DNA from: Lachnospiraceae bacterium
GTDB taxonomy: Bacteria; Bacillota; Clostridia; Lachnospirales; Lachnospiraceae
Length of the DNA stretch: 64,000 nucleotides
Assembly: GCA_017622875.1 (NCBI GenBank)
Contig: JAGAQG010000063.1
Location: 46,300-110,299 of the forward strand
Reading direction: 5' to 3'
The notes beneath the pieces were generated by a model. That model did no database searches, had not been told where the DNA came from, and saw only the letters and a list, made by a program, of their open reading frames with translations. Both the position numbers and the translations under genes were made by a program. This document shows, piece by piece, positions 1-64,000 of the stretch (positions are counted from its first letter, which is position 1; every line of letters starts with the position of its first letter).

Positions 1-11
1 GGGTAATTACA

Positions 12-1280
12 ATGTACGATGTAAAAAAAGGCTATGAATTAGCAAAAGAGTTCTACGCACAGTACGGAATCGACGTAGACAAAGCAATCGAAATCGCAGA
101 CTCTACACCAATTTCTATGCATTGCTGGCAGGGGGATGACGTTGGCGGATTAGAATGTAAAGAAGATAAATCTTTATCAGGTGGTATCCAGACAACAGGT
201 AACTACCCAGGTAAAGCTACAACAGGTGCTGAACTTCGTGCAGATATCGAAGAAGCTATGAAACATATCCCAGGTGAATTAAAAGTTAATGTTCATGCAA
301 ACTACTCTGAATCAGACGTATTTGTAGACCGTAACGAAATTGAACCAAAACATTTCCAGAAATGGGTTGACTGGGCAGTAGAAAAAGGATTAGGACTCGA
401 CTTTAACCCTACATACTTTGCTCATCCATTAAGCACAGATAAGGGAACACTTTCCTGTGCAGATGAAAATGTACGTAAATTCTGGGTTGAACATGGTATC
501 AGATGCCGTCAGATTGGTCAGTACTTTGCAGAAAAAACAGGTAAAACTTGTGTAATCAACCACTGGACACCAGACGGAGATAAAGAAGTACCAGTTGATA
601 CATTAGCTCCAAGATTAAGATTAAAACAGTCTTATGATGAAATCTTTGAAGCTACAAAAGACGTTACAGGCGTTATGGATGGTATTGAATCTAAAGTATT
701 CGGTATCGGTGCAGAAAGCTACACAGTAGGTTCTCATGAATTCTGTATGGGATATGTAATGAGAGCAAACAAAGACCACATCATCATGACACTTGATAAT
801 GGTCATTATCATCCAACAGAAACAGTTTCTAATAAACTTTCAGGAGTTTACGCATTTGACAAACACGTATTACTTCATGTAACGCGTGCAGTTCGTTGGG
901 ACTCTGACCACGTAGTAGGTATGGATGACGAAACAAAAGCAATCTTTGAAGAACTTGTACGTATGGGTAAATTACAGGATACTTACGTAGCAACAGACTT
1001 CTTTGATGCTTCCATCAACCGTATTGCTGCATGGGTAATCGGTATGAGAAATACAAGAAAAGCAATGCTTGCTGCATTATTACAGCCAAATGACAAGATG
1101 AAAGAAATCGAAGCTTCAGGTGATGTTACAGCAAGACTTGCATGGAAAGAAGAATTTAAAGCAGCTCCATTCTCACTCGTATGGGATTACTATTGCGAAC
1201 AGAAAGGCATTAAGAAAGGCCTTGAATGGTTACTAGAAGTAAAAGCTTATGAAGAAAAAATCCTTGCTGAAAGAGCATAA
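12..1280 (+). CDS. rhaA: L-rhamnose isomerase
   Basis: Cytoplasmic isomerase converting L-rhamnose to L-rhamnulose, the first step of rhamnose catabolism. The 422-residue product has the length and end-to-end character of the RhaA family, with the TIM-barrel metal site region around residues 230-340 (motifs such as GSHEFCMGY and LDNGHYHPTE supply metal and substrate ligands). The start ATG lies 11 bases into the window, so the gene is complete but its ribosome site and any upstream rhaB/rhaD partners are outside. It ends at a hairpin terminator and sits beside a rhamnose-type ABC transporter and rhamnose mutarotase, which supports the call. Confidence 0.95.
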   Translation: MYDVKKGYELAKEFYAQYGIDVDKAIEIADSTPISMHCWQGDDVGGLECKEDKSLSGGIQTTGNYPGKATTGAELRADIEEAMKHIPGELKVNVHANYSESDVFVDRNEIEPKHFQKWVDWAVEKGLGLDFNPTYFAHPLSTDKGTLSCADENVRKFWVEHGIRCRQIGQYFAEKTGKTCVINHWTPDGDKEVPVDTLAPRLRLKQSYDEIFEATKDVTGVMDGIESKVFGIGAESYTVGSHEFCMGYVMRANKDHIIMTLDNGHYHPTETVSNKLSGVYAFDKHVLLHVTRAVRWDSDHVVGMDDETKAIFEELVRMGKLQDTYVATDFFDASINRIAAWVIGMRNTRKAMLAALLQPNDKMKEIEASGDVTARLAWKEEFKAAPFSLVWDYYCEQKGIKKGLEWLLEVKAYEEKILAERA

Positions 1281-1299
1281 AATGATATCCAAATAAAAA

Positions 1300-1329
1300 A
1301 GGTCTGTCCGAAAGGACAGATCTTTTTTT
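1300..1329. terminator. Bidirectional terminator between rhaA and the sensor kinase gene
   Basis: A 9-10 bp stem (GGTCTGTCC / GGACAGATC) with a GAA(A) loop is flanked by A6 on the left and T7 on the right, so it can end transcription from both convergent genes. Confidence 0.85.
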
Positions 1330-1336
1330 GCTATGG

Positions 1337-3163
1337 TCATATCTCATCTTCAGATTCATGAATGACTACAGGAATACGGATTTCAACTTCTGTTCCGATG
1401 CCCAGAGTGCTTCGGTAGGTAAGACCAAAATCCTGGTTATCATAATAAAGCTGGAGTCTGCGGTGTGTGTTATAAATACCGATATTGCTTCCAGATTCAC
1501 TTTTTCCATCTCCGGAAAGGATTTTATCCATCTGTTCCTGTGGAATGCCGACTCCGTCATCCGATACAACGAAAACGATATCTCTGCCTTCCAGCCAGGC
1601 CATGATAACAATACTTCCAGCTTTGGACTCTTTCCCAAGAATCCCATGAAGAATGGCATTTTCAACGATTGGCTGTAAAACAAGCTTTGGTATTTCGCAG
1701 TCCAGAATTTCATCCGGAACATCAATTAAGAAATCAATCTTATTTTCAAAACGCATATTTTGAAGTTTCACATAAAGGGATACATGATTTAATTCTTCTG
1801 CAACGGTCGTAGTAACTTCTTTTTTACTTAAGGTCAGCTTGTAAAATTTGGAAAGTGACTGTACGGCAATGGATACTTCCTCGGACTTTCCGCTTTTAGA
1901 AAGCCAGTTGATCATATCCAGCATATTATAAAGAAAATGCGGATTGATTTGCGCCTGTAAAGCACGGTATTCAGCGATTCGAAGTTCTTCTGCAGAGTGC
2001 TTCTGCTGTTCCATCAGGTTTCCGAGCTCGTCAGCCATGTAATTATAGGTGGTAATTAAATCCCCGATTTCATCACGGTCATCTGTTTCCGGCAGCTTTT
2101 CCGGGGTGGTTAAATGGGAGCCAAGACGTACGGTTCTCATCTGATTAATGACACTGGAAATCCTGCGGGTAATATTGCTGGTGGTAACCATCGGCATAAT
2201 GCAGGAAATAATTAGCAAAAAAACTGAAAGCAGCAGGAATTGTCTTAACAGATTATTCTGCTCTGAGTAGACCTGACTTGCAGGGACAACAGATACCAGG
2301 TACCAGTCTGTCTCATCAATGCTTCGATAACCCATATACATTTCCTGTTCTACAAGCACACGGGATACGAATTCCTTTTGGGTGGGAATGGTGTTTGGAA
2401 TATCTTCATAACGCATGAAATATAAGCCCGCCAAAGATGCATTGCTATAGGAAACAAAGGATTGACGGCTGTTAATGATGTAGGCAACGCTGTCCTCTGT
2501 TCTGGAATTCTCTTTTAATATTTTCTCAAAAAGAGAAGACGAAAAATAGACTGCAATATAGGAATTTGTCCCGGCGTATTCTACGCGCTGGATAAATGCC
2601 AGGTCACCATTATTTTTAATCTCATTGGAAGAGAGATAAAACTCAGGACAAAACAGCTTTGTCATGTCTGAGGAACTGAAAATTCCATACCAGTAGGAGC
2701 CCTCTGCTTCAGAAATAGGCAGAAAGATACGGCTGTCAGGATAATCTTCCAGCAGCTTATATTTTGATTCCTCTACATAGATTTTAATATCTTTTATATG
2801 ATTTTCGCCTTCTGTACTATAGAGATAAGAAAAGAAGGCGGTGGCATCCGGAGCGTAGTCCGGGGTGTTGCGATAGGTTGTAAATCTGGTAGAACGCAGC
2901 GTATTAATATAGAAGTCCTGCTCCTTGATATTATCGGGAATCGCAGTGATTTTCGAAACAAGGGCCGTAATATTGGTATCCATCTGGTCAATTAATGATT
3001 CCTCTGTACGGATTGTATTGGAAATCAATACATCTGAAATCTGCGTAAAGAGAAAGTATGCAATCAAAAGCATTGGAATCAATACGAAAAAGATATGAGA
3101 AAGCATTAATTTCGTTTTCAGTTTAATATTTCTATTAAAGTTGTGAAGTAAGTTGCGTTTCAA
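1337..3163 (-). CDS. YesM-type sensor histidine kinase
   Basis: Membrane sensor kinase of the LytS/YesM class, 608 residues. Visible order: short cytoplasmic tail, TM1 near residues 18-42, a large extracellular sensing region (about 43-310), TM2 near 311-335, a HAMP-like linker, the His_kinase phosphoacceptor region with the QINPHFLYN motif (His near residue 410), then a HATPase_c domain with N-box (NAILHG), G1 (DDGVGIP) and G2-like GIGIYNTHRR-type sequence. It is two bases downstream of the response regulator gene, so the two are co-transcribed. In this family the pair usually senses an external carbohydrate and controls an adjacent importer; here the divergent rhamnose-type ABC operon is the likely target, which is inference. 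Confidence 0.93.
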   Translation of the reverse strand: MKRNLLHNFNRNIKLKTKLMLSHIFFVLIPMLLIAYFLFTQISDVLISNTIRTEESLIDQMDTNITALVSKITAIPDNIKEQDFYINTLRSTRFTTYRNTPDYAPDATAFFSYLYSTEGENHIKDIKIYVEESKYKLLEDYPDSRIFLPISEAEGSYWYGIFSSSDMTKLFCPEFYLSSNEIKNNGDLAFIQRVEYAGTNSYIAVYFSSSLFEKILKENSRTEDSVAYIINSRQSFVSYSNASLAGLYFMRYEDIPNTIPTQKEFVSRVLVEQEMYMGYRSIDETDWYLVSVVPASQVYSEQNNLLRQFLLLSVFLLIISCIMPMVTTSNITRRISSVINQMRTVRLGSHLTTPEKLPETDDRDEIGDLITTYNYMADELGNLMEQQKHSAEELRIAEYRALQAQINPHFLYNMLDMINWLSKSGKSEEVSIAVQSLSKFYKLTLSKKEVTTTVAEELNHVSLYVKLQNMRFENKIDFLIDVPDEILDCEIPKLVLQPIVENAILHGILGKESKAGSIVIMAWLEGRDIVFVVSDDGVGIPQEQMDKILSGDGKSESGSNIGIYNTHRRLQLYYDNQDFGLTYRSTLGIGTEVEIRIPVVIHESEDEI

Positions 3164-3165
3164 TT

Positions 3166-4728
3166 TTATGCTCCTGTTACCTGATCACGGTATTCTGTAG
3201 GGGACAGCCCAACGATCTTCTTGAAGGTCTTACCAAAATAATTTCCGTCACTGTAGCCAACCTTGGAGGAAATGTCTGAAATTTTATTGCGTGGATCTGC
3301 CAAAAGTTTTTTCGCCTTATCCATGCGGTATTTGGTAATGTACTGGTTTAGGGTCTGACCGGTTTCGTTCTTGAATAAAGTACAAATATAGGAAGTACTT
3401 AAAAATACATGGTCACTGATATCCTTGATAGACAGGGATTCATCCTGATAATGGGAAGCAATGAAATTTTTAATTGCTGTGACAGGAGAACTTTCTTCTC
3501 TGGAAAGATCAGTCTGTGTAAAAAGGAGATTCAGCTCCTGAACCAATAACTGGTTTAGTTCAAAGATGGTTTCGCAGGAAAATATCTGTTCAAAAAAATT
3601 TGTACTGTTTAGTTTCTGTTCTGGAAGAGGTATCTGCAAAATGTGATAAGCTTCCTGAATAGAGCTGAATAACTGATAATATAAATCCTTTACCTGATTC
3701 GGCATGACATTTTTCTGCAGCACCAGATTTTCATAAACGGATTTTACAGTCTCCATGGCTTTCGGATTTTTCTGGTGCAGCAGCTCACGGAATTCATCCA
3801 TGGAAATCGGAAGCGTAACAAAGGTGCTGATATTGATATTATCATTTTCGGCAATGAACCAGCTTCCGTAAGGATAGTAGAAGCTGCTCTGAAGCTGGAT
3901 GACAGCAGAATTGTAGGAGTCATATACATTGGAGGCTCCGATGACCTTTTTTCCTATGACAATGAAAAAATCGTTGCCAAGAACAGCAGCCATTTTAGCA
4001 GCGGATGAGGCAAAATGTTTCAGAAGCTCCTTTGATGGTGCGAAACCGAAGATATGATAAATCAAAAAACGTTCCTGCTTAATACCATGAATTTCTGAAA
4101 GCCCATAGTTTTCTAAAAAATCATGGAACTGAATGTAAAAAGAGGTAAGTACATGTTCGGCTGTCTGGGAAAGTGAGTTCCTGAAAGCAAAAATCATTGT
4201 ATGAAAAGCAGTGTTTTCAGTGATGTTTAAAGATAATTTTTTAAAATCGGCAGTCAATTCAGCGGTTGTTACAGCTCCCGGATAGATCAGTCTGGCAGCC
4301 AGAGAAGAGGTGGCAAATCTGTGGTGCTCTTTCTTGGTATCAGTGGTTTCCTCAATTTCCTGCTTATTTTTCAGTGCTTCTAAAACTGCCTCACGGATTT
4401 CCTCCGGATCGATCGGTTTTTCTACATAACTGATGGCTTTTAATTTAATAGCAGCTTTTAAGTATTCTTTATCGGAGTAACCGCTCATAAAGATAATATT
4501 AATATTAGGAAACAATTCTCTTAAGCGGGATGCCATTTCAATCCCGTCAAGACGAGGCATACGCACATCACTTAAGACAATATCCGGATGAACATCTTTT
4601 GCAAGCTCCAGTCCATGGATTCCATCATCTACCTGATAAATTTCTGAAATTCCAAGAGATTTCCAGTCAATACTGGAAATGATTCCTTCTCTTGTTAATT
4701 TTTCATCATCAGCGATCAGCAGCTTCAT
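3166..4728 (-). CDS. YesN-type response regulator, REC + AraC HTH
   Basis: Response regulator of 520 residues partnering the YesM-type kinase. The N-terminal receiver domain shows acidic pair D7-D8, phosphoacceptor D54 (LSDVRMPRLDG) and the conserved Lys in VEKPIDPEE near residue 104. A long central region (about 130-410) has no recognised motif. The C-terminal hundred residues are a two-helix-turn-helix AraC domain (HVFLSTSYICTLFK, then KISDISSKVGYSDGNYFGKTFKK). Its start faces the start of the ABC transporter operon 168 bases away, the usual arrangement for control of the transporter by this regulator. Confidence 0.93.
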   Translation of the reverse strand: MKLLIADDEKLTREGIISSIDWKSLGISEIYQVDDGIHGLELAKDVHPDIVLSDVRMPRLDGIEMASRLRELFPNINIIFMSGYSDKEYLKAAIKLKAISYVEKPIDPEEIREAVLEALKNKQEIEETTDTKKEHHRFATSSLAARLIYPGAVTTAELTADFKKLSLNITENTAFHTMIFAFRNSLSQTAEHVLTSFYIQFHDFLENYGLSEIHGIKQERFLIYHIFGFAPSKELLKHFASSAAKMAAVLGNDFFIVIGKKVIGASNVYDSYNSAVIQLQSSFYYPYGSWFIAENDNINISTFVTLPISMDEFRELLHQKNPKAMETVKSVYENLVLQKNVMPNQVKDLYYQLFSSIQEAYHILQIPLPEQKLNSTNFFEQIFSCETIFELNQLLVQELNLLFTQTDLSREESSPVTAIKNFIASHYQDESLSIKDISDHVFLSTSYICTLFKNETGQTLNQYITKYRMDKAKKLLADPRNKISDISSKVGYSDGNYFGKTFKKIVGLSPTEYRDQVTGA

Positions 4729-4896
4729 AACAGGTACTCCTTCGTAAAATATTACTATAAATTTAACAAATTTCTATGTGAATTGGAAGTAAAATAAGTA
4801 AAATTTTACCCATAATCGAAAAAAAGTACCATGGTATTTTGAAGGGCGGGATGGTAAGATATTATTAAGGTAAAACGTCAATAGGAGGGGCAAGAG

Positions 4897-6402
4897 ATGT
4901 CGGAGTATGTTCTTGAGTTAAAAGGAATTACAAAGATCTTCCCTGGTGTGAAGGCGCTGAACAACGTACAGTTCCAGTTAAAGCCTGGTGAAATCCACGC
5001 ACTGATGGGGGAAAATGGTGCAGGTAAATCAACTTTCATTAAAGTTATTACCGGTGTACATAAGGCAGAAGAAGGCGAAATGTATCTCGATGGCAAGAAG
5101 GTAAACTTCAAAGGACCAAAGGATGCACAGAATGCCGGAATCGCTGCTATTTATCAGCATGTTACTTCTTATCCACACTTAACAGTTACTGAAAATATTT
5201 TCATGGGTCATGAAAAAAAGAAAAACGGTATCATTCAGTGGAAAGAAATGCATGAAGAAGCAAACAGCTACTTAAAAGAGTTAAATGCTGACTTTAAAGC
5301 AACTGATGAAATGGGTACTCTTTCTGTTGCACAGCAGCAGATGGTTGAAATTGCAAAGGCTTTATCTATGAAAGCGCGTATCATCATCATGGACGAGCCT
5401 ACCGCAGCTTTAACAAAGAGAGAATCTGAAGAATTATATCGTATCGCAGAAAAGCTTCGTGATGAAGGCGCTTCCATTATTTTTATTTCTCACAGATTTG
5501 AAGATATGTACCGTCTGGCATCCAGAGTAACTGTATTCCGTGATTCCCAGTATGTTGGAACATACGATGTTGATGGTATCACAAATGCGGATTTAATCAC
5601 TGCGATGGTAGGTCGTGAAATCAAAGACCTCTTCCCAAAACCACAGGTGGAAATTGGAGAAGAAGTATTAAGAGTAGAAAATCTTACTAGAACAGGTTAT
5701 TTCAAAAATGTATCCTTTGCAGTTAGAAAAGGAGAAATCCTTGGTCTGACAGGTCTTGTTGGTGCAGGCAGAACAGAAGTTGTTCAGACAATTTTTGGTG
5801 TGGAACATTTTGATTCCGGTAAAGTTTATCTTGAAGGAAAAGAAGTAAAAATCAAAAAACCGGTTGATGCTATGAAACATGGTATCGGTCTTCTTCCGGA
5901 AGACAGACAGAAACAGGGACTGATTCTTGACTGGGGTATTGGCAGAAATATTACATTACCGGAAGTTGCATCCTATGGCAAAAATGGCCTTACAAATGAC
6001 AAAAAAGAAAGACAGGTTGCCAAAGAATTAGCAGAACGAGTAGATACAAAGGTTGTTACTGTATTTGATAAAGCCAATACTTTATCAGGTGGTAACCAGC
6101 AGAAAGTAGTAGTAGCAAAAATTTTAGCTTCTGACTTAAAGGTAATCATCCTTGACGAACCGACAAAGGGTGTTGACGTAGGTGCGAAGGCTGAAATTTA
6201 CGAAATCATGGGCGAACTTGCACAGCAGGGCTATGCGATTATTATGATTTCCTCAGAAATGCCGGAAATCTTAGGTATGTGCGATAGAATCGTTGTTATG
6301 TGCGAAGGTAAGGTTACAGGAGAACTCGATAGAAAAGAAGCTGATCAGGAAGGCATCCTTAAATTTGCGATGGCAAAATCCCTGAAGGCTACACAGGAAT
6401 AG
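4897..6402 (+). CDS. CUT2-family sugar ABC transporter ATPase (probable rhamnose importer)
   Basis: Duplicated ATPase of 501 residues, the RbsA/RhaT type in which one polypeptide carries both nucleotide-binding domains. The first half has Walker A GENGAGKS near residue 38 and Walker B IIIMDEPTAAL; the second has GLVGAGRTE, the signature LSGGNQQK and Walker B VIILDEPTKG. A strong ribosome site (GGAGGGG) precedes the ATG. It heads an operon with two permeases and a lipoprotein. Rhamnose as substrate is inferred from rhaA and rhaM on either side; ribose or an autoinducer-like pentose cannot be excluded from the ATPase alone. Confidence 0.93.
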   Translation: MSEYVLELKGITKIFPGVKALNNVQFQLKPGEIHALMGENGAGKSTFIKVITGVHKAEEGEMYLDGKKVNFKGPKDAQNAGIAAIYQHVTSYPHLTVTENIFMGHEKKKNGIIQWKEMHEEANSYLKELNADFKATDEMGTLSVAQQQMVEIAKALSMKARIIIMDEPTAALTKRESEELYRIAEKLRDEGASIIFISHRFEDMYRLASRVTVFRDSQYVGTYDVDGITNADLITAMVGREIKDLFPKPQVEIGEEVLRVENLTRTGYFKNVSFAVRKGEILGLTGLVGAGRTEVVQTIFGVEHFDSGKVYLEGKEVKIKKPVDAMKHGIGLLPEDRQKQGLILDWGIGRNITLPEVASYGKNGLTNDKKERQVAKELAERVDTKVVTVFDKANTLSGGNQQKVVVAKILASDLKVIILDEPTKGVDVGAKAEIYEIMGELAQQGYAIIMISSEMPEILGMCDRIVVMCEGKVTGELDRKEADQEGILKFAMAKSLKATQE

Positions 6403-6412
6403 GGAGGGTAAT

Positions 6413-7414
6413 ATGAATAAGAAATTTGATCTGAAAAAACTTACCAGCTCCCGCGAAATGAGTTTGGTAATCGTATTAATTGTTTTATGTGTATTTATTC
6501 AGTTAAGAAACAGCACATTCTTACAGTTTGGAACCATTGAAGCTATGTTAAAGAACTATGCGGTTATGATGATCATGGCACTGGGAATGATGTGCGTACT
6601 GCTTACCGGCGGTATCGATATCGCAATTGGTTCCACACTTGCATTTTCAGGTATGTTCTCAGCTCTTATCATGAGAGATCATCCAGGAGTACCTGTAATT
6701 GGCGGCTTTTTAATTTCTATGGTAGTAGGTATGGTCCTTGGAGCAGTAATTGGTGTGGTTATTTCGAAAGGAAAAGTTCCGCCAATCGTAGCAACCCTTG
6801 GATTCATGAATATCTATAGAGGATGTACTTATCTGATCGCAGACAGCCGTTGGGTAGCTGCTTATCAGGTTCCGGAAGGATTCAAAGCATTTGCGCAGAG
6901 CTACTATTTAACAGGCGGCCTGCTCAATAACATGATTACAGTTATTATTATCTGCTATGTAATTTTCTTCATCGCATTAAAATGGACAACTGCTGGAAGA
7001 AGAGTTTATGCAGTAGGTTCCAATGCAGAAGCAGCAGAAGTATCAGGTATCAATGTTGACAGCGTTAAAATTGGTGTATACAGCTTGATGGGACTTTTAT
7101 CAGGTCTCGGCGGAGCTCTTTGGGTTTCCCTTTATGCATCTGCACAGGGCGATATGGCAACTGGACTTGAAATGGATGTTATCGCTGCTTGTGTAGTAGG
7201 TGGTGTAAGCTTAAATGGTGGTCGTGGTACAGTACCAGGAGTATTTTTAGGCGGACTCATTATGGCAATTATCGGAAAGGCACTTCCATTAATTGGTGTA
7301 TCACAGTTCTGGCAGAGTGCGATCAAGGGTCTGATTATTCTTTTCGCAGTCATCCTGAACGTAGTTACACAGAGAACTATGGATAAGAACGCATTGAAGA
7401 GGAGGGAAATGTAA
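6413..7414 (+). CDS. Sugar ABC transporter permease 1
   Basis: Integral membrane permease (333 residues) of the BPD_transp_2 family that goes with RbsA-like ATPases. It has eight to ten hydrophobic segments and the conserved LTGGIDIAIGS loop near residues 64-74 and the ATLGFMNIYRG segment. It starts 10 bases after the ATPase gene and its stop codon overlaps the start of the second permease. The two permeases probably form a heterodimer, as in rhamnose importers with two different permeases (RhaP/RhaQ). Confidence 0.93.
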   Translation: MNKKFDLKKLTSSREMSLVIVLIVLCVFIQLRNSTFLQFGTIEAMLKNYAVMMIMALGMMCVLLTGGIDIAIGSTLAFSGMFSALIMRDHPGVPVIGGFLISMVVGMVLGAVIGVVISKGKVPPIVATLGFMNIYRGCTYLIADSRWVAAYQVPEGFKAFAQSYYLTGGLLNNMITVIIICYVIFFIALKWTTAGRRVYAVGSNAEAAEVSGINVDSVKIGVYSLMGLLSGLGGALWVSLYASAQGDMATGLEMDVIAACVVGGVSLNGGRGTVPGVFLGGLIMAIIGKALPLIGVSQFWQSAIKGLIILFAVILNVVTQRTMDKNALKRREM

Positions 7415-8427
7415 TGGCAGGTAAATCAGGTAGAGAGATTATTGCTGAGCAGCCGTTTTCCTGGAAAACCTTTTTCTTCAAATGGGAATGGTTCCTGGTA
7501 TTAATCTTCATTTTAATCAATATTATGAACGCTAATCTTTCTCCATATTATGCGAGTGTATCTGGATTATTTACAGCTACAAACTCTTTCCTGGAGAAAG
7601 CATTCATCGCATTGCCGATGGCATACATCTTAGTACTTGGTGATATGGATATTTCCGTAGGATCTATCGCATGTATTTCAGCAGTATCATTAGCGCTGGC
7701 ATATAATGCAGGAATTCCAATGGCAGCATGTATTGTGGTTTGTCTCCTTGTTGGAACACTTTGCGGTCTGATCAATGGTCTGATCATGACAAAATTCACA
7801 GAGCTTGCGCCTATGATCGTAACACTTGGTACACAGATCCTTTACAGAGGTATTGCAGAAGGTATCTTAGGTGATACATCTTCAGGCGGACTGACAGCAG
7901 TGAAATGGTTCAGTAATCTGTACTGGGGCAAGATTGGTGTAGTACCAATCATGTTTATCGTATTTATCATCTGCGCATGTGCTTTCGGTTTTGTATTACA
8001 TAAAACAGTATTCGGCAGATGGTTATACGCAATTGGAAGCAACAAAACAGCAGCAGAATATGCAGGCATTGAAGTTCAGAAGATTCGTCTGATCGTATTT
8101 GTTCTGACTGGTCTGTTCTCAGCGGTTACAGGTGTCTTCCTTGCAGCCAGAATGGGAAGTACAAAATCTGATATTGCCACATCTTACGAAATGGAAGCGA
8201 TTTCCATGGCAGTACTTGGCGGTTTCAGTACAAATGGTGGTAAAGGTAACTTCATCGGAGTTGTTCTTGCTATCTTTATCGTAGGTTTCTTAAGATACGG
8301 TCTTGGTCTGATCAATGTTCCGGCACAGGCAATGCTCGTAATCATCGGTTTACTGCTGATCATTACAGTTATGGCTCCGAACATCAAAAATCAGATTCAG
8401 TACAGTATGAAAAAGAAAAATAAATAA
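7414..8427 (+). CDS. Sugar ABC transporter permease 2
   Basis: Second BPD_transp_2 permease, 337 residues. It carries the equivalent LGDMDISVGS loop and VTLGTQILYRG segment seen in its neighbour, but overall the two differ, as expected for RhaP/RhaQ partners. The ATG overlaps the last base of the preceding gene by one base, so translation is probably coupled. A GC-rich hairpin follows before the binding-protein gene. Confidence 0.93.
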   Translation: MAGKSGREIIAEQPFSWKTFFFKWEWFLVLIFILINIMNANLSPYYASVSGLFTATNSFLEKAFIALPMAYILVLGDMDISVGSIACISAVSLALAYNAGIPMAACIVVCLLVGTLCGLINGLIMTKFTELAPMIVTLGTQILYRGIAEGILGDTSSGGLTAVKWFSNLYWGKIGVVPIMFIVFIICACAFGFVLHKTVFGRWLYAIGSNKTAAEYAGIEVQKIRLIVFVLTGLFSAVTGVFLAARMGSTKSDIATSYEMEAISMAVLGGFSTNGGKGNFIGVVLAIFIVGFLRYGLGLINVPAQAMLVIIGLLLIITVMAPNIKNQIQYSMKKKNK

Positions 8428-8443
8428 TTCCTAATGGTACATT

Positions 8444-8465
8444 CAGTGTCGGTTGGGCGGCACTG
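8444..8465 (+). other. Intercistronic stem-loop before the binding-protein gene
   Basis: CAGTGTC and GGCACTG pair (7 bp, one G-T) around an 8-base loop between permease 2 and the lipoprotein gene. No T tract follows, so it is more likely an RNA-stability element than a terminator; such hairpins often help the binding protein be made in excess. That role is inference. Confidence 0.5.
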
Positions 8466-8511
8466 TTGTATATAAACTATTCATAATAAATAATTTAGGG
8501 AGGAAAACAAC

Positions 8512-9606
8512 ATGAAAAAAAGATTATTAAGCGCACTTTTATGTGTAGCTATGGTAGCATCTCTCGTAGTAGGATGTGGCGGAAGCAAAGAAGAAGCAGC
8601 AGCTCCAGCAGAAGAAGCAACTGAAGAAGCAGCTCCAGCAGAAGAAGCAACTGAAGAAGCAGCTCCAGCAAACGATGGAGTTTATGCATTCATCTCTAAA
8701 GCAGCAGGTAACCCATACAATGAAAAAGAAGCTGAAGGCTTCCAGACAGCTATGGATGAACTTGGACTGAACTATGTTATCAAACATCCAGAAACAGCTA
8801 CAGCTGATGCTCAGATCACAATGATCAACGAATTAGTTGCTCAGAACGTAAGCTCTATCGCTATCGCAGCTAACGATGCTGACGCTTTACAGCCAGCTCT
8901 TGAAGCAGCTATGGCAGCAGGCATTAAGATCTGTTCTGTAGACTCTTCTACAAACGCAGCTAGCCGTGCAGTTCATGTAAACCAGGCTGGTACAGCTATC
9001 ATCGGACAGACACTTATGGATGCAGTTCTTGATTTAGCAGGTGGCGAAGGCCAGTGGGCTATCCTTTCTGCAACTTCTACAGCTACAAACCAGAACTCTT
9101 GGATCGCAGCTATGAAAGAAGTTATGGAAGGCGACGCTTATGCATCTCTTGAATTAGTAGAAGTTGCTTACGGTGATGACGAATATCAGAAATCTGTAGA
9201 CCAGACACAGGCTTTATTATCTAACTATCCAGAACTTAAAGTTATCTGTGCTCCTACAACTGTAGGTATCATGGCAGCAGCTAAAGCTATCCAGGATGCT
9301 GGATCTTCTGTTAAATTAACAGGTCTCGGATTACCATCCGAAATGGCTGACTACATCGGAACTGACGATGCTCATTCTTGCCCATATATGTACTTATGGA
9401 ACCCAATCGACTTAGGTAAATTAGCAGCTTATGTTTCTGTAGCATTAGTTGACGGAACAATCACAGGAGCAGCTGGTGACACATTCACATGTGCATTAGG
9501 TGACTACGAAGTTGTTGAAGCAGCTGACGGCGGCACAGAAATCATTGCTGGACCTCCATTCGCATTCACACCAGAAAACATCGAAGAATGGAAGACAGTT
9601 TACTAA
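8512..9606 (+). CDS. Sugar-binding lipoprotein of the ABC importer
   Basis: Periplasmic-binding-protein-like lipoprotein of 364 residues with a lipoprotein signal (MKKRLLSALL...) and lipobox ending in Cys22 (VVGC). After the Cys comes a low-complexity acidic linker built from two near-identical AAPAEEATEE repeats (residues about 29-52), then a type 1 sugar-binding fold (ISKAAGNPYNEKEAEGF, SIAIAANDADAL, DSSTNAASRAVHVNQ) of the RhaS/RbsB family. Strong GGAGG ribosome site. The codon choice is very uniform (GCA, GAA, CCA), as in highly expressed genes. It completes the ABC system with the three genes upstream. Confidence 0.94.
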   Translation: MKKRLLSALLCVAMVASLVVGCGGSKEEAAAPAEEATEEAAPAEEATEEAAPANDGVYAFISKAAGNPYNEKEAEGFQTAMDELGLNYVIKHPETATADAQITMINELVAQNVSSIAIAANDADALQPALEAAMAAGIKICSVDSSTNAASRAVHVNQAGTAIIGQTLMDAVLDLAGGEGQWAILSATSTATNQNSWIAAMKEVMEGDAYASLELVEVAYGDDEYQKSVDQTQALLSNYPELKVICAPTTVGIMAAAKAIQDAGSSVKLTGLGLPSEMADYIGTDDAHSCPYMYLWNPIDLGKLAAYVSVALVDGTITGAAGDTFTCALGDYEVVEAADGGTEIIAGPPFAFTPENIEEWKTVY

Positions 9607-9677
9607 GATTTAATTCTTTAGTATAAATACAATTTCATATTTCCAATAATGAAAACGTTATGAATAGTAATGAGAGT

Positions 9678-9710
9678 ATCCTGCGGAATCCCCGCAGGAT
9701 ATTCTTGCAT
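9678..9710 (+). terminator. Hairpin after the sugar-binding protein gene
   Basis: ATCCTGCGG and CCGCAGGAT form a 9-bp GC-rich stem with a short loop, followed only by ATTCTT. A partial terminator is likely, letting some transcripts continue into the RhaM-like gene 15 bases on. Confidence 0.6.
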
Positions 9711-9724
9711 AAAAGGAGTTAAAA

Positions 9725-10372
9725 ATGTTAAGACACGCATTTGCAATGGAAGTAAAAGAAGGACAGACTGCAGCGTTTAGAAGCGGACTTGGAAAAATCT
9801 GGAGAGAATTAACAGCCTTTTTAGATGAAAAGAAAATGGTAAATTTCAGCATGTGGAATGTAGAGAGAATGGTGTTCGGATATTATGAAACAGAAGATGA
9901 CTTTGCATTTTCAGAGGCAGATAGAGAAAAGGTAAAATCATGGGAAGCGCAGTATGGAGATTTCTATACATGGATTTCTGTACCGTTTGAAGAAATGCGC
10001 CTGATGTATCATGATTTTGGGATTGTGAGAGAAAGTAAAGAACTGATCAGACACCGTGTATTTATTACCAAATTGGTACCGGGTTCTGAGGAGGAATATA
10101 AAGCACGCCATGATGCGTTGGTAGAAGCAAGAGGAGATAAGGTCACAGAAGGACCTGACAGTAACTTCTCCATCTGGAATGCAGGCGGATATATTTTTGG
10201 ATATAACGAAATTGACACTACAATGGAACGCGACCGTACAGAAGAAGACCGACAGGGGGACATTGCGTGGGAAACAAGGATGTTGGAGATCATGAGCTGG
10301 CTGACAGATGATGTGGATTGGATCACAGGTCTGTGCCATGAAAACATCCGCAGAATCTGCTGGCACAACTAA
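9725..10372 (+). CDS. Tandem RhaM-like (dimeric alpha/beta barrel) protein
   Basis: A 215-residue protein that reads as two copies of the roughly 100-residue RhaM / L-rhamnose mutarotase fold: LRHAFAMEVKEGQ...FSMWNVERMVFGYYE in the first half and IRHRVFITKLVPGSEEEYKARHDAL...FSIWNAGGYIFGYNE in the second. The second half keeps an YKARHDAL segment resembling the YERRHNLLW of true RhaM, but the Trp-Trp pair expected near the end of the domain is absent from both halves. It lies between the importer and rhaM. Function is not known to me; an epimerase/mutarotase of a related sugar acid or a regulatory pseudodimer are possible. Confidence 0.7.
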   Translation: MLRHAFAMEVKEGQTAAFRSGLGKIWRELTAFLDEKKMVNFSMWNVERMVFGYYETEDDFAFSEADREKVKSWEAQYGDFYTWISVPFEEMRLMYHDFGIVRESKELIRHRVFITKLVPGSEEEYKARHDALVEARGDKVTEGPDSNFSIWNAGGYIFGYNEIDTTMERDRTEEDRQGDIAWETRMLEIMSWLTDDVDWITGLCHENIRRICWHN

Positions 10373-10470
10373 TAGCAAAATTCCGCAATTTTTCCACAAA
10401 TATGTTTAATGTAAATCTTTTTCGAAAGGTGTATAATAAATTTATCAAATACGCATCGGAGGTATTTTAA

Positions 10471-10782
10471 ATGATCAAAGGGTTTAAAATGAAACTTTAT
10501 GAAGGACAGGAAGCAGAATACGAAAGAAGACACAATCTGCTCTGGCCTGAAATGAAAAACATGATTCATGAATACGGCGGAAAGAACTACACTATTTTTC
10601 TTGATAAAGAAACATTGACTTTGTTCGGCTATATTGAGATTGAAGATCCTGAAAAATGGGCACAGAGTGCAGATACAGCAATCAATCGTAAATGGTGGGA
10701 TTACATGGCAGACATCATGGAAACAAATCCAGACAACAGCCCGGTATGCATTGACTTACAGAATGTATTCCATTTAGATTAA
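10471..10782 (+). CDS. rhaM: L-rhamnose mutarotase
   Basis: Interconverts alpha- and beta-L-rhamnopyranose, supplying the anomer used by RhaA. The 103-residue product matches the RhaM family in length and has the catalytic block YERRHNLLWPEM (Tyr18, His22 by E. coli numbering), NYTIFLDKE, the RKWWDYM Trp pair and the ETNPDNSPV tail. A ribosome site GGAGG precedes the ATG and a TATAAT box lies at 10432-10437, so it may have its own promoter despite following the tandem RhaM-like gene. Confidence 0.93.
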   Translation: MIKGFKMKLYEGQEAEYERRHNLLWPEMKNMIHEYGGKNYTIFLDKETLTLFGYIEIEDPEKWAQSADTAINRKWWDYMADIMETNPDNSPVCIDLQNVFHLD

Positions 10783-10798
10783 TTTGTAGGAAAAGTAT

Positions 10799-10834
10799 AA
10801 AAGAGTGGAAAAGCGTCAGCTTTTCCACTCTTTT
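10799..10834. terminator. Bidirectional terminator, rhaM / AraC gene
   Basis: A perfect 16-bp stem (AAAAGAGTGGAAAAGC / GCTTTTCCACTCTTTT) with loop GTCA separates convergent genes; the T-rich 3' arm works in both directions. It overlaps the last codons of the AraC gene. Confidence 0.9.
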
Positions 10835-11685
10835 CTGTATACATAAGGCGTACAGCCTTCTCTTGCTTTAAACAAATTAATAAAATGACTGGTATGATAG
10901 ATGCCGCATTGCTCGGAAATTTCCTGCACGGTCTTTTCAGTATATTTTAAAAGATCCTTTGCATGGGATAACCGTGCAGTGATGATGTATTCCTTCAAAG
11001 TCAGTCCAGTGTATTTTTTGAATTCATGACTTAAATGAAATTTGTTAATATTCTGATATTCCGCGAGAAAATCAAGGGTCAGATCTTCTGAAAAATGCAG
11101 ATCGATGTATTTCATAACTGCTTTAATATATCCCGGAAGCAGCAGACTTGGCAGATTTCCGGTGGTGTTTTGGACGATCAGCTCCGTCAAAAGTGTATGG
11201 ATGCATTGCGAAGTCACAATGTCGGTGGTCGCACTTTTGTTTTGGTGGATATCAATTAATTGATAAAGGGTATCTTCAAAAAGCTGTGGCTGATTGATCT
11301 GGATAATCTTAAATCCATTTCTGGAAAATTCTTCAAAGTATCCCAAAGCATTTCCACCGTTAAAATGAAGCCATAAAAATTCCCAGGTGGAATCACCGGT
11401 AACCTCATAGTGATGATATTCCATACAATTAATGAAAAAACATTGCCCTTTTTTGACAGTATAAGATTGATCTTTGTAGGTGAGCTGGCCTTCGCCGGAT
11501 AGGGTGAAGACGATTAGAAAGGAATTTAAGTTTTCTCTCTCTGTAAAATAGGGCGGTCTGGTCTTAAAATATCCGACCTCCTGCAAATAGAAATAAATGG
11601 ACTTGGCGGTCTTTCCAGGGGTGTTGATAAATCGGATGGAATCCTCTGACCAGCTGCTGGAATAACGCTCTAAATATTTGTTCAT
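10816..11685 (-). CDS. AraC-family transcriptional regulator with cupin sensor
   Basis: A 289-residue regulator. Residues about 40-150 look like the AraC-type cupin arm (GEGQLTYKDQSYTVKKGQ and an INCMEYHHY segment), which binds a sugar in this family. The last hundred residues carry the paired HTH (FLAEYQNINKFHLSHEFKKYTG, then VQEISEQCGIYHTSHFINLFK). It is divergent from the fucose/arabinose-isomerase-like gene with 146 bases between starts, and is next to rhaM, so it probably controls one or both. The inducer cannot be read from sequence. Confidence 0.9.
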   Translation of the reverse strand: MNKYLERYSSSWSEDSIRFINTPGKTAKSIYFYLQEVGYFKTRPPYFTERENLNSFLIVFTLSGEGQLTYKDQSYTVKKGQCFFINCMEYHHYEVTGDSTWEFLWLHFNGGNALGYFEEFSRNGFKIIQINQPQLFEDTLYQLIDIHQNKSATTDIVTSQCIHTLLTELIVQNTTGNLPSLLLPGYIKAVMKYIDLHFSEDLTLDFLAEYQNINKFHLSHEFKKYTGLTLKEYIITARLSHAKDLLKYTEKTVQEISEQCGIYHTSHFINLFKAREGCTPYVYRKEWKS

Positions 11686-11831
11686 AACATCACCGCAAAA
11701 AACTGTTATTTATACTCAAGTTGCTTTGATGAAATTATATTGAAACTGGATTATAATGTCAATAAGAACAGTGGTTGTGGAAAGCATAAAACTGTGAAAA
11801 TGCTCGGAAACATTAAAAGGGGGAAAACACC

Positions 11832-13334
11832 ATGGAAAAATTGAAAGCAGTAAAAAAAGCACGTATTGGTATTTACACAATGGGGTTAAAGGCATACTGG
11901 AATCAGTTTGCAGGTCTTCATGACAGAATGATTGAATACGGCAAGTTTATTGAGAAAAAGGTTGCAGCAATGGAAGTAGAAGTATATAATTACGGCCTTG
12001 TTGACTGTGAAGAAGAAGGCAGAAAATGTGGAGAATATTTTAACAGAAATAATGTTGATTTAATTCTTGCACATTCCGGTACTTATGTAACAAGTGCATC
12101 TGTTCTGCCAATCCACCAGATCTGCAAAGCTCCTGCAGTTGTACTGAACTTACAGCCGACCGCAAAAATCAATTATTTAAAGACTTCTACAGGTGAATGG
12201 CTGGCACATTGCGGAGCATGTCCGGTTCCTGAACTTGCAAATGCATTCAACAGAGCAGGCATCAAATATCGTCAGGTCAATGGCCTTTTAGGTTTAGACT
12301 ATACACCGGAAATTTCCGTAACAGATGAAAATACAGCAGAAAGACCGGAAGCAATCAAAGCATGGCAGAAGATTGGTGAATGGGTAGACGCTGCAAAAGT
12401 AAAAGCGGCATTACAGCATTGCCGTTTTGGTTTCCTTGGAAACAACTACAATGGTATGCTTGACTTATATTCTGATTTTACAATGTTCTCTGCACAGACA
12501 GGCGCACATGTGGAAATCCTTGAAATGTGCGATTTGAACCGCATGCTGGAAACAGTTACTGATGAAGAAGTAGAAGAAAAGAAAAAGGAAATCGAAGAAT
12601 TCTTTATCATCAGTGATGACGTTTCTGCTGACCCATTGGCAAAGAAACCAACACCGGAACAGTTAGAATGGTCTGCAAGAGTTGCAGTAGCACAGGAAAA
12701 ACTTGTAAAAGAATTTAACTTAGATGGTCTGGCATATTACTATCACGGTGCACCAGGCGGAGATTACGAAGCAATTCAGTCAGGATTTATCGTAGGACAT
12801 TCTCTGTTAACAGCAAAAGGTATTCCATGCGCAGGTGAAGGAGACTTAAAGACTTGTGTGGCGATGAAGATTTGTGATATCCTTGGCAAAGGCGGAAGCT
12901 TCTGTGAAATCGTAGTAACAGATTATGAAGAAGGCACCATGTTACTTGGACATGACGGTCCATTCCACCTGGCAATCGCAAATGGAAAACCGTTACTCCG
13001 TGGTCTTGGCGTATATCATGGAAAACAGGGTACTGGTGTATCTGTAGAAGCAAAAGTACGTGCCGGAGATATTACAACACTCTGCTGTACACAGACAGTT
13101 GATGGAAAAATGAAATTCATCATCACAGAAGCAGAATCTACCAATGCTCAGATCATGACTATCGGAAATACACAGACTCATGTAAAATTCAAAAAAGATC
13201 CGGATTCTTACATGGATGAATGGTTTGCTGAATTCCCAACTCATCATTTCGCAATGAGCGTTGGACATAATGCATCTTTATTTGAAAAAGTAGCAGATGT
13301 TTTAGGTATTCCATCCGTAACATTGGATAAATAA
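11832..13334 (+). CDS. L-fucose/L-arabinose isomerase-family protein
   Basis: A 500-residue cytoplasmic enzyme of the fucose/arabinose isomerase fold: N-terminal Rossmann-like domain (IGIYTMGLKAYW, LILAHSGTYVTS), middle domain (FGFLGNNYNGMLDLYSDFT, typical of AraA-like proteins) and a C-terminal barrel with CAGEGDLKT and MLLGHDGPFHLA, where Glu and His metal ligands lie. The length is that of AraA and shorter than FucI (about 590). It probably isomerises an aldose in the same deoxy-sugar pathway; fucose, arabinose or another sugar cannot be told apart here. A TATAAT box at 11752-11757 lies upstream. Confidence 0.85.
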   Translation: MEKLKAVKKARIGIYTMGLKAYWNQFAGLHDRMIEYGKFIEKKVAAMEVEVYNYGLVDCEEEGRKCGEYFNRNNVDLILAHSGTYVTSASVLPIHQICKAPAVVLNLQPTAKINYLKTSTGEWLAHCGACPVPELANAFNRAGIKYRQVNGLLGLDYTPEISVTDENTAERPEAIKAWQKIGEWVDAAKVKAALQHCRFGFLGNNYNGMLDLYSDFTMFSAQTGAHVEILEMCDLNRMLETVTDEEVEEKKKEIEEFFIISDDVSADPLAKKPTPEQLEWSARVAVAQEKLVKEFNLDGLAYYYHGAPGGDYEAIQSGFIVGHSLLTAKGIPCAGEGDLKTCVAMKICDILGKGGSFCEIVVTDYEEGTMLLGHDGPFHLAIANGKPLLRGLGVYHGKQGTGVSVEAKVRAGDITTLCCTQTVDGKMKFIITEAESTNAQIMTIGNTQTHVKFKKDPDSYMDEWFAEFPTHHFAMSVGHNASLFEKVADVLGIPSVTLDK

Positions 13335-13353
13335 TATTTAAATTAATTTTTTG

Positions 13354-13385
13354 AAAAGCTCTGAGGAAACTCGGAGCTTTTTTCT
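13354..13385 (+). terminator. Terminator after the isomerase-family gene
   Basis: AAAAGCTCTGAG and CTCGGAGCTTTTTT form a 10-12 bp stem with a GAAA tetraloop and a T6 tail. Confidence 0.9.
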
Positions 13386-13446
13386 AGTATGAAAAAATGA
13401 AGTGTCACACATACTAATGCTGTAATCTAAAACCAGGAGGTATGAA

Positions 13447-13632
13447 ATGGCACAGTTATCCGAAAAAGAATTAGGAACGATCAATGATCTGCTTGCAGAA
13501 GAAGAGCTTTTGGTGAAAAAATTCCAGATGCTGGCAAAACAGGCGGAAGATACAGAGGTAAAACAGAAGTTTGAAAGTATTTCCACTCAGCATCAGGGAC
13601 ATTTTAACGCATTGTATGCGCACTTAAAGTAG
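13447..13632 (+). CDS. Small CotF-like spore coat-associated protein
   Basis: A 61-residue, mostly helical protein (LSEKELGTINDLLAEEELL...KFESISTQHQGHFNALYAHL) of the type annotated as small spore coat protein or ferritin-like helical bundle in Lachnospiraceae. A near-ideal AGGAGG ribosome site precedes the ATG. The gene is 10 bases upstream of a CotF-domain gene, and such pairs are usual. Coat location is by family; sporulation-specific promoters were not identified. Confidence 0.75.
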   Translation: MAQLSEKELGTINDLLAEEELLVKKFQMLAKQAEDTEVKQKFESISTQHQGHFNALYAHLK

Positions 13633-13642
13633 GAGGTAGCTT

Positions 13643-13906
13643 ATGCAGCAGGTATATACAGACAAAGAAGTTTTAAATGATGGACTTTGCGCCCAGAAGG
13701 CATCTACAGGAAAATTTAATATGGCAGCCAATGAATGTGTACACAGTCAGGTCAGAGACACCATGTTAAATATTCTGGAACAGGAACACAGTATCCAGTA
13801 TGATGTATTCAATATGATGCACAAGAGAGGCTTCTATGAAACTCCGGCAGCAGAAGATAAGAAAGTATCAGATGCAAAGATGAAATACGCACAGAGCGTG
13901 AAATAA
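13643..13906 (+). CDS. CotF-family spore coat protein
   Basis: An 87-residue protein with the CotF-type helical pattern: KEVLNDGLCAQKASTGKFN, ANECVHSQVRDTMLNILEQEHSIQYDVFNMMHKRG, and a tail rich in Ala/Lys ending AKMKYAQSVK. CotF-type proteins are laid down in the spore coat. Forms an operon with the preceding small gene (ribosome site AGGAGG in the 10-base gap). Confidence 0.85.
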   Translation: MQQVYTDKEVLNDGLCAQKASTGKFNMAANECVHSQVRDTMLNILEQEHSIQYDVFNMMHKRGFYETPAAEDKKVSDAKMKYAQSVK

Positions 13907-13944
13907 GTATTTGCATTAAGAAATGCTATCGTAGTATAAGCAAA

Positions 13945-13972
13945 CAAAAAACTCCCAATGCGGGAGTTTTTT
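13945..13972. terminator. Bidirectional terminator, coat operon / DUF362 gene
   Basis: AAAAAACTCCC and CGGGAGTTTTTT pair around AATG with A and T runs on both sides; the flanking genes converge. Confidence 0.88.
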
Positions 13973-13984
13973 GCGTTATAAAAA

Positions 13985-15109
13985 TTATTTAATCTCGATT
14001 AATTCATATTCCTGAACTCCGAGTCCGAGCTTTTCGGCATGTTCTACACAAACTCTCCAGTCAGTATTTGGATGAGAGAAGTGGAAGTGGTCGCGGCATT
14101 CATGCTGGTGTCCTTCGTGATCATGGTCAGTTAAGACACTTCCCTGAATGATCGGCATTGCATTGACTGCGTCTGCGCAGGCAACATCCAATGCAACCGG
14201 GTCAAAGGAAGCGAACATTCCTACATCTGGAACGATTGGCAGGTCATTTTCTGCATGGCAGTCACAGTTAGGAGATACATCCATAACGAGACTGATATGG
14301 AAGCAAGGACGTCCGTCTACCACTGCTTTTGTGTATTCCGCAATCTTTTTATTCAGGATATCACAGGATTCATCTTCTGCAGGTTTAACGGCGTCTTTTG
14401 GACAGACACCGATACAGCGTCCGCAGCCGACACATTTGTTCTGGTCAATGGATGCCTTTTTGTTTGTGATGGAAGGTGCATCATGAGCACAGATCTTTAC
14501 ACAGGCACCACAGCCGATGCATTTAGATTCTTTAATATATGGCTTTCCGGCAGAGTGCATTTCCATTTTACCTGCACGGGAACCGCAGCCCATACCGATG
14601 TTCTTTAAAGTTCCGCCAAAACCAGTCATTTCATGGCCTTTGAAGTGGGTCAGAGAGATGAAAACATCAGCGTCCATAATGGCACGACCGATTTTTGCCT
14701 CTTTTACATGTTCGCCGCCCTCCACTGGAATACAGATATCGTCAGTTCCTTTTAGCCCGTCACCAATCAGGATATGGCAGCCTGTGGCAAATGGATTAAA
14801 TCCATTTTCATAAGCGCTCTGAATGTGGTCAAGCGCATTTTTACGTCCGCCTACATATAATGTATTACAGTCTGTTAAGTATGGCTTTCCGCCAAGACTT
14901 TTGATTACGTCAACAACTGTTTTTGCGTAGTTTGGACGAAGATATGCCAGATTTCCCGGTTCGCCGAAGTGAATTTTGATTGCTGTATATTTTCCGTCAA
15001 AATCAATATCGCCGATGCCTGCTTTACGAATCAGACGCTCCAGCTTCTGCTGAAGATTATCATTGTTTTTGGTTCTCAGATTGGTAAAATAAACTTTTGC
15101 CTTTTCCAT
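13985..15109 (-). CDS. DUF362 protein with two 4Fe-4S ferredoxin motifs
   Basis: A 374-residue iron-sulfur protein. Residues 1-185 are the DUF362 domain (IKIHFGEPGN, DCNTLYVGGRKNA, LTHFKGHEMTGFGGTLKN). Two ferredoxin motifs follow at about 195-235: CIGCGACVKIC and CVGCGRCIGVCPK. The C-terminal part has a His-rich stretch (DHDHEGHQHECRDHFHF) near residue 335 that may bind metal. Electron transfer in anaerobic redox metabolism is expected, but the partner is unknown. It stands alone, transcribed towards the coat operon. Confidence 0.85.
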   Translation of the reverse strand: MEKAKVYFTNLRTKNNDNLQQKLERLIRKAGIGDIDFDGKYTAIKIHFGEPGNLAYLRPNYAKTVVDVIKSLGGKPYLTDCNTLYVGGRKNALDHIQSAYENGFNPFATGCHILIGDGLKGTDDICIPVEGGEHVKEAKIGRAIMDADVFISLTHFKGHEMTGFGGTLKNIGMGCGSRAGKMEMHSAGKPYIKESKCIGCGACVKICAHDAPSITNKKASIDQNKCVGCGRCIGVCPKDAVKPAEDESCDILNKKIAEYTKAVVDGRPCFHISLVMDVSPNCDCHAENDLPIVPDVGMFASFDPVALDVACADAVNAMPIIQGSVLTDHDHEGHQHECRDHFHFSHPNTDWRVCVEHAEKLGLGVQEYELIEIK

Positions 15110-15269
15110 AGAAGTCCTCCGAAGATAAATAGTAGTTGTGCATCCATAAGCACAAATAATTAATATTATTATAAAATTTTCCAGAAAAAAAGTCTATGAA
15201 AAAATAAAAAAGGGGGTTGACTTTAATACGACAAAGTGGTAATTTGATAACAACATAAACATAGTAAGT

Positions 15270-15545
15270 ACAAACCGTTGAGAAAGAGTAGTAGGTTTGA
15301 TACGCAAGATCACAGAGAGCTGCAGGTGGTGGGATTGCAGTATGGAGCGTCAGATTGAATGGACTTTCGAGGGCAGGTCCGAAAGGGAAACTTAGTAGGG
15401 ACTGTCGGGAACCCGACCCGTTATCCATAGGGAGCGTATGATGGTACGTGCATAAAGTGGTCGTTCGACAAATTGAGTGGTACCGCGATTATAATTTTAC
15501 TTATAACCGTCTCAAGCAAAGATGCTTGTGGCGGATTTTTTATTT
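15270..15545 (+). promoter_or_regulatory. T-box riboswitch, tryptophan specifier (TGG)
   Basis: The 520-base gap before the TrpX-like gene holds a T-box leader. The conserved 3' T-box sequence (GAGTGGTACCGCG) is at 15475-15487. Stem I features include AGAGAGCTG and GGTGG-type loop sequence at 15314-15331, and the specifier context GAA-TGG-ACTTTCGAG, where TGG (15360-15362) occupies the codon position that pairs with the tRNA anticodon. A terminator hairpin (15507-15545; CCGTCTCAAGCA / TGCTTGTGGCGG, then T6) competes with the antiterminator. Uncharged tRNA-Trp should therefore turn on the downstream transporter. A TTGACT at 15217-15222 may be the -35 box; the -10 is not clear. Confidence 0.9.
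15507..15545 (+). terminator. Regulated terminator of the T-box leader
   Basis: A 12-bp stem (CCGTCTCAAGCA / TGCTTGTGGCGG, with one mismatch-type G-T position) and T6 tail directly after the T-box sequence. It ends transcription when charged tRNA-Trp is abundant. Confidence 0.88.
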
Positions 15546-15629
15546 TCAGGAAATTTTTTGGAAATAAAAGATGGTTTTGTTCTTATGCTGGTTATGTAAC
15601 AAATTAATCAGAAAAGTGAGGAAAAAAGT

Positions 15630-16679
15630 ATGAAGAAAAGAATGTTAGCAACTGTATTGGCACTGGTAATGACAATGGCGATGATGACCGGATGTGGTGG
15701 AAGCAAAGAAACATCAAACGCGTCAGCAGGAACTACAGAAACAGCTGAAAACACAGAAGAAGCACAGTACACCATCGGTATCAGCCAGTTCGCAGAACAC
15801 GGTTCCTTAGACAATTGCCGTGAAGGATTTTTAGCAGGACTTGCAGAAGAAGGTATCGTGGAAGGTGAAAACCTGACCGTATATTTTGAAAATGCACAGA
15901 CAGATACAGGAATTGCAGGACAGATTTCAGATAATTTTGTTTCTAAAAATGTGGATCTTATCTGTGCAATCGCAACACCAAGTGCATGCAGTGCCTACGC
16001 ATCCTGCATGAATACAGAGATTCCGGTTGTTTATACAGCAGTTTCAGACCCGGTAGGAGCAGAATTAGCAAATGAAGATGGTTCAAGCGTTGGAAATGTA
16101 ACAGGTACTTCTGACAAACTTCCTGTAGAACAGCAGCTTGAAATGATTCGTACCATTTTACCGGAAAGCAAATCCATCGGTATTATTTATACAACAAGTG
16201 AAGCAAACTCCGTATCAACCATCGCTGAATATGAAGCAGCAGTTGCAGAATACGGATTTACCTTAGAGACAGTAGGAATTACAGATTCCAGTGAACTTCC
16301 AACAGCAGTGGATTCTATCATCGCAAAAGGTGTAGACTGTATCAACAATTTAACTGATAACACAGTGGTTCAGGGTCTTGCGACAGTGCTTGCAAAAGCA
16401 GAAGATGCAAACATCCCGGTATTCGGAAGTGAAGTTGAACAGGTCGCAAATGGATGCCTTGCATCTGTAGGAATTGAATATACAGACCTTGGTATCCAGA
16501 CTGGTAAAATGGCAGCGAAAATCTTAAAAGGTGAAGCGACAGCAGAAGAAATGCAGTTTGAACTGATCTCAGAATGTGGTTTATACGTAAACAATGCAGT
16601 AGCAGCAAATCTTGGAATCACATTAGATGAAGCATATTTAGAAACAGCAGTCGAAACATTTGACAGTATCGCAGAATAG
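15630..16679 (+). CDS. trpX: TrpX-like ABC transporter substrate-binding lipoprotein
   Basis: Lipoprotein of 349 residues with signal peptide and lipobox ending at Cys22 (MMTGC), a Ser/Thr/Glu-rich linker, then the ABC_sub_bind fold (IGISQFAEHGSLDNCREGFLAGL, TPSACSAYAS, VYTAVSDPVGA). This PF04392-type binding protein with its permease and ATPase is the predicted tryptophan importer TrpXYZ in Firmicutes. The Trp T-box directly upstream is independent support for tryptophan as the ligand. Ribosome site GTGAGGAAAAAAGT precedes the ATG. Confidence 0.85.
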   Translation: MKKRMLATVLALVMTMAMMTGCGGSKETSNASAGTTETAENTEEAQYTIGISQFAEHGSLDNCREGFLAGLAEEGIVEGENLTVYFENAQTDTGIAGQISDNFVSKNVDLICAIATPSACSAYASCMNTEIPVVYTAVSDPVGAELANEDGSSVGNVTGTSDKLPVEQQLEMIRTILPESKSIGIIYTTSEANSVSTIAEYEAAVAEYGFTLETVGITDSSELPTAVDSIIAKGVDCINNLTDNTVVQGLATVLAKAEDANIPVFGSEVEQVANGCLASVGIEYTDLGIQTGKMAAKILKGEATAEEMQFELISECGLYVNNAVAANLGITLDEAYLETAVETFDSIAE

Positions 16680-16732
16680 AAGCAGTTGAGAGCTTCTCAT
16701 AGAATGTAACAGGAAATTTGGAGGAACTTCGT

Positions 16733-17617
16733 ATGGGTGTCATCATAGGCGTATTAGAACAGGGATTCATCTACGGAATCGTAGCTTTGGGAATCTATAT
16801 CACATATCAAATATTGGATTTTCCGGACCTTACGGTAGATGGAAGCTTTCCGTTAGGAGCAGCGGTATCCGCAATCTTGATCGTAAATGGAATGAACCCA
16901 TACCTGGCTCTTATGATTTCTTTTCTGGTGGGTGTGCTGGCAGGAATCTGTACGGGTATCATTCACGTAAAATTAAAGGTAAGAGATTTACTTTCCGGCA
17001 TTATCATGATGACAGGACTTTACAGCATCAATCTTCGAATCGCAGGAAAAGCAAATGTAACCATGTTCAAGCAGGAAACTGTATTTGAAAATGCAGCCTA
17101 TGGAGCATTGATACCGGAAGCATTAAGAAGTTATCAGACGGTAATTATGGCATTTGTTATTGCAGTGATCATGAAGCTGTTACTGGATGCCTATTTAAAA
17201 ACAAAATCCGGTTATCTATTAAGAGCAGCAGGAGATAACGCTACATTAGTAACGACTCTTGCGAAAGATCAGGGGATGGTGAAGATTGTAGGCCTTGCCA
17301 TTGCAAACGGTCTGGTCGCTTTGGGCGGCGGTGTTATGGCACAGCAGCAGAGATATTTTGACGTGTCCATGGGAACAGGAACTATGGTACTGGGGCTTGC
17401 AAGTGTCATCATTGGAACAAAGCTTTTAAAAAATGTTTCTTTTGTAAAACCGACAACAGCGGTACTGTTCGGTGCAGTGGCATATAAAGCATGCGTGGCA
17501 TGTGCGATTTCTTTAGGACTGGAAGCAAGAGATATGAAGCTCGTTATGGCAACATTATTCCTGGTAATTTTAGTAGTCACAGTAGACAGAAAGAAGAAGG
17601 TGAAAGGCAATGCTTGA
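16733..17617 (+). CDS. trpY: TrpY-like ABC transporter permease
   Basis: Permease of about 294 residues (BPD_transp_2-type) with some eight hydrophobic segments, GIYITYQILDFPDLTVDGSFPLGAAV near the start and an INLRIAGKANVTMF loop. I place the start at the ATG at 16733 because GGAGG at 16720-16724 is correctly spaced for it; an in-frame TTG at 16718 would overlap that site. The stop overlaps the ATPase gene by 8 bases, so translation is coupled. Confidence 0.87.
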   Translation: MGVIIGVLEQGFIYGIVALGIYITYQILDFPDLTVDGSFPLGAAVSAILIVNGMNPYLALMISFLVGVLAGICTGIIHVKLKVRDLLSGIIMMTGLYSINLRIAGKANVTMFKQETVFENAAYGALIPEALRSYQTVIMAFVIAVIMKLLLDAYLKTKSGYLLRAAGDNATLVTTLAKDQGMVKIVGLAIANGLVALGGGVMAQQQRYFDVSMGTGTMVLGLASVIIGTKLLKNVSFVKPTTAVLFGAVAYKACVACAISLGLEARDMKLVMATLFLVILVVTVDRKKKVKGNA

Positions 17618-18383
17618 ATTACAACACGTAGATAAATATTATAATCCGGGCACTGTCAATGAAATGTGCCTCTTCAAAGACTTTAATTTAAAAATCAATG
17701 ACGGAGAATTTGTATCTGTCGTAGGAAGCAATGGTTCGGGAAAAACTTCTATGTTAAATCTTGTTTGCGGAAGCATTCCGGTAGATGCTGGTAAAATTCT
17801 GGTAGGCGGTACGGATATTACAAAGAAAAAAGATTTCTTAAGATATCAGAACATTGGCCGCGTTTATCAGGACCCGGCCATGGGAACCTGTCCGAATATG
17901 ACGATCCTCGAAAATATGTCTTTGGCAGATAACAAAGGTAAAAAATTTGGATTAAAGCTTGGAACAAACAAAGCAAGAATTGAGTATTACAAAGAACAGT
18001 TAGCCAGACTGGATCTGGGACTGGAAGATAAGCTGGATATTAAGGTTGGAAGCCTTTCCGGCGGTCAGCGTCAGGCGATGGCACTTTTGATGGCAACCAT
18101 GACACCGATTGAGTTTTTGATCTTAGATGAACATACTGCCGCACTGGACCCGAAGACAGCGGACCTGATCATGGAACTGACAGATCAGATCGTGAAAGAA
18201 AAGCATTTGACGACGATCATGGTCACACATAATCTTCGTTATGCGGTAGAATACGGAAACAGACTTGTGATGATGCATGAAGGAAAGGCAATCCTTGATA
18301 AGGCAGGAGAAGAGAAGGCTTCTATGAAAGTAGAAGAAATTCTCGGATTATTTACAGAAATCAGTATTGAATGTGGAAATTAG
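17610..18383 (+). CDS. trpZ: TrpZ-like ABC transporter ATPase
   Basis: ATPase of 257 residues with Walker A GSNGSGKTS near residue 39, signature LSGGQRQAMAL, Walker B EFLILDEHTAALDPK and the switch His in MVTHNLRYA. The Walker B region reads DEHTAALD, where most importers have DEPTSALD; this His is common in the PF04392-partnered ATPases as far as I recall. Last gene of the T-box operon, ending at a strong terminator. Confidence 0.88.
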   Translation: MLELQHVDKYYNPGTVNEMCLFKDFNLKINDGEFVSVVGSNGSGKTSMLNLVCGSIPVDAGKILVGGTDITKKKDFLRYQNIGRVYQDPAMGTCPNMTILENMSLADNKGKKFGLKLGTNKARIEYYKEQLARLDLGLEDKLDIKVGSLSGGQRQAMALLMATMTPIEFLILDEHTAALDPKTADLIMELTDQIVKEKHLTTIMVTHNLRYAVEYGNRLVMMHEGKAILDKAGEEKASMKVEEILGLFTEISIECGN

Positions 18384-18395
18384 ATGTGCATAAAA

Positions 18396-18430
18396 AGGCG
18401 GCCGGAAAATCCGACCGCCTCAAAATTTTA
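18396..18430. terminator. Bidirectional terminator, trpZ / KDG kinase gene
   Basis: AGGCGGCCGG and CCGACCGCCT pair (one mismatch) around AAAAT with A5 before and AAAATTTT-type sequence after; flanking genes converge. Confidence 0.82.
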
Positions 18431-18446
18431 ATTTTTAGAGAGAATC

Positions 18447-19544
18447 TTATCTCTGTACACGAGCGCCTGCGCCACCCATGATAGCTTCAACTTCTTTCTT
18501 AGAAGCCATTGTTGTATCACCTGGTGTTGTCATAGCTAATGCACCGTGAGCTGCACCGTAGTTAACAGCTGTTTCAGCATCGCCTGTTGTCATTAATCCG
18601 TAGATTAAACCAGAAGCGAAAGAGTCACCGCCACCTACACGGTCCATGATTTCAAGACCCTTGTAGTCTTTTGCTTTGTAGATTTCTCCACCTGCCCAGC
18701 AAAGTGCAGACCAGTCGTTTACTGTAGCTGTCTTAACTTCACGAAGAGTTGTAGCAACTGCTTTGAAGTTAGGATATGTCTGAACTGCTGTGTTGATCAT
18801 CTTCTTGTAACCTTCGATGTTCAGTTCTTTTAAGTTTTCATCGTTACCTTCGATTTCGAAACCAAGGCAAGCTGTGAAGTCTTCTTCGTTACCGATCATA
18901 ACGTCAACGTACTGAGCGATTTCTTTGTTAACAGCCTGAGCTTTTTCTTTTCCACCGATTGCGCTCCACATAGATGGACGGTAGTTTAAGTCGTAAGATA
19001 CGATTGTGCCGTATTTCTTAGCAGCTTTACAAGCAGCGATTGCTGTTTCACAAGCCTGTTCAGAAAGAGCTGCGTAGATACCGCCTGTATGTAACCAACG
19101 AACTCCTAATTCACCGAAGATGTAATCGAAATCGAAATCTTCTGGAGTAGCTTTAGAGATTGCTGTGTTAGCACGGTCAGAACATCCAACAGCACCGCGG
19201 ATACCGTATCCTCTTTCTGTAAAGTTGATACCGTTTCTGCAAACACGTCCGATACCATCTGTTTTCATCCATTTGATGAGAGATGTGTCAACACCACCCT
19301 GAAGGATGAAGTCTTCCATTAACATACCAACTTCATTGTCAGCGAATGCTGTCATAACAGCAGTTCTTAAACCAAAGCATCTGCGAAGACCACGTACTAC
19401 GTTGTATTCTCCGCCACCTTCCCATGCACGGAACTGTCTTGCTGTACGGATACGTCCTTCGCCTGGATCGAGACGAAGCATTACTTCTCCAAGAGATACA
19501 GCGTCAAATTTGCATTCACTAGCTGGTCTTAATTTTAAATCCAT
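18447..19544 (-). CDS. kdgK: PfkB-family sugar kinase, probable 2-dehydro-3-deoxygluconokinase
   Basis: A 365-residue ribokinase-fold kinase. It opens with CKFDAVSLGEVMLRLDPGEG, has the EGGGEYNVVRGLRRCFG substrate loop typical of KdgK-like enzymes, and the catalytic anion-hole motif DRVGGGDSFASGL (Asp as base) near residue 300. It would phosphorylate 2-keto-3-deoxygluconate to KDPG in uronate or pectin breakdown. No aldolase gene adjoins it. Substrate is by family similarity only; another 2-keto-3-deoxy sugar acid is possible. Uniform codon choice suggests high expression. Confidence 0.82.
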   Translation of the reverse strand: MDLKLRPASECKFDAVSLGEVMLRLDPGEGRIRTARQFRAWEGGGEYNVVRGLRRCFGLRTAVMTAFADNEVGMLMEDFILQGGVDTSLIKWMKTDGIGRVCRNGINFTERGYGIRGAVGCSDRANTAISKATPEDFDFDYIFGELGVRWLHTGGIYAALSEQACETAIAACKAAKKYGTIVSYDLNYRPSMWSAIGGKEKAQAVNKEIAQYVDVMIGNEEDFTACLGFEIEGNDENLKELNIEGYKKMINTAVQTYPNFKAVATTLREVKTATVNDWSALCWAGGEIYKAKDYKGLEIMDRVGGGDSFASGLIYGLMTTGDAETAVNYGAAHGALAMTTPGDTTMASKKEVEAIMGGAGARVQR

Positions 19545-19700
19545 TTTTGTTTTCTCCTTTTTACATTAAAATTTTGCTATACGAACTTTCCCTTAATGCG
19601 ACCGACTCGCAAGTTCTGAATATATTATAAAATATGGTAGGGAAAAATCCAAGTGAAACATTTGTTGTTCACATTGCAAAAGTTGCGGATTTGGACAAAA

Positions 19701-20456
19701 CTAAAATTCTAATGTACATTCTACAGGGCAATGATCGGATCCCAGAATATCTGTATGAATGTGGGCACCTTTTAAATTGTCCTTTAAGCATTCAGAAACG
19801 AGGAAGTAGTCAATACGCCACCCTGCGTTCTTTGCTCTTGCCTGGAAACGATAAGACCACCAGGAGTAGATGCCTTCCACATCTGGATAGAAGTAGCGAA
19901 AGGTGTCGATAAAGCCGCTGTCTAAAAGTACCGTCATTTTTTCACGTTCTTCATCTGTAAAGCCTGCGTTTTTGCGGTTCGTTTTCGGATTTTTCAGGTC
20001 GATTTCTTTGTGTGCCACATTCATGTCACCACAAACCACCACTGGTTTGGTTTCTTCCAGTTTTTTCAGGTAAGCGCGGAAAGCGTCTTCCCATTCCATA
20101 CGGTAGGAAAGTCTTGCCAGTTCATTCTGGGAATTTGGTGTGTAAACTGTGATCATATAGAAGTTTTCAAATTCCAATGTGATGACACGGCCTTCTTTAT
20201 CATGTTCTTCGATGCCGATGCCATAGGAGACACTCATTGGTTCCTGCTTGGTGAAAATGGCAGTTCCTGAGTAGCCCTTTTTTTCGGCATAATTCCAGTA
20301 CTGATGATATCCCGGTAACTCTAAATCTATCTGTCCTTCCTGCAGCTTGGATTCCTGAATGCAGAAAATGTCTGCATCAATTTCATTGAAGAAATCCATA
20401 AAGTTCTTGCCTACACAGGCACGCAGTCCGTTGACATTCCATGAAATAAGTTTCAT
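19701..20456 (-). CDS. xth: Exodeoxyribonuclease III / AP endonuclease
   Basis: A 251-residue EEP-fold nuclease cutting at abasic sites. Motifs present: WNVNGLRAC (metal/active site), [11 protein letters not shown] (catalytic Glu), [25 protein letters not shown] (catalytic Asp-Asn), WRIDYFLVS and GSDHCPVE with the catalytic His near the end. Length matches the ExoA/XthA family. Monocistronic; the gap of 155 bases to the KDG kinase gene shows no gene. Confidence 0.95.
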
Positions 20457-20577
20457 TTCGTTCTCCTTTTCAAGTGGTTTTGATTGTGCTATTATACACC
20501 ATATCAGGGGAGCGATGCAATTTGTGGACGGATTTTTTGCAAAGCATTGGAACCTGGCATGAAATGAGAGGTATTTT

Positions 20578-21333
20578 ATGAGAATTGACAGCGAATATAT
20601 GGAGAAAACATTGAGCCAGTTCGCATTGGATTACAATGTGGCGGAAGGCGAATGGATCACTCCTAAAATACATTTAAGTCCGGTAAAAATACTGGACGGA
20701 GCAAGACTACATATAAAACATGATCCGTTTTTCAAGGCAGCGATCATCATGGGAAAAGCCTATGTCATGGCAGACGAAGAAATGCATCCGTGGATCAAAG
20801 AAGTTCTGGCAAAAGAACCGCCGGAATGGTGGTGTGATTTCAAGAATCTTCGAAAGCTGGATGCAGAGCTGAATAAATATGGGAGAGAAATCTTTGATAC
20901 ACACATTTATTTTTTGCCATCCGAGGAGCCGACCATGGAGCATCCGAGATTAAAAATCGAATGGTTCGAGGATGAAGAACTGGAAAAGTTTAGAAATGAC
21001 AGCAGGTTTAACACTTATTCTCTGAGCTTTTCACCGAAACAGCCGGACAGACTGGCAGTGGCGGCCTATGAAAAAAATGAACCGATTGCAATGGCTGGAT
21101 GCAGCGAGGATGGAAAATATTTATGGCAGATCGGGGTAGATGCAGTACCAGGCTATGAGGGAAGAGGACTGGCACGCAATCTGGTAACCATGTTAAAGCA
21201 GGAAATCATTGCAAGGGGAAAGGTGCCATATTATGGAACTGCAGAATCCCACGCAATCTCCAGAAATGTAGCCATCGGAAGCGGCTTTTTGCCGGCATGG
21301 TGCGAGATTCAGATAAGAAAATGCCAAGGTTAA
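20578..21333 (+). CDS. GNAT-family N-acetyltransferase
   Basis: A 251-residue protein whose C-terminal half is a GNAT domain: [38 protein letters not shown] contains the acetyl-CoA loop (GYEGRGLA). The N-terminal 120 residues are outside the domain and unrecognised ([21 protein letters not shown]). Acyl acceptor unknown. Starts after a GAGAGG ribosome site. Confidence 0.8.
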
Positions 21334-21342
21334 TATTTAACA

Positions 21343-21372
21343 TTGCATTTCACAAACTACATGATGTATAAT
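21343..21372 (+). promoter_or_regulatory. Promoter of the rimO-dut operon
   Basis: TTGCAT, an 18-base spacer and a perfect TATAAT lie 53 bases upstream of the rimO start, in the only long gap before five closely packed genes. Confidence 0.7.
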
Positions 21373-21424
21373 CAATTGAATATCGTTAACAAGATATAGA
21401 ATTATGTTTATAAGAGGAGATTAC

Positions 21425-22768
21425 ATGAAACTTTTATTTATCTCCCTCGGATGTGATAAGAACCTGGTAGACTCAGAAGTCATGCTGGGAGAGCTTAACA
21501 AACGGGGATATTCTTTTACAGAAGATGAAACAGAAGCGGATATCATTGTAGTCAATACCTGTTGTTTTATTAATGATGCAAAGGAAGAAAGCATTAATAC
21601 CATCTTAGAGATGGCAGAATATAAAAATGCGGGCAGCTGTAAGGCACTGATCGTGACAGGCTGTCTTGCACAGAGATACCGACAGGAGATTATCGATGAG
21701 ATTCCGGAAGTAGATGCGGTGCTTGGAACCACATCTTTTGACCATATCAGTGAAGCCATTGAGGAAGCCCTTGGCGGACAGCATATGACAAAATTCGACG
21801 ATTTACAGAAACTTGTAAAATCTGAAAATCACAGAATTTTGACAACGGGCGGTCATTATGCGCATCTGAAGATCGCAGAAGGATGCGATAAACACTGTAC
21901 TTACTGCATTATTCCAAAGATTCGTGGAACCTACAGAAGTGTTCCGATGGAAGAACTTGTGGAAGAAGCAAAATATTTGGTAAGTCAGGGTGTAAAAGAG
22001 CTGATTTTAGTAGCACAGGAAACAACGCTTTATGGTGTTGATTTATATGGAGAGAAATCTTTACATAAGCTGCTGAAAGAGCTTTGCAAGATTCTGGAAC
22101 TTTACTGGATTCGTATTCAGTATTGCTATCCTGAAGAAATTTATGAAGAATTGATTCAGACAATTGCGGAAGAACCAAAGATCTGTCATTATCTGGATCT
22201 TCCAATTCAGCATTGTAATGATGCAATTTTAAAACGCATGGGCAGAAGAACCAATAAACAGCAGCTCATTGATAAGATTGAGCAGCTGCGTGCAGCGATT
22301 CCTGACATTGCACTGCGTACGACCCTTATTGCAGGATTCCCGGGAGAAACACCGGAGGCTCATGAGGAAATGATGCAGTTCGTCAATGATATGGAATTTG
22401 ATCGTCTTGGATGTTTTGCATATTCCGCAGAAGAGGACACACCGGCTGCCACATTTACAGATCAGGTGGTTCAGGAACTGAAGGAAGAATGGCGTGACGA
22501 GATCATGGAACTGCAGTCTGAGGTTTGCGCAGATCTTGCAGAGGACATGATCGGAAAAGAACTTTATGTAATGGTAGAAGGCAAGGTTGCAGATGAACCT
22601 GCATACATTGGACGTACTTACAAGGATGCGCCGGGAGTTGATGGATACATCTTCATCCAGACTGGTGAAATGCTGATGTCCGGTGATTTTGTAAAGGTGA
22701 GAGTGACCGGTGCCATGGATTATGATTTGATAGGAGAAATAGCAGATGAAAATGAATTTACCGAATAA
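21425..22768 (+). CDS. rimO: Ribosomal protein S12 methylthiotransferase
   Basis: Radical-SAM enzyme that adds a methylthio group to the conserved Asp of ribosomal protein S12. N-terminal MTTase domain (FISLGCDKNLVDSE, VVNTCCFINDAKEES, VTGCLAQRY) with three Cys for one cluster; radical-SAM CDKHCTYCIIPKIRG near residue 147; C-terminal TRAM domain. The ATG at 21425 follows an AGAGGAGA ribosome site; a further in-frame upstream ATG at 21404 lacks one. The 447-residue length fits RimO, and GCDKNLVDSE separates it from MiaB. Its end overlaps pgsA. Confidence 0.95.
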   Translation: MKLLFISLGCDKNLVDSEVMLGELNKRGYSFTEDETEADIIVVNTCCFINDAKEESINTILEMAEYKNAGSCKALIVTGCLAQRYRQEIIDEIPEVDAVLGTTSFDHISEAIEEALGGQHMTKFDDLQKLVKSENHRILTTGGHYAHLKIAEGCDKHCTYCIIPKIRGTYRSVPMEELVEEAKYLVSQGVKELILVAQETTLYGVDLYGEKSLHKLLKELCKILELYWIRIQYCYPEEIYEELIQTIAEEPKICHYLDLPIQHCNDAILKRMGRRTNKQQLIDKIEQLRAAIPDIALRTTLIAGFPGETPEAHEEMMQFVNDMEFDRLGCFAYSAEEDTPAATFTDQVVQELKEEWRDEIMELQSEVCADLAEDMIGKELYVMVEGKVADEPAYIGRTYKDAPGVDGYIFIQTGEMLMSGDFVKVRVTGAMDYDLIGEIADENEFTE

Positions 22769-23294
22769 ACTGACAATTTTGCGTATCATTATGATACCAT
22801 TTTTCGTTGCTTTCATGTTATGTGACATTGCAGGCGCAGCAGATAAATGGGTCGCAGTCGCACTTTTTATTATCGCAAGCTTAACTGATATGCTGGATGG
22901 TAAGATCGCAAGAAAATATAATTTAGTAACAAACTTTGGAAAATTTATGGACCCACTGGCTGACAAGCTTTTAGTCAGTGCAGCAATGATCTGCCTCGTT
23001 GAAATGGGCAGACTTCCTGCATGGATCGTAATTATTATTATCAGCCGCGAATTTATCATCAGCGGTTTCCGTCTCATTGCTTCTGACAATGGTGTTGTGA
23101 TCGCAGCAAGCTACTGGGGAAAATTTAAGACCGTATTCCAGATGATTATGATCATTGTATTGATCTGTGATTTTGGCGGTGTATTTGGAATTATCGAAAC
23201 AGCATTGATCTGGATTTCTTTAATCCTGACAGTTGTTTCTTTAGTAGATTACATTGTAAAGAACATTGGCGTATTAAAGGACGGTAATATGTAA
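22746..23294 (+). CDS. pgsA: CDP-diacylglycerol-glycerol-3-phosphate 3-phosphatidyltransferase
   Basis: Makes phosphatidylglycerol phosphate in the membrane. The 182-residue protein has the CDP-alcohol phosphotransferase signature as DMLDGKIAR...GKFMDPLAD with its four Asp residues, and five or six membrane segments. The start lies 23 bases inside the end of rimO, an arrangement common in Firmicutes, and the stop overlaps the next gene (TAATG). Confidence 0.94.
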   Translation: MKMNLPNKLTILRIIMIPFFVAFMLCDIAGAADKWVAVALFIIASLTDMLDGKIARKYNLVTNFGKFMDPLADKLLVSAAMICLVEMGRLPAWIVIIIISREFIISGFRLIASDNGVVIAASYWGKFKTVFQMIMIIVLICDFGGVFGIIETALIWISLILTVVSLVDYIVKNIGVLKDGNM

Positions 23295-23782
23295 TGCAGA
23301 CAGCTTTGGCAGAAGAAGTTGTAAAAATGTTAAAAGATGCCGGAATGACGGTGACAACTGTGGAATCCTGCACAGGTGGACTGCTCAGCGGTACGCTGGT
23401 GGATGTAGCAGGGGTTTCCGAAGTGCTGAATCAGGCGTATGTGACTTATGCAAATGAGGCAAAGCAGTCATTGGTCGGAGTGCAGAAGGCTACATTGGAT
23501 GTTTTTGGTGCGGTGAGCGAGCAGACTGCCAGAGAAATGGCAGAAGGCGGCGCAAAGGCTGCGAAAGCAGATGCGGCGCTTGCAGTTACCGGGATTGCCG
23601 GACCGGATGGCGGAAGCGAAGAAAAGCCGGTGGGACTTGTGTACATTGGATGTTTCGTGAAAGGCAATACTGTGGTACAGAAAAATATTTTTTTGGGAAG
23701 CCGCAGGGAAGTCAGAGAACAGTCAGTCATTTCCGCATTAAAGCTTTTAAAGGCATGTTTACAAAAGGAGAAACAGGATTAG
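23294..23782 (+). CDS. pncC: CinA C-terminal-domain protein (nicotinamide-nucleotide amidohydrolase)
   Basis: A 162-residue stand-alone CinA C-terminal domain, which deamidates nicotinamide mononucleotide in pyridine nucleotide salvage. Diagnostic segments: TVESCTGGLLSGTLVD, YVTYANEAK, VTGIAGPDGGSEEKPVGLVYIG. Starts at the TAATG overlap with pgsA. Only the amidase part is present; the N-terminal MoaB-like half of full CinA is absent, as in many bacteria. Confidence 0.9.
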   Translation: MQTALAEEVVKMLKDAGMTVTTVESCTGGLLSGTLVDVAGVSEVLNQAYVTYANEAKQSLVGVQKATLDVFGAVSEQTAREMAEGGAKAAKADAALAVTGIAGPDGGSEEKPVGLVYIGCFVKGNTVVQKNIFLGSRREVREQSVISALKLLKACLQKEKQD

Positions 23783-23793
23783 GGGGATACGAC

Positions 23794-24282
23794 ATGAGAT
23801 ATCATAACATTACAAAAGATGACATGTTAAATGGAGATGGTTTGAGAGTTGTTTTATGGATGGCGGGATGTTCCCACTGCTGTTACAAGTGCCAGAATCC
23901 TGTGACATGGGACCCGGATGGAGGTCTTCCATTTGATGAGGATGCAAAAGAAGAGCTGTTTGAGACATTGGGAAAGAGCTACATCAGCGGTATTACATTC
24001 AGCGGCGGTGATCCTTTATATCTTGGCTCCAGACTGGATCTGTTTGAGCTGATCAAGGAAATCAAGGAAAAATTTCCGACAAAGACCATGTGGCTGTATA
24101 CGGGATATCTTTGGGAAGAAATCAAGGATTTAGAGCTTGTGTCTTATCTGGATGTGTTGGTAGATGGCGAGTTCATTTATGACCAGATGGATACGACCTT
24201 ACAGTGGAAGGGCAGCGCGAACCAGAGAGTCATCGATGTGCAGAAGACACTTGCACAGGGTGAAGTGGTATTACATGCTTAG
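23794..24282 (+). CDS. nrdG: Anaerobic ribonucleotide reductase activating protein
   Basis: Radical-SAM activase that puts the glycyl radical on NrdD. A 162-residue protein with the short NrdG Cys motif CSHCCYKC near residue 26 and ITFSGGDPLY. The start at 23794 is chosen because GGGGGATAC lies just upstream and MRYHNITKDDMLNGDGLR is the usual beginning; an open frame extends further upstream through pncC without a ribosome site. No nrdD is in the window, so its substrate enzyme is encoded elsewhere. Confidence 0.93.
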   Translation: MRYHNITKDDMLNGDGLRVVLWMAGCSHCCYKCQNPVTWDPDGGLPFDEDAKEELFETLGKSYISGITFSGGDPLYLGSRLDLFELIKEIKEKFPTKTMWLYTGYLWEEIKDLELVSYLDVLVDGEFIYDQMDTTLQWKGSANQRVIDVQKTLAQGEVVLHA

Positions 24283-24293
24283 GAGAATAAACT

Positions 24294-24731
24294 ATGATGA
24301 AGAATATTCAGATTAAATATTTTACTGATGAGATTGAAAAGTTAACTTACATTGATGGAAAGTCTGACTGGATCGATCTTAGAGCGGCAAGAGAGATGGA
24401 ATTGAAGGCTGGACAGTATGCGATGATTCCGCTTGGAGTTGCGATGAAACTTCCGGAAGGGTATGAGGCACATATCGTACCGCGCAGCAGTACCTATAAG
24501 AATTATGGATTGATTCAGACAAATCATATGGGCGTGGTAGATGAATCTTACTGTGGAGATAACGACCAGTGGCACATGCCGGTATACGCACTGCGTGATA
24601 CCGTGATTCATGTGAACGACAGAATCTGTCAGTTCCGCATTATGGAGCATCAGCCAAGGATTGTATTTGAAGAAGTAGAAAACTTGAATGCACCAGACAG
24701 AGGCGGATTTGGTTCTACTGGAAAACAATAA
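24294..24731 (+). CDS. dut: dUTP diphosphatase (dUTPase)
   Basis: Trimeric nucleotide hydrolase that removes dUTP and provides dUMP. All five dUTPase motifs can be seen in 145 residues: DLRAA, PRSSTYKNYG, GVVDESYCGD, RICQFRIM and the C-terminal P-loop-like RGGFGSTGK. Last gene of the rimO operon, 11 bases after nrdG, which links it to deoxynucleotide supply. Confidence 0.92.
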   Translation: MMKNIQIKYFTDEIEKLTYIDGKSDWIDLRAAREMELKAGQYAMIPLGVAMKLPEGYEAHIVPRSSTYKNYGLIQTNHMGVVDESYCGDNDQWHMPVYALRDTVIHVNDRICQFRIMEHQPRIVFEEVENLNAPDRGGFGSTGKQ

Positions 24732-24745
24732 TAGAGTTTAGGTTA

Positions 24746-24774
24746 GGGAAAATCGAAAGATTTTCCCTTTTTTT
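24746..24774 (+). terminator. Terminator of the rimO-dut operon
   Basis: GGGAAAATC and GATTTTCCC form a 9-bp stem with a GAAA tetraloop and a T7 tail. Confidence 0.92.
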
Positions 24775-24828
24775 GAGCGTAAAGTGGTAAAATGAAACAT
24801 AATGGTGCAGGAAAGAGAGGAAGGCAGT

Positions 24829-25464
24829 ATGGCATTTGATTTTAAGAAAGAATATAAAGAATTTTACATGCCTAAGAACAAACCAGAGATCGTGAATGTT
24901 CCAAAGGCAAATTATATTGCAGTGAGAGGAAAAGGCGACCCAAATGAAGAAGGCGGTGCATATCAGCAGGCCATTAGTGTTTTGTATTCAGTAGCATATA
25001 CACTGAAAATGAGTTATAAAACAGAATATAAAATTGAAGGATTCTTCGAATATGTTGTTCCGCCGCTGGAAGGTTTTTGGTGGCAGGATGATGTTGACGG
25101 GATAGATTTATCTGATAAATCTTCTTTCAACTGGATTTCCGTGATTCGTTTACCGGATTTTATTTCAAAAGCAGATTTTGCATGGGCAGTAGAAACAGCA
25201 GAAAAGAAGAAAAAAATAGACTGTTCATCAGCTGAATTTCTGACAATTGAGGAAGGGCTCTGTGTTCAGATCATGCATATAGGAGCATATGATGATGAAC
25301 CTGCGACCGTTGCAATTATGGATGAATATCTGGAAACTAACGGATATGTGAATGATATGAATGAAAGCAGATTACACCACGAAATTTATTTGTCTGATGC
25401 AAGAAAAGTTGCTCCAGAAAAAAGAAAAACAGTGATCAGACATCCAATCAAAGAGGTGAAATAA
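24829..25464 (+). CDS. GyrI-like small-molecule-binding domain protein
   Basis: A 211-residue protein of the GyrI-like family (MAFDFKKEYKEFYMPKNKPEIV, YIAVRGKGDPNEEGGAYQQAI, EGFFEYVVPPLEGFWWQ, LCVQIMHIGAYDDEPAT). Stand-alone members bind amphiphilic small molecules; no HTH is present. The ATG at 24829 follows AGAGAGGA; an upstream in-frame ATG at 24802 has no site. Function not otherwise known. Confidence 0.82.
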   Translation: MAFDFKKEYKEFYMPKNKPEIVNVPKANYIAVRGKGDPNEEGGAYQQAISVLYSVAYTLKMSYKTEYKIEGFFEYVVPPLEGFWWQDDVDGIDLSDKSSFNWISVIRLPDFISKADFAWAVETAEKKKKIDCSSAEFLTIEEGLCVQIMHIGAYDDEPATVAIMDEYLETNGYVNDMNESRLHHEIYLSDARKVAPEKRKTVIRHPIKEVK

Positions 25465-25482
25465 TGAGTGTGAAGAATTGCA

Positions 25483-25665
25483 ATGGATAGAACTTATCAA
25501 AATATGCTGGCAGTGGCCAAGGAGCGACTGGAAGGAAAAGACCCAAATAAAATTGCACAAAGTGCAAATTTCCTGACTACCGGATTCACATGGTTAGTGA
25601 CAGCAGTTTTTGCGTTTGCACGTTATAAAGGCGGAGCATGGATGAACAAATCCTTGGTAAATTAA
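25483..25665 (+). pseudogene. Truncated DUF3786-like N-terminal fragment
   Basis: A 60-codon frame beginning DRTYQNMLAVAKERLEGKDPNKIAQSAN. The first 28 residues match, at protein and DNA level, the beginning of the frameshifted DUF3786-like gene at 61346 (DRTYQNMLVVAKDRL...NKIAQNAN), then the sequence changes abruptly to FLTTGFTWLVTAVFAFARY, which I do not recognise. I read it as a broken copy joined to unrelated sequence. No clear ribosome site precedes the ATG. Confidence 0.5.
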
Positions 25666-25748
25666 AAGCGATATAAGAATTCGCTTGAAAAATCTAAAGA
25701 GAGATTTAAAATATTAGGTAAGAACAACAAGTGACTAGGAGTAGAAAA

Positions 25749-26159
25749 ATGGTAAAACCGATTGTAAGAGATGTATTCTTTTTAGGACAGAAATCTGAAC
25801 CTGCGACAAAAGACGATCTGCAGGTGGGAAGAGACTTGATGGATACCTTGCGTGCCAATAGAGAACGATGTGTGGGAATGGCCGCCAATATGATAGGTGT
25901 AAAGAAAAATATCATTATCGTAAATATGGGAATGATTGATGTAGTCATGTTTAATCCGGTGATCACGAGAAAAGATACACCATATGAAACAGAGGAGGGA
26001 TGTCTGTCATTAGATGGCGTACGACCGACTATGAGATATCAGAATATTGAAGTTGAGTATTGTGATTTTATGTGGAAAAAGAAAAAACAGAAGCTGACAG
26101 GGTGGACAGCCCAGATCTGTCAGCATGAAATAGATCATTTACAAGGCAGAATCATTTAA
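25749..26159 (+). CDS. Peptide-deformylase-like protein
   Basis: A 136-residue metalloenzyme-fold protein with recognisable deformylase motifs: CVGMAANMIG (motif 1), EEGCLSL (motif 2, Cys metal ligand) and QHEIDH (motif 3, HExxDH). The Gln of motif 1 (GxAAxQxG), which helps form the oxyanion hole in classical enzymes, is Met here. The start at 25749 is set by an AGGAG at 25737-25741. The protein is shorter than the main deformylase (about 150-170) and is probably an accessory paralogue; activity is uncertain. Confidence 0.78.
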   Translation: MVKPIVRDVFFLGQKSEPATKDDLQVGRDLMDTLRANRERCVGMAANMIGVKKNIIIVNMGMIDVVMFNPVITRKDTPYETEEGCLSLDGVRPTMRYQNIEVEYCDFMWKKKKQKLTGWTAQICQHEIDHLQGRII

Positions 26160-26198
26160 AACTGACATAAGAATTCTTGAAAAACAGGAGGCAAGTAC

Positions 26199-26915
26199 GT
26201 GAAAAGAAATTTTATACTGGATATTCATACACATTCAATTGTAAGTGGTCATTCCTATGGAACAGTTCGGGAAATGGCACAGGCAGCAAAGGAAGCAGGT
26301 CTGCAGCTTTTGGGAATCAGTGAGCATGGCCCAGGGATTCCGGGAACAGTCAATCCATTTTATTATACAAATCTGGAAGTCGCTCCAAGAAATTTGTACG
26401 GTGTAGAAATGGTATACGGGTGTGAAATCAATGTGTTAAATGGAGGAAAGTTATCGCTTTCAGAAGAATTTATACAGTTTCTGGACTATGCGCTTGTAGG
26501 AATTCATGGATTGTGCTATGAAAACGAAGGAATAGAAAACAATACGAAAAATGTGATTGAATGTATGAAGCATGAAAAAGTATTTTTTGTGTCCCATCCG
26601 GATGATGACTGCACACCGTTGAATTATGAATTGCTGGTAAAAGCTGCGAAAGAGTATCATGTGGCTTTAGAAGTGAATAACAGTTCTTTTCGCAAACTTG
26701 ATCAGAGACTAAATTGTTTAGAAAATTATAGAACAATGTTGGCTCTTTGCAACGAGTACAAAGTTCCGATCATTGTCAACACAGATGCTCATGATCCATG
26801 CTTTGTGGGAGATTTTGAGCTGGCATACGATTTTCTGGAAACTGTGGATTTTGATGAAGAACTGATTTTAAACACCAGTGCAGATAAGTTTAAAAAATTT
26901 ATTGGATTATCATAA
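26199..26915 (+). CDS. PHP-domain hydrolase (YcdX-like phosphatase)
   Basis: A 238-residue TIM-barrel metal phosphoesterase. Metal ligands are visible as DIHTHSIVSGHSYG (HxH near residue 9), GISEHGPG, CEINV, HPDDD and NTDAHD. This order is that of YcdX/histidinol-phosphatase-like PHP proteins. Starts with GTG after AGGAGG. Substrate unknown; a phosphate ester is likely. Confidence 0.88.
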   Translation: MKRNFILDIHTHSIVSGHSYGTVREMAQAAKEAGLQLLGISEHGPGIPGTVNPFYYTNLEVAPRNLYGVEMVYGCEINVLNGGKLSLSEEFIQFLDYALVGIHGLCYENEGIENNTKNVIECMKHEKVFFVSHPDDDCTPLNYELLVKAAKEYHVALEVNNSSFRKLDQRLNCLENYRTMLALCNEYKVPIIVNTDAHDPCFVGDFELAYDFLETVDFDEELILNTSADKFKKFIGLS

Positions 26916-26924
26916 GAAAAATAC

Positions 26925-26962
26925 ATGCGAGGAACCGGATAGGTATCCTCGCATTTCTTTTC
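26925..26962. terminator. Terminator, PHP gene / MATE gene
   Basis: ATGCGAGGA and TCCTCGCAT pair (9 bp) and are followed by TTCTTTTCT; the two genes converge here. Confidence 0.8.
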
Positions 26963-28314
26963 TATACGTTGCTTGCTTCCAGACTCTGCATCCATTTCTT
27001 CCTACAAAGAACTACCAGTGAAATAGCAAATCGAATGCATTCTTCCAGAGAGAGAATAAAATATACATAAGGAATGGAAAGATTCAAAACAAAGGCGGAG
27101 AAAAGTCCCAGTGGAACACCAAATCCCCAGGTTCCAATGATATCAATCATCATAACGTATTTTGTTTTGCCACCGCTTCGAATGATTCCACCGCCAACGA
27201 TCATATTTAATACTTTAAATGGAGCAACAAGGGCATAGGCAGTTAAAATCTGCTGGGTAAGTGCTTTGACCGAATCCTCCACCTGATAGATTTCTACGTA
27301 GAAGGATTTTGTCGCGATCACCACCAGTGATAAGAAGATAGAACCGACAAAACCATATAAGATCAGTTTTTTTGCTGACCAATAAGCATCATCGAATTCT
27401 TTATTGCCTAACTTTTTACCAATGATAACGCTTGCTGCCTGAGATAATCCGCAGAGAGCACCGATCATCATCCCCTGTATCGGATTGGTCAACGTCATTG
27501 CAGCGCTGGCGTCAGTACCAAGATGTCCGTAAATCGCCGCATACACATTTTCACCTAAGCTCCACGCAAGTTCGCAGATAAGAATCGGTAAAAGCATGTC
27601 CATATATTGTTTCCAGTTAACTTTAACAGCTGACTTTTGGCAGTTTTCTGCAAGCTTCAGATAATCGTTGTATTTTAAAATTATCAGAAGCATTATGAAA
27701 AAGTTGGCGCATTGGGAAATAAGTGTTGCAATTGCGGCACCTTCTGCACCCATCGGAGCAAAGCCCAATTTTCCGAAAATAAGAATATAGTTCAGCACAG
27801 TATTCAAAATTGCGGACGTTATGCTTGCATAGAGTGGAAACTGTGCCATTTCCATACAGCGAAACATGGTAGAGAGCAGAGTTGCGCCCGCCATTGGAAG
27901 AAACGTACCGGAAATAATTCTAAGATAATCAGAAGAAGCCAGGATTGTTGCCTCATCTTTGATATAAAACGCCATGATCTGTTTTGGGAAAACCACACAG
28001 ATTATGGTAAACAATACAGAAATGCCGATTGCCAGTATCAGATTCAAATAAAAACTTCTTCGCACTTCCGGTTTGTTTTTCTGTCCAATGTATTGAGAAA
28101 TCATAATTCCTGCGACAGCACCGATCGCAGAAACCAAAACAGAATAAATGGATGAAAATTTTCCAGCCAGTCCGACACCTGCGACGCTGACACTGCCGAG
28201 CTGTCCGATCATGATCTGATCTACAATGCTGAAAGATGACTGGAGCATGGATTGAAGAGCAACAGGAATTGCCAGATTACATACTGTGAATAAAAAAGAT
28301 TGTTTTTGTTTCAT
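26962..28314 (-). CDS. MATE-family efflux transporter
   Basis: Twelve-segment membrane exporter of about 450 residues with two MatE halves (start MKQKQSFLFTVCNLAIPVALQ, GQLGSVSVAGVGLAGKF, and GHLGTDASAAMTLTNPIQGM in the second half). The start at 28314 is set by a GGAGGA site; an upstream in-frame ATG at 28341 lacks one. It probably exports drugs or metabolites by Na+ or H+ antiport. The divergent palindrome region behind it separates it from a LacI gene. Confidence 0.9.
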   Translation of the reverse strand: MKQKQSFLFTVCNLAIPVALQSMLQSSFSIVDQIMIGQLGSVSVAGVGLAGKFSSIYSVLVSAIGAVAGIMISQYIGQKNKPEVRRSFYLNLILAIGISVLFTIICVVFPKQIMAFYIKDEATILASSDYLRIISGTFLPMAGATLLSTMFRCMEMAQFPLYASITSAILNTVLNYILIFGKLGFAPMGAEGAAIATLISQCANFFIMLLIILKYNDYLKLAENCQKSAVKVNWKQYMDMLLPILICELAWSLGENVYAAIYGHLGTDASAAMTLTNPIQGMMIGALCGLSQAASVIIGKKLGNKEFDDAYWSAKKLILYGFVGSIFLSLVVIATKSFYVEIYQVEDSVKALTQQILTAYALVAPFKVLNMIVGGGIIRSGGKTKYVMMIDIIGTWGFGVPLGLFSAFVLNLSIPYVYFILSLEECIRFAISLVVLCRKKWMQSLEASNV

Positions 28315-28404
28315 AAAAACTCCTCCGAGTTGTAGTTTCATTCACATTTTATCGCTGATGTCCCATAATTACAAAGGTTAAACGCGTAACCTGAAACAAA
28401 AATG

Positions 28405-28443
28405 AAAGGTTGTATTTGTGTATAATTAACAAATACAACCTTT
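28405..28443. terminator. Long perfect inverted repeat, probable terminator of the LacI gene
   Basis: AAAGGTTGTATTTGT and ACAAATACAACCTTT form a perfect 15-bp stem around nine bases. On the minus strand it directly follows the LacI-family gene and runs into TTTCATTTTTG, so termination is likely; because the next minus-strand gene (MATE) begins just downstream, an operator role is also possible. Confidence 0.65.
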
Positions 28444-28447
28444 GGAG

Positions 28448-29458
28448 TCAGTCTTTGACTTCCTTCGTGCTTGCACGTTTCACCAGTGTCACAGGCAGCA
28501 TGATTTCAGTTTCACTGATTAAATTTTCTTTCATTTCCCGTAACTTTTGAAGGGCAATCTTTGCACGCAGAGCGCAATCCTGTTTTACGGTAGTCAATGT
28601 AGGAGAAATCATTTCACACATTGGAATATCATCAAATCCAGCTACAGAAATATCTTCCGGTACACGGATTCCCTGTTCATTCAGAAAATGAATCAGGTCA
28701 ATTGCGTAATAATCTGAAACAACAAAGATGGCAGAAACTTTACGAAACTGTTCTACCTCCCGATGATAAAATTCCCAGCGTTCTTCTTTTAACATTGGAA
28801 TTATCATAAAATTTACTGTTCCAGTGCCGAATCCGGCACAGAATCCGTCATAGCGCTGTTTATCGATACCCACATCATTATCGGAAAGGCATAAGGCATT
28901 TTTATGGCCGAGCTGTCGGAAGTATTCTCCAACCTGAAAACCTCCGTCGAAATTGTCAATGGTAATATTAAAAATACGTTCAGGGTTTTCGCAAAATCCA
29001 TCATAAACAACGAAAGGAATCCTCATGTGATTTCGAAGATACATATAGTCTTCATCGCAAAATCCGATCACGACCAGACCATCCATATTCCACATGGAAG
29101 CAAACTGAATGACCTCTTTAGGATTTTTAGCTTTTTTGACCATCATGAACTGTCCCTGTTTTTCAATTTCTGTAGACAGATAATTGAGAGAGGAGGCGAT
29201 AAAAACATCTTCTAAAGTATGTCCCTCATATTTTTCATGGTCATTGATGAAGACTCCAATAATCTTCGAAGAATTCTGCGCAAGCAAAATACCAGCCATA
29301 CTTGGAATGTACTGGCGTTCCTCTAACAGGGCCTGGACACGTTTTACCGTTTCATCGGATATTTTCTTTGTTTTTCCATGGATCACATTGGAAACGGTAG
29401 CAGTGCTAAGACCTAATTCCTCCGCAATGTCACTGATTCTTACACGTTGTTCTCCCAT
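28448..29458 (-). CDS. LacI-family transcriptional regulator
   Basis: A 336-residue repressor. The N-terminal LacI HTH reads VRISDIAEELGLSTATVSNVIHGK, then a hinge helix and a periplasmic-binding-like effector domain (IIGVFINDHEKYEGHTLED, GFDDIPMCEMISPTLTTVKQD). Start placed at 29458 where the HTH begins; longer in-frame starts would add 30 hydrophobic residues without purpose. Regulated genes are not obvious; the MATE gene downstream is a candidate. Confidence 0.9.
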   Translation of the reverse strand: MGEQRVRISDIAEELGLSTATVSNVIHGKTKKISDETVKRVQALLEERQYIPSMAGILLAQNSSKIIGVFINDHEKYEGHTLEDVFIASSLNYLSTEIEKQGQFMMVKKAKNPKEVIQFASMWNMDGLVVIGFCDEDYMYLRNHMRIPFVVYDGFCENPERIFNITIDNFDGGFQVGEYFRQLGHKNALCLSDNDVGIDKQRYDGFCAGFGTGTVNFMIIPMLKEERWEFYHREVEQFRKVSAIFVVSDYYAIDLIHFLNEQGIRVPEDISVAGFDDIPMCEMISPTLTTVKQDCALRAKIALQKLREMKENLISETEIMLPVTLVKRASTKEVKD

Positions 29459-29541
29459 AGGATCGTTACCTTTCGTTAAAAACATTTCTAAAAAGAATAG
29501 TATCATAAGATGGGAGAAAAAGGGAAGATTTGCGATTCTAT

Positions 29542-29570
29542 TTGCCACGACGAAAATTCATTTGTATAAT
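29542..29570 (+). promoter_or_regulatory. Promoter of the nitroreductase gene
   Basis: TTGCCA, exactly 17 bases, then TATAAT, 33 bases upstream of the nitroreductase start. Overlaps the upstream side of the divergent LacI gene. Confidence 0.75.
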
Positions 29571-29602
29571 ATAGTTAATATTTCTTTCAGGAGGAAAACA
29601 GA

Positions 29603-30124
29603 ATGGGCGATACATTAAATATAATGAAAACAAGAACAAGCGTAAAAAAATATAAACCGGATATGGTTCCAAAGGAACTCATTGATCAGATCATCGAAGC
29701 AGGACTCTATGCTCCATCAGGAATGAACGGACAGTCCCCGATCGTTGTCGCAGTTACAAATAAGGAATTAAGAGATAAGCTGTCTAAAATGAATGCAGCG
29801 ATTATGGGTGCAAACATTGATCCATTTTACGGAGCACCAGTAGTTCTGGTCGTTTTGGCAGATAAAACAAGACCAACTTACCTTTACGATGGAAGCCTTG
29901 TGATGGAAAACATGATGCTTGCGGCTCATGAGCTTGGACTCGGAAGCTGCTGGATTCATCGTGCAAAGGAAGAATTCGAGACAGAAGAGGGAAAAGAGAT
30001 TTTAAAATCTCTCGGAATTGAAGGAGAATACGAAGGAATTGGTCATTGTATTCTTGGATATGCAGAGGGTGACGTTCCACAGGTAAAGGCCAGAAAAGAA
30101 AACAGAGTTTATTACGCAGAATAA
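29603..30124 (+). CDS. Nitroreductase-family flavoprotein
   Basis: A 173-residue FMN-dependent reductase with NIMKTRTSVKKYKPD (FMN phosphate site) and LYAPSGMNGQSPIVV, then EGIGHCILGYAEG near the end. Dimeric and NAD(P)H-dependent in this family; substrate unknown. AGGAGG ribosome site. It resembles the nitroreductase at 43091 in fold but is not a close copy. Confidence 0.88.
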   Translation: MGDTLNIMKTRTSVKKYKPDMVPKELIDQIIEAGLYAPSGMNGQSPIVVAVTNKELRDKLSKMNAAIMGANIDPFYGAPVVLVVLADKTRPTYLYDGSLVMENMMLAAHELGLGSCWIHRAKEEFETEEGKEILKSLGIEGEYEGIGHCILGYAEGDVPQVKARKENRVYYAE

Positions 30125-30365
30125 TATATGCCCAAAATATTAGCAAATTGAGGGCAGCTGGACTGGATAATTTTACCAATGCCCATTGAAATGTCATAAG
30201 AAGCAAAATAGCTGGATAAAAGAAGAAATTTTGGAAAGTATGGTAGATTTTTTTCGTATTACGCCTAGACAGAGAAAGAAATGATTAGGAAAACATTGGA
30301 AAATATTCAGAAAGTCTTAAAAAATGGGAAGAATTTTATGGTAAAGTAAAAATAAGAAATGTTTT
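30125..30365. other. Intergenic stretch without recognisable gene
   Basis: AT-rich sequence. Short open frames occur (for example around 30190-30280) but lack ribosome sites and start codons in a sensible place. No promoter with both boxes was found. Confidence 0.4.
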
Positions 30366-30386
30366 ATGGAACAGGAGACGATATCA

Positions 30387-30779
30387 ATGCTAAAAGAGAA
30401 AAAGGGATTAAAAATTTTATATTTGTTGGCATTAGGTTCTATATTTCTTCCATGGTTTACATTTGATGCCAAAATGATGGGATATCGCCATGGCTGGCTT
30501 TATTTAGACTGGTTTGCTGTTCAAAACATTATCATTGGAATCTATTTATTTGGGAAAAAGCGAGGCAGAGTTTTTACATTTCTTACAGAAGTAAGTCTAT
30601 TTATGAATTTGGTTGCACTGGTGCTTGTTTTTGGCCTTTGGCAAGGAAGAGCCAATATCATTTTAGGATTTCAATGGAGAGATGGGTTTAGCACCGCCCA
30701 GCCGGGATATTGGATTTCAGTGGTTTTATTTCTTGCATTATTTGTCATGTTTCAAAAGAATGTGCTAAAATGTAAATAA
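30387..30779 (+). CDS. Small four-segment membrane protein, unknown function
   Basis: A 130-residue protein with about four hydrophobic segments (ILYLLALGSIFLPWF, WFAVQNIIIGIYLFG, LFMNLVALVLVFGLW, YWISVVLFLALFVMF). I choose the ATG at 30387 because AGGAGA at 30373-30378 is spaced for it. No family recognised. It is followed 50 bases later by another small membrane protein, so the two may act together. Confidence 0.6.
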   Translation: MLKEKKGLKILYLLALGSIFLPWFTFDAKMMGYRHGWLYLDWFAVQNIIIGIYLFGKKRGRVFTFLTEVSLFMNLVALVLVFGLWQGRANIILGFQWRDGFSTAQPGYWISVVLFLALFVMFQKNVLKCK

Positions 30780-30826
30780 TAAACTATTTGCAGGAAATCC
30801 GAAAGGAGCAGAAAAGGAGATTTGCT

Positions 30827-31225
30827 ATGACACAATTTCAAAAAATTATTCAGGCACATAGAAAGATGGCATGTGGAATTGTATTTGGATTCATGATCTT
30901 TTTTAGCTGTTTCAGTTTCCCATTTATTAATTTTACGCGTGACTTTCCAGCTTATATAAAAATATCTACGATAGCAGTCACATTTGGAGCATTCATTTAT
31001 ATGGGGATTGCAGAGGCAAATGTATTCATGGAGAGTACCTTTGGAAAGATATTTTTTATGAATCTGATGCTTGTAGTTGCTGGGATGGGAGCAAGATATC
31101 TGTTGGAATTTGGTGAGGTTTCTAATACCTACAATTTTACAGTTCTTAATAGCACGGTACATATTTTCGTGACAGTTGTTTTGACTACGATTACGTGGTA
31201 CTATTTATACAGTAACAAAATTTGA
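30827..31225 (+). CDS. Small membrane protein, unknown function
   Basis: A 132-residue protein with four predicted membrane segments (CGIVFGFMIFFSCFSF, ISTIAVTFGAFIYMG, FFMNLMLVVAGMGARYLLEF, STVHIFVTVVLTTITWYYLY). The ATG at 30827 follows AAAAGGAGA. No family recognised. It lies just upstream of the HD-domain gene (20 bases). Confidence 0.6.
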   Translation: MTQFQKIIQAHRKMACGIVFGFMIFFSCFSFPFINFTRDFPAYIKISTIAVTFGAFIYMGIAEANVFMESTFGKIFFMNLMLVVAGMGARYLLEFGEVSNTYNFTVLNSTVHIFVTVVLTTITWYYLYSNKI

Positions 31226-31244
31226 ACAGAGAAGGGTTAATTTC

Positions 31245-31805
31245 ATGGAAGCAAGAAAATTATTGGATGCATTGGTGGTGGCTGAGCGCTTAAAAGATAC
31301 GACACGTCACTGTTATACGACGAAAGGGCGTCATGAAAGTGTAGCAGAACATAGCTGGATGATGACGCTGATGGCGTTCTTTATGAGAGACGAGTTCCCG
31401 GAAGCAGATATGGACAAGGTCATTCGTATGTGTATCATCCATGATTTAGGAGAATGTTTCACTGGTGATATTCCAACCTTCGAAAAAACGGAAGCCAATG
31501 AAGTGACAGAGGAAACACTGTTAAATAACTGGGTGGATTCATTGCCTGCGAATTATGCGGAAGAAATGAAAGCGCTTTATGAAGAAATGGCAGAACGAAA
31601 GACTGTAGAGGCAAAGATTTATAAGGCAATCGATGGTCTGGAGGCTTTGATTCAGCATAATCTGTCAGATCTTTCTACGTGGATTCCGCGGGAATATGAT
31701 TTAAATATGACTTATGCAGATGATAAGGTTGCATTTTCAGAATATTTAAAAACACTTAGAGAAGAGATTCGAAAAGATACAATTAAAAAAATTGAAAATG
31801 AATAG
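31245..31805 (+). CDS. HD-domain phosphohydrolase (YfbR/HDDC2-like)
   Basis: A 186-residue HD-superfamily protein. Metal-binding residues are visible in RHESVAEHSWMM, IIHDLGECFTGD (the HD pair) and AKIYKAIDGLEALIQHN. This layout is that of YfbR-like 5'-deoxynucleotidases, which dephosphorylate dNMPs. The substrate here is inferred. TAG stop. Confidence 0.82.
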   Translation: MEARKLLDALVVAERLKDTTRHCYTTKGRHESVAEHSWMMTLMAFFMRDEFPEADMDKVIRMCIIHDLGECFTGDIPTFEKTEANEVTEETLLNNWVDSLPANYAEEMKALYEEMAERKTVEAKIYKAIDGLEALIQHNLSDLSTWIPREYDLNMTYADDKVAFSEYLKTLREEIRKDTIKKIENE

Positions 31806-31806
31806 T

Positions 31807-31868
31807 ATAAAAAAAGAAACGAGCAAGCCGCATAAGTAACATTGTACGGTAGTAAACTTCGTTTCTTT
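31807..31868 (-). ncRNA. Candidate small RNA with own promoter and terminator
   Basis: On the minus strand, TTGACT (31897-31902), 16 bases and TATAAT (31875-31880) form a near-consensus promoter. About seven bases on, a sequence of roughly 60 nt begins with AAAGAAACGA and ends with TCGTTTCTTTTTTT: its two ends pair in a 10-bp stem closed by a loop of about 38 nt and run into T7. So a complete transcription unit of some 60 nt fits the gap between the GroEL-like and HD genes. No coding frame. Family not recognised. Confidence 0.5.
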
Positions 31869-31898
31869 AATTATATTATACTATATTTAGTAGTAAAG

Positions 31899-33488
31899 TC
31901 AAGATTCCATTTGATGATAGATCACACCTGCGTTTGCGGTTAAAATCGTAGCAGCATATTCAGCGGCGATTTTAAATGAGGAACAAACTACATCAACTGA
32001 ATCTAAAATTCCAGCTTCTCTAAAATCTGTAAATTGCTGATTTTTGGCATCAAATCCCCAAAAAGGTTTGTCAGTACATTCTAACAAAGAAGAAACAATA
32101 TAGCTACCATTCGCCCCGGCATTCTGCGCGATATGGTAAGCAGGAGCACAAAGCGCTGCTTTAATACAAAGTCCTCCCATTTTTTCCTCTTCACTGCCTG
32201 AAGAAATCAGTTGTTCAATGACTGGAATTGCCTGCAAATAGGACTTTCCGCCACCAGCTGTAACACCGGAATTCAGTGCTGAATAAACTGCCTGAACAGC
32301 ATTTTCAATCTGGAACTGATTTTCAAACATTTCGTATTCTGTAGTACCTCCGGCAACAACTGTTACTGTACAGCCATTTAAGATTGCCTGTGTCTGTTTC
32401 AATTTCTCTATTTCATAATCTGCATCTGTTTTGGAAAGCAGATTTTTTACATAGTTTTTCAGATATCCAACAATTTCTCTGTTTTCTTTAGGAAATCCTT
32501 TGATCAAAGTGGTGTCTTTTCCAAGGCAGACGGATTCTGCAAATCCGCAAATTTCCAATCCGCAGTCTTTTAATTCCAGTCCGTTGTATTCATCAATTAA
32601 GGCAGCGCCGGTTTTGGCTGCGAGCGCAAGCATGTTTCTGCGTCTGGTATCTCCGTGACCAGGACCGAGGCCAACCACTACATTGAGGACTTTATGATGA
32701 ATATTATTTGCCAGGATTTTTACCAGGCGTTCATCAATGTCTTCTGCAATGATCAATAGAGGCATTCTCTTACGAATCAGTTGATTTAAAAGCTTCTCCA
32801 GTTCAGAAAAATCCTTCAGTTCCCGGTTCACTAATAAAATATAAGTATTTTCCAGAACTGCCTGTTTTTTCTCAGGTATATTTACAAATATACTGGATGC
32901 ATAGCCGTAATCGTAGCGTATTCCTTCGCTGATTTCCAGTCGGTTTTCCAGTTCCTGACTGTCTGTTACGGTGATGATTCCGTCAGAACCAACGATTTTA
33001 AATGCTTCAGCAACCAAATGTCCGATTTCCACGCTGTCAGCAGCAATTGTGGCAACATTTTCTGCGACTTTCAGTGAATCAACGGGGATTGCCATTTTAT
33101 GAATCAATTGTTCTGCCACTGGAATTGCTTTTTTGATTCCTTTGCGTAGCTGAATTGGATTGACACCAGAAGCAATGAGCCTTCGTCCTTCTTCGATCAT
33201 GGCATTTGCCATAATAACCGTGGCAATGGTACCATCGCCATTTAATTTGTTTGCACGTAAAGCGGCGTCTTTTAAAGTAGAAGCCCCTAGATTTTTTGCA
33301 TGATCTATTAGAGAAAAATCTGCCAGAATCTTCTTTCCGGCATTTACGATCAACGCAATATCATGCTCCTGATCAAAGATTGTATTTCGTCCATTTGGGC
33401 CATAATTGGGTGCCAGTATATCTGCCAGTGCATTGACTCCGGCTGCCAGTTCATTTAATAGATCAGAATCTGCAACTATTCTTGCCAT
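31899..33488 (-). CDS. Divergent GroEL paralogue
   Basis: A 529-residue group I chaperonin homologue: equatorial GPNGRNTIF, NGDGTIAT (P-loop equivalent, keeps the D87 homologue as D85), apical region PLLIIAEDID and GPGHGDTRRRNML, and C-terminal VTAGGG. By eye against E. coli GroEL, D52 is Ala50, D398 is Asn396, K51 is Asn49, and apical L234, Y203 and V264 are Glu, Ile and Asn. The Gly-Gly-Met tail is missing, and no groES adjoins it. ATP turnover should be slow or lost and GroES binding is doubtful. It follows the TetR gene by 19 bases as an operon. A dedicated chaperone for neighbouring methyltransferases is only a hypothesis. Confidence 0.85.
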   Translation of the reverse strand: MARIVADSDLLNELAAGVNALADILAPNYGPNGRNTIFDQEHDIALIVNAGKKILADFSLIDHAKNLGASTLKDAALRANKLNGDGTIATVIMANAMIEEGRRLIASGVNPIQLRKGIKKAIPVAEQLIHKMAIPVDSLKVAENVATIAADSVEIGHLVAEAFKIVGSDGIITVTDSQELENRLEISEGIRYDYGYASSIFVNIPEKKQAVLENTYILLVNRELKDFSELEKLLNQLIRKRMPLLIIAEDIDERLVKILANNIHHKVLNVVVGLGPGHGDTRRRNMLALAAKTGAALIDEYNGLELKDCGLEICGFAESVCLGKDTTLIKGFPKENREIVGYLKNYVKNLLSKTDADYEIEKLKQTQAILNGCTVTVVAGGTTEYEMFENQFQIENAVQAVYSALNSGVTAGGGKSYLQAIPVIEQLISSGSEEEKMGGLCIKAALCAPAYHIAQNAGANGSYIVSSLLECTDKPFWGFDAKNQQFTDFREAGILDSVDVVCSSFKIAAEYAATILTANAGVIYHQMES

Positions 33489-33507
33489 TTTCTGTTCTCC
33501 CTTGTGT

Positions 33508-34161
33508 TTATTCTTTCATCCCTAATTCTGAGGCAATCTCAGATAGTAATTCATCAGTGATTGAGGCCCCTACTTCTGGGATCAATTTTTCTAAATTATC
33601 GATAGGTATGTTCATATCCTGCAAAGAATTGGTTACTTTCATTTGGTAGGTAAATGCCTCTGTCAGAGACATTTTTCCTGTGATATAAAAGTTGACCAGA
33701 GAAATATGAACATCGGAAATGATGATTTGTGCATGATTTTCTTCATCATAAGTAAGGTTTAAGTTTTCAAATAAAAACCAGCTGCTCATTTTATAGTATC
33801 TGCAAATGATGGCATTAAATGCCTGTGCGTGGCTGTTTCGGAATTCAAAACAAAAATTTGCAAACCCCTTATATTTATTCATGAACTGATAATGCAAAAT
33901 CCAGTAGAATAAATAACGAAAATATGGATTTTCCTCATTTTTTTGATATTTACTCCTTAAAGCAATAATACTTTTATATCTGTTAATCAGCGTTTCTGCA
34001 ATTTCCTGTTTGCTGGAAAAATGCATATAGATTGCTTCGTGAGAAATCCCTACTTTTTTGGCAAGCTTCCTGATAGAAAGATTATTGTAGCCGATTTCAC
34101 AAAATTCTTCCAATGCGCATTCCTGAATTCTTTTTTGTGTATCTCCCTTTGGTCTTCCCAT
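33508..34161 (-). CDS. TetR-family transcriptional regulator
   Basis: A 217-residue regulator with N-terminal HTH (RIQECALEEFCEIGYNNLSIRKLAKKVGISHEAIYMHFSSK in order of helices) and a divergent ligand domain. First gene of an operon with the GroEL paralogue. Its own promoter carries a small palindrome that may be an autoregulatory operator. The nearby corrinoid operon is another likely target. Confidence 0.9.
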   Translation of the reverse strand: MGRPKGDTQKRIQECALEEFCEIGYNNLSIRKLAKKVGISHEAIYMHFSSKQEIAETLINRYKSIIALRSKYQKNEENPYFRYLFYWILHYQFMNKYKGFANFCFEFRNSHAQAFNAIICRYYKMSSWFLFENLNLTYDEENHAQIIISDVHISLVNFYITGKMSLTEAFTYQMKVTNSLQDMNIPIDNLEKLIPEVGASITDELLSEIASELGMKE

Positions 34162-34190
34162 GACTTGTATCCTTCCTGCAAATTAATTTT

Positions 34191-34232
34191 ATCATATATG
34201 AAAGTATTTTCTAATGTCAAGCATACCATGGT
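34191..34232 (-). promoter_or_regulatory. Promoter of the TetR-GroEL operon with palindrome
   Basis: Minus-strand TTGACA (34215-34220), 18-base spacer, TATGAT (34191-34196). Directly upstream of the -35 box is ACCATGGT (34225-34232) in a larger imperfect palindrome, a possible operator. Confidence 0.65.
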
Positions 34233-34255
34233 GTTAAGATAAATCATGAAATAAT

Positions 34256-34303
34256 TACAGTGCAGAAGGAAAAATCGGAGAGTGATCAATCCTCTGCACT
34301 GTA
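34256..34303. repeat. Inverted repeat between the methyltransferase operon and the TetR gene
   Basis: TACAGTGCAGAAGGA (34256-34270) and TCCTCTGCACTGTA (34290-34303) pair with one extra base, enclosing 19 bases. It lies after the 42-residue ORF, so it may end the methyltransferase operon, though the T tract on the minus strand is weak (AATTATTT). Confidence 0.55.
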
Positions 34304-34313
34304 AAAAGAGATA

Positions 34314-34442
34314 TTACCAGATTAATAAACGAGTTAATTTTAAGAGGAAATCCATTTTTGCCTTTTCGCTAGGAAAATCTTTTAAATCTTTTTCCATGAT
34401 CTCCTTATATACATCGGTCATTTTTTTATCTTTGTTTTCCAT
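34314..34442 (-). CDS. 42-residue protein at the end of the methyltransferase operon
   Basis: A short ORF with a strong ribosome site (GGAGG about 8 bases before ATG) beginning 15 bases after the UroD-type methyltransferase gene. The product is charged and helical (MENKDKKMTDVYKEIMEKDL then FPSEKAKMDFLLKLTRLLIW), with an amphipathic C-terminal helix. No family recognised. Position suggests a small partner of the methyltransferases. Confidence 0.6.
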   Translation of the reverse strand: MENKDKKMTDVYKEIMEKDLKDFPSEKAKMDFLLKLTRLLIW

Positions 34443-34457
34443 ACCTGAATCCTCCGA

Positions 34458-35603
34458 TTAATAATTATGAACAAATTCGTAAACAGCCTCAAGATTTTCT
34501 GTATTTACATCGTTTGGACATACGAGTTCACGGTCGATTGTAAAGATGTAACCACCGTCAGCACCAAAGTCTTCAATGTATTTTTTCGCCAGATCCAGAC
34601 ATTCTTCCTTGGATTTGAAACGAAGTTCGTTCATAGCCATACCACCAACGATTACTGAGTTGTCGCCCAGTTTTTCTTTTGCCTGATACATTCCGTCTGG
34701 AGCGATGTGGAAAGCAGCCTGATTCTTTGGAACATCCTGGATAATATCCAGTTTGTCAGTCCATGTTCCTTCACAGTAAATGCAGGTACGTCCGCCCTTT
34801 TCCCAGATTGGTTTGGCAAGTTTTAAGTAGTATTTCCACCAGAGCTGTTCAAACTGTTTTGGTCTGATGAAGTTTGGTGAATGAGCCATTGTACCAAAGA
34901 TTGGGAATGCAGGATAGGATTCTACGGTTGGGTCATATCCGAGCATTGCTTCAGAGTACATCATTAATTTATCGCAGGCTTCTTCAACTAACTCAGGGCG
35001 TCTTCTTAAGTCTACGGCAAGTCCTCGGAATCCTCTTAAGAAGTCGAAGATCATATCCAGTGGCGGCGATAAAACAGCACCATTGAAAACAGGAATGTCG
35101 CGGTCACGTAATTCTTTTACAAGTTTTTTCTGAACTTCCGCTTTTTTGAGTCTGTGCTGTACACATGCGCTCATAGCTTCATAATTGTCTGCGAAATCTC
35201 CACGGAGTTTTTCTGCTTTTCTAGGAAGAATTTCGTTTACAACAAATTCGTATGGTTCTGCGATGAGTTTTGGATATTCATCATCACCCATAACAATATT
35301 TTCTTTATGCTGGATAGAAGTTCCGTCATTAGATGCGAATGCAGCACCGCTTCCGATTAATTCGAATGATTTCGCATCATTTACGATACCGCCAGTCATA
35401 ACTGCATCACAGTAAAGAGTGTCAAATGTTTTTAAGTAATATTCTTTTTCTAAGATAGGATTTTCTTCCATCTCTTTAACAGTTCCGCCGGCATTGGCAA
35501 TTGCCCATGTACCGACCATCGCTAATGCAGGAGTATGATCAGGTTTTTTGTGATCATAGGCGTCAATAATTCTTTGGACTCTTTCGTTTAATGTATCTCC
35601 CAT
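34458..35603 (-). CDS. UroD-type corrinoid-dependent methyltransferase (MT-I)
   Basis: A 381-residue TIM-barrel protein of the uroporphyrinogen-decarboxylase-like methyltransferase family (MtaA/MtvB type). Seen: RVQRIIDAYDHKKPDHTP at the N-terminus, a substrate region PIFGTMAHSPNFIRPKQFEQL, and RTCIYCEGTW and GGYIFTIDRELVC near the C-terminus, where Cys/His zinc ligands of this family occur. It would move a methyl group from a methylated substrate to the corrinoid protein. The substrate (methoxy-aromatic, methylamine-like or methylthiol) is unknown. Third gene of the operon. Confidence 0.82.
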   Translation of the reverse strand: MGDTLNERVQRIIDAYDHKKPDHTPALAMVGTWAIANAGGTVKEMEENPILEKEYYLKTFDTLYCDAVMTGGIVNDAKSFELIGSGAAFASNDGTSIQHKENIVMGDDEYPKLIAEPYEFVVNEILPRKAEKLRGDFADNYEAMSACVQHRLKKAEVQKKLVKELRDRDIPVFNGAVLSPPLDMIFDFLRGFRGLAVDLRRRPELVEEACDKLMMYSEAMLGYDPTVESYPAFPIFGTMAHSPNFIRPKQFEQLWWKYYLKLAKPIWEKGGRTCIYCEGTWTDKLDIIQDVPKNQAAFHIAPDGMYQAKEKLGDNSVIVGGMAMNELRFKSKEECLDLAKKYIEDFGADGGYIFTIDRELVCPNDVNTENLEAVYEFVHNY

Positions 35604-35615
35604 TGTTGTCCTCCT

Positions 35616-36425
35616 TTATTTTTTAACACCGAATTTTTTCTGTCTGTAAGCACGGTTGTATTTTCTTCCGCCTTTATCCATCATCTGAAGTGCTTCACAT
35701 GCGTAGATGGTTCCCATCATATCCATGTTGCATGGGTCCATGATTGCAGAATCAAGACCGGCTTCGATTGCATATGCCATGCAGTTCATGTTGACATATT
35801 TTCTTGCAGGCATTTCAAAACTGATGTTAGAAATTGCGCCGGTAACTTTTACTTCCGGTGCATATTCGTGAATACCGGTAATACAGCGTTCAAAATCTTT
35901 CATAGATGTTGGCATTGTAGATAAAGCCATCACACAAGGGTCAATGTGAAGATTGGATAATTTTACTCCATATTTTACTGCCTTCTCGATAATGGATTTT
36001 GCAATGTCGATTTTTTTCTCACAATCACTTGGAATTCCGTCCTGATCGCATGTTAAACCGACAACATGCCAATCTGTTCCGGCGATTAATGGGAAGATAG
36101 TTTCGCATTTATCACTTTCTTCATTTACAGAGTTTACCATACCAGGTTTTTTTACATGACCTTCCTGTAAAATACGAGCCAGCAATTTTGCATCAGGGCT
36201 GTCGATACAAACTGGTGTATCAGAAACTTCCTGAATGAGATTTAACATCCATAACATGGTGTCATATTCAATTTCTGGTGCCGTACTTGGTGCGCAATCG
36301 ATGAAATGAGCACCGGCCTGTGTCTGCATAATAGCAAGCTGTTTGATTTTTTCATCATCACGGTTTAAGATTGCCTGTTTTACGGAAGGAATCGCACCAT
36401 TTAATTTTTCCCCAATAATAATCAT
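35616..36425 (-). CDS. Methyltetrahydrofolate:corrinoid methyltransferase (pterin-binding, MT-II)
   Basis: A 269-residue DHPS-like barrel of the MtrH/AcsE/MtvA family: IIIGEKLNGAIPSV, AHFIDCAPST, VCIDSPDAKLL, MVNSVNEES, LHIDPCVM, GAISNISFEMPARK. It transfers the methyl group from the corrinoid protein to tetrahydrofolate, feeding the Wood-Ljungdahl pathway. Lies between the MT-I and corrinoid protein genes with 10-12 base gaps. Confidence 0.88.
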   Translation of the reverse strand: MIIIGEKLNGAIPSVKQAILNRDDEKIKQLAIMQTQAGAHFIDCAPSTAPEIEYDTMLWMLNLIQEVSDTPVCIDSPDAKLLARILQEGHVKKPGMVNSVNEESDKCETIFPLIAGTDWHVVGLTCDQDGIPSDCEKKIDIAKSIIEKAVKYGVKLSNLHIDPCVMALSTMPTSMKDFERCITGIHEYAPEVKVTGAISNISFEMPARKYVNMNCMAYAIEAGLDSAIMDPCNMDMMGTIYACEALQMMDKGGRKYNRAYRQKKFGVKK

Positions 36426-36435
36426 ATGTCTGCTC

Positions 36436-37071
36436 CTAGATGTTTGCCCATTCTTTACAAATACTTACTGTAGTCTGTGGACTGTGTGCCCATGCGTCAG
36501 CACCGATGTTCTTACATACGATTTCACTTACAGGGCTTCCGCCAATGATGATCTTCACATCATCCATACCAGCTTCTTTGAAAGCGTCAATTGTTAATTT
36601 CATAGAGTCGATAGCCAGTGTTAATACACCTGAAAGGGCTACAATCTTAATATCATTTTCTTTTGCTGCTTTTACAACATCTGCAGGATCTACGTTAATA
36701 CCTAAATCCAATACTTCAAAGCCTGCAGCTTCAAGGATAGAGCGAACAATATTTTTTCCGATGTCGTGTAAGTCGTCTTTTACTGTACAGAGAATCATTT
36801 TTGCCTTAGATTCGCCGCTGCCGCCAGCAACGAGTGCATCTTTTAAGATTGCGACTGCGTCTGTCATTAATTCACCTGCATAAATTAAATCGCCTACAAA
36901 ATATTCTCCACTTTCAAATAAGCTTCCTACGATGTCCATACCTTTCTGACATGCGTCTAAAGCAGCAGATGCTTCCGCTCCGCCATCTGCCATAACCTGT
37001 TCAAGAATTTCTTTCACTGTGTCTTCATCCAGGTCTCCCATTGCATTTTTTAATAATTCAAAATCTGCCAT
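36436..37071 (-). CDS. Corrinoid (B12-binding) methyl carrier protein
   Basis: A 211-residue carrier with an N-terminal helical cap (1-90) and a C-terminal Rossmann-like B12 domain. The lower-ligand motif DLHDIG has His102, followed by NIVRSILEAAGFEVLDLG and IIIGGSPVSEIV. Matches MtvC/MtgC/MtaC in length and order. First gene of the operon. It shuttles the methyl group between MT-I and MT-II. Confidence 0.93.
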   Translation of the reverse strand: MADFELLKNAMGDLDEDTVKEILEQVMADGGAEASAALDACQKGMDIVGSLFESGEYFVGDLIYAGELMTDAVAILKDALVAGGSGESKAKMILCTVKDDLHDIGKNIVRSILEAAGFEVLDLGINVDPADVVKAAKENDIKIVALSGVLTLAIDSMKLTIDAFKEAGMDDVKIIIGGSPVSEIVCKNIGADAWAHSPQTTVSICKEWANI

Positions 37072-37093
37072 AAAAATACCTCCTGTATGGTTA

Positions 37094-37141
37094 AATTACC
37101 TTGGTAATTAAAATATATCATAATTAAATTACCAGTGTCAA
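37094..37141 (-). promoter_or_regulatory. Promoter and operator of the corrinoid operon
   Basis: Minus-strand TTGACA (37136-37141), 18 bases and TATATT (37112-37117). A palindrome AATTACC-TT-GGTAATT (37094-37109) covers the likely start of transcription and one half-site AATTACC (37127-37133) overlaps the spacer. This looks like a repressor site, perhaps for the TetR protein nearby. Confidence 0.7.
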
Positions 37142-37269
37142 TTTTGCGGGGAGCCTATTTAGGGGTGTTTGAAAATTTTAGCTACACTCTGGAAAAAAGT
37201 GTAGCTTGAGAAAGGCTTTTAAGTCGTATTAACATGTGATTAAGATGATGATTTTTAAGGGGGAGAATC

Positions 37270-38766
37270 ATGAAATATCATGTGAAAATTATGCCTGCAA
37301 ATGTAAGTTTTTCAGTTGAGGAAAACACAAATTTAATGACGTTGCTTCGCCGGGAAAGTCAGCCAATCGAAGCTCCGTGCGGAGGGAAAGGCAGCTGCCG
37401 AAAATGTATGGTTGAAATTGAGGGTCAGGATATGCTTGCATGCCAGACGTTTGTGGATCGCGATATGACAGTTCAGTTAAAAAAACGTACTTCTGCAGAG
37501 ATTCTTATGACAGACGAATACAGAAGATGTTCTACAGATTTGGAAAATGGAGAATATGCACTGGCATTCGATATTGGAACAACGACTATGGTGGGATATT
37601 TGTTGAACCATATAGGAGAACAGATTGCGGTTGCAAGTATGTTGAATCCGCAATCTGTTTATGGCGCGGATGTTGTAACACGTATTCAGGCTGCAATTGC
37701 CGGAGAAAGCGGGAATTTAACCGTGGCTGTCAGAATGGCCATCGAAAGTCTGACAGAGCAAATGTGTACAAAGGTTCATATATCTACAAAAAAGATTAAA
37801 AGAGTTGCAGTTGTGGCAAATCCCTGCATGCATCAATTGTTTTTTGGGATTCCGGTAGACAACCTGGCGCAGATACCATTTACACCGGTTTTGGCAAAAG
37901 TGGATACGATTCCTGCAAAAGAGATCATACAAGGATGTCCTAATGCTCAGCTTTTCATTGTACCTGACATATCAGGATATGTTGGAGCGGACACCGTTGG
38001 ATGTATTCTTTCTACAGGAATGTATGAAAATGAGAAAAATATTCTGATGGTGGACATTGGAACCAACGGAGAAATGGTGCTTGGAAACCGAAATGGTATG
38101 GCAGCATGTTCTACAGCAGCCGGTCCAGCTTTAGAGGGAGCTAATATTCAGTTTGGTATGAGAGGTGCCAAAGGAGCTGTCGACCATGTCTGGGCGGAAA
38201 ATGGAAAGATCTACTGCCATGTCATCGGTGAAGTGAAAGCGGCAGGAATCTGTGGTTCCGGCTTAATTGATGCCGCAGCAGTACTTCTTGAAAATGGAAT
38301 GATTAACAAGAGAGGACGCATAAGAACAGTAAAAGGAACAGAGCCGTTTGATGAATATATCAGGGAAAAAGATGGACAAAGAGTTGTGTATTTGACAGAA
38401 GAAATTTATCTGACACAAAATGACATCAGAGAAGTCCAGCTTGCCAAAGGCGCGATTGCTGCTGGAATTCTGTTAATGTGTGAACATATGAAGGTTCCGG
38501 TAGAAGAAATTTCAGAAGTGCTTCTTGCGGGTGCTTTTGGAAGCTATATTAATCCGGAAAGTGCCTGTAGAATTGGTCTGTTACCAAAAGAATTAGAAGG
38601 CAGGATTCGTGCTGTGGGGAATGCAGCGGGAAATGGTTCTAAATTAATGGCATGCAGCAAAGAACAGCTGCAAAAAACAGAAATATTTTTAAGAAAAACT
38701 GAGTCGCTGGAGCTGGCATCTTTACCGCAATTCCAGCATTGTTTTGCGCAGAATATGTTTTTCTAA
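37270..38766 (+). CDS. Corrinoid-activating protein (RACo/RamA-like ASKHA ATPase)
   Basis: A 498-residue reductive activator of corrinoid proteins. N-terminal 2Fe-2S ferredoxin domain with Cys37, Cys43, Cys46 and Cys58 (APCGGKGSCRKC). Then a linker and an ASKHA ATPase fold (FDIGTTTMVGYL near 98; MVDIGTNGEMVLG; GICGSGLIDAAA; LAGAFGSYINPESA). It uses ATP to return Co(II) to Co(I) in the carrier protein. Divergent from the corrinoid operon by 198 bases. Confidence 0.9.
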   Translation: MKYHVKIMPANVSFSVEENTNLMTLLRRESQPIEAPCGGKGSCRKCMVEIEGQDMLACQTFVDRDMTVQLKKRTSAEILMTDEYRRCSTDLENGEYALAFDIGTTTMVGYLLNHIGEQIAVASMLNPQSVYGADVVTRIQAAIAGESGNLTVAVRMAIESLTEQMCTKVHISTKKIKRVAVVANPCMHQLFFGIPVDNLAQIPFTPVLAKVDTIPAKEIIQGCPNAQLFIVPDISGYVGADTVGCILSTGMYENEKNILMVDIGTNGEMVLGNRNGMAACSTAAGPALEGANIQFGMRGAKGAVDHVWAENGKIYCHVIGEVKAAGICGSGLIDAAAVLLENGMINKRGRIRTVKGTEPFDEYIREKDGQRVVYLTEEIYLTQNDIREVQLAKGAIAAGILLMCEHMKVPVEEISEVLLAGAFGSYINPESACRIGLLPKELEGRIRAVGNAAGNGSKLMACSKEQLQKTEIFLRKTESLELASLPQFQHCFAQNMFF

Positions 38767-38779
38767 TAGAGGTAAAAAG

Positions 38780-39307
38780 ATGGAACGTTGGATAAAAAAG
38801 GCAAAGGAAATTGGATTTTATGAGGCAGTAAGATTGGATATTGCCACATTAAAGCCGATGAAAGAAGTTCGTGAAATGTGTAATGCGGATAAATGTCGTG
38901 CATACGGAAAAAACTGGACATGTCCGCCATATTGCGGAAGCATTGAAGAATGCGGAGAAAAAATGTCAAAGTATCAGAATGGAATTTTGGTTCAGACCGT
39001 TGGAAAGATGCAGAAGGCAATCGAATATAAAACAATCGTTGCTACAGAAAAAAAACATTTGGAAATGTTTCACAGGTTATGCGAGGAAGTGAGAAGAGCA
39101 TATCCGGATGCATTGTGTCTGGGTGCAGGCGGATGCAGAATCTGTGCAAAATGTGCTTACCCGGAGCCTTGCCGATTTCCGGAGAAAGCATGCTCTTCCA
39201 TGGAAGGATATGGACTGTTTGTTACACAGGTCTGTAAGGACAATCAGGTGCCTTATTATCATGGAGAGAAAACGATTGCTTATACGTCATGTATTTTATT
39301 TGCCTAG
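38780..39307 (+). CDS. DUF2284 metal-binding protein
   Basis: A 175-residue protein with many Cys: CNADKCRAYGKNWTCPPYCG near the N-terminus and GGCRICAKCAYPEPCRFPEKACSSMEGYG in the middle, the signature of DUF2284 (predicted metal binding). The ATG at 38780 follows an AGAGG; the frame is open upstream over the end of the activator gene. DUF2284 genes often accompany corrinoid methyltransferase activators, as here (13 bases after); the role is unknown. Confidence 0.87.
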   Translation: MERWIKKAKEIGFYEAVRLDIATLKPMKEVREMCNADKCRAYGKNWTCPPYCGSIEECGEKMSKYQNGILVQTVGKMQKAIEYKTIVATEKKHLEMFHRLCEEVRRAYPDALCLGAGGCRICAKCAYPEPCRFPEKACSSMEGYGLFVTQVCKDNQVPYYHGEKTIAYTSCILFA

Positions 39308-39317
39308 AAAGAGGCAG

Positions 39318-39350
39318 CCCCCAGAGAAATGAATCTCTGGGGGTTCAATT
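39318..39350. terminator. Terminator, DUF2284 gene / pyrophosphatase gene
   Basis: CCCCCAGAGA and TCTCTGGGGG form a perfect 10-bp stem; genes converge here. The T tract after it is weak (TTCAATT). Confidence 0.75.
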
Positions 39351-39358
39351 AGGGAAAG

Positions 39359-41005
39359 TTACGCCTGTAATGCTTGCATTAACTTGGGAAGTAACTGTTT
39401 CTTTCTTGAAATAATGTCTTTCAGACTGCAGCAATGATCTACTACAGGAACATCGTATGCATGGGCAATTAGCTGTTCGCAGCCTTTACCGTAGCATATA
39501 AGCTCAGTAGATTTGTTCATGATATTAGTAAGCATGAAAAACAGCATATGTACACCGTGATTTTTATATTCTGTTTCGATATAAGGTATCAGACGGTTTT
39601 TAATATCAGACAGCGCGTCTTCAGACATGAAGCTGATTTGCCCAATTCCCAAAGTGGTATCTTCGATAATATATTTCTTATAATCCTGATAAAAAATTTC
39701 CTCTGATGTTTTATCGGAAAAATTGCTGCCGGCTCTAAACATCTGTCTTGCGAATTCTTCGATTTGAATCCCTGCCATAAATGAAAGGGCGTTGGCGGCA
39801 GAGATGTCTAAGGGTGTACAGGTTGGAGAACGGAACATTAATGTATCAGACAAAATTGCGGCACACAAACAACCCGCAATCTGGGAAGGGATATCAAGAG
39901 CAAGCTCCTGATAAATCTGATATATAATTGTAGCTGTACACCCTACTGGTTGATTTCTGAACAGAACCGGCTGGAAGGTTTCTAAAGAGCCAATTCTGTG
40001 ATGGTCAATAATTTCCAGAATTTCTGCATCATCGATATTGTCAATGGTTTGAGATCTTTCATTATGATCTACAAGAATCAGCTGCTTTTTCCTGATATTT
40101 AACAGACTGCTTCTGGAAATGGTTCCCATGTACTTTCCTTTGGAGTTTACAACAGGAAATTCGCGGAAACGGTTTTTAGTCATAATATCTTTAACTTGTT
40201 CAATATAATCGTCTTTTCTAAAAGTAATCAAATCGTCTTTTTTCATAAAATAGCGAATTGGAATACTCTGGTGAATCAGACGGGTTACAGTAAATACGTC
40301 ATAAGGAGTTAAAATAATGACGATATTTTTTGCTGCAGCTAAGGTCTGAATGGATTTTGAAATTTTGGAACCCATGCAGACGATCATGCAGCTTACATTT
40401 ACATCAATGGCGCATAATTGGGCATCTGTACGATTTCCAACAATGACAAGATCGTTTTCTCCAATCAGGTTTTCCATCATATCCGGCTGGGAAGCACCAC
40501 TCCAGACTTTCCCCTTTTCAAAACAGGAAGTTTCATCACCTGTAATAATTTGTCCATCCAGAGTATCTGCGATATCACTATATTTTGGAGCTGCCTGTGA
40601 AAGAATCGTATTATCATAGGCGTTCATGCATGATTTTGCAATATCTCCGCGAGTAATCAGCCCTTCTAAAATACCGTCTTCATTAACGACAGGAAGAGTT
40701 CCTGCATTGTATTCCTGCATTAATTTCCAGGCACGTTTGATAGACATATTTTTGTCTGCACCAGGAGTTTCACGCATTTCCAGGTCTTTTACCTGATTTT
40801 GCACATCTGGTAAGTAACCAGGAATCGGAACCTGAAAAAAGTTTAGAACATAAGTGGTTTCTTCGTTGATTGAGCCGGCACGCTTTGGGATATATTTTCC
40901 CTTGCAGGTACGATTTTTAATGTCAGCATAGGCAATGGCTGAACAAATGGAATCTGTATCCGGATTCCTGTGACCGATGATGAATATTTTTGCTTCTTTT
41001 TTCAA
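39359..41005 (-). CDS. Mn-dependent inorganic pyrophosphatase with CBS and DRTGG regulatory domains
   Basis: Family II pyrophosphatase of about 548 residues: DHH catalytic part (IIGHRNPDTDSICSA), CBS pair and DRTGG domain inserted (about 70-290), then LVDHNERSQ, IDHHRIG and the DHHA2 domain. The CBS domains bind adenine nucleotides in this family. I place the start at a TTG (41003-41005) because AAGGAG lies 6 bases upstream and the next residues MKKEAKIFIIGHRN fit the family; an ATG at 41059 is in frame but lies in a hairpin. Confidence 0.88.
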   Translation of the reverse strand: MKKEAKIFIIGHRNPDTDSICSAIAYADIKNRTCKGKYIPKRAGSINEETTYVLNFFQVPIPGYLPDVQNQVKDLEMRETPGADKNMSIKRAWKLMQEYNAGTLPVVNEDGILEGLITRGDIAKSCMNAYDNTILSQAAPKYSDIADTLDGQIITGDETSCFEKGKVWSGASQPDMMENLIGENDLVIVGNRTDAQLCAIDVNVSCMIVCMGSKISKSIQTLAAAKNIVIILTPYDVFTVTRLIHQSIPIRYFMKKDDLITFRKDDYIEQVKDIMTKNRFREFPVVNSKGKYMGTISRSSLLNIRKKQLILVDHNERSQTIDNIDDAEILEIIDHHRIGSLETFQPVLFRNQPVGCTATIIYQIYQELALDIPSQIAGCLCAAILSDTLMFRSPTCTPLDISAANALSFMAGIQIEEFARQMFRAGSNFSDKTSEEIFYQDYKKYIIEDTTLGIGQISFMSEDALSDIKNRLIPYIETEYKNHGVHMLFFMLTNIMNKSTELICYGKGCEQLIAHAYDVPVVDHCCSLKDIISRKKQLLPKLMQALQA

Positions 41006-41046
41006 GGCGGACTCCTTAGCAGATTGTAGCAGATTGATTAGTTGCA

Positions 41047-41076
41047 TGAAAAGGAGCATTAGATGCTCCTTTTCTT
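41047..41076. repeat. Perfect hairpin upstream of the pyrophosphatase start
   Basis: GAAAAGGAGCAT and ATGCTCCTTTTC form a 12-bp stem around three bases. Read on the minus strand it contains an AGGAG and an in-frame ATG, which the stem would hide. Flanked by T-rich sequence on both sides, it could also act as a leader terminator. Confidence 0.6.
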
Positions 41077-41359
41077 ACACACATATCTTTCATAACACGC
41101 AGTATTGAGTGTACGCATCTGATTTTAAAAAATTACTATATGTCTACTTTTATACAATTATTCATATTTAGATGGAGGCTAGAAAATAGTTACTGCGTTC
41201 AAAAGATATGTATATATACGATTGATTTATGGATATTATAACCAAATATATGACAAAAATCGGCAACAGTATTGTCGAAAATGTATTTCTAAAATAGAAA
41301 AAAATATTTTAATATACAGATATAGAATCAATCTCCCTTCTTTATGAAATCATATAAAC

Positions 41360-41393
41360 AGAGCCGGGAATCTGTGGCAGGATTCCCGGCTCT
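41360..41393 (+). repeat. GC-rich hairpin before the SirTM gene
   Basis: AGAGCCGGGAATC (41360-41372) and GATTCCCGGCTCT (41381-41393) form a 13-bp stem about 60 bases ahead of the SirTM start. No T run follows, so a leader structure rather than a normal terminator is likely. Confidence 0.55.
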
Positions 41394-41454
41394 GGCAATT
41401 TATGGAAGAGAGCGTCATGCAACCGGAAACAAATTAAAAGAGAGGTTTGAACGT

Positions 41455-42303
41455 ATGAGAGTGGATAATATTTTTAACTTGAAAGATGTTTTAGATGCTG
41501 CGGATGCAGTACTCGTTGGCGCAGGCGCAGGATTATCAGCTTCAGCAGGATGCGTTTATTCAGGAGAACGCTTTGAAAACAGGTTTGGAGATTTTATTGA
41601 GAAATATGGTTTTAAGGATATGTATTCGGCCAGCTTTTTTGATTTTCCAAAACAGGAAGAATTTTGGGCATTTTGGAGCAGAATGACTTATTACGAAAGA
41701 TACTGTCCGGTTCCGAAACCGCGGGTTTTTGAAGATTTACTGCATTTGATTGAGAAGAAAGATTATTTCGTGCTTACCACAAATGGAGATCACATTTTTC
41801 AGAGGATGGGATTTGATAAGAAACGATTATTTTATACACAGGGTGATTTTGGACTTTGGCAATGCAAAAAACCATGTCATCAGGAAACTTACGATAATGA
41901 AACGGAAGTTTTAGAAATGTTTGAACAGCAGAGGAACATGGAAATTCCATCAGAACTGATTCCAAAGTGTCCTAAATGCGGTGGTTTCATGTATCCTAAT
42001 TTAAGAGGTGGTTCATGGTTTGTGCAGGATGAAGGCTGGTATCAGGCTGCAGCAGCATATGAAGCATTTGTAGGGAAACATAAAAATTCGAAGATTGTAT
42101 ATCTGGATCTTGGGACAGGATGTAATACTCTGGGAATAATTAAGCTGCCATTTATGCAAATGACACGTTATAATAAAAAAGCTGTTTATGTAGCAATTAA
42201 TACCAATCCCATATATGCACCTCCGTGGCTTGAAAAGCAATCAATTGTGATAAAAGATGATATTGGGAATGCGCTTCAAAAAATGGTGGAGTTGGAGTCA
42301 TGA
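41455..42303 (+). CDS. SirTM-class sirtuin (macrodomain-linked ADP-ribosyltransferase)
   Basis: A 282-residue sirtuin-fold protein of the class M type described in Firmicutes and fungi, which ADP-ribosylates proteins. Features: NAD site VGAGAGLSASAG near residue 23, TTNGDHIFQ in place of the usual TQNID, QGD where sirtuins have the catalytic His-Gly (SirTM is reported to lack the His), and two Cys pairs (WQCKKPC, CPKCGG) for zinc. The ATG at 41455 is preceded by AGAGAGG; an upstream frame starts at 41344 across the hairpin. Overlaps the macrodomain gene by 4 bases. Confidence 0.88.
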   Translation: MRVDNIFNLKDVLDAADAVLVGAGAGLSASAGCVYSGERFENRFGDFIEKYGFKDMYSASFFDFPKQEEFWAFWSRMTYYERYCPVPKPRVFEDLLHLIEKKDYFVLTTNGDHIFQRMGFDKKRLFYTQGDFGLWQCKKPCHQETYDNETEVLEMFEQQRNMEIPSELIPKCPKCGGFMYPNLRGGSWFVQDEGWYQAAAAYEAFVGKHKNSKIVYLDLGTGCNTLGIIKLPFMQMTRYNKKAVYVAINTNPIYAPPWLEKQSIVIKDDIGNALQKMVELES

Positions 42304-43082
42304 ATCAGGAAGAAAGAAGAATTTGGCTGATTAAGGAGCTGCAAAAAGAAAAATTACACTATAGGAGAATAAAAATTCCGTCTGATGAAAAAGGGCAGTG
42401 TGAGTTATTACGCTCTTTGCTTAATGTTCGTCCTCCTGTTCCTGTTTCAAATGATTTTTTGGAAATTCAGGATGAATACTTGAGAGTGCGAAATATTCAG
42501 AGAGGGATTACTGAAATTGAAGATTTAAATCCTGTGAAAGCGGATAAACGTTTGTTTTTATGGAAGGGAGATATCACAACTTTAAAGTGCGATGCGATTG
42601 TGAATGCAGCCAATTCACAGATGCTTGGATGTTTTCAGCCAATGCACGGGTGTATTGATAATTTCATTCATACTTACGCAGGGGTTCAGCTTCGCTTGAA
42701 ATGTAACGAGCTTATGCAAAAGCAGGGGTATGAAGAGCCAACTGGGCAGGCAAAAATCACACCGGCATATAATCTGCCGTCTAAGTATGTTTTGCACACA
42801 GTGGGACCGATTGTTCGTTGGGAAGTCACAGAAAGTGAGAGAATGTTATTAAAAAACTGTTATCGTTCCTGTCTGGAATTGGCAGAGGCAAATGGCATAG
42901 AATCGATAGCATTTTGCTGCATTTCTACAGGAGTGTTTTGCTTTCCGAGGAAGCCGGCAGCAGAAATTGCAGTTTCCACAGTTTTGGAATTTTTGAAAAA
43001 ATCCGATAATATTAAGAAGGTTATTTTTAATGTATTCAAGGATGAAGACTTGAATATATATAACAAAATATTAAATACTTAG
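42300..43082 (+). CDS. Zinc-containing macrodomain ADP-ribosyl hydrolase
   Basis: A 260-residue protein. Residues 1-90 are an N-terminal extension; the macrodomain runs from WKGDITTLKCDAIVNAANS (ADP-ribose site) through MLGCFQPMHGCIDNFIH (Cys-His-Cys zinc site of the Zn-macro class) to STGVFCFPRKPAAEIAV. It removes ADP-ribose added by SirTM. The start ATG overlaps the SirTM stop (ATGA), so both are co-translated. Confidence 0.92.
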   Translation: MNQEERRIWLIKELQKEKLHYRRIKIPSDEKGQCELLRSLLNVRPPVPVSNDFLEIQDEYLRVRNIQRGITEIEDLNPVKADKRLFLWKGDITTLKCDAIVNAANSQMLGCFQPMHGCIDNFIHTYAGVQLRLKCNELMQKQGYEEPTGQAKITPAYNLPSKYVLHTVGPIVRWEVTESERMLLKNCYRSCLELAEANGIESIAFCCISTGVFCFPRKPAAEIAVSTVLEFLKKSDNIKKVIFNVFKDEDLNIYNKILNT

Positions 43083-43090
43083 GAGAAACT

Positions 43091-43618
43091 ATGAATACAT
43101 TACAAACAATTTTCAGCAGAAAATCAGTAAGAAGTTTTAATGGTCATTTATCAGAGGAAGAACTTTCAAATATTTTGAGAGTAGCGTATGCATCGCCGGT
43201 TGGCAGAGCAATGTATGAGAATGTTCATTTGACAGTTATTACAAAAGAAGAACTGTTAAACAAAATCAGTGCCAATGCAGCGGAATTTTTTAAAAATCCA
43301 GCAATGAATCCTCTTTATTATGCACCGATGTATATCCTGGTATCTGCAAAACTTGCTGGAGCAGCAGATAATGTTGGATATTCCAATTGTGCGACAATCG
43401 TAGAAAACATGGCACTTGCAGCGGTGGAACTGGGACTGGGCGCATGCCATATCTGGGGAGCGACCATTGCGCTTTCGCAGAATGCAGAATTGGTAAAAGA
43501 ACTGAATCTTCCGGAAGGGTTCACACCATGTTGCGGTTTGATTCTCGGAAAAACTGATGCAGTTTATGAAGAAAGAGAAATTTTGGAAAACAGAATTCAG
43601 ACAGCATATATAAAATAG
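43091..43618 (+). CDS. Nitroreductase-family protein in the SirTM operon
   Basis: A 175-residue FMN reductase-fold protein (TIFSRKSVRSFNGHLSEEEL for FMN binding; LGLGACHIWGATIAL; GLILGKTDA at the end). Eight bases after the macrodomain stop with a GGAG site, so part of the operon. SirTM operons of other Firmicutes often contain an oxidoreductase. Substrate unknown. Confidence 0.87.
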   Translation: MNTLQTIFSRKSVRSFNGHLSEEELSNILRVAYASPVGRAMYENVHLTVITKEELLNKISANAAEFFKNPAMNPLYYAPMYILVSAKLAGAADNVGYSNCATIVENMALAAVELGLGACHIWGATIALSQNAELVKELNLPEGFTPCCGLILGKTDAVYEEREILENRIQTAYIK

Positions 43619-43646
43619 AATCATTGTTGATTTTTCCGTATAATAA

Positions 43647-43684
43647 ATGGCGCTTTCTGAAATTATAAAGAAAGCGCCATGAAA
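43647..43684. terminator. Bidirectional terminator, nitroreductase / butyrate kinase
   Basis: ATGGCGCTTTCT and AGAAAGCGCCAT form a perfect 12-bp stem between convergent genes. Confidence 0.8.
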
Positions 43685-43685
43685 T

Positions 43686-44759
43686 TTAATATACTTTATA
43701 TTTTTCTGTTCCTTTCAGGATAGGGAGTACACCAGCAGTAAGTGCGCCAAGTTCATCTTCGCCTGGATACACATAAACTTTACCAAGTCTGGTAATACGT
43801 TCTTTGATCTTTGAAGTAATGAGTTCTGAATAAGCCAGTCCGCCTGTCAAAATGATTCCATCGACTTCACAATTTAATACAGCAGCTTTGGCGCAAATAT
43901 CAGAAGCAACCTGATAGGTAAGTGCGTTGATGATTAAAGCAGCTTTTTCATCTCCGTTTTGCGCATTGGCAGTAACTTCAATCATATCTGTGGTTCCAAG
44001 ATAAGCTTTGATACCTCCATTGCTGTGGATTTTAGCCAACATTTCTTTTTCGGTATATTTACCGCTAAAGCACATTCTGATCAAATCTTCTGCCGGCAAT
44101 GAACCCGGTCTGTTTGGGGAGAAAGGCCCCTCGCCAGTAACACCATTGGTTGTATCAACAATTCGTCCTTTTCTGTGAGCACTGACAGTTGTACCGCCTC
44201 CCATATGAGCAACAATGTAATTGCCCTGTGTATAGGAAATTCCCTGTTCTGCAGCGCATTTTTTAGCCATGGCTTTGGCATTTAAACAATGGAACTGAGA
44301 GGTGCGTTCAATTTCCGGAAGTCCTGAAATTCTCACAAAGTCTAAAAGTTCGTCAGTAACCGTTGCATCACAGATGAATGCAGGAATGTCATATTTTTTT
44401 GCAATTTCGTGAGCAATTAAACCGCCCAGAGCTGAGGCGTGGCGTAAAGCAGATGGTTTTTCCAGATCGCTTAACATGTTTTCATTTACTAAATAAGCAC
44501 CGGATTCGATTGGTCTTAAAAGTCCGCCGCGTCCTACGACTGCATCCAATTTGCTGCAGTCAATGGAATGACTGGATAAAAACTCCAGAATGTCGTTGGC
44601 ACGAAATTCCTTCTGATCCAGTATGGAATCATATTTTTCGATTTCAGCTTCATCGTAGCGTAAGGTAATAGATGTAAGTTCTACATGATCTTCGTAAACA
44701 GCAGCTTTTGTAGATGTAGAACCTGGGTTAATGGCTAATATCAAGTGTTTTTTTGTCAT
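43686..44759 (-). CDS. buk: Butyrate kinase
   Basis: ASKHA kinase of 357 residues making butyryl phosphate and ADP interconvert with butyrate and ATP. Motifs: LAINPGSTSTKAAVYE at the N-terminus, VVGRGGLLRPIESG, VAHMGGGTTVSAHRKGRIVD (acetokinase family phosphate site), and DGIILTGGLAYS. The buk-type GRGG sequence separates it from acetate kinase. Divergent from a phosphotransacetylase-family gene, as ptb and buk often are. Branched acyl substrates are possible. Confidence 0.9.
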   Translation of the reverse strand: MTKKHLILAINPGSTSTKAAVYEDHVELTSITLRYDEAEIEKYDSILDQKEFRANDILEFLSSHSIDCSKLDAVVGRGGLLRPIESGAYLVNENMLSDLEKPSALRHASALGGLIAHEIAKKYDIPAFICDATVTDELLDFVRISGLPEIERTSQFHCLNAKAMAKKCAAEQGISYTQGNYIVAHMGGGTTVSAHRKGRIVDTTNGVTGEGPFSPNRPGSLPAEDLIRMCFSGKYTEKEMLAKIHSNGGIKAYLGTTDMIEVTANAQNGDEKAALIINALTYQVASDICAKAAVLNCEVDGIILTGGLAYSELITSKIKERITRLGKVYVYPGEDELGALTAGVLPILKGTEKYKVY

Positions 44760-44903
44760 GTAAAATTCCCCCTGTAGTTTTTATTAAAATTATAGGAAAA
44801 GGTGCAGGGAATTACGGCAACACAAATAGAGAAAGTGTATTTAAAAAAAGTTAAAAAAAATTATACAATTTAAGAAAATTGAGAAATCAGGGGGATTCCA
44901 ACT

Positions 44904-45908
44904 ATGAGCTTTATCAAAGAATTAGATGAAAAATTGGTCGGAAAAAGCATCAAAATCGTATTTCCGGAAGGGACAGAACCAAGAGTATTAAAAGGCATTG
45001 AATTAATGGGCGGAAAATCATTTATAAAACCAATTTTACTTGGTGATGAGAATGAAATTCTTGAGGTTGCAAAAAAACATCAGATTCATCTTCCGGATGT
45101 AACAATCGTGAAACCGGGCGATAATGAGCTGCATGACAAATACGCAGAAAGATTGTATGAAGAAAAAGTAATTCCAAATGCTATGGTGGCAAAAGCACTG
45201 CTGAAAAGCCCGAACAATTTAGCTTCAGCAATGGTACGCTTTGGAGATGCAGACACTTTAATTTCAGGTATCGTAACTGCAACATCAGAGGTAATTGCGG
45301 CGAATAAGCTGATTTTAGAATTTAAGGAAGGCTGTAAAATCTGCTCCAGTGTACTGGTTCAGGATTGTCCGCATTTCCATGGTGAAGACGGACATGTAGT
45401 GATCTTATCAGACCCGGCGATTAACATTGAACCAACAGAAGAAGAATTGGCAGAAATTGCTGTTGAAACCTCAAAAACTGCGAAGTTTTTATTGGGAAGA
45501 GAACCTAGAGTTGCCATGCTTTCTTTCTCAACTTACGGAAGTGCAGCACATGAAAAAATTACAAAGGTAAGAAATGCTCTTGAAATTGTAAAGACTCAGA
45601 TGCCGGATCTTTTAATCGATGGAGAACTTCAATTGGATGCAGCTGTTTCTCCAAGTGTAGCAAAGACAAAATTGAAAAACAGAGACAGTGCTGTTGCAGG
45701 CAGAGCCAATACACTGATTTTCCCGGAACTGAACTCTGCGAATATTGGATGTAAAATTATGAACTGTTTCGGAGATGCGCTTTCCCTTGGAGCGATTGTG
45801 CAGGGACTCAAAAAACCTATTTGTGATACATCAAGAGGAGCAAAACCGGAAGAAATTTGTGATATTGCATCGATTATGGCAACAATCGTATTAAATTATA
45901 CAGAATAG
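44904..45908 (+). CDS. Phosphate acyltransferase (Pta/Ptb family), copy 1
   Basis: A 334-residue PTA_PTB enzyme that swaps CoA and phosphate on an acyl group: IVFPEGTEPRVLKG, DTLISGIVTATSEV, FSTYGSAAHEKITKVRNA, GELQLDAAV, NTLIFPELNSANIGCK. The start-up hairpin and the buk gene lie behind it. Whether acetyl- or butyryl-CoA is preferred cannot be told; the buk neighbour hints at butyryl. Confidence 0.85.
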   Translation: MSFIKELDEKLVGKSIKIVFPEGTEPRVLKGIELMGGKSFIKPILLGDENEILEVAKKHQIHLPDVTIVKPGDNELHDKYAERLYEEKVIPNAMVAKALLKSPNNLASAMVRFGDADTLISGIVTATSEVIAANKLILEFKEGCKICSSVLVQDCPHFHGEDGHVVILSDPAINIEPTEEELAEIAVETSKTAKFLLGREPRVAMLSFSTYGSAAHEKITKVRNALEIVKTQMPDLLIDGELQLDAAVSPSVAKTKLKNRDSAVAGRANTLIFPELNSANIGCKIMNCFGDALSLGAIVQGLKKPICDTSRGAKPEEICDIASIMATIVLNYTE

Positions 45909-45924
45909 TGTGTCGGTATTATAT

Positions 45925-45965
45925 AAGAGCCGCTGAGTGAAAATCACTCAGCGGCTCTTGCGCTT
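45925..45965. terminator. Bidirectional terminator between the two Pta-family genes
   Basis: AAGAGCCGCTGAGTGA and TCACTCAGCGGCTCTT form a perfect 16-bp stem with loop AAA, between convergent genes. Confidence 0.88.
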
Positions 45966-45986
45966 TGGATGACTAAAACATTCTAT

Positions 45987-46979
45987 TTAACTGTTTGCGG
46001 CAATGGATGCCATGATAACGATCATGTTTGCAGCATCCTGGGCTGTACAACCTCTGGATAAATCACAGATCGGTTTTCTGAAGCCCTGTACAACTGCGTT
46101 ATTTGTAGTTGCACCTGCAATTCGTTCAATTGTTTTATAGCAGATGTTGCCTACATTTAAATCTGGGAAGATCAGGATGTTAGCCTGTCCTGCAACTTCT
46201 GATGGACGTTTGAGCTTTGTTGCTGCGATTTCCGGAATGATGGCAGTATCCAACTGGAATTCACCGTCAATTTTTAAGTCCGGAGCTTTTTCCTGCGCCA
46301 GTTTTGTTGCATTCTGCATTTTTGTTACTTTCTCATGGCTTGCACTTCCGGCAGTAGAGAAAGAAAGCATGGCAACTTTTGGTTCCCAGCCAAGAAGTTT
46401 TGCGCTGTTTCTGGCAGTCATAACTGCCATATCAGCAAGTTCTTCTTCTGTTGGATCGATGGTAACCTCTGTATCACATACAACAAGTACACTTCCGGAT
46501 GGACCATTGAAGTGAGGAATGTCATATACGCAAAATGCGGAAAGACTTTCAACCTCAGGGTCACGTCTCTGAATCAATTTATGTGCAGCGATTACTTCGC
46601 CGGTAGAAGTGACTGCACCGGAAACCAATGTATCAGCAAAGTCATATTCTAACATTGCAGCCCCTAAGTTGTTAGGGTTTGATAAAAGCTTTTTGATCAC
46701 CGCGATAGGAAGCGGTTTCTTTTCTGCAAATTTTGCAGCAAATTCATCCAGTAACTCTGTGGTTTCCGGATCAATGAGAGTAAGACCTTCCAGGCTTAAA
46801 CCTTCAGCTTCTGCTGTAGCCTGGATTTTTTCAGGTTTACCAATGACAAAAGGTGTGATATAGCCGTGGCTGTAGATGTCAACAACTGCTTTTAATACCT
46901 TCGGATTGTCTCCTTCAGGAAAAGCAACACGGATATTTTTGCCTTTTAATTTACTTTCTAATTTTTCTATAAGATTCAT
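45987..46979 (-). CDS. Phosphate acyltransferase (Pta/Ptb family), copy 2
   Basis: A 330-residue paralogue of the convergent gene (VAFPEGDNPKVLKA, DTLVSGAVTSTGEV, FSTAGSASHEKVTKMQNA, GEFQLDTAI, NILIFPDLNVGNICYK). It lies 34 bases behind the anion transporter gene on the same strand, so it may belong to the TetR-transporter operon and act on an acyl-CoA made from the imported anion. That is inference. Confidence 0.85.
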   Translation of the reverse strand: MNLIEKLESKLKGKNIRVAFPEGDNPKVLKAVVDIYSHGYITPFVIGKPEKIQATAEAEGLSLEGLTLIDPETTELLDEFAAKFAEKKPLPIAVIKKLLSNPNNLGAAMLEYDFADTLVSGAVTSTGEVIAAHKLIQRRDPEVESLSAFCVYDIPHFNGPSGSVLVVCDTEVTIDPTEEELADMAVMTARNSAKLLGWEPKVAMLSFSTAGSASHEKVTKMQNATKLAQEKAPDLKIDGEFQLDTAIIPEIAATKLKRPSEVAGQANILIFPDLNVGNICYKTIERIAGATTNNAVVQGFRKPICDLSRGCTAQDAANMIVIMASIAANS

Positions 46980-47013
46980 GGAGTTGTATTCCCTTTCCTA
47001 TATTAATTATGAA

Positions 47014-48474
47014 TTAGCAAGCAAATGCCTGTGTAAGAGGCAGGAAAATGAAGATACAGAAGAGTGCTGCCAGAATAAAGATCGGAATACCGAGTTTATA
47101 GAACATCTTCTTATCATCTAAGTGGCCTGAACCAAAGAATAATGGTGCTGTACTGCAGGAACTTGGCAGAAGGAACGCTACGTTTGCAGTTAAAAGTAAA
47201 GCGATTCCGAATGCCGGAATGTTAAATGTTCCGCCGGCTGCATTTAATGAAACCATGATTGGAACAAGAATCTGCCAGATTACCATTAATGTAATAAAGT
47301 TGGTAACAGCCTGTGTTGCAATGATTGTGATTAATATTGCAATTCCCAGTAAAACTGCCGGTGGCAATGTCTGGGCTATTGGAGCCAGCATTGTTCCGAG
47401 CCATACAGAAACACCTGTGTTTTCTGCTGTTAAAACACCTGAGAGTGCCATCATACCGGCTAAGAACAGACATGCACCCCAAGGTACAGACGGAAGGCCT
47501 GATTTAATATCATAGATTGGTTTATCATCAATATGAATGATATTTAACAGAACGATTGCAACCATACATGGTACACAGGTACCCCATCCTGAAACCATAG
47601 CGGCAAATTCCGGGGAAAACGGTTTAAATAAGTCGCCGCCAAGCCAGAAAATAACTGTCAGAACAAATGCTGTTAAAACAATTTTTCCTTGTTTGGTCAT
47701 TGGCTGGTGAGTTGCACGTTCTTCTGCTAATTTTGCAGAGTATTTATTAAATTCCTTGAAATCATCTTTGATAACAACGTTGATCACCAAAAGGATAATA
47801 GCATAAATACACAAGTTAAATAAAATTCCCCAGAAGGTGTAAGCAGCCATAGATACTGTAAATCCGGCAGCCTGAATTAAGTTAAATAAAATCAGAACCT
47901 GTGGATGTGAGAATGGCGTACTAACTTCTGCGACAATACCGATAACCATGATACCCAGTGCAATGCTGATGCCAAATGGTGATTTCTTTTCATATCCAAT
48001 TTCATCACAAATTGCGGCAAGCCAGCTTAAGTACATAACTACGATTGGTACAGAGGAAATGAAAAATGTAAAAAACATGGCAGAACCAATAAAGGCTGCA
48101 ATAAAAATTCTAGGGTGCCCTTCTAAAAATTTTCTTGTAACCATCCAGTGAGATATATTGGTCAGTACCCCCGTTTTTAACAGTGCATCTCCTAACAGTG
48201 CACAGGTAACAACGAAAACGACGTTAACATTTCCGAAGTTGGCTGGAATGATTCCGGCTGCAGTGTTAAGACCGGCAATAATGGCTAATGGGAAAACAAG
48301 GATGGAGGCCCAAATCTGTTCGTTGGCAACCCACAGATACACAATTGCGACGAAAGTGGCAATTGCATAGACTCCAAGCTCAGTAAGTCCGTTACCAGCC
48401 GGTAAAAACAGTGCAATCAAAAGATAAAGAACTGCCGAAATCAGTAAATTTCGATAACATTTCTTTGCTTGCAT
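47014..48474 (-). CDS. DASS/SLC13-family anion:sodium symporter
   Basis: A 486-residue membrane protein with about 11-12 hydrophobic segments and DASS hallmarks (LPLAIIAGLNTAAGIIPANFGNVN hairpin region, then AFLLPSSCSTAPLFFGSG near the C-terminus in the Na+/anion site position). DASS transporters import dicarboxylates, tricarboxylates or sulfate. Next to a TetR gene (28 bases) and a Pta paralogue. Substrate unknown. Confidence 0.85.
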   Translation of the reverse strand: MQAKKCYRNLLISAVLYLLIALFLPAGNGLTELGVYAIATFVAIVYLWVANEQIWASILVFPLAIIAGLNTAAGIIPANFGNVNVVFVVTCALLGDALLKTGVLTNISHWMVTRKFLEGHPRIFIAAFIGSAMFFTFFISSVPIVVMYLSWLAAICDEIGYEKKSPFGISIALGIMVIGIVAEVSTPFSHPQVLILFNLIQAAGFTVSMAAYTFWGILFNLCIYAIILLVINVVIKDDFKEFNKYSAKLAEERATHQPMTKQGKIVLTAFVLTVIFWLGGDLFKPFSPEFAAMVSGWGTCVPCMVAIVLLNIIHIDDKPIYDIKSGLPSVPWGACLFLAGMMALSGVLTAENTGVSVWLGTMLAPIAQTLPPAVLLGIAILITIIATQAVTNFITLMVIWQILVPIMVSLNAAGGTFNIPAFGIALLLTANVAFLLPSSCSTAPLFFGSGHLDDKKMFYKLGIPIFILAALFCIFIFLPLTQAFAC

Positions 48475-48502
48475 AATTTTCTCCCTTTATTTCTTTACGT
48501 AT

Positions 48503-49069
48503 TTATGATTCATGGATATTTTTCAGCTCCTCTTCGAGGACCTTAATGCAGGCATCCTCAAGTTTTGTAATAAGTTCGGAAAGTTTTTTGTTGCTGAAAT
48601 GATATCCCTGATCAGACAAGGTTTTCATAAGATGCAGTTTCCCATGATTCACAAAACTGCCCACCAACAGCATCAGTTCATACTGTTTGCTGCTGTCAAT
48701 TTTTAAAGAACCGGTTAAAAACTTAAAACGTTCCCTAAGAACTTTCAGGCTTTTTACCTGGTAATATTCTTCACCATATTTTCCAAGAAGAATAGAAATT
48801 GCCTCACGGTTGGAAATCAATGTGCCAAGGGTCTTAATGTGTACATCTTTACCAAGGCGCAGGGCAGGCTGGACATTATCCAAAATGTCATTTTCTATCT
48901 GCTCTACAACATCATAAACAGAAGTATAATATTTATAGAAAGTAGTTCTGTGGATGTTCAGGGCAGTCGTAATCTGAGTGACTTTGATGGAATGTAATGG
49001 CTGCTCTCTTAAAAAAATAAGTGTCTGGTTACGAATTTCAATCTCTGTTTTTGAACGAAAACGTGTCAT
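48503..49069 (-). CDS. TetR-family transcriptional regulator
   Basis: A 188-residue regulator: HTH at SIKVTQITTALNIHRTTFYKYYTS, then a helical ligand domain. It is divergent from the thiolase operon with a 213-base gap and upstream of the anion transporter in the same operon, so it probably controls both sides. The effector may be an acyl-CoA or a transported anion. Confidence 0.85.
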   Translation of the reverse strand: MTRFRSKTEIEIRNQTLIFLREQPLHSIKVTQITTALNIHRTTFYKYYTSVYDVVEQIENDILDNVQPALRLGKDVHIKTLGTLISNREAISILLGKYGEEYYQVKSLKVLRERFKFLTGSLKIDSSKQYELMLLVGSFVNHGKLHLMKTLSDQGYHFSNKKLSELITKLEDACIKVLEEELKNIHES

Positions 49070-49282
49070 ATTTTGTCACTCCTCTGTACTTTGGGAAAAT
49101 AAATAGAATTTCTTGTCATATTTTACTGAAATTATACGAAAAAAACAGATGTTTTGCAAAGAATTAGCCAAATTATAGGTCTACAGTTTTCGGCAAAATG
49201 TAGTTTTGAATTCTGTCGTTTTTTGCTAGCGTGTAGGATGTAATAAGTTTCGGAAAACAATATTTTGAAAGGAGATTATGCG

Positions 49283-50560
49283 ATGTATAACAAAGTAGGC
49301 AAATTTGCCAGAAGAGTCTTTATCGCAGGAGTGGGATGTACCGCATTTGGGAACACCCTGGAGAATCCGGAAACAGTCGGAACCACAGAAGGTGATCTGA
49401 TTGCAGAAGCAGTAGCGGAAGCTATGGATGATTGTGGAATTTACGGACCGGAAATCCAGGCATTTTATAAAGGACAGGTTCTCTCAGATCCTACTTCAGA
49501 TCTTGTAACTCCGGCTTCCCCATTCGGAAAATGGATTGGAATGAATGGAAAGCAGAGTGTGAGTAATGACGAAGGATGTGCGACAGGATATATTACTCTT
49601 GATCTTGCATGCACAGATATTGCCAGTGGAAAACATGATATTGTTTTGGCAGTAGGTGTGGAAATGGCACAGAGTAAGCCGATTCCGGATGTGTCAGGTG
49701 CGTTCCGTCAGCCAATCGGCGACACTGCAATGCGTATTGGACCAATGATCGAAGATCGTGCTTATACAAGATGGTTTGGCGGCAGAGTAGGTATGGATGC
49801 ATATCCGTCACAGTATAGAAAGAGATATGGTCTTTCGGCAGAAGAAATGGATAAAACATTAAACTGTCTAATCGCAAATTCCAGAAAAAATGCAGCTGGA
49901 AATCCTAGAGCAATTTATAAAGAAACAATGGAAGCTACAGCGAAAAAAGCAGGATATGATGATGTAGAAAAATTCCTAAAATCTGTATTCAATCCAAAAT
50001 TATCTGAATACATCAGAAAATATGGAATGGAAGCCAGAACAGAAGGCGCGGCAGCAGCGATCGTGGTTTCTGAAGAAATTGCAGAAAAATTAAAAGAAAA
50101 AGGTGTAAAGGTTATCGAAGTTTTATGCTGCACCGCAGCTACAGCTGAAATCAGCACACCAAATATTGAAGAAGTTGTGACAAAAGAAGTTTTGGAAGAA
50201 GCCTATGCAATCACAGGTCTTTCAGGAAAAGATATTGATCTTTTGATGACAAATGACTTCCGTATTCCATCACAGCTTTTGACAATGGAACTTGCAGGAT
50301 ACGTACCTGAGGGAGAAGGCTGGAAAATCATCTGTGAAGGTGAAACAACCTATGATGGAAAATATCCGGTAAATGTAAATGGTGGACGTTGTCACTTTGG
50401 TCATGCATATGGAGCATCAGGACTTGCGGATATCTACGAAGCAGTCAAACAGATGCGTGGAGAATCCGAAGGAAATCAGATGGCAAAATTACCAGAAACA
50501 GTATTAATCAGAGGTTTTGGTGGCGGTCAGAACGCTACAGCTGCTATTTTTAAGGCATAA
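49283..50560 (+). CDS. Thiolase-superfamily protein (SCP-x / PhlC-like), copy 1
   Basis: A 425-residue condensing-enzyme fold. Nucleophile region DEGCATGYITLDLA with Cys99; GHAYGASG with the catalytic His; the C-terminal RGFGGGQNATAAIF lacks the second Cys of classical thiolases. This matches PhlC/Ltp2-like enzymes that work with a DUF35 partner. The start at 49283 fits an AAAGGAG site and matches its paralogue; an in-frame TTG lies 18 bases earlier. Reaction (acyl transfer, condensation or retro-aldol) unknown. Confidence 0.87.
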   Translation: MYNKVGKFARRVFIAGVGCTAFGNTLENPETVGTTEGDLIAEAVAEAMDDCGIYGPEIQAFYKGQVLSDPTSDLVTPASPFGKWIGMNGKQSVSNDEGCATGYITLDLACTDIASGKHDIVLAVGVEMAQSKPIPDVSGAFRQPIGDTAMRIGPMIEDRAYTRWFGGRVGMDAYPSQYRKRYGLSAEEMDKTLNCLIANSRKNAAGNPRAIYKETMEATAKKAGYDDVEKFLKSVFNPKLSEYIRKYGMEARTEGAAAAIVVSEEIAEKLKEKGVKVIEVLCCTAATAEISTPNIEEVVTKEVLEEAYAITGLSGKDIDLLMTNDFRIPSQLLTMELAGYVPEGEGWKIICEGETTYDGKYPVNVNGGRCHFGHAYGASGLADIYEAVKQMRGESEGNQMAKLPETVLIRGFGGGQNATAAIFKA

Positions 50561-50572
50561 GGGGGAATAGAA

Positions 50573-51025
50573 ATGAAAAAATATGAACTTTTTGTAAAAA
50601 AATGGTACGAAAATCTCGAAGAAGGAAAAATCACTGCCGTAAAATGTAATGAATGTGGAACTGTTGAATTTCCACCAGTATATGTTTGTCGTGACTGCTC
50701 CGGTACAGATATGGAATGGATTGAAATTTCCGGTAATGCAAAAATCCTTGATATCATGGATGTAAAGTATATGTCTTCTTCTATCAGTGTTTCCGAAATG
50801 CAGGGTTCCACAGGCGGCACCTCGAATGGAGTATCTAAAGAAGACAGCAGACCGGCAGTGATTCAGCTGGAAGAAGGTCCGATGTTAAATACCAGAATTT
50901 ACGGTGTAAATTCTACAAACAAAGAAGAATTATGGGAAAAGCTTCCATTAGACTGTAAAGCATTCATTGTTCAGAAGGATGGATTTAAGACAGTTGGCTT
51001 TATGTATGAAGGGGAGGAAGAGTAA
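50573..51025 (+). CDS. DUF35 zinc-ribbon/OB-fold protein, copy 1
   Basis: A 150-residue partner protein: an N-terminal helix, a zinc ribbon with Cys25, Cys28, Cys39 and Cys42 (CNECG...CRDC), then an OB-like domain to the end (RIYGVNSTNKEELWEKLPLDCKAF). DUF35 proteins bind thiolase-fold enzymes and channel the acyl-CoA. Twelve bases after thiolase 1; its stop overlaps thiolase 2 (TAATG). Confidence 0.88.
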   Translation: MKKYELFVKKWYENLEEGKITAVKCNECGTVEFPPVYVCRDCSGTDMEWIEISGNAKILDIMDVKYMSSSISVSEMQGSTGGTSNGVSKEDSRPAVIQLEEGPMLNTRIYGVNSTNKEELWEKLPLDCKAFIVQKDGFKTVGFMYEGEEE

Positions 51026-52293
51026 TGTATAGCAAAGTTGGCAATTATCAGAGAAAAGTTTACATTGCAGGTGTTGGCTGTACAAGATTCTGCGATATTC
51101 TTGACACCCCTGGTGTAACCGGAGTTACAGAAGGTGAGCTTTTTGCGCAGGCTGCAATCGATGCAATGGAAGATGCCGGAATTAAGGCAAAAGATATTAA
51201 TGCGCTGATTCATGGGCAGTTATGGAGTGCCATTGAATCTGACTATCTTACTTGTGGTGCACAGATGAATAAATGGGTTGGTATGAATGGCAAACCTAGT
51301 ATGCATCATGATGAAGGCTGTGCAACAGGTTATGTATCCGTAGAACTGGCAGCACAGATGGTTGCATCAGGTAAATATGACATTGTACTTGCCGGTGGTG
51401 TGGAATGTGCAAACAGTCATCCGATTGAAGGAAAACCGGCTCATATGAGAAGACCTATGGGTGCAGATGCCATGGCAATGGGTCCAATGTTAGATGAAAA
51501 TGTTTATACAAGACATTTTGGCGGACGTATGGGTATGGATGCATTCCCATCACAGTACCGATTAAGAAATGGTCTCTCTATTGAAGAAATGGATGATACG
51601 TTAAACGCAATTCAGATTGCAGCAAGACGTAACTCAGCAGGAAATCCAAGAGCATATTTCCAGGAAGATCTGGAAACATTTGCAAAAAAACTTGGAATGT
51701 CTGATATGAACAAATTTATGAAATCTGTATTTAATCCAAAGGTTTCAGAATATATCAGAAAATTCGGTATGGAGCTTCGTACAGAGGGTGCGGCAGCAGC
51801 GATCGTGTGTTCAGAAGAAGTGGCAAAATCATTAAAGAAAATGCCAATCGAAATTCTTGCATGTACAGGTGCGACTGCAGAAATGGGTACACCAAACGTA
51901 GAAGAGATTACAACCAAAGAAGCAATTGAAGAACTTTATGCTATAACAGGTTTATGTGGAGATGATATTGATCTTTTAATGACAAATGACTTCCGTATTC
52001 CATCACAGCTCTTAACAGCTGAAATTGCAGGCTATTATCCTGAAGGAGAAGGCTGGAAATGCTTCCTCAATGGAGACTCTGCATACGATGGAAGAAAACC
52101 AATCAACATTAATGGTGGCCGTTGTGCGTTTGGACATGCATATGCAGCATCCGGTCTGGCTGACGTTTTCGAAACTGTAAAACAGATGCGAGGAGAATCC
52201 GAAGGACATCAGCTTCCGGTTCCTCCAAAGACAGTTTTAGTCAGAGGCTTCGGTGGTGGTCAGAATGCGACTGCTATGATTCTGAAGGCATAA
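51025..52293 (+). CDS. Thiolase-superfamily protein (SCP-x / PhlC-like), copy 2
   Basis: A 422-residue paralogue of copy 1 with the same signatures (DEGCATGYVSVELA with Cys99, CAFGHAYAASG, RGFGGGQNATAMIL). The two differ throughout, so the duplication is old and both were kept, which suggests different substrates or a heteromeric complex. Translation is coupled to the DUF35 gene before it. Confidence 0.87.
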   Translation: MYSKVGNYQRKVYIAGVGCTRFCDILDTPGVTGVTEGELFAQAAIDAMEDAGIKAKDINALIHGQLWSAIESDYLTCGAQMNKWVGMNGKPSMHHDEGCATGYVSVELAAQMVASGKYDIVLAGGVECANSHPIEGKPAHMRRPMGADAMAMGPMLDENVYTRHFGGRMGMDAFPSQYRLRNGLSIEEMDDTLNAIQIAARRNSAGNPRAYFQEDLETFAKKLGMSDMNKFMKSVFNPKVSEYIRKFGMELRTEGAAAAIVCSEEVAKSLKKMPIEILACTGATAEMGTPNVEEITTKEAIEELYAITGLCGDDIDLLMTNDFRIPSQLLTAEIAGYYPEGEGWKCFLNGDSAYDGRKPININGGRCAFGHAYAASGLADVFETVKQMRGESEGHQLPVPPKTVLVRGFGGGQNATAMILKA

Positions 52294-52307
52294 GGAGGAG
52301 AAAGCGT

Positions 52308-52754
52308 ATGAAAAAGGTTGAAAGCAAAGTTGCCAGAAAATGGTATGAATACCTTGCAGAAGGTAAAATGATGGCTTTAAGATGTAAAGACTGTGGAACT
52401 TATCATTTCCCGGCATTCCCAATCTGCCATGGTTGTGGAAAACATGACATGGAATGGGTTGAAATTTCTGGAGATGCAGTGGTTACGGATTTGGCTGACG
52501 TAAAATTTATGTCCAGTGGTATTGATCTTAACAATCTTATGTCTGATGCACAGAAAACTACCGGTGTATCTAAAGCTGATAGCAGACCTTGTTCTATTTA
52601 GCTGAAAGAAGGTCCGGTATTCAACTGCCGTGTTTACGGAGTAAGCTCTGAAAATAAAGAAGAAGTATGGAATAAAATTCCATGCCCGGTAAAAGCATTT
52701 ATCGTTGATAAAGGCGATTTTAAAACAGTTGGATTTATGTATGATCCAGAATAA
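52308..52754 (+). pseudogene. DUF35 protein, copy 2, with in-frame amber codon
   Basis: A 149-codon frame like copy 1, with zinc ribbon Cys26, Cys29, Cys40 and Cys43. Codon 98 is TAG (52599-52601); downstream in the same frame it continues LKEGPVFNCRVYGVSSENKEEVWNKIP... to TAA at 52754, matching copy 1 to its end. Copy 1 has CAG (Gln) at the aligned position, so a single C-to-T change would explain it. The product would otherwise lack most of the OB domain. Recent nonsense mutation, sequencing error or suppression are possible. Confidence 0.8.
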
Positions 52755-52777
52755 AGAATGATCAGGAGGATTAGAAT

Positions 52778-53017
52778 ATGAGAACAGAAATTGAAACACA
52801 GGTATGTTTTGTAGTAGGAATGATGGTTAACAAAGATCCTGAAACACTTAGCAAGGATTCACAGTTTGGTACAGATGTGACTGTAGATTCTTTAAATGCG
52901 ATGATGATCTGCGCTGCATTAGAAGAAAAATATGCAAAAGCTCCATCTTTCACAGAGCTTTGTAACATGCATTCTATCGGAGAAATTGTTACATTTATCG
53001 AAGAAAACAACGCATAA
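52778..53017 (+). CDS. Acyl carrier protein-like protein
   Basis: A 79-residue helical protein with the phosphopantetheine site DSL (Ser38, TVDSLNAMMICAALEEKY) in the expected place, length typical of an ACP. Differs from a housekeeping ACP in its Met/Cys-rich helix. Follows the DUF35 genes in the thiolase operon, so the enzymes may act on an acyl-ACP. Confidence 0.8.
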   Translation: MRTEIETQVCFVVGMMVNKDPETLSKDSQFGTDVTVDSLNAMMICAALEEKYAKAPSFTELCNMHSIGEIVTFIEENNA

Positions 53018-53044
53018 TTTTTTAGTAAATAAGGGGGATAAAAC

Positions 53045-54274
53045 ATGTCAAACTCAAATGAAAAACAGATATCTATGGGTGTATTGTTAGTGCTCAACCT
53101 TTTAATTGGTTTCGTTATTTCCAACATTAACCTTGGAGTAGCTCCAATTCTTGCTACAATCGCTGGTACATATCCAGATGTTGCAAAATCTTCAATTCAG
53201 GGATTAATGACAACTCCAAGTTATCTTGCTTTAGCTTTTGGTCTTTTAGCAGGTGTATTAAATACGAAATTTTCTGTAAAGAAGCTTTTAGCAGTTGGTA
53301 TCAGCTGGTTTGCAGTCATGGGCTTGGTTCCATTATTTGTAACAGACTTTACAGTACTTTCTATTTGCCGTATCCTGACAGGTTTCTCTGCTGGTATGGT
53401 AGTTCCAACATCCGTAACATTTATTATGAGCTATTATCCAAAGGAAAAAATTGCAACTGCTCTTGGTATTCAGACAGCGGCTGTAACTGGCGGACAGATC
53501 ATTGTTAATATGTTAGGTGGAAAACTTGGTGCTGTACAGTATAACAAATTCTTTATGCTTTACTTTGTAGTAGCAGTTGCAGCAGTTTGCATCATTCTGT
53601 TACTTCCGGATCGCGGACCTATCAAAGCAAAGAAAGCTGAAGGCGGTTTAAAGCAGTACTTTACATGGCAGTCTTTAGTATTTGCTGTTTTCCCTGGTTT
53701 ATTCTGGGTTGGTTATACAGCATATACATCAAATATTGCATTCTTCATCGCTCAGTACTTTGCTGGTGATGCTGCAATGACAGGTACAGTTTCAGCAATT
53801 GGTAACGTTCTTTCTGTAATTGCTGGTCTGTTACTTGGTACATTCCATAAGAAATTTAAGAATAACCTGACAGGTATTTGTTTACTTGGTCTTGCAGTTG
53901 GATATGGAATTTTAGGTTTTGCAACAACAAGCTATGCGTTAGTAGTATTCTCACAGATGGTTATCGGTTTCTTCATGGCTTGTGTAATTTCTCACTCAAG
54001 ATTATGTGCATCTTCATGCGTAATCCCAGCAGGTATTACACTTGTAAACGGCTTCTGTACAATCTTCATTAATGTATTTAAGCTTTCCGCAAACCATATT
54101 TTAAACGGAATTTCTACAGCAGTATTTGGAAACAGTGATCCTGCTCCGGTATTCCTTGTTGCAGCTGTTCTGACAGCAATCTTTGGTGTGCTCTGGATCT
54201 TATATGTTGCATACATTAATGCACATCCAGTTGTTGTAAATGGTGAAGAACTTCACCTTCCAGAAGCAAAATAA
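53045..54274 (+). CDS. MFS transporter of the thiolase operon
   Basis: A 409-residue transporter with twelve hydrophobic segments, an MFS_1 layout (SVKKLLAVGISWFAVMG, FTVLSICRILTGFSAGMVVP, and a central loop near 195-210). Last gene of the operon after the ACP, so it may export the product or import the substrate. Uniform codon choice suggests good expression. Confidence 0.85.
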   Translation: MSNSNEKQISMGVLLVLNLLIGFVISNINLGVAPILATIAGTYPDVAKSSIQGLMTTPSYLALAFGLLAGVLNTKFSVKKLLAVGISWFAVMGLVPLFVTDFTVLSICRILTGFSAGMVVPTSVTFIMSYYPKEKIATALGIQTAAVTGGQIIVNMLGGKLGAVQYNKFFMLYFVVAVAAVCIILLLPDRGPIKAKKAEGGLKQYFTWQSLVFAVFPGLFWVGYTAYTSNIAFFIAQYFAGDAAMTGTVSAIGNVLSVIAGLLLGTFHKKFKNNLTGICLLGLAVGYGILGFATTSYALVVFSQMVIGFFMACVISHSRLCASSCVIPAGITLVNGFCTIFINVFKLSANHILNGISTAVFGNSDPAPVFLVAAVLTAIFGVLWILYVAYINAHPVVVNGEELHLPEAK

Positions 54275-54324
54275 TTTGCAGTAAAGATTTCTTGAAACTC
54301 TCTCTATAATAAATTTTAAGGGAA

Positions 54325-54364
54325 TGTCAGCCACGTACCGTATGGTCGTGGCTGGCATTTTGTT
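54325..54364 (+). terminator. Terminator of the thiolase operon
   Basis: TGTCAGCCACG and CGTGGCTGGCA form an 11-bp stem (one G-T) followed by TTTTGTTT. Confidence 0.88.
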
Positions 54365-54461
54365 TACGGAAATTTCTAAATTTTTTGTAAAAGAGTAAAT
54401 CAGCATTTCATTTTTTTGATTTTCGCTATATAATTAATTTTTAAAAATAGTAGAGGCGGAG

Positions 54462-55838
54462 ATGAAAAATATGAATTCTAATACAACAAATCTAGGCAGT
54501 GGAAATATCAGGAATCTGCTCTTTAAACTGGCAATTCCGGCGGTAGTGGCACAGATAATTAATCTTCTATATAATATTGTAGACCGTATTTACATTGGTC
54601 ATATTCCGGTGGAGGGAACTAATGCGCTGACAGGAGTTGGCCTTTGCCTGCCGATTATCATGCTGGTCAATGCCTTTGCGTCTTTAGCCGGCGCCGGCGG
54701 AGCACCGCGTGCAGCCATTGCTATGGGGCAGGGAAAAAAAGAGGATGCAGAAAACATTTTGGGGAACTGTTTTGCTACACTCTTGATTATTGCAGTAATT
54801 TTGACTGTGGGACTTAGTGCTGCGGCAGAGCCTCTTTTGTGGCTTTTTGGTGCCAGTGAAAATACGATTCCTTATGCACTGGACTATTTAAGGATTTATC
54901 TTTTGGGAAATGTATTTGTTCTGATCGTGATGGGAATGAATCCATTTTTAACAACCCAGGGATTTGCAAAGTTTAGTATGCTGACAACTGTGATTGGGGC
55001 AATCATCAATATTGTGCTTGATCCGATTTTCATTTTTGGATTTCATATGGGTGTTAGAGGAGCAGCACTTGCCACAATTATGAGTCAGTGTGTCAGTGCA
55101 GTCTGGGTTCTTCGATTTTTAACGGGTAAGAAAACGATTCTGAAGCTTCGCATAAAGAATTTAAAGATTCATGCATCGGTGATTTTGCCATGTCTTGCAT
55201 TAGGTGTTTCTACATTTATTATGCTGAGTACGGAAAGTTTGTTAAATATCAGCTTTAATTCCAGTTTGTCGAAGTATGGCGGGGATATTGCGGTGGGTTC
55301 CATGACCATTATCAGCAGTGTCAGTCAGTTAATTACCCTTCCAATGAACGGTGTGTGTCAGGGTGCGCAGCCAATTATCAGTTATAATTTTGGCGCGGGA
55401 AACAAAGAGCGTGTCATGTCTGCGTTTAGATATGTTTTGTTGTTGTGTGGAGGCTATGCAACATTGGGCTGTCTCTTAACACTTTTGATGCCGGAAGTGT
55501 TTGCGGGAATTTTTAGCAGTGATTCCATATTGATTGAGAATGCAGCATGGTGTATGCGTGTTTATATGGCGGGTATATTTGCCTTTGGATTTCAGTGTGC
55601 TTGTCAACAGACATTTGTTGCACTTGGACAGGCGAAAATCAGTTTATTACTTGCTTGTTTAAGAAAATTGATTTTACTGATTCCTTTAATTTTTATTTTG
55701 CCACACTTTTTTGAAAATAAAGTGTTTGCGGTATTTCTGGCAGAACCAATTAGTGATATTACGGCAGGGTTGATCACGACAATTTGCTTTTTTGCGAGTA
55801 TCAAGGGTATCTTAGAGAAAAATCCAAAAAACTGCTGA
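54462..55838 (+). CDS. MATE-family efflux transporter
   Basis: A 458-residue Na+/drug antiporter-like protein with two MatE halves (NLLFKLAIPAVVAQIINLLYNIVDRIYIGH near the start; GSMTIISSVSQLITLPMNGVCQGAQPIISYN in the middle). Start at 54462 or the next ATG (54471); GCGGAG precedes both. Not a close relative of the MATE protein at 26962. Confidence 0.9.
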   Translation: MKNMNSNTTNLGSGNIRNLLFKLAIPAVVAQIINLLYNIVDRIYIGHIPVEGTNALTGVGLCLPIIMLVNAFASLAGAGGAPRAAIAMGQGKKEDAENILGNCFATLLIIAVILTVGLSAAAEPLLWLFGASENTIPYALDYLRIYLLGNVFVLIVMGMNPFLTTQGFAKFSMLTTVIGAIINIVLDPIFIFGFHMGVRGAALATIMSQCVSAVWVLRFLTGKKTILKLRIKNLKIHASVILPCLALGVSTFIMLSTESLLNISFNSSLSKYGGDIAVGSMTIISSVSQLITLPMNGVCQGAQPIISYNFGAGNKERVMSAFRYVLLLCGGYATLGCLLTLLMPEVFAGIFSSDSILIENAAWCMRVYMAGIFAFGFQCACQQTFVALGQAKISLLLACLRKLILLIPLIFILPHFFENKVFAVFLAEPISDITAGLITTICFFASIKGILEKNPKNC

Positions 55839-55863
55839 AGAATTAATCCTTCAGCAGTTTTTT
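55826..55863. terminator. Bidirectional terminator overlapping two stop codons
   Basis: AAAAAACTGCTGAAG and CTTCAGCAGTTTTTT form a 15-bp stem. It contains the end of the MATE gene and touches the end of the convergent HTH gene, leaving five bases between them. Confidence 0.85.
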
Positions 55864-56340
55864 GTCTATTTTTCCAGTCGCAATCGTCTGGTCAATCCAC
55901 AGATTCAGAGAATCGATTGCCATAGCCATTTTTTCAAGCTCTGCTTTAATTGCCAGAAAATCAGGAATCTCATCCTCAGAAAGTTCGCCATCTACGGTGA
56001 TTTCAATGAGTCGTTCCTTTTCTTTTGTAAGTTTATTTAAAGTTGCAAGCATTTCCAGCGTAATCTGAGAAAGCTCTTTGGCTTTGATCTCAGGTACATA
56101 TTCCATCCCGATCGGACATTCGTGGGAACAGAAGTAGTTGCAAAGTGCCGGATTTTTATAGCAGTCTGCCATTGCCAGAACTTCTTCCGGGTGTGGCAGA
56201 GTTTTTTCATATTCAATTTTTTCAATACGGTCAGCGGAGATAAATCCCAGCTTTTCAGCAGCTGCATCTCTGGTAAGCTCCAATGCTTCTCTGCTTGTCT
56301 GGTAAATTGTTTTATTTTCTTTTGTTGATTTTCTTCCCAT
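55843..56340 (-). CDS. XRE-family HTH protein with Cys cluster
   Basis: A 165-residue protein. HTH region TSREALELTRDAAAEKLGFISADRIEKIE, then LCNYFCSHECPIG with three closely spaced Cys that may bind metal, then helices (ELSQITLEMLATLNKLTKEKERLIEI). The start at 56340 follows a GAGG; an in-frame ATG at 56364 has no site. Target genes unknown. Confidence 0.8.
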   Translation of the reverse strand: MGRKSTKENKTIYQTSREALELTRDAAAEKLGFISADRIEKIEYEKTLPHPEEVLAMADCYKNPALCNYFCSHECPIGMEYVPEIKAKELSQITLEMLATLNKLTKEKERLIEITVDGELSEDEIPDFLAIKAELEKMAMAIDSLNLWIDQTIATGKIDKKLLKD

Positions 56341-56537
56341 AATCAGCCTCGTACTTTCAGTCATTTTTGAAAAATCAGATTTTTATTATCATATCATAGA
56401 TTGCAGAGGGGTAAAAGAAAATGTTTGAAAGTTTGTCGCTAAATGAGAGAAAATAGGAGACTTATTTCGCTAAAAGAGCGGTTTATTGTATTTTGAATAG
56501 ACGGTATAATGGCTCTATAAAAAAGGAGTTGAAAAAT

Positions 56538-56753
56538 ATGTTAAGTTTATTATTTGTAATTTTAATGATTGCGGTGTTTGGAAAAATGATCGGATTCGCA
56601 ATCAGAGCTACATGGGGACTTTCCAAAGTGATTGTAACTTTGGTACTTTTACCATTATTTTTGATCGGACTTGTATTACGCGGATTACTTTCCATTGCAT
56701 TTCCGGTTTTAATGATTGTGGGTGTGATAGTCTTATTGAAACTCTGTGATTAA
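56538..56753 (+). CDS. Small membrane protein
   Basis: A 71-residue protein of two or three hydrophobic helices (LSLLFVILMIAVFGK, VIVTLVLLPLFLIGLVLRG, VLMIVGVIVLLKLC). ATG chosen after AAAAAGGAG; an upstream TTG in frame is less well placed. First of three genes leading to the AIM24 gene. Confidence 0.6.
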   Translation: MLSLLFVILMIAVFGKMIGFAIRATWGLSKVIVTLVLLPLFLIGLVLRGLLSIAFPVLMIVGVIVLLKLCD

Positions 56754-56777
56754 TGCAGCAGGAAAGGAAAGCGATTT

Positions 56778-57194
56778 ATGAATAATAATATCATTGAAAT
56801 TAAAGAAGCCATTGCTGCAGGTGAAAGAGCACTCAGCAGTTTATATATGGCACAGGAAAAATTAAACAGTGCCAGAGGATGGGGAATGTTTGATCTGTTC
56901 GGCGGCGGCCTTTTGGCAGACATCATGAAACACAGCAGAATGGATGAAGCATCTTCGTGTATGGAAGAAGCAAAGCGCTATCTTCAAATTTTTAAGAAAG
57001 AGCTGGCAGATGTAAATGGAAACTTTAATCTTAGTCTCGATGTCAGCGGCTTTTTATCTTTTGCGGATTTTTTCTTTGACGGACTTGTAGCTGATTATCT
57101 GGTTCAGTCAAAGATTGCAGATGCGAGAAAACAGGTAGATGATGCAATCGAGAAAGTATCAAGGATTTTAGATGAATTGAAAAAAGAGCTATGA
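56778..57194 (+). CDS. Helical protein of unknown function
   Basis: A 138-residue protein with two long helical parts (IEIKEAIAAGERALSSLYMAQEKLNSA; SKIADARKQVDDAIEKVSRILDELKKEL) separated by Gly-rich GMFDLFGGGLLAD and LSFADFFFDGLV segments that look like a repeated small motif. No family recognised. Lies between a membrane protein gene and the AIM24 gene. Confidence 0.55.
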   Translation: MNNNIIEIKEAIAAGERALSSLYMAQEKLNSARGWGMFDLFGGGLLADIMKHSRMDEASSCMEEAKRYLQIFKKELADVNGNFNLSLDVSGFLSFADFFFDGLVADYLVQSKIADARKQVDDAIEKVSRILDELKKEL

Positions 57195-57237
57195 TAAAAT
57201 AATCTAAAAAGGTAGAAGTAGAAGAGAGGTAGAAACG

Positions 57238-57996
57238 ATGTATCAGATTAAAAATTTTTTTGACAATGATGATGTGAAAGTAATTGATTCTTTGGGAGCT
57301 TTTTCAGTAATTGAATACCAGAGAGATTTGAGCGTTATGCCGGAAAATGCAATGATTGCATATTACTCAAGTCAGATGAATGTGCGTAAACGTCAGGTGG
57401 TATGCGACATTCAAAAATCTAATGTGACTGTACAGGCTGGCGCAATGCATTGGATGGTCGGTGATGTGAAGGCAACAACCGGCGTGAAAGGTGTCGGAGA
57501 TCTTTTCAGCAAAGCTGTGAGAGGCTCGGTGACAGGAGAATCTGCAATTAAGCCGGAATATACCGGAAGCGGTACACTTGTTTTAGAACCTACTTATAAA
57601 CATATTTTATTGCTTGATGTAGCTGATTGGAATGGTTCAGTAGTCCTTGATGATGGTCTGTTCCTCGCATGTGAATCTTCATTAAAGCATAAAGCAGTGA
57701 TGAGATCTAATTTATCTTCTGCAGTTGCAGGCGGCGAAGGATTATTTAACTTAGGTATTCAGGGAAGCGGAGTTCTTTGTCTGGAATCTCCGTGCCCGAG
57801 AGAAGAACTGGTTGAAATTACCTTAGACCATGATGTATTAAAGGTGGATGGAAACTTTGCGATTGCATGGAGCGGAAGCCTTGAATTTACGGTAGAACGT
57901 TCCGGCAAGAGCCTCGTTGGTTCTGCTGCATCCGGCGAAGGTCTGGTAAATGTTTATAGAGGAACCGGAAAAGTGCTTCTTGCACCGGTAAGATAA
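57238..57996 (+). CDS. AIM24-family protein
   Basis: A 252-residue beta-rich protein of the AIM24 (TIGR00266-type) family: VTVQAGAMHWMVGDVKATTGVKG, SGTLVLEPTYKHILLLDV, GGEGLFNLGIQGSG, SGEGLVNVYRGTGKVLL. Bacterial members are of unknown function and often sit in stress-related operons. GAGAGG ribosome site. Confidence 0.88.
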   Translation: MYQIKNFFDNDDVKVIDSLGAFSVIEYQRDLSVMPENAMIAYYSSQMNVRKRQVVCDIQKSNVTVQAGAMHWMVGDVKATTGVKGVGDLFSKAVRGSVTGESAIKPEYTGSGTLVLEPTYKHILLLDVADWNGSVVLDDGLFLACESSLKHKAVMRSNLSSAVAGGEGLFNLGIQGSGVLCLESPCPREELVEITLDHDVLKVDGNFAIAWSGSLEFTVERSGKSLVGSAASGEGLVNVYRGTGKVLLAPVR

Positions 57997-58040
57997 TTTG
58001 CAGTGCATTCTGTCTTGATATATCATTTGGAGGTAAAGGA

Positions 58041-58277
58041 ATGTTGTTTAAAAGAAAATTTATAATTGAATTAGATACAATTCCGGAAACAAACGAAGAT
58101 ATTTGTTTGGCAGTTGCGGAATATTGTGCAACATATAATTTGCCATTTGAATTTATAAAAAGAACACATCCGCTTATTACGATAATTGATGGGCGAAAAT
58201 ATAAAATTACCAAATGTTTTACCAAAGTACATCGGATTAATTTGTGGGTTTTACGATGTGAAGAAATTAAAATTTGA
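58041..58277 (+). CDS. Small protein, unknown function
   Basis: A 78-residue protein (ending INLWVLRCEEIKI) after a GGAGG site. No family recognised. Overlaps the frame of the next gene only at its upstream end. Confidence 0.5.
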   Translation: MLFKRKFIIELDTIPETNEDICLAVAEYCATYNLPFEFIKRTHPLITIIDGRKYKITKCFTKVHRINLWVLRCEEIKI

Positions 58278-58291
58278 CGGAGATATATCAT

Positions 58292-58498
58292 ATGAATAAA
58301 AATAAAGAAGTAAGCATAGTTGTAGTGCTAATAAATTGTGTTTGTGCAGTTATATGGAACATCAATGTGTTTGTTGCTTTATCATACGGATTTACAAATT
58401 CCGTATCGTTTGTGCTCCGTGTTATTTGTGCGATAGTGTGGGATTTTTGTGCTGTTGTTTGGATTCTTCGTTATCTAAAATCAAAAAAGAATAATTGA
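58292..58498 (+). CDS. Small membrane protein, unknown function
   Basis: A 68-residue protein with two hydrophobic helices (SIVVVLINCVCAVIWNINVFVAL; VLRVICAIVWDFCAVVWILRYL). Start at ATG 58292 after GGAGA; a TTG 18 bases earlier overlaps the previous gene. Confidence 0.5.
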   Translation: MNKNKEVSIVVVLINCVCAVIWNINVFVALSYGFTNSVSFVLRVICAIVWDFCAVVWILRYLKSKKNN

Positions 58499-58571
58499 TA
58501 TCATTAGTGTTTCAAAAAGAAAAATAAAAGATTAGAATTAATGGCGAATATCAAAATATAGGAGCATTATT

Positions 58572-59042
58572 ATGGAAGATAGATGTATTTTTTGTGGCAC
58601 AACGTTAGGAAGATTACAAAAAAGAAAACTACATTGCGGTAATACAGAACAGATTTTATGTAAAAACTGTTATCCAAAGTATGAACCACTTTCAGCTGTA
58701 GAAAGAGCAGAAGCAGCCTTGAAATCCGGCAGAGCAGCTGATGCAGCGGAGTTAAGGAAATATTTAGAAAATGTGTGGGATGCCCGGAAAAAGAAGGAGG
58801 AAGAAAAAGAGGTAAATAACAAAAAAAGAACTACAGATATAGAATGTCTCAGATGCAAGGGAAAAATGCTGGAGTATGGACCGGTAACATTTAAGCTGGG
58901 AGAAGAGACATACTTTTTTAGTGATTTGAATCGTCTGGCAAGCGGTTCCCTTACAATGAATATTATGCGCTGTGAAAAGTGTGGCAAATTAGAGTTTTAT
59001 GCTCCAGATAGTACTGAACTGGACAAACTCATGGATGAATAG
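58572..59042 (+). CDS. Double zinc-ribbon protein of unknown function
   Basis: A 156-residue protein with an N-terminal Cys set (CIFCG...LCKNC) and a C-terminal zinc ribbon (ECLRCKG...RCEKCGKLEFY); between them a charged Lys/Glu-rich linker (KKKEEEKEVNNKKR). The C-terminal part resembles PF-type zinc-ribbon proteins of Firmicutes. Function unknown. Confidence 0.65.
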   Translation: MEDRCIFCGTTLGRLQKRKLHCGNTEQILCKNCYPKYEPLSAVERAEAALKSGRAADAAELRKYLENVWDARKKKEEEKEVNNKKRTTDIECLRCKGKMLEYGPVTFKLGEETYFFSDLNRLASGSLTMNIMRCEKCGKLEFYAPDSTELDKLMDE

Positions 59043-59056
59043 AGGGCAACTATCCC

Positions 59057-59090
59057 AAAGGCTTTTGGAAAAATTCAGAAGCCTTTTTTA
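59057..59090 (+). terminator. Terminator after the zinc-ribbon gene
   Basis: AAAGGCTT... and ...GAAGCCTTT pair in an imperfect stem followed by T6. Confidence 0.75.
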
Positions 59091-59179
59091 GTGCATTTTT
59101 TATCTTAATAGAGTATAATTTGATGCATAATAATGAATAGAAAAAGAATTAAATAAACAGTAAGATAGAAGGATGAAAC

Positions 59180-60541
59180 ATGAGAAAAAAAGTTCATTTT
59201 GAGTTGTCGACAACACAGACAATTATGCTAAGTTTTTTGCTGGCTGTTTTAGTTGGAAGCCTGTTGCTTGCATTGCCGATTAGTTCAGCTACCGGGGAAG
59301 CAGTTCCCTATATAGATTCTTTGTTTACTGCAACAACATCTGTATGTGTAACAGGACTTGTGACTGTTCCGACAGTTTCCACATGGAGTTTGTTTGGACA
59401 GATCGTGATATTGTTTTTAATACAAATCGGAGGTTTGGGGATCATTACGATCATGTCGGGGCTGATGATCAGTTTTCATCGGAGGATAGGCCTGAAAGAC
59501 AGGCTGCTGATCCAGGATGCGTTCAATTTAAATACCCTGTCAGGAATCGTAAAGTTCATCAAAAAAGTACTGATTGGAACCTTTGTAGTGGAGGGCATAG
59601 GTGCACTTTTGTATATGACCGTATTTATACCGGAGTATGGTGCAAAGGGAATCTGGATTTCCATATTTAATTCCGTATCGGCTTTTTGTAATGCCGGAAT
59701 TGATATTATAGGGGAGAACAGCTTATGTGATTATGTCTTAAACCCTGTGATCAATGTAGTAACGAGTCTGCTGATCATTCTTGGCGGCATCGGATATATT
59801 GTCTGGTGGGATGTGATTCGGGTTCTGAAAAATTTTAAGAGCCGGAAACTGAAATGTTTTCGCAATCTGACACTGCATAGTAAGATCGCCCTTTCCGTGA
59901 CAGGTTTTCTGATTGTTTTTGGGGCAGCAGCGATTTTTATTTTTGAGTACAATAATCCGCTTACCATGAAGGACTATTCTCTAATTGAGAAAATAGAGGT
60001 TTCGCTTTTTCAGTCTGTGACCACAAGAACAGCAGGCTTTGCAACGATTCCGCAGCAAAATCTGACCAATGCATCAGCGATTATTTCGTTGCTTCTGATG
60101 TTTATTGGCGGTTCACCGGTAGGAACAGCTGGAGGAATCAAGACGGTTACGGTTGCTGTGCTGATGGTGGCCGCGATGGCTGCGATAAGAAATAAAGAGG
60201 GAGTAGGGATTTTTCACAGGACCATTGCGAGACAGGCTGTGAGCAAAGCTGTTGCAGTAGTGAGTATGTCCTTTGCAATCATGTTTGTTTCAACGGTTTT
60301 GTTAGCGGCTGTTACCAATGCAGATGCGCTTGACATTGTTTATGAAACCGTCAGCGCAACAGCGACTGTAGGTCTGACAAGGAATCTGACACCTTTACTG
60401 AATCTATGGGGAAAGATGATCATCATTATAACCATGTATTTGGGACGAGTTGGACCGATTTCGCTTGTGGTAGCATTTAATACAAGAAGAGAAAACAGAA
60501 ATTTGATCAAAAATCCTATAGAGGAAATCAGCGTAGGATAA
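59180..60541 (+). CDS. TrkH/KtrB potassium channel subunit
   Basis: A 453-residue membrane protein with four MPM repeats of the K+ transporter superfamily. Selectivity-filter Gly regions: TATTSVCVTGLVTV, FNSVSAFCNAGIDI, FQSVTTRTAGFATI, TVSATATVGLTRNL. Works with the cytoplasmic subunit encoded next. Typical length for KtrB. Confidence 0.93.
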   Translation: MRKKVHFELSTTQTIMLSFLLAVLVGSLLLALPISSATGEAVPYIDSLFTATTSVCVTGLVTVPTVSTWSLFGQIVILFLIQIGGLGIITIMSGLMISFHRRIGLKDRLLIQDAFNLNTLSGIVKFIKKVLIGTFVVEGIGALLYMTVFIPEYGAKGIWISIFNSVSAFCNAGIDIIGENSLCDYVLNPVINVVTSLLIILGGIGYIVWWDVIRVLKNFKSRKLKCFRNLTLHSKIALSVTGFLIVFGAAAIFIFEYNNPLTMKDYSLIEKIEVSLFQSVTTRTAGFATIPQQNLTNASAIISLLLMFIGGSPVGTAGGIKTVTVAVLMVAAMAAIRNKEGVGIFHRTIARQAVSKAVAVVSMSFAIMFVSTVLLAAVTNADALDIVYETVSATATVGLTRNLTPLLNLWGKMIIIITMYLGRVGPISLVVAFNTRRENRNLIKNPIEEISVG

Positions 60542-60565
60542 TCAGTTATGGAGGGAAGGATCAAT

Positions 60566-61216
60566 ATGGGTATCAATCAATCATATGCCGTTTTGGGACT
60601 TGGCAGATATGGAAAAGCGGTTGCGAAAGAACTTGCAGACAATGGCGCAGAAGTATTGGCAGTTGATATGGATGAGGATATTGTCAATGCTGCAATTGCA
60701 GAAATTCCTTATTGCAAATGTGCGGATGTTACGGATGCAGAGGTAATCAGACAGCTGGGTATTGCAAATATGGATATTGTAATTGTAGCAATGGCGAATA
60801 ATCTGGAAGCCAGCGTGATGACAACCATGCTGTGCAAAGAAATTGGTGTTAAAACGGTAATAGCAAAATGTTCCAGTGAAATGAACTGTAAGATTTTAAG
60901 TAAAGTAGGAGCAGACCGTGTAGTCTTCCCGGAAAGTGAATCTGGGGTAAGGCTGGCAAAAAATCTATTGAGTTCTGGATTCATGGATATTTTTGAACTT
61001 GCAAAGGATGTATCTATGGTAGAACTTGAAGTTAAGCCGGAGTGGGTAGGAAAGACCCTGTTGGAGCTAAATCTAAGAAAAAAATATTCTATAAATGTTG
61101 TAGCAATCGTCCAGGGAAAGGATGTTTGCGTCAATATCGATCCGGAAAAGCCTTTAAAGCAGGAAATGAAGCTTATTGTAATTGCTAATCCGTCAAGGCT
61201 AAACAAATTAAGATAA
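60566..61216 (+). CDS. TrkA/KtrA potassium uptake regulatory subunit
   Basis: A 216-residue cytoplasmic regulator with an RCK_N Rossmann fold (YAVLGLGRYGKAVAKEL, nucleotide site GLGRYG) and a C-terminal RCK_C domain (EVKPEWVGKTLLELNL). The ATG at 60566 follows GGAGGGAAGG; the in-frame ATG at 60548 overlaps that site. Gates the channel by nucleotide (ATP/ADP or c-di-AMP) in this family. Confidence 0.93.
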   Translation: MGINQSYAVLGLGRYGKAVAKELADNGAEVLAVDMDEDIVNAAIAEIPYCKCADVTDAEVIRQLGIANMDIVIVAMANNLEASVMTTMLCKEIGVKTVIAKCSSEMNCKILSKVGADRVVFPESESGVRLAKNLLSSGFMDIFELAKDVSMVELEVKPEWVGKTLLELNLRKKYSINVVAIVQGKDVCVNIDPEKPLKQEMKLIVIANPSRLNKLR

Positions 61217-61349
61217 TGTTGTATTTTTTAACGGAGAAACAGTAAATCCTTCGGAACAGATTGTGCATTACCTGGCAGCTCCGGAAGGAGTAAACTTGAT
61301 CAAAGAGGTATATAAACAAAAAGTATTAGGGAGTACTTATGGAAAATGA
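61212..61349 (+). pseudogene. 5'-truncated remnant of an unidentified gene
   Basis: An open frame without start codon (FFNGETVNPSEQIVHYLAAPEG...KQKVLGSTYGK) runs to TGA at 61347-61349, touching the start of the next frame. It reads like the end of a real protein cut at the TrkA stop. Family not recognised. Confidence 0.4.
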
Positions 61350-61718
61350 TGATTGATAGAACTTATCAAAATATGCTTGTCGTGGCGAAGGACCGGTTGA
61401 AAGGCAGAAATCCCAATAAAATTGCCCAAAATGCAAATGTGATTTATGAAGAAAATGGAGGATGCATTGAAAGCCCTTGGAGGAGAGAAGAAACAATCAA
61501 AGGCAGATTTATGCGTAGAAATTCCATTTTTACCGATGTATCCGATCACCGTAAATATTTGGTTTGCAGATGATGAGTATCCGGCATCTGGAAAAATTCT
61601 GCTTGATGAGAGTGCAGACCACTATTTGACAGTAGAAGATGCGGTCGCAGTAGGAGAATTGATTTTAGAAAGGATTGCAGAAGCTTTGGATTTGCCAGTT
61701 CAGGCCAGTACAATATAA
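61346..61718 (+). pseudogene. Frameshifted DUF3786-like gene
   Basis: The N-terminal part (DRTYQNMLVVAKDRL...NKIAQNANVIYEE) is in one frame and the rest (KALGGEKKQSKADLCVEIPF, YPITVNIWFADDEYPASGKIL, DHYLTVEDAVAVGELILERIAE) in the +1 frame; overlap is around 61442-61460. The two parts together look like a DUF3786 protein with the middle missing, so both a frameshift and a deletion are likely. Its beginning is copied at 25483. Confidence 0.6.
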
Positions 61719-61736
61719 CTTGAGGAGAAAATATCT

Positions 61737-62165
61737 ATGTTTCATTATGTTTGGCCAATTTTATTGGTGGTACTTTCAAATACGGTGTATCAAGTGTGTA
61801 CAAAGGGGGTTCCAGAAAACATGAATCCATTTGCATCACTGATCATTACCTATTTGGTCGGTGCAGCAGTATCTCTGATTATGTTTTTTGTTTTAGGAGA
61901 CAGTGGGGACATTCTGGCGGAACTGAAGAAAACAAACTGGACATCTTTTGCACTGGGATTTGTGATTGTAGGTCTTGAGGTTGGGTTCATATACGCATAT
62001 AAAGCCGGATGGAAGGTCAGCGCGGCTCAGATTGTTGCTTCATCGATACTTGGAGTAATTCTCATCATTGTCGGATATGTGGGTTACAAAGAAGCGATAA
62101 CGTGGAATAAAATAGTGGGCGTTATTGTATGCCTTGTAGGACTGGGATTAATCAATATGTGGTAA
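61737..62165 (+). CDS. Small EamA/DMT-type transporter
   Basis: A 142-residue protein with five hydrophobic segments, the half-size EamA/DMT form that works as a dimer (YVWPILLVVLSNTVYQVCTKGVP; ILGVILIIVGYVGYKEAI...IVGVIVCLVGLGLINMW). Substrate unknown. TGAGGAG-type ribosome site. Confidence 0.85.
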   Translation: MFHYVWPILLVVLSNTVYQVCTKGVPENMNPFASLIITYLVGAAVSLIMFFVLGDSGDILAELKKTNWTSFALGFVIVGLEVGFIYAYKAGWKVSAAQIVASSILGVILIIVGYVGYKEAITWNKIVGVIVCLVGLGLINMW

Positions 62166-62334
62166 ATTCTACTTAAATTCTGAATATGTATCCTTCTTGA
62201 CTGGCGAACAAATGTTTGTTAGTATATGTTTAGGTGCTACCATAACGGTAGGCGGTTAGTCCTTCTCCAGAGGACTGTGACCTCTGTTTACATAGAAATC
62301 TGCTTGCAGAAATCTCAGAATGGAGGATTTGCTT

Positions 62335-62433
62335 ATGCTCACCATCGAAAGCTTGATTGCTGTTATTAGCTTATGCTTAACATGTTTTAGTCTTGGCTAT
62401 TCGTTTGGAAAGAATAGCAAGACACAAAAATAA
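62335..62433 (+). CDS. Putative holin-like/type I toxin peptide
   Basis: A 32-residue peptide (start MLTIESLIAVISLCL, hydrophobic to about residue 22, then a polar tail ending FGKNSKTQK). GGAGG at 62322-62326 is well spaced. A single-helix hydrophobic peptide with a basic end fits small type I toxins of Firmicutes. Ends at a terminator. Confidence 0.6.
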   Translation: MLTIESLIAVISLCLTCFSLGYSFGKNSKTQK

Positions 62434-62468
62434 CCGCCTGGTCCTGAGAAAACTTGGCGGTCATTTTT
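62432..62468 (+). terminator. Terminator of the toxin ORF
   Basis: ACCGCC (62433-62438) and GGCGGT (62456-62461) pair around a loop of 17 bases, followed by CATTTTT. Confidence 0.65.
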
Positions 62469-62700
62469 GAACATCAATTATTATTAGGGCTAACCGTCTA
62501 TCGGTAGCACCTTTTATATGAATATAGTACCATTTAACCATCTTTATGTCAAACATCTATTCGATTTTAGATTATACAAGAACATCGTAAATAGAGGATG
62601 TGGACGACAAAGAGTTTTTACAAAATATGTTTGAAGCTATGTATGATGAACCTCCTGAGCCTAAAAAACGGAAGAGTAAATAATAATTTTGGTTTGAGGC

Positions 62701-63243
62701 ATGATAATGATTTTGGAAACAAAAAGACTGATTCTGCGCCCTTGGCAGGAATCAGATGCAGAAAACTTATATAAATATGCAAGTTCTCCGGAAGTAGGCC
62801 CTATTGCTGGATGGCCTGTTCACACAAGTGTGGAGAACAGCCTTGATATTATTCGTAATGTTTTGTCAGCGCCGGAAACCTATGCAGTTGTTGATAAACA
62901 TACTGGATGTGCAGTCGGAAGTGTTGGTTTAATGATTGGCAAAGCAAGCAATATAGGAATTCCTGACACAGAAGGAGAAATAGGATACTGGATCGGAGTT
63001 CCGTATTGGGGACAAGGTTTGATTCCCGAAGCTGTACAGGAACTTCTTCGTTATGCTTTTGAAAACTTACTTCTTGAAAAAGTCTGGTGCGCTTACTTTG
63101 ACGGTAATGTGAAGTCAAAGCGAGTACAGGAAAAATGTGGATTTCAGTATCAATACACAAGGGAAAATGTTCCTTGGCCTATGATGAATGATGTAAGAAC
63201 TGAGCACATAACCTGTTTGACAAAAGAAGAGTGGTTAGCTTGA
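62701..63243 (+). CDS. RimJ/RimL-type GNAT acetyltransferase
   Basis: A 180-residue GNAT protein (LETKRLILRPWQESDAENLYKYA, EIGYWIGVPYWGQGLIPEAV as the acetyl-CoA loop, KRVQEKCGFQYQYTREN at the end). Likely acetylates a protein N-terminus or small molecule. Initiation at ATG 62701 or the next in-frame ATG. Confidence 0.87.
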   Translation: MIMILETKRLILRPWQESDAENLYKYASSPEVGPIAGWPVHTSVENSLDIIRNVLSAPETYAVVDKHTGCAVGSVGLMIGKASNIGIPDTEGEIGYWIGVPYWGQGLIPEAVQELLRYAFENLLLEKVWCAYFDGNVKSKRVQEKCGFQYQYTRENVPWPMMNDVRTEHITCLTKEEWLA

Positions 63244-63292
63244 ACGATAAAGATGGGTTTCATAAATTAGGATTTGAGAAAGGCGTGATTGA

Positions 63293-63682
63293 ATGAAGAA
63301 ACAAAATGTTTTGATTATAGTTTATTTGTCTATCTGGATTATTTCCCTCTTAGTGTTTTGGCTTTTTATGAATGGTTCAGATGCGATGGCGTATGGATTG
63401 ATATTTTTGTATGCACTGATTCCATTTGCAACACTTATTATTTCATTTTTGATTGGAAAAAACAATTATTGGGGCAAAGGAAAATTGCTTGCACCGATAG
63501 TATTTGGTATCATGCATATGTTAGCAGAGTATTTAACATTTAGTTTGAAAAATATGATAGCTATATCTTTTGACAGAATCAATGCTCCAAATTTAGAATT
63601 GCTTTTCGCAGGAATAGTTCTCTATACAATCAGTGTGGGTGCGGGATATTTTATCTACTGCAAGAAATTAAAACATAAGTAA
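63293..63682 (+). CDS. Membrane protein of unknown function
   Basis: A 129-residue protein with four hydrophobic segments (VLIIVYLSIWIISLLVFWLFM; GLIFLYALIPFATLIISFLIG; LAPIVFGIMHMLAEYLTF; ELLFAGIVLYTISVGAGYFIYC). Weak ribosome site. No family recognised. Lies 49 bases after the acetyltransferase. Confidence 0.55.
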   Translation: MKKQNVLIIVYLSIWIISLLVFWLFMNGSDAMAYGLIFLYALIPFATLIISFLIGKNNYWGKGKLLAPIVFGIMHMLAEYLTFSLKNMIAISFDRINAPNLELLFAGIVLYTISVGAGYFIYCKKLKHK

Positions 63683-63807
63683 ATCTTGCTAATGTAAGTC
63701 AAGTACTTTTTTTGAAGTTTTTGAAAAAGTATGTATATAAAAAAGGGTAACCTTAATAAACCTACTTATTGTAGATTTTTGAAAAATATATAATAATGTA
63801 ATCAGAT

Positions 63808-64000
63808 TTACTGTTCGAGTTCCATTACTCTGGCATAGTAGATTCTAAGGAACTTATTGACGGCAGCCATTTTGGCAACGTTGAAATGTTTCCCTTCCTG
63901 TTCTTTTTTTAGCAGAAAAAGATATACAGGATCATCTTGAGGTTTTATCAGTTTGAGAGCCTGCATAACCTCAAAACAGTATTTTCTGAGAGCCGCATTC
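63808..64000 (-). mobile_element. IS110/IS116-family transposase, C-terminal end (cut by window)
   Basis: A minus-strand frame runs from the window edge to TAA at 63808-63810. The 63 residues end with PVYLFLLKKEQEGKHFNVAKM and VNKFLRIYYARVMEL, the pattern of the IS110-type C-terminus (a small-molecule-like KxxKVA and NKxLRI block). The start lies beyond 64000. Confidence 0.7.

Follow-up and report, generated by a model that had tools for sequence, protein, structure and literature searches.

A diverged GroEL paralogue with replaced hydrolysis residues, next to a TetR gene in a Lachnospiraceae bacterium

We identified a full-length, strongly diverged group I chaperonin in a Lachnospiraceae bacterium in which both aspartates that drive ATP hydrolysis in GroEL are replaced, and which lies directly downstream of a TetR-family regulator gene. 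GroEL is the standard example of a folding machine driven by ATP. The account best supported for this second copy is that of a chaperonin with crippled hydrolysis whose service is dedicated or restricted to certain clients. Natural, intact GroELs that are without both hydrolysis residues would show of what a chaperonin is capable when its timer is gone, and such copies would be natural counterparts of the engineered D398A-type mutants.

The chaperonin and its ATP pocket

The window (the whole 64-kb stretch of DNA analysed here) carries the chaperonin gene, its regulator and a set of corrinoid methyltransferase genes (Table 1). The preliminary description of a 529-residue group I chaperonin was borne out by an intact open reading frame whose product scores 182.9 bits against PF00118 (Cpn60_TCP1; cut-off 34.3) over positions 1-483 of the 490-position profile. 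Nearly its full length also aligns with GroEL chains in the PDB (best 4v4o, E 1.6e-102), and no large gap interrupts any of the three domains, either there or in MAFFT. Among the NCBIfam models, it passes NF009487 (412.7 vs 352), falls narrowly short of NF000592 (391.8, cut-off 397) and stays below the equivalog TIGR02348 (385.6, cut-off 582.1). The second Cpn60 gene of this genome is found on another contig in a normal groES-groEL pair with a perfect CIRCE element upstream (L001, 1042-1068), and its product is 35% identical to the window chaperonin. We found no GroES at E<=1 and no CIRCE with up to three mismatches in the 64-kb window, in agreement with the claim that the paralogue has no groES neighbour; groES adjoins the canonical copy.

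Table 1. Features of the chaperonin region, with positions in the window
Feature	Position	Strand	Basis
Diverged group I chaperonin paralogue, 529 aa	31899..33488	-	ORF intact; PF00118; MAFFT alignment
TetR-family regulator, 217 aa	33508..34161	-	PF00440 at 44 bits
Promoter-like site TTGACA-18-TATGAT before TetR-chaperonin	34191..34220	-	11/12, consensus match only
Hairpin with 12-bp fully complementary arms, between methyltransferase operon and TetR	34255..34304	-	Terminator-like
Short ORF, 42 aa, end of methyltransferase operon	34314..34442	-	GGAGG ribosome site
URO-D-type methyltransferase, 381 aa	34458..35603	-	PF01208
Methyltetrahydrofolate:corrinoid methyltransferase (MeTr), 269 aa	35616..36425	-	PF00809; NF005719 above cut-off
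Corrinoid protein, MtgC/MtbC-like, 211 aa	36436..37071	-	PF02310, PF02607; NF047995, NF041607 below cut-off
Promoter-like site TTGACA-18-TATATT of methyltransferase operon, with overlapping imperfect palindrome (possible operator)	37102..37141	-	
RACo-type corrinoid reductive activase, 498 aa, divergent from operon	37270..38766	+	PF14574, PF17651
DUF2284 metal-binding protein, 187 aa	38744..39307	+	PF10050

When the protein was aligned by MAFFT to GroEL of E. coli (L057) and to the canonical GroEL of its own genome (L001), Ala50 and Asn396 fell at the positions of E. coli D52 and D398, and Asp85 and Asp496 at those of D87 and D495. This confirms what had been read by eye for D52, D398 and D87. 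Alignment with GroEL structures did not restore Asp at D52 or D398 either, and a realignment that recovers both aspartates is ruled out by the flanking motifs, which anchor the two sites gap-free. The Gly-Asp-Gly motif that contains D87 is retained, as are G414-G415 and D495. By comparison, D52, D87 and D398 are Asp in 26/26 canonical-type rows, namely the E. coli protein, the canonical copy of this genome, 16 single-copy GroELs and eight second copies with groES. Together with D495, they are also Asp in all 43 viral chaperonins aligned, which were taken from 80 loci among at least 586 confirmed ones.

Four more invariant residues of the ATP pocket are changed in the window chaperonin (T30N, T90I, T91A and S151A). 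Of the ATP-contact sites known from GroEL structures, 16 are invariant in the canonical-type rows; the window chaperonin keeps 10/16 of these pocket invariants compared with 73/154 other invariants (p 0.30). This 16-site count includes D52 and D398 and so favours a contrast between copies that lost them and copies that kept them; without the two sites the count is 10/14 (p 0.10). With these ten retained, the pocket of this protein cannot be called unprotected throughout. The erosion goes beyond D52 and D398, yet part of the pocket remains. The D52A/D398A double mutant of GroEL has a very slow ATPase. Since both of these residues and T30, T90, T91 and S151 are replaced in the window chaperonin, impaired ATP hydrolysis is a fair prediction, and slow hydrolysis would still be possible because D87 and most of the other pocket invariants are kept. 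In E. coli, the D398A protein has been reported to retain about 2% of wild-type ATPase activity and to release its client more slowly (PMC3813556).

The apical face is less clearly altered. At the eight classical client/GroES residues the window chaperonin has Y I F E L V A N where E. coli has Y Y F L L L V V, i.e. three identical, three conservative and two polar positions (L234E and V264N). Thus the Ile, Glu and Asn noted earlier at Y203, L234 and V264 are indeed present, but to call the whole GroES site lost was too strong, as six of the eight contacts are hydrophobic or aromatic. Matches to the canonical consensus at these positions number 2/8 in the window chaperonin, 2/8 in L043, 3/8 in L044 and 4/8 in L040; the latter three are groES-less copies from related genomes (see below) that keep D52 and D398 yet diverge apically too, so apical erosion alone is not special. 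The Gly-Gly-Met tail is missing in the MAFFT alignment, as had been claimed.

The transcription unit and the corrinoid methyltransferase genes

The tetR gene is located 19 nt upstream of the chaperonin gene on the same strand and the two presumably share a transcript, which fits the operon proposed at the outset. The pair seems to form its own transcription unit, to judge from a promoter-like site ahead of tetR and the hairpin behind the methyltransferase operon. Promoter-like sites occur in the region in a near-chance number (24 found vs 19.6 +/- 4.1 in shuffles). The hairpin has a fold energy of -25.8 kcal/mol (z -5.5) and a weak T run; it was unlisted by the terminator scan, whose loop limit of 8 is exceeded by the hairpin loop.

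The methyltransferase operon consists of the genes for the corrinoid protein, MeTr, the URO-D protein and the 42-aa ORF, and ends before the hairpin. Profile matches agree with the earlier naming of adjacent corrinoid methyltransferase genes, and the URO-D protein additionally gives a remote match, far below cut-off, to methylcobalamin:coenzyme M methyltransferase. A TetR operator common to the tetR and methyltransferase promoters was considered and rejected: the best shared 16-mer reached 13, against a shuffle mean of 12.1 and a maximum of 15. The positions of RACo genes were determined in 13 genomes, including 11 with a groES-less chaperonin. A RACo gene lies within 10 kb of that chaperonin only in G000 and G361, and three genomes (G019, G318 and G323) have no RACo gene at all. 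The resulting proportion of 2/11 groES-less chaperonins including the window's, or 1/10 without it, is a lower bound, since in some of the other cases the contig stops a short way from the chaperonin. The second RACo-adjacent chaperonin belongs to another conserved cluster, marked by PanB and trigger-factor-C genes. At E<=1e-12 the TetR protein matched only itself in 200 family genomes; the URO-D protein, at the limit set for it, likewise matched only itself in 200 family genomes, and a scan for it in a wider collection of genome contigs was empty.

The preliminary description had gone further and proposed a dedicated, slow chaperone for the corrinoid enzymes. Its first half, an impaired ATPase, stands as a prediction from sequence, whereas the specific tie to corrinoid enzymes is not supported, given the hairpin, the separate promoter-like site, the lack of a shared operator and the scarcity of nearby RACo genes. 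The link between the window chaperonin and the corrinoid enzymes is weak, an adjacency seen in one genome. The corrinoid methyltransferase proteins would be the nearest candidate clients, and we put them forward as a first hypothesis and not as a result. By title or abstract start, none of the open-access papers listed reports a GroEL tied to corrinoid methyltransferases.

Origin of the gene and its groES-less relatives

A search with exact 8-mers found no close relative of the window chaperonin in a collection of genome contigs. At E<=1e-102 it matches only itself in 295 genomes of the order and in 398 of the phylum, and in 397 family genomes the sole other match at this limit is a protein of G272, 38% identical, from a canonical groESL. 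The family, order and phylum sets are overlapping samples, and the genus is represented by one genome. The best identity was 35.5% among the 8 of 210 phage records listed, 35.9% among the 8 of 1313 plasmid records listed (no record in either set reached 60%), and 37% among 80 of at least 586 confirmed loci in viral contigs. Sixteen single-copy canonical GroELs are 34-38% identical to the window chaperonin. An origin from a phage or plasmid is thus not supported, since the mobile-element and viral copies listed are no closer than canonical GroELs.

We also surveyed second chaperonin copies in the family. A PF00118 search in 397 family genomes found 38 with at least two matches, of which 35 were searched again and 22 second copies were fetched; the census accordingly covers genomes with multiple Cpn60 matches. 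Left out of the second search were G088, G234 and G274 (completeness 61-79%). Second copies that score like the canonical ones (G098, G134, G154, G254, G340 and G369) and split or partial matches (G118, G121, G159, G264, G269, G308 and G395) were not fetched. Eight second copies (L049-L056) have groES next door. At least 11 full-length GroELs are groES-less, that is, ten (L035-L044) and the window's, where absence means that a single canonical GroES query gave no match at E<=1e-5 in the stretch of 11-20 kb searched, which in some cases ends near the gene. Dropped from this count were L045, with a Cpn10-like gene nearby, L046, with one internal stop, and the fragments L047 and L048; the last three are broken or partial second copies in other genomes. 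The ten are 28-32% identical to the window chaperonin.

Among the 11, D52 and D398 are both lost in four (Ala/Asn in the window chaperonin, Ser/Ser in L036, Ser/Gln in L037 and Asn/Asn in L042), one aspartate is lost in two (L035, Asp/Asn; L039, Ser/Asp), and both are kept in five (L038, L040, L041, L043 and L044). D87 is retained in all 11. The five copies with both aspartates keep 13 or 14 of the 14 other pocket invariants (p 0.006-0.069), and L036 still keeps 13/14 (p 0.002) despite Ser at both positions. L037 keeps 12, and L042, L035 and L039 keep 11 each (p 0.15-0.55).

A tree of 38 rows, in which the canonical rows were the even-numbered L004-L032 plus L034 and from which L046 was left out, placed eight groES-less copies (L035, L037 and L039-L044) in one group with moderate support (85/91), with L035 and L037 as sisters (100/100). 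The D52/D398 states vary within this group, so one single loss event is unlikely and the four double losses were probably separate events. Very long branches lead to the window protein (5.27 changes per column), L036 and L045. Two joins in the tree, that between the window protein and L036 and that between L039 and L042, may be false, and we claim no kinship for the window protein and no firm place for L036.

Diverged GroELs without groES recur near metabolic genes in this family. All eight members of the tree group have genes for a trigger-factor C-domain-only protein, a PanB-like protein, a LuxR regulator and an SDR (of one or the other of two types) nearby, none of which gave a match in the window at E<=1e-4. 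L042, which belongs to this PanB group, also adjoins RACo and URO-D genes and is near FTHFS. The neighbours of L038, AnfO and an HMGL-like gene, would point to Fe-only nitrogenase. L036 has genes of the HpcH/HpaI aldolase and NMT1-like types beside it and a Glt symporter in the vicinity. Because these relatives sit near metabolic genes, the neighbours of such a chaperonin are a reasonable first guess as its clients. On a broader reading, the window protein would be one of several GroELs that have converged on binding nucleotide with hardly any hydrolysis, timer-less cages of which each would serve a single set of metabolic enzymes under a metabolic regulator instead of heat shock. D52 and D398 would then have been given up more than once in one family, with D87 always kept and L036 as the clearest other case; we regard this reading as a tentative generalisation that is rather doubtful at present.

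Proposed role and alternative explanations

In its specific form, a paralogue outside the general folding service, which would act as a long-dwell or passive chaperonin for one or a few clients, linked to TetR and without a GroES of its own, our proposal has in our judgement an even chance of being correct. We infer from the residues and the gene context that ATPase activity is weak or absent, that TetR controls the gene and that the clients, among them possibly the proteins encoded next door, are few. Expression would likely follow a TetR-type signal rather than heat shock. The protein has preserved its chaperonin fold and some of the nucleotide pocket, with the hydrolysis-driving residues gone. 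In its most likely mode it would bind a single client or a small number of them and hold them, or allow them to assemble, without an ATP-timed cycle, and GroES, if used at all, would be borrowed from the canonical operon.

The alternative that comes nearest to this proposal is that the client is something other than the corrinoid enzymes and that the adjacency is due to chance, which we consider quite possible although we lean against it; it overlaps the best explanation, which itself leaves the client open. The promoter-like site and hairpin boundary, the want of a common operator and the low RACo count given above all favour it. On the other hand, the groES-less relatives of the family sit close to metabolic genes, and transcription as a separate unit would not disprove a functional link, since in the sMMO cluster mmoZ and mmoD are reported to be parted by a predicted terminator and promoter (PMC9324122) and an internal boundary of this kind does not exclude a dedicated role. 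The gene could also be a decaying copy on its way to a pseudogene, with its extreme divergence, lost catalytic residues and a rare-codon rate of 32 per 1000, the highest of 13 genes measured, compared with 0 in the canonical GroEL; broken or partial second copies do occur elsewhere (L046-L048). This we find very unlikely. The gene has 529 stop-free codons at 35% identity, a GGGAG ribosome-type site upstream and an adjacent regulator gene, and its identity to the canonical consensus climbs with column conservation (0.16, 0.26, 0.37 and 0.49 in four bins) in the way expected of a protein that is still constrained, which together argue against a neutral relic. The high rare-codon rate would suggest modest expression.

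Two further explanations keep the gene functional in another capacity, and both seem unlikely to us. In one, the protein would be a modulating subunit that forms mixed rings with the canonical GroEL and slows or retunes them once TetR is relieved. A canonical GroEL is indeed present in the same genome, and a subunit that binds ATP without hydrolysing it could conceivably poison or pace a ring, but the two proteins share only 35% identity, the E. coli ring-ring positions 452, 461 and 464 are Y, N and Y in place of the F, E and V of the canonical partner, and bacterial chaperonins favour homo-oligomers according to a review (PMC5904260). In the other, it would no longer be a chaperone, only the fold being retained in a moonlighting or binding protein, for example in ligand sensing with TetR or as a scaffold. 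Pocket decay beyond the two aspartates, the two polar replacements of the client groove (L234E and V264N) and the very long branch speak for this possibility, and M. tuberculosis GroEL1, which forms lower oligomers, is said to have evolved for nucleic acid binding (PMC5904260). The mainly hydrophobic or aromatic apical contacts and the three domains aligned without large gaps speak against it.

The client-restricted role is supported by analogy, with the groES-less copies of the family and with a chaperone pair of the gbu pathway, to which a groEL-like gene near the gbu cluster led and which proved to be required (PMC10653785). Dedicated chaperonins are already known (MmoG, gbu), and the window copy is a strongly eroded variant. 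It resembles the canonical GroELs (E. coli groL and its own groEL) in fold family, length, three domains, D87, G414-G415 and D495, and differs from them in its 35% identity to its own GroEL and in being without D52, D398, T30, T90, T91, S151, the GGM tail, groES and CIRCE. With L035-L044 it shares metabolic neighbours and the absence of a detected groES, and with L036, L037 and L042 also the loss of both aspartates, whereas eight of these copies belong to the PanB/trigger-factor-C cluster that is missing from the window.

MmoG is likewise GroEL-like, in a cluster that has no standard GroES, and lies among metabolic enzymes that may need it, a role that is itself proposed (PMC9324122). Its linkage differs in being conserved in diverse sMMO clusters (PMC9324122). 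The gbu chaperonins offer another Clostridial GroEL-like protein linked to an anaerobic pathway (PMC10653785). A groEL-like gene is near the gbu cluster in three Clostridia strains and not in E. timonensis, and the groES/groEL-like pair of E. timonensis enabled the gbu pathway at 37 C where five E. coli chaperone plasmids did not (PMC10653785). These chaperonins were used with their own groES-like gene and are linked to the pathway in three strains (PMC10653785), whereas the window chaperonin has no groES and its linkage was seen once. As the gbu and sMMO cases suggest, finding the clients of such chaperonins would aid the production of difficult anaerobic enzymes.

The chlamydial GroEL2 and GroEL3 are similar as extra GroELs away from groES (PMC5904260) with reported changes in their ATP and GroES regions (PMC1892554). 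The window chaperonin scores far below the NCBIfam exception models for these two, reaching 118.4 and 143.8 bits against a cut-off of 600.

A conserved cluster around GroEL copies lacking groES

Among the loci of our family-genome census that carry a full-length GroEL second copy without groES, we identified a gene cluster conserved in eight of eight loci of one group (L035, L037, L039, L040, L041, L042, L043 and L044). All eight share the groES-less GroEL, a protein consisting only of the trigger-factor C-domain, a PanB-like enzyme and a LuxR-type regulator; each also has an SDR, which is of one of two types. Between L035 and L037 the PanB proteins are 94.8% identical, whereas the GroELs are only 60% identical, which indicates that the chaperonin changes faster than its putative client PanB. 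A literature search on a GroEL/trigger-factor-C/PanB cluster returned only unrelated material.

One of these loci, L042, also carries a gene for a corrinoid reductive activase (RACo), which is directly divergent from its GroEL gene and encodes a protein 41% identical to the RACo of the window. Genes for URO-D, FTHFS and FTCD_C proteins lie close to this GroEL.

Coordinates of the features discussed (D52 and D398, catalytic aspartates in E. coli GroEL numbering)
Locus	Positions	Feature	Remark
L040	6147-11223	PanB/trigger-factor-C cluster	example
L042	7503-10838	D52N/D398N GroEL	divergent RACo gene alongside
L036	7166-12060	very diverged GroEL	Ser at D52 and D398
L038	9089-13747	groES-less GroEL	near AnfO (PF09582) and HMGL-like gene
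L045	9236-11721	chaperonin	27% identical
L046	4611-6170	broken second chaperonin copy	
window	37102-37134	imperfect palindrome TGGTAATTAAAATATATCATAATTAAATTACCA	overlaps -10 region of methyltransferase operon
window	34314-34442	42-aa ORF	good ribosome site; last in methyltransferase operon
window	15269-15517	T-box leader	108.2 bits

Other second copies

The GroEL of L036 retains 13 of the 14 other pocket invariants. Its gene is flanked on one side by that of an HpcH/HpaI aldolase and on the other by that of an NMT1-like protein, and a Glt symporter is encoded close by. At L038 the ATP pocket of the groES-less GroEL is intact, and this protein may be a chaperonin that serves Fe-only nitrogenase specifically; a literature search, judged by title, found no report of such a chaperonin.

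Four second copies were left out of the count. L045 has a weak Cpn10-like ORF 0.5 kb downstream of its chaperonin, scoring just below the Pfam cut-off. By eye, the genes around this chaperonin are phage-like in appearance. The copies in L046, L047 and L048 are broken or partial (one internal stop, or a C-terminal piece), and thus second-copy chaperonin paralogues can decay.

A candidate operator in the window

The palindrome at the methyltransferase operon is a candidate operator.
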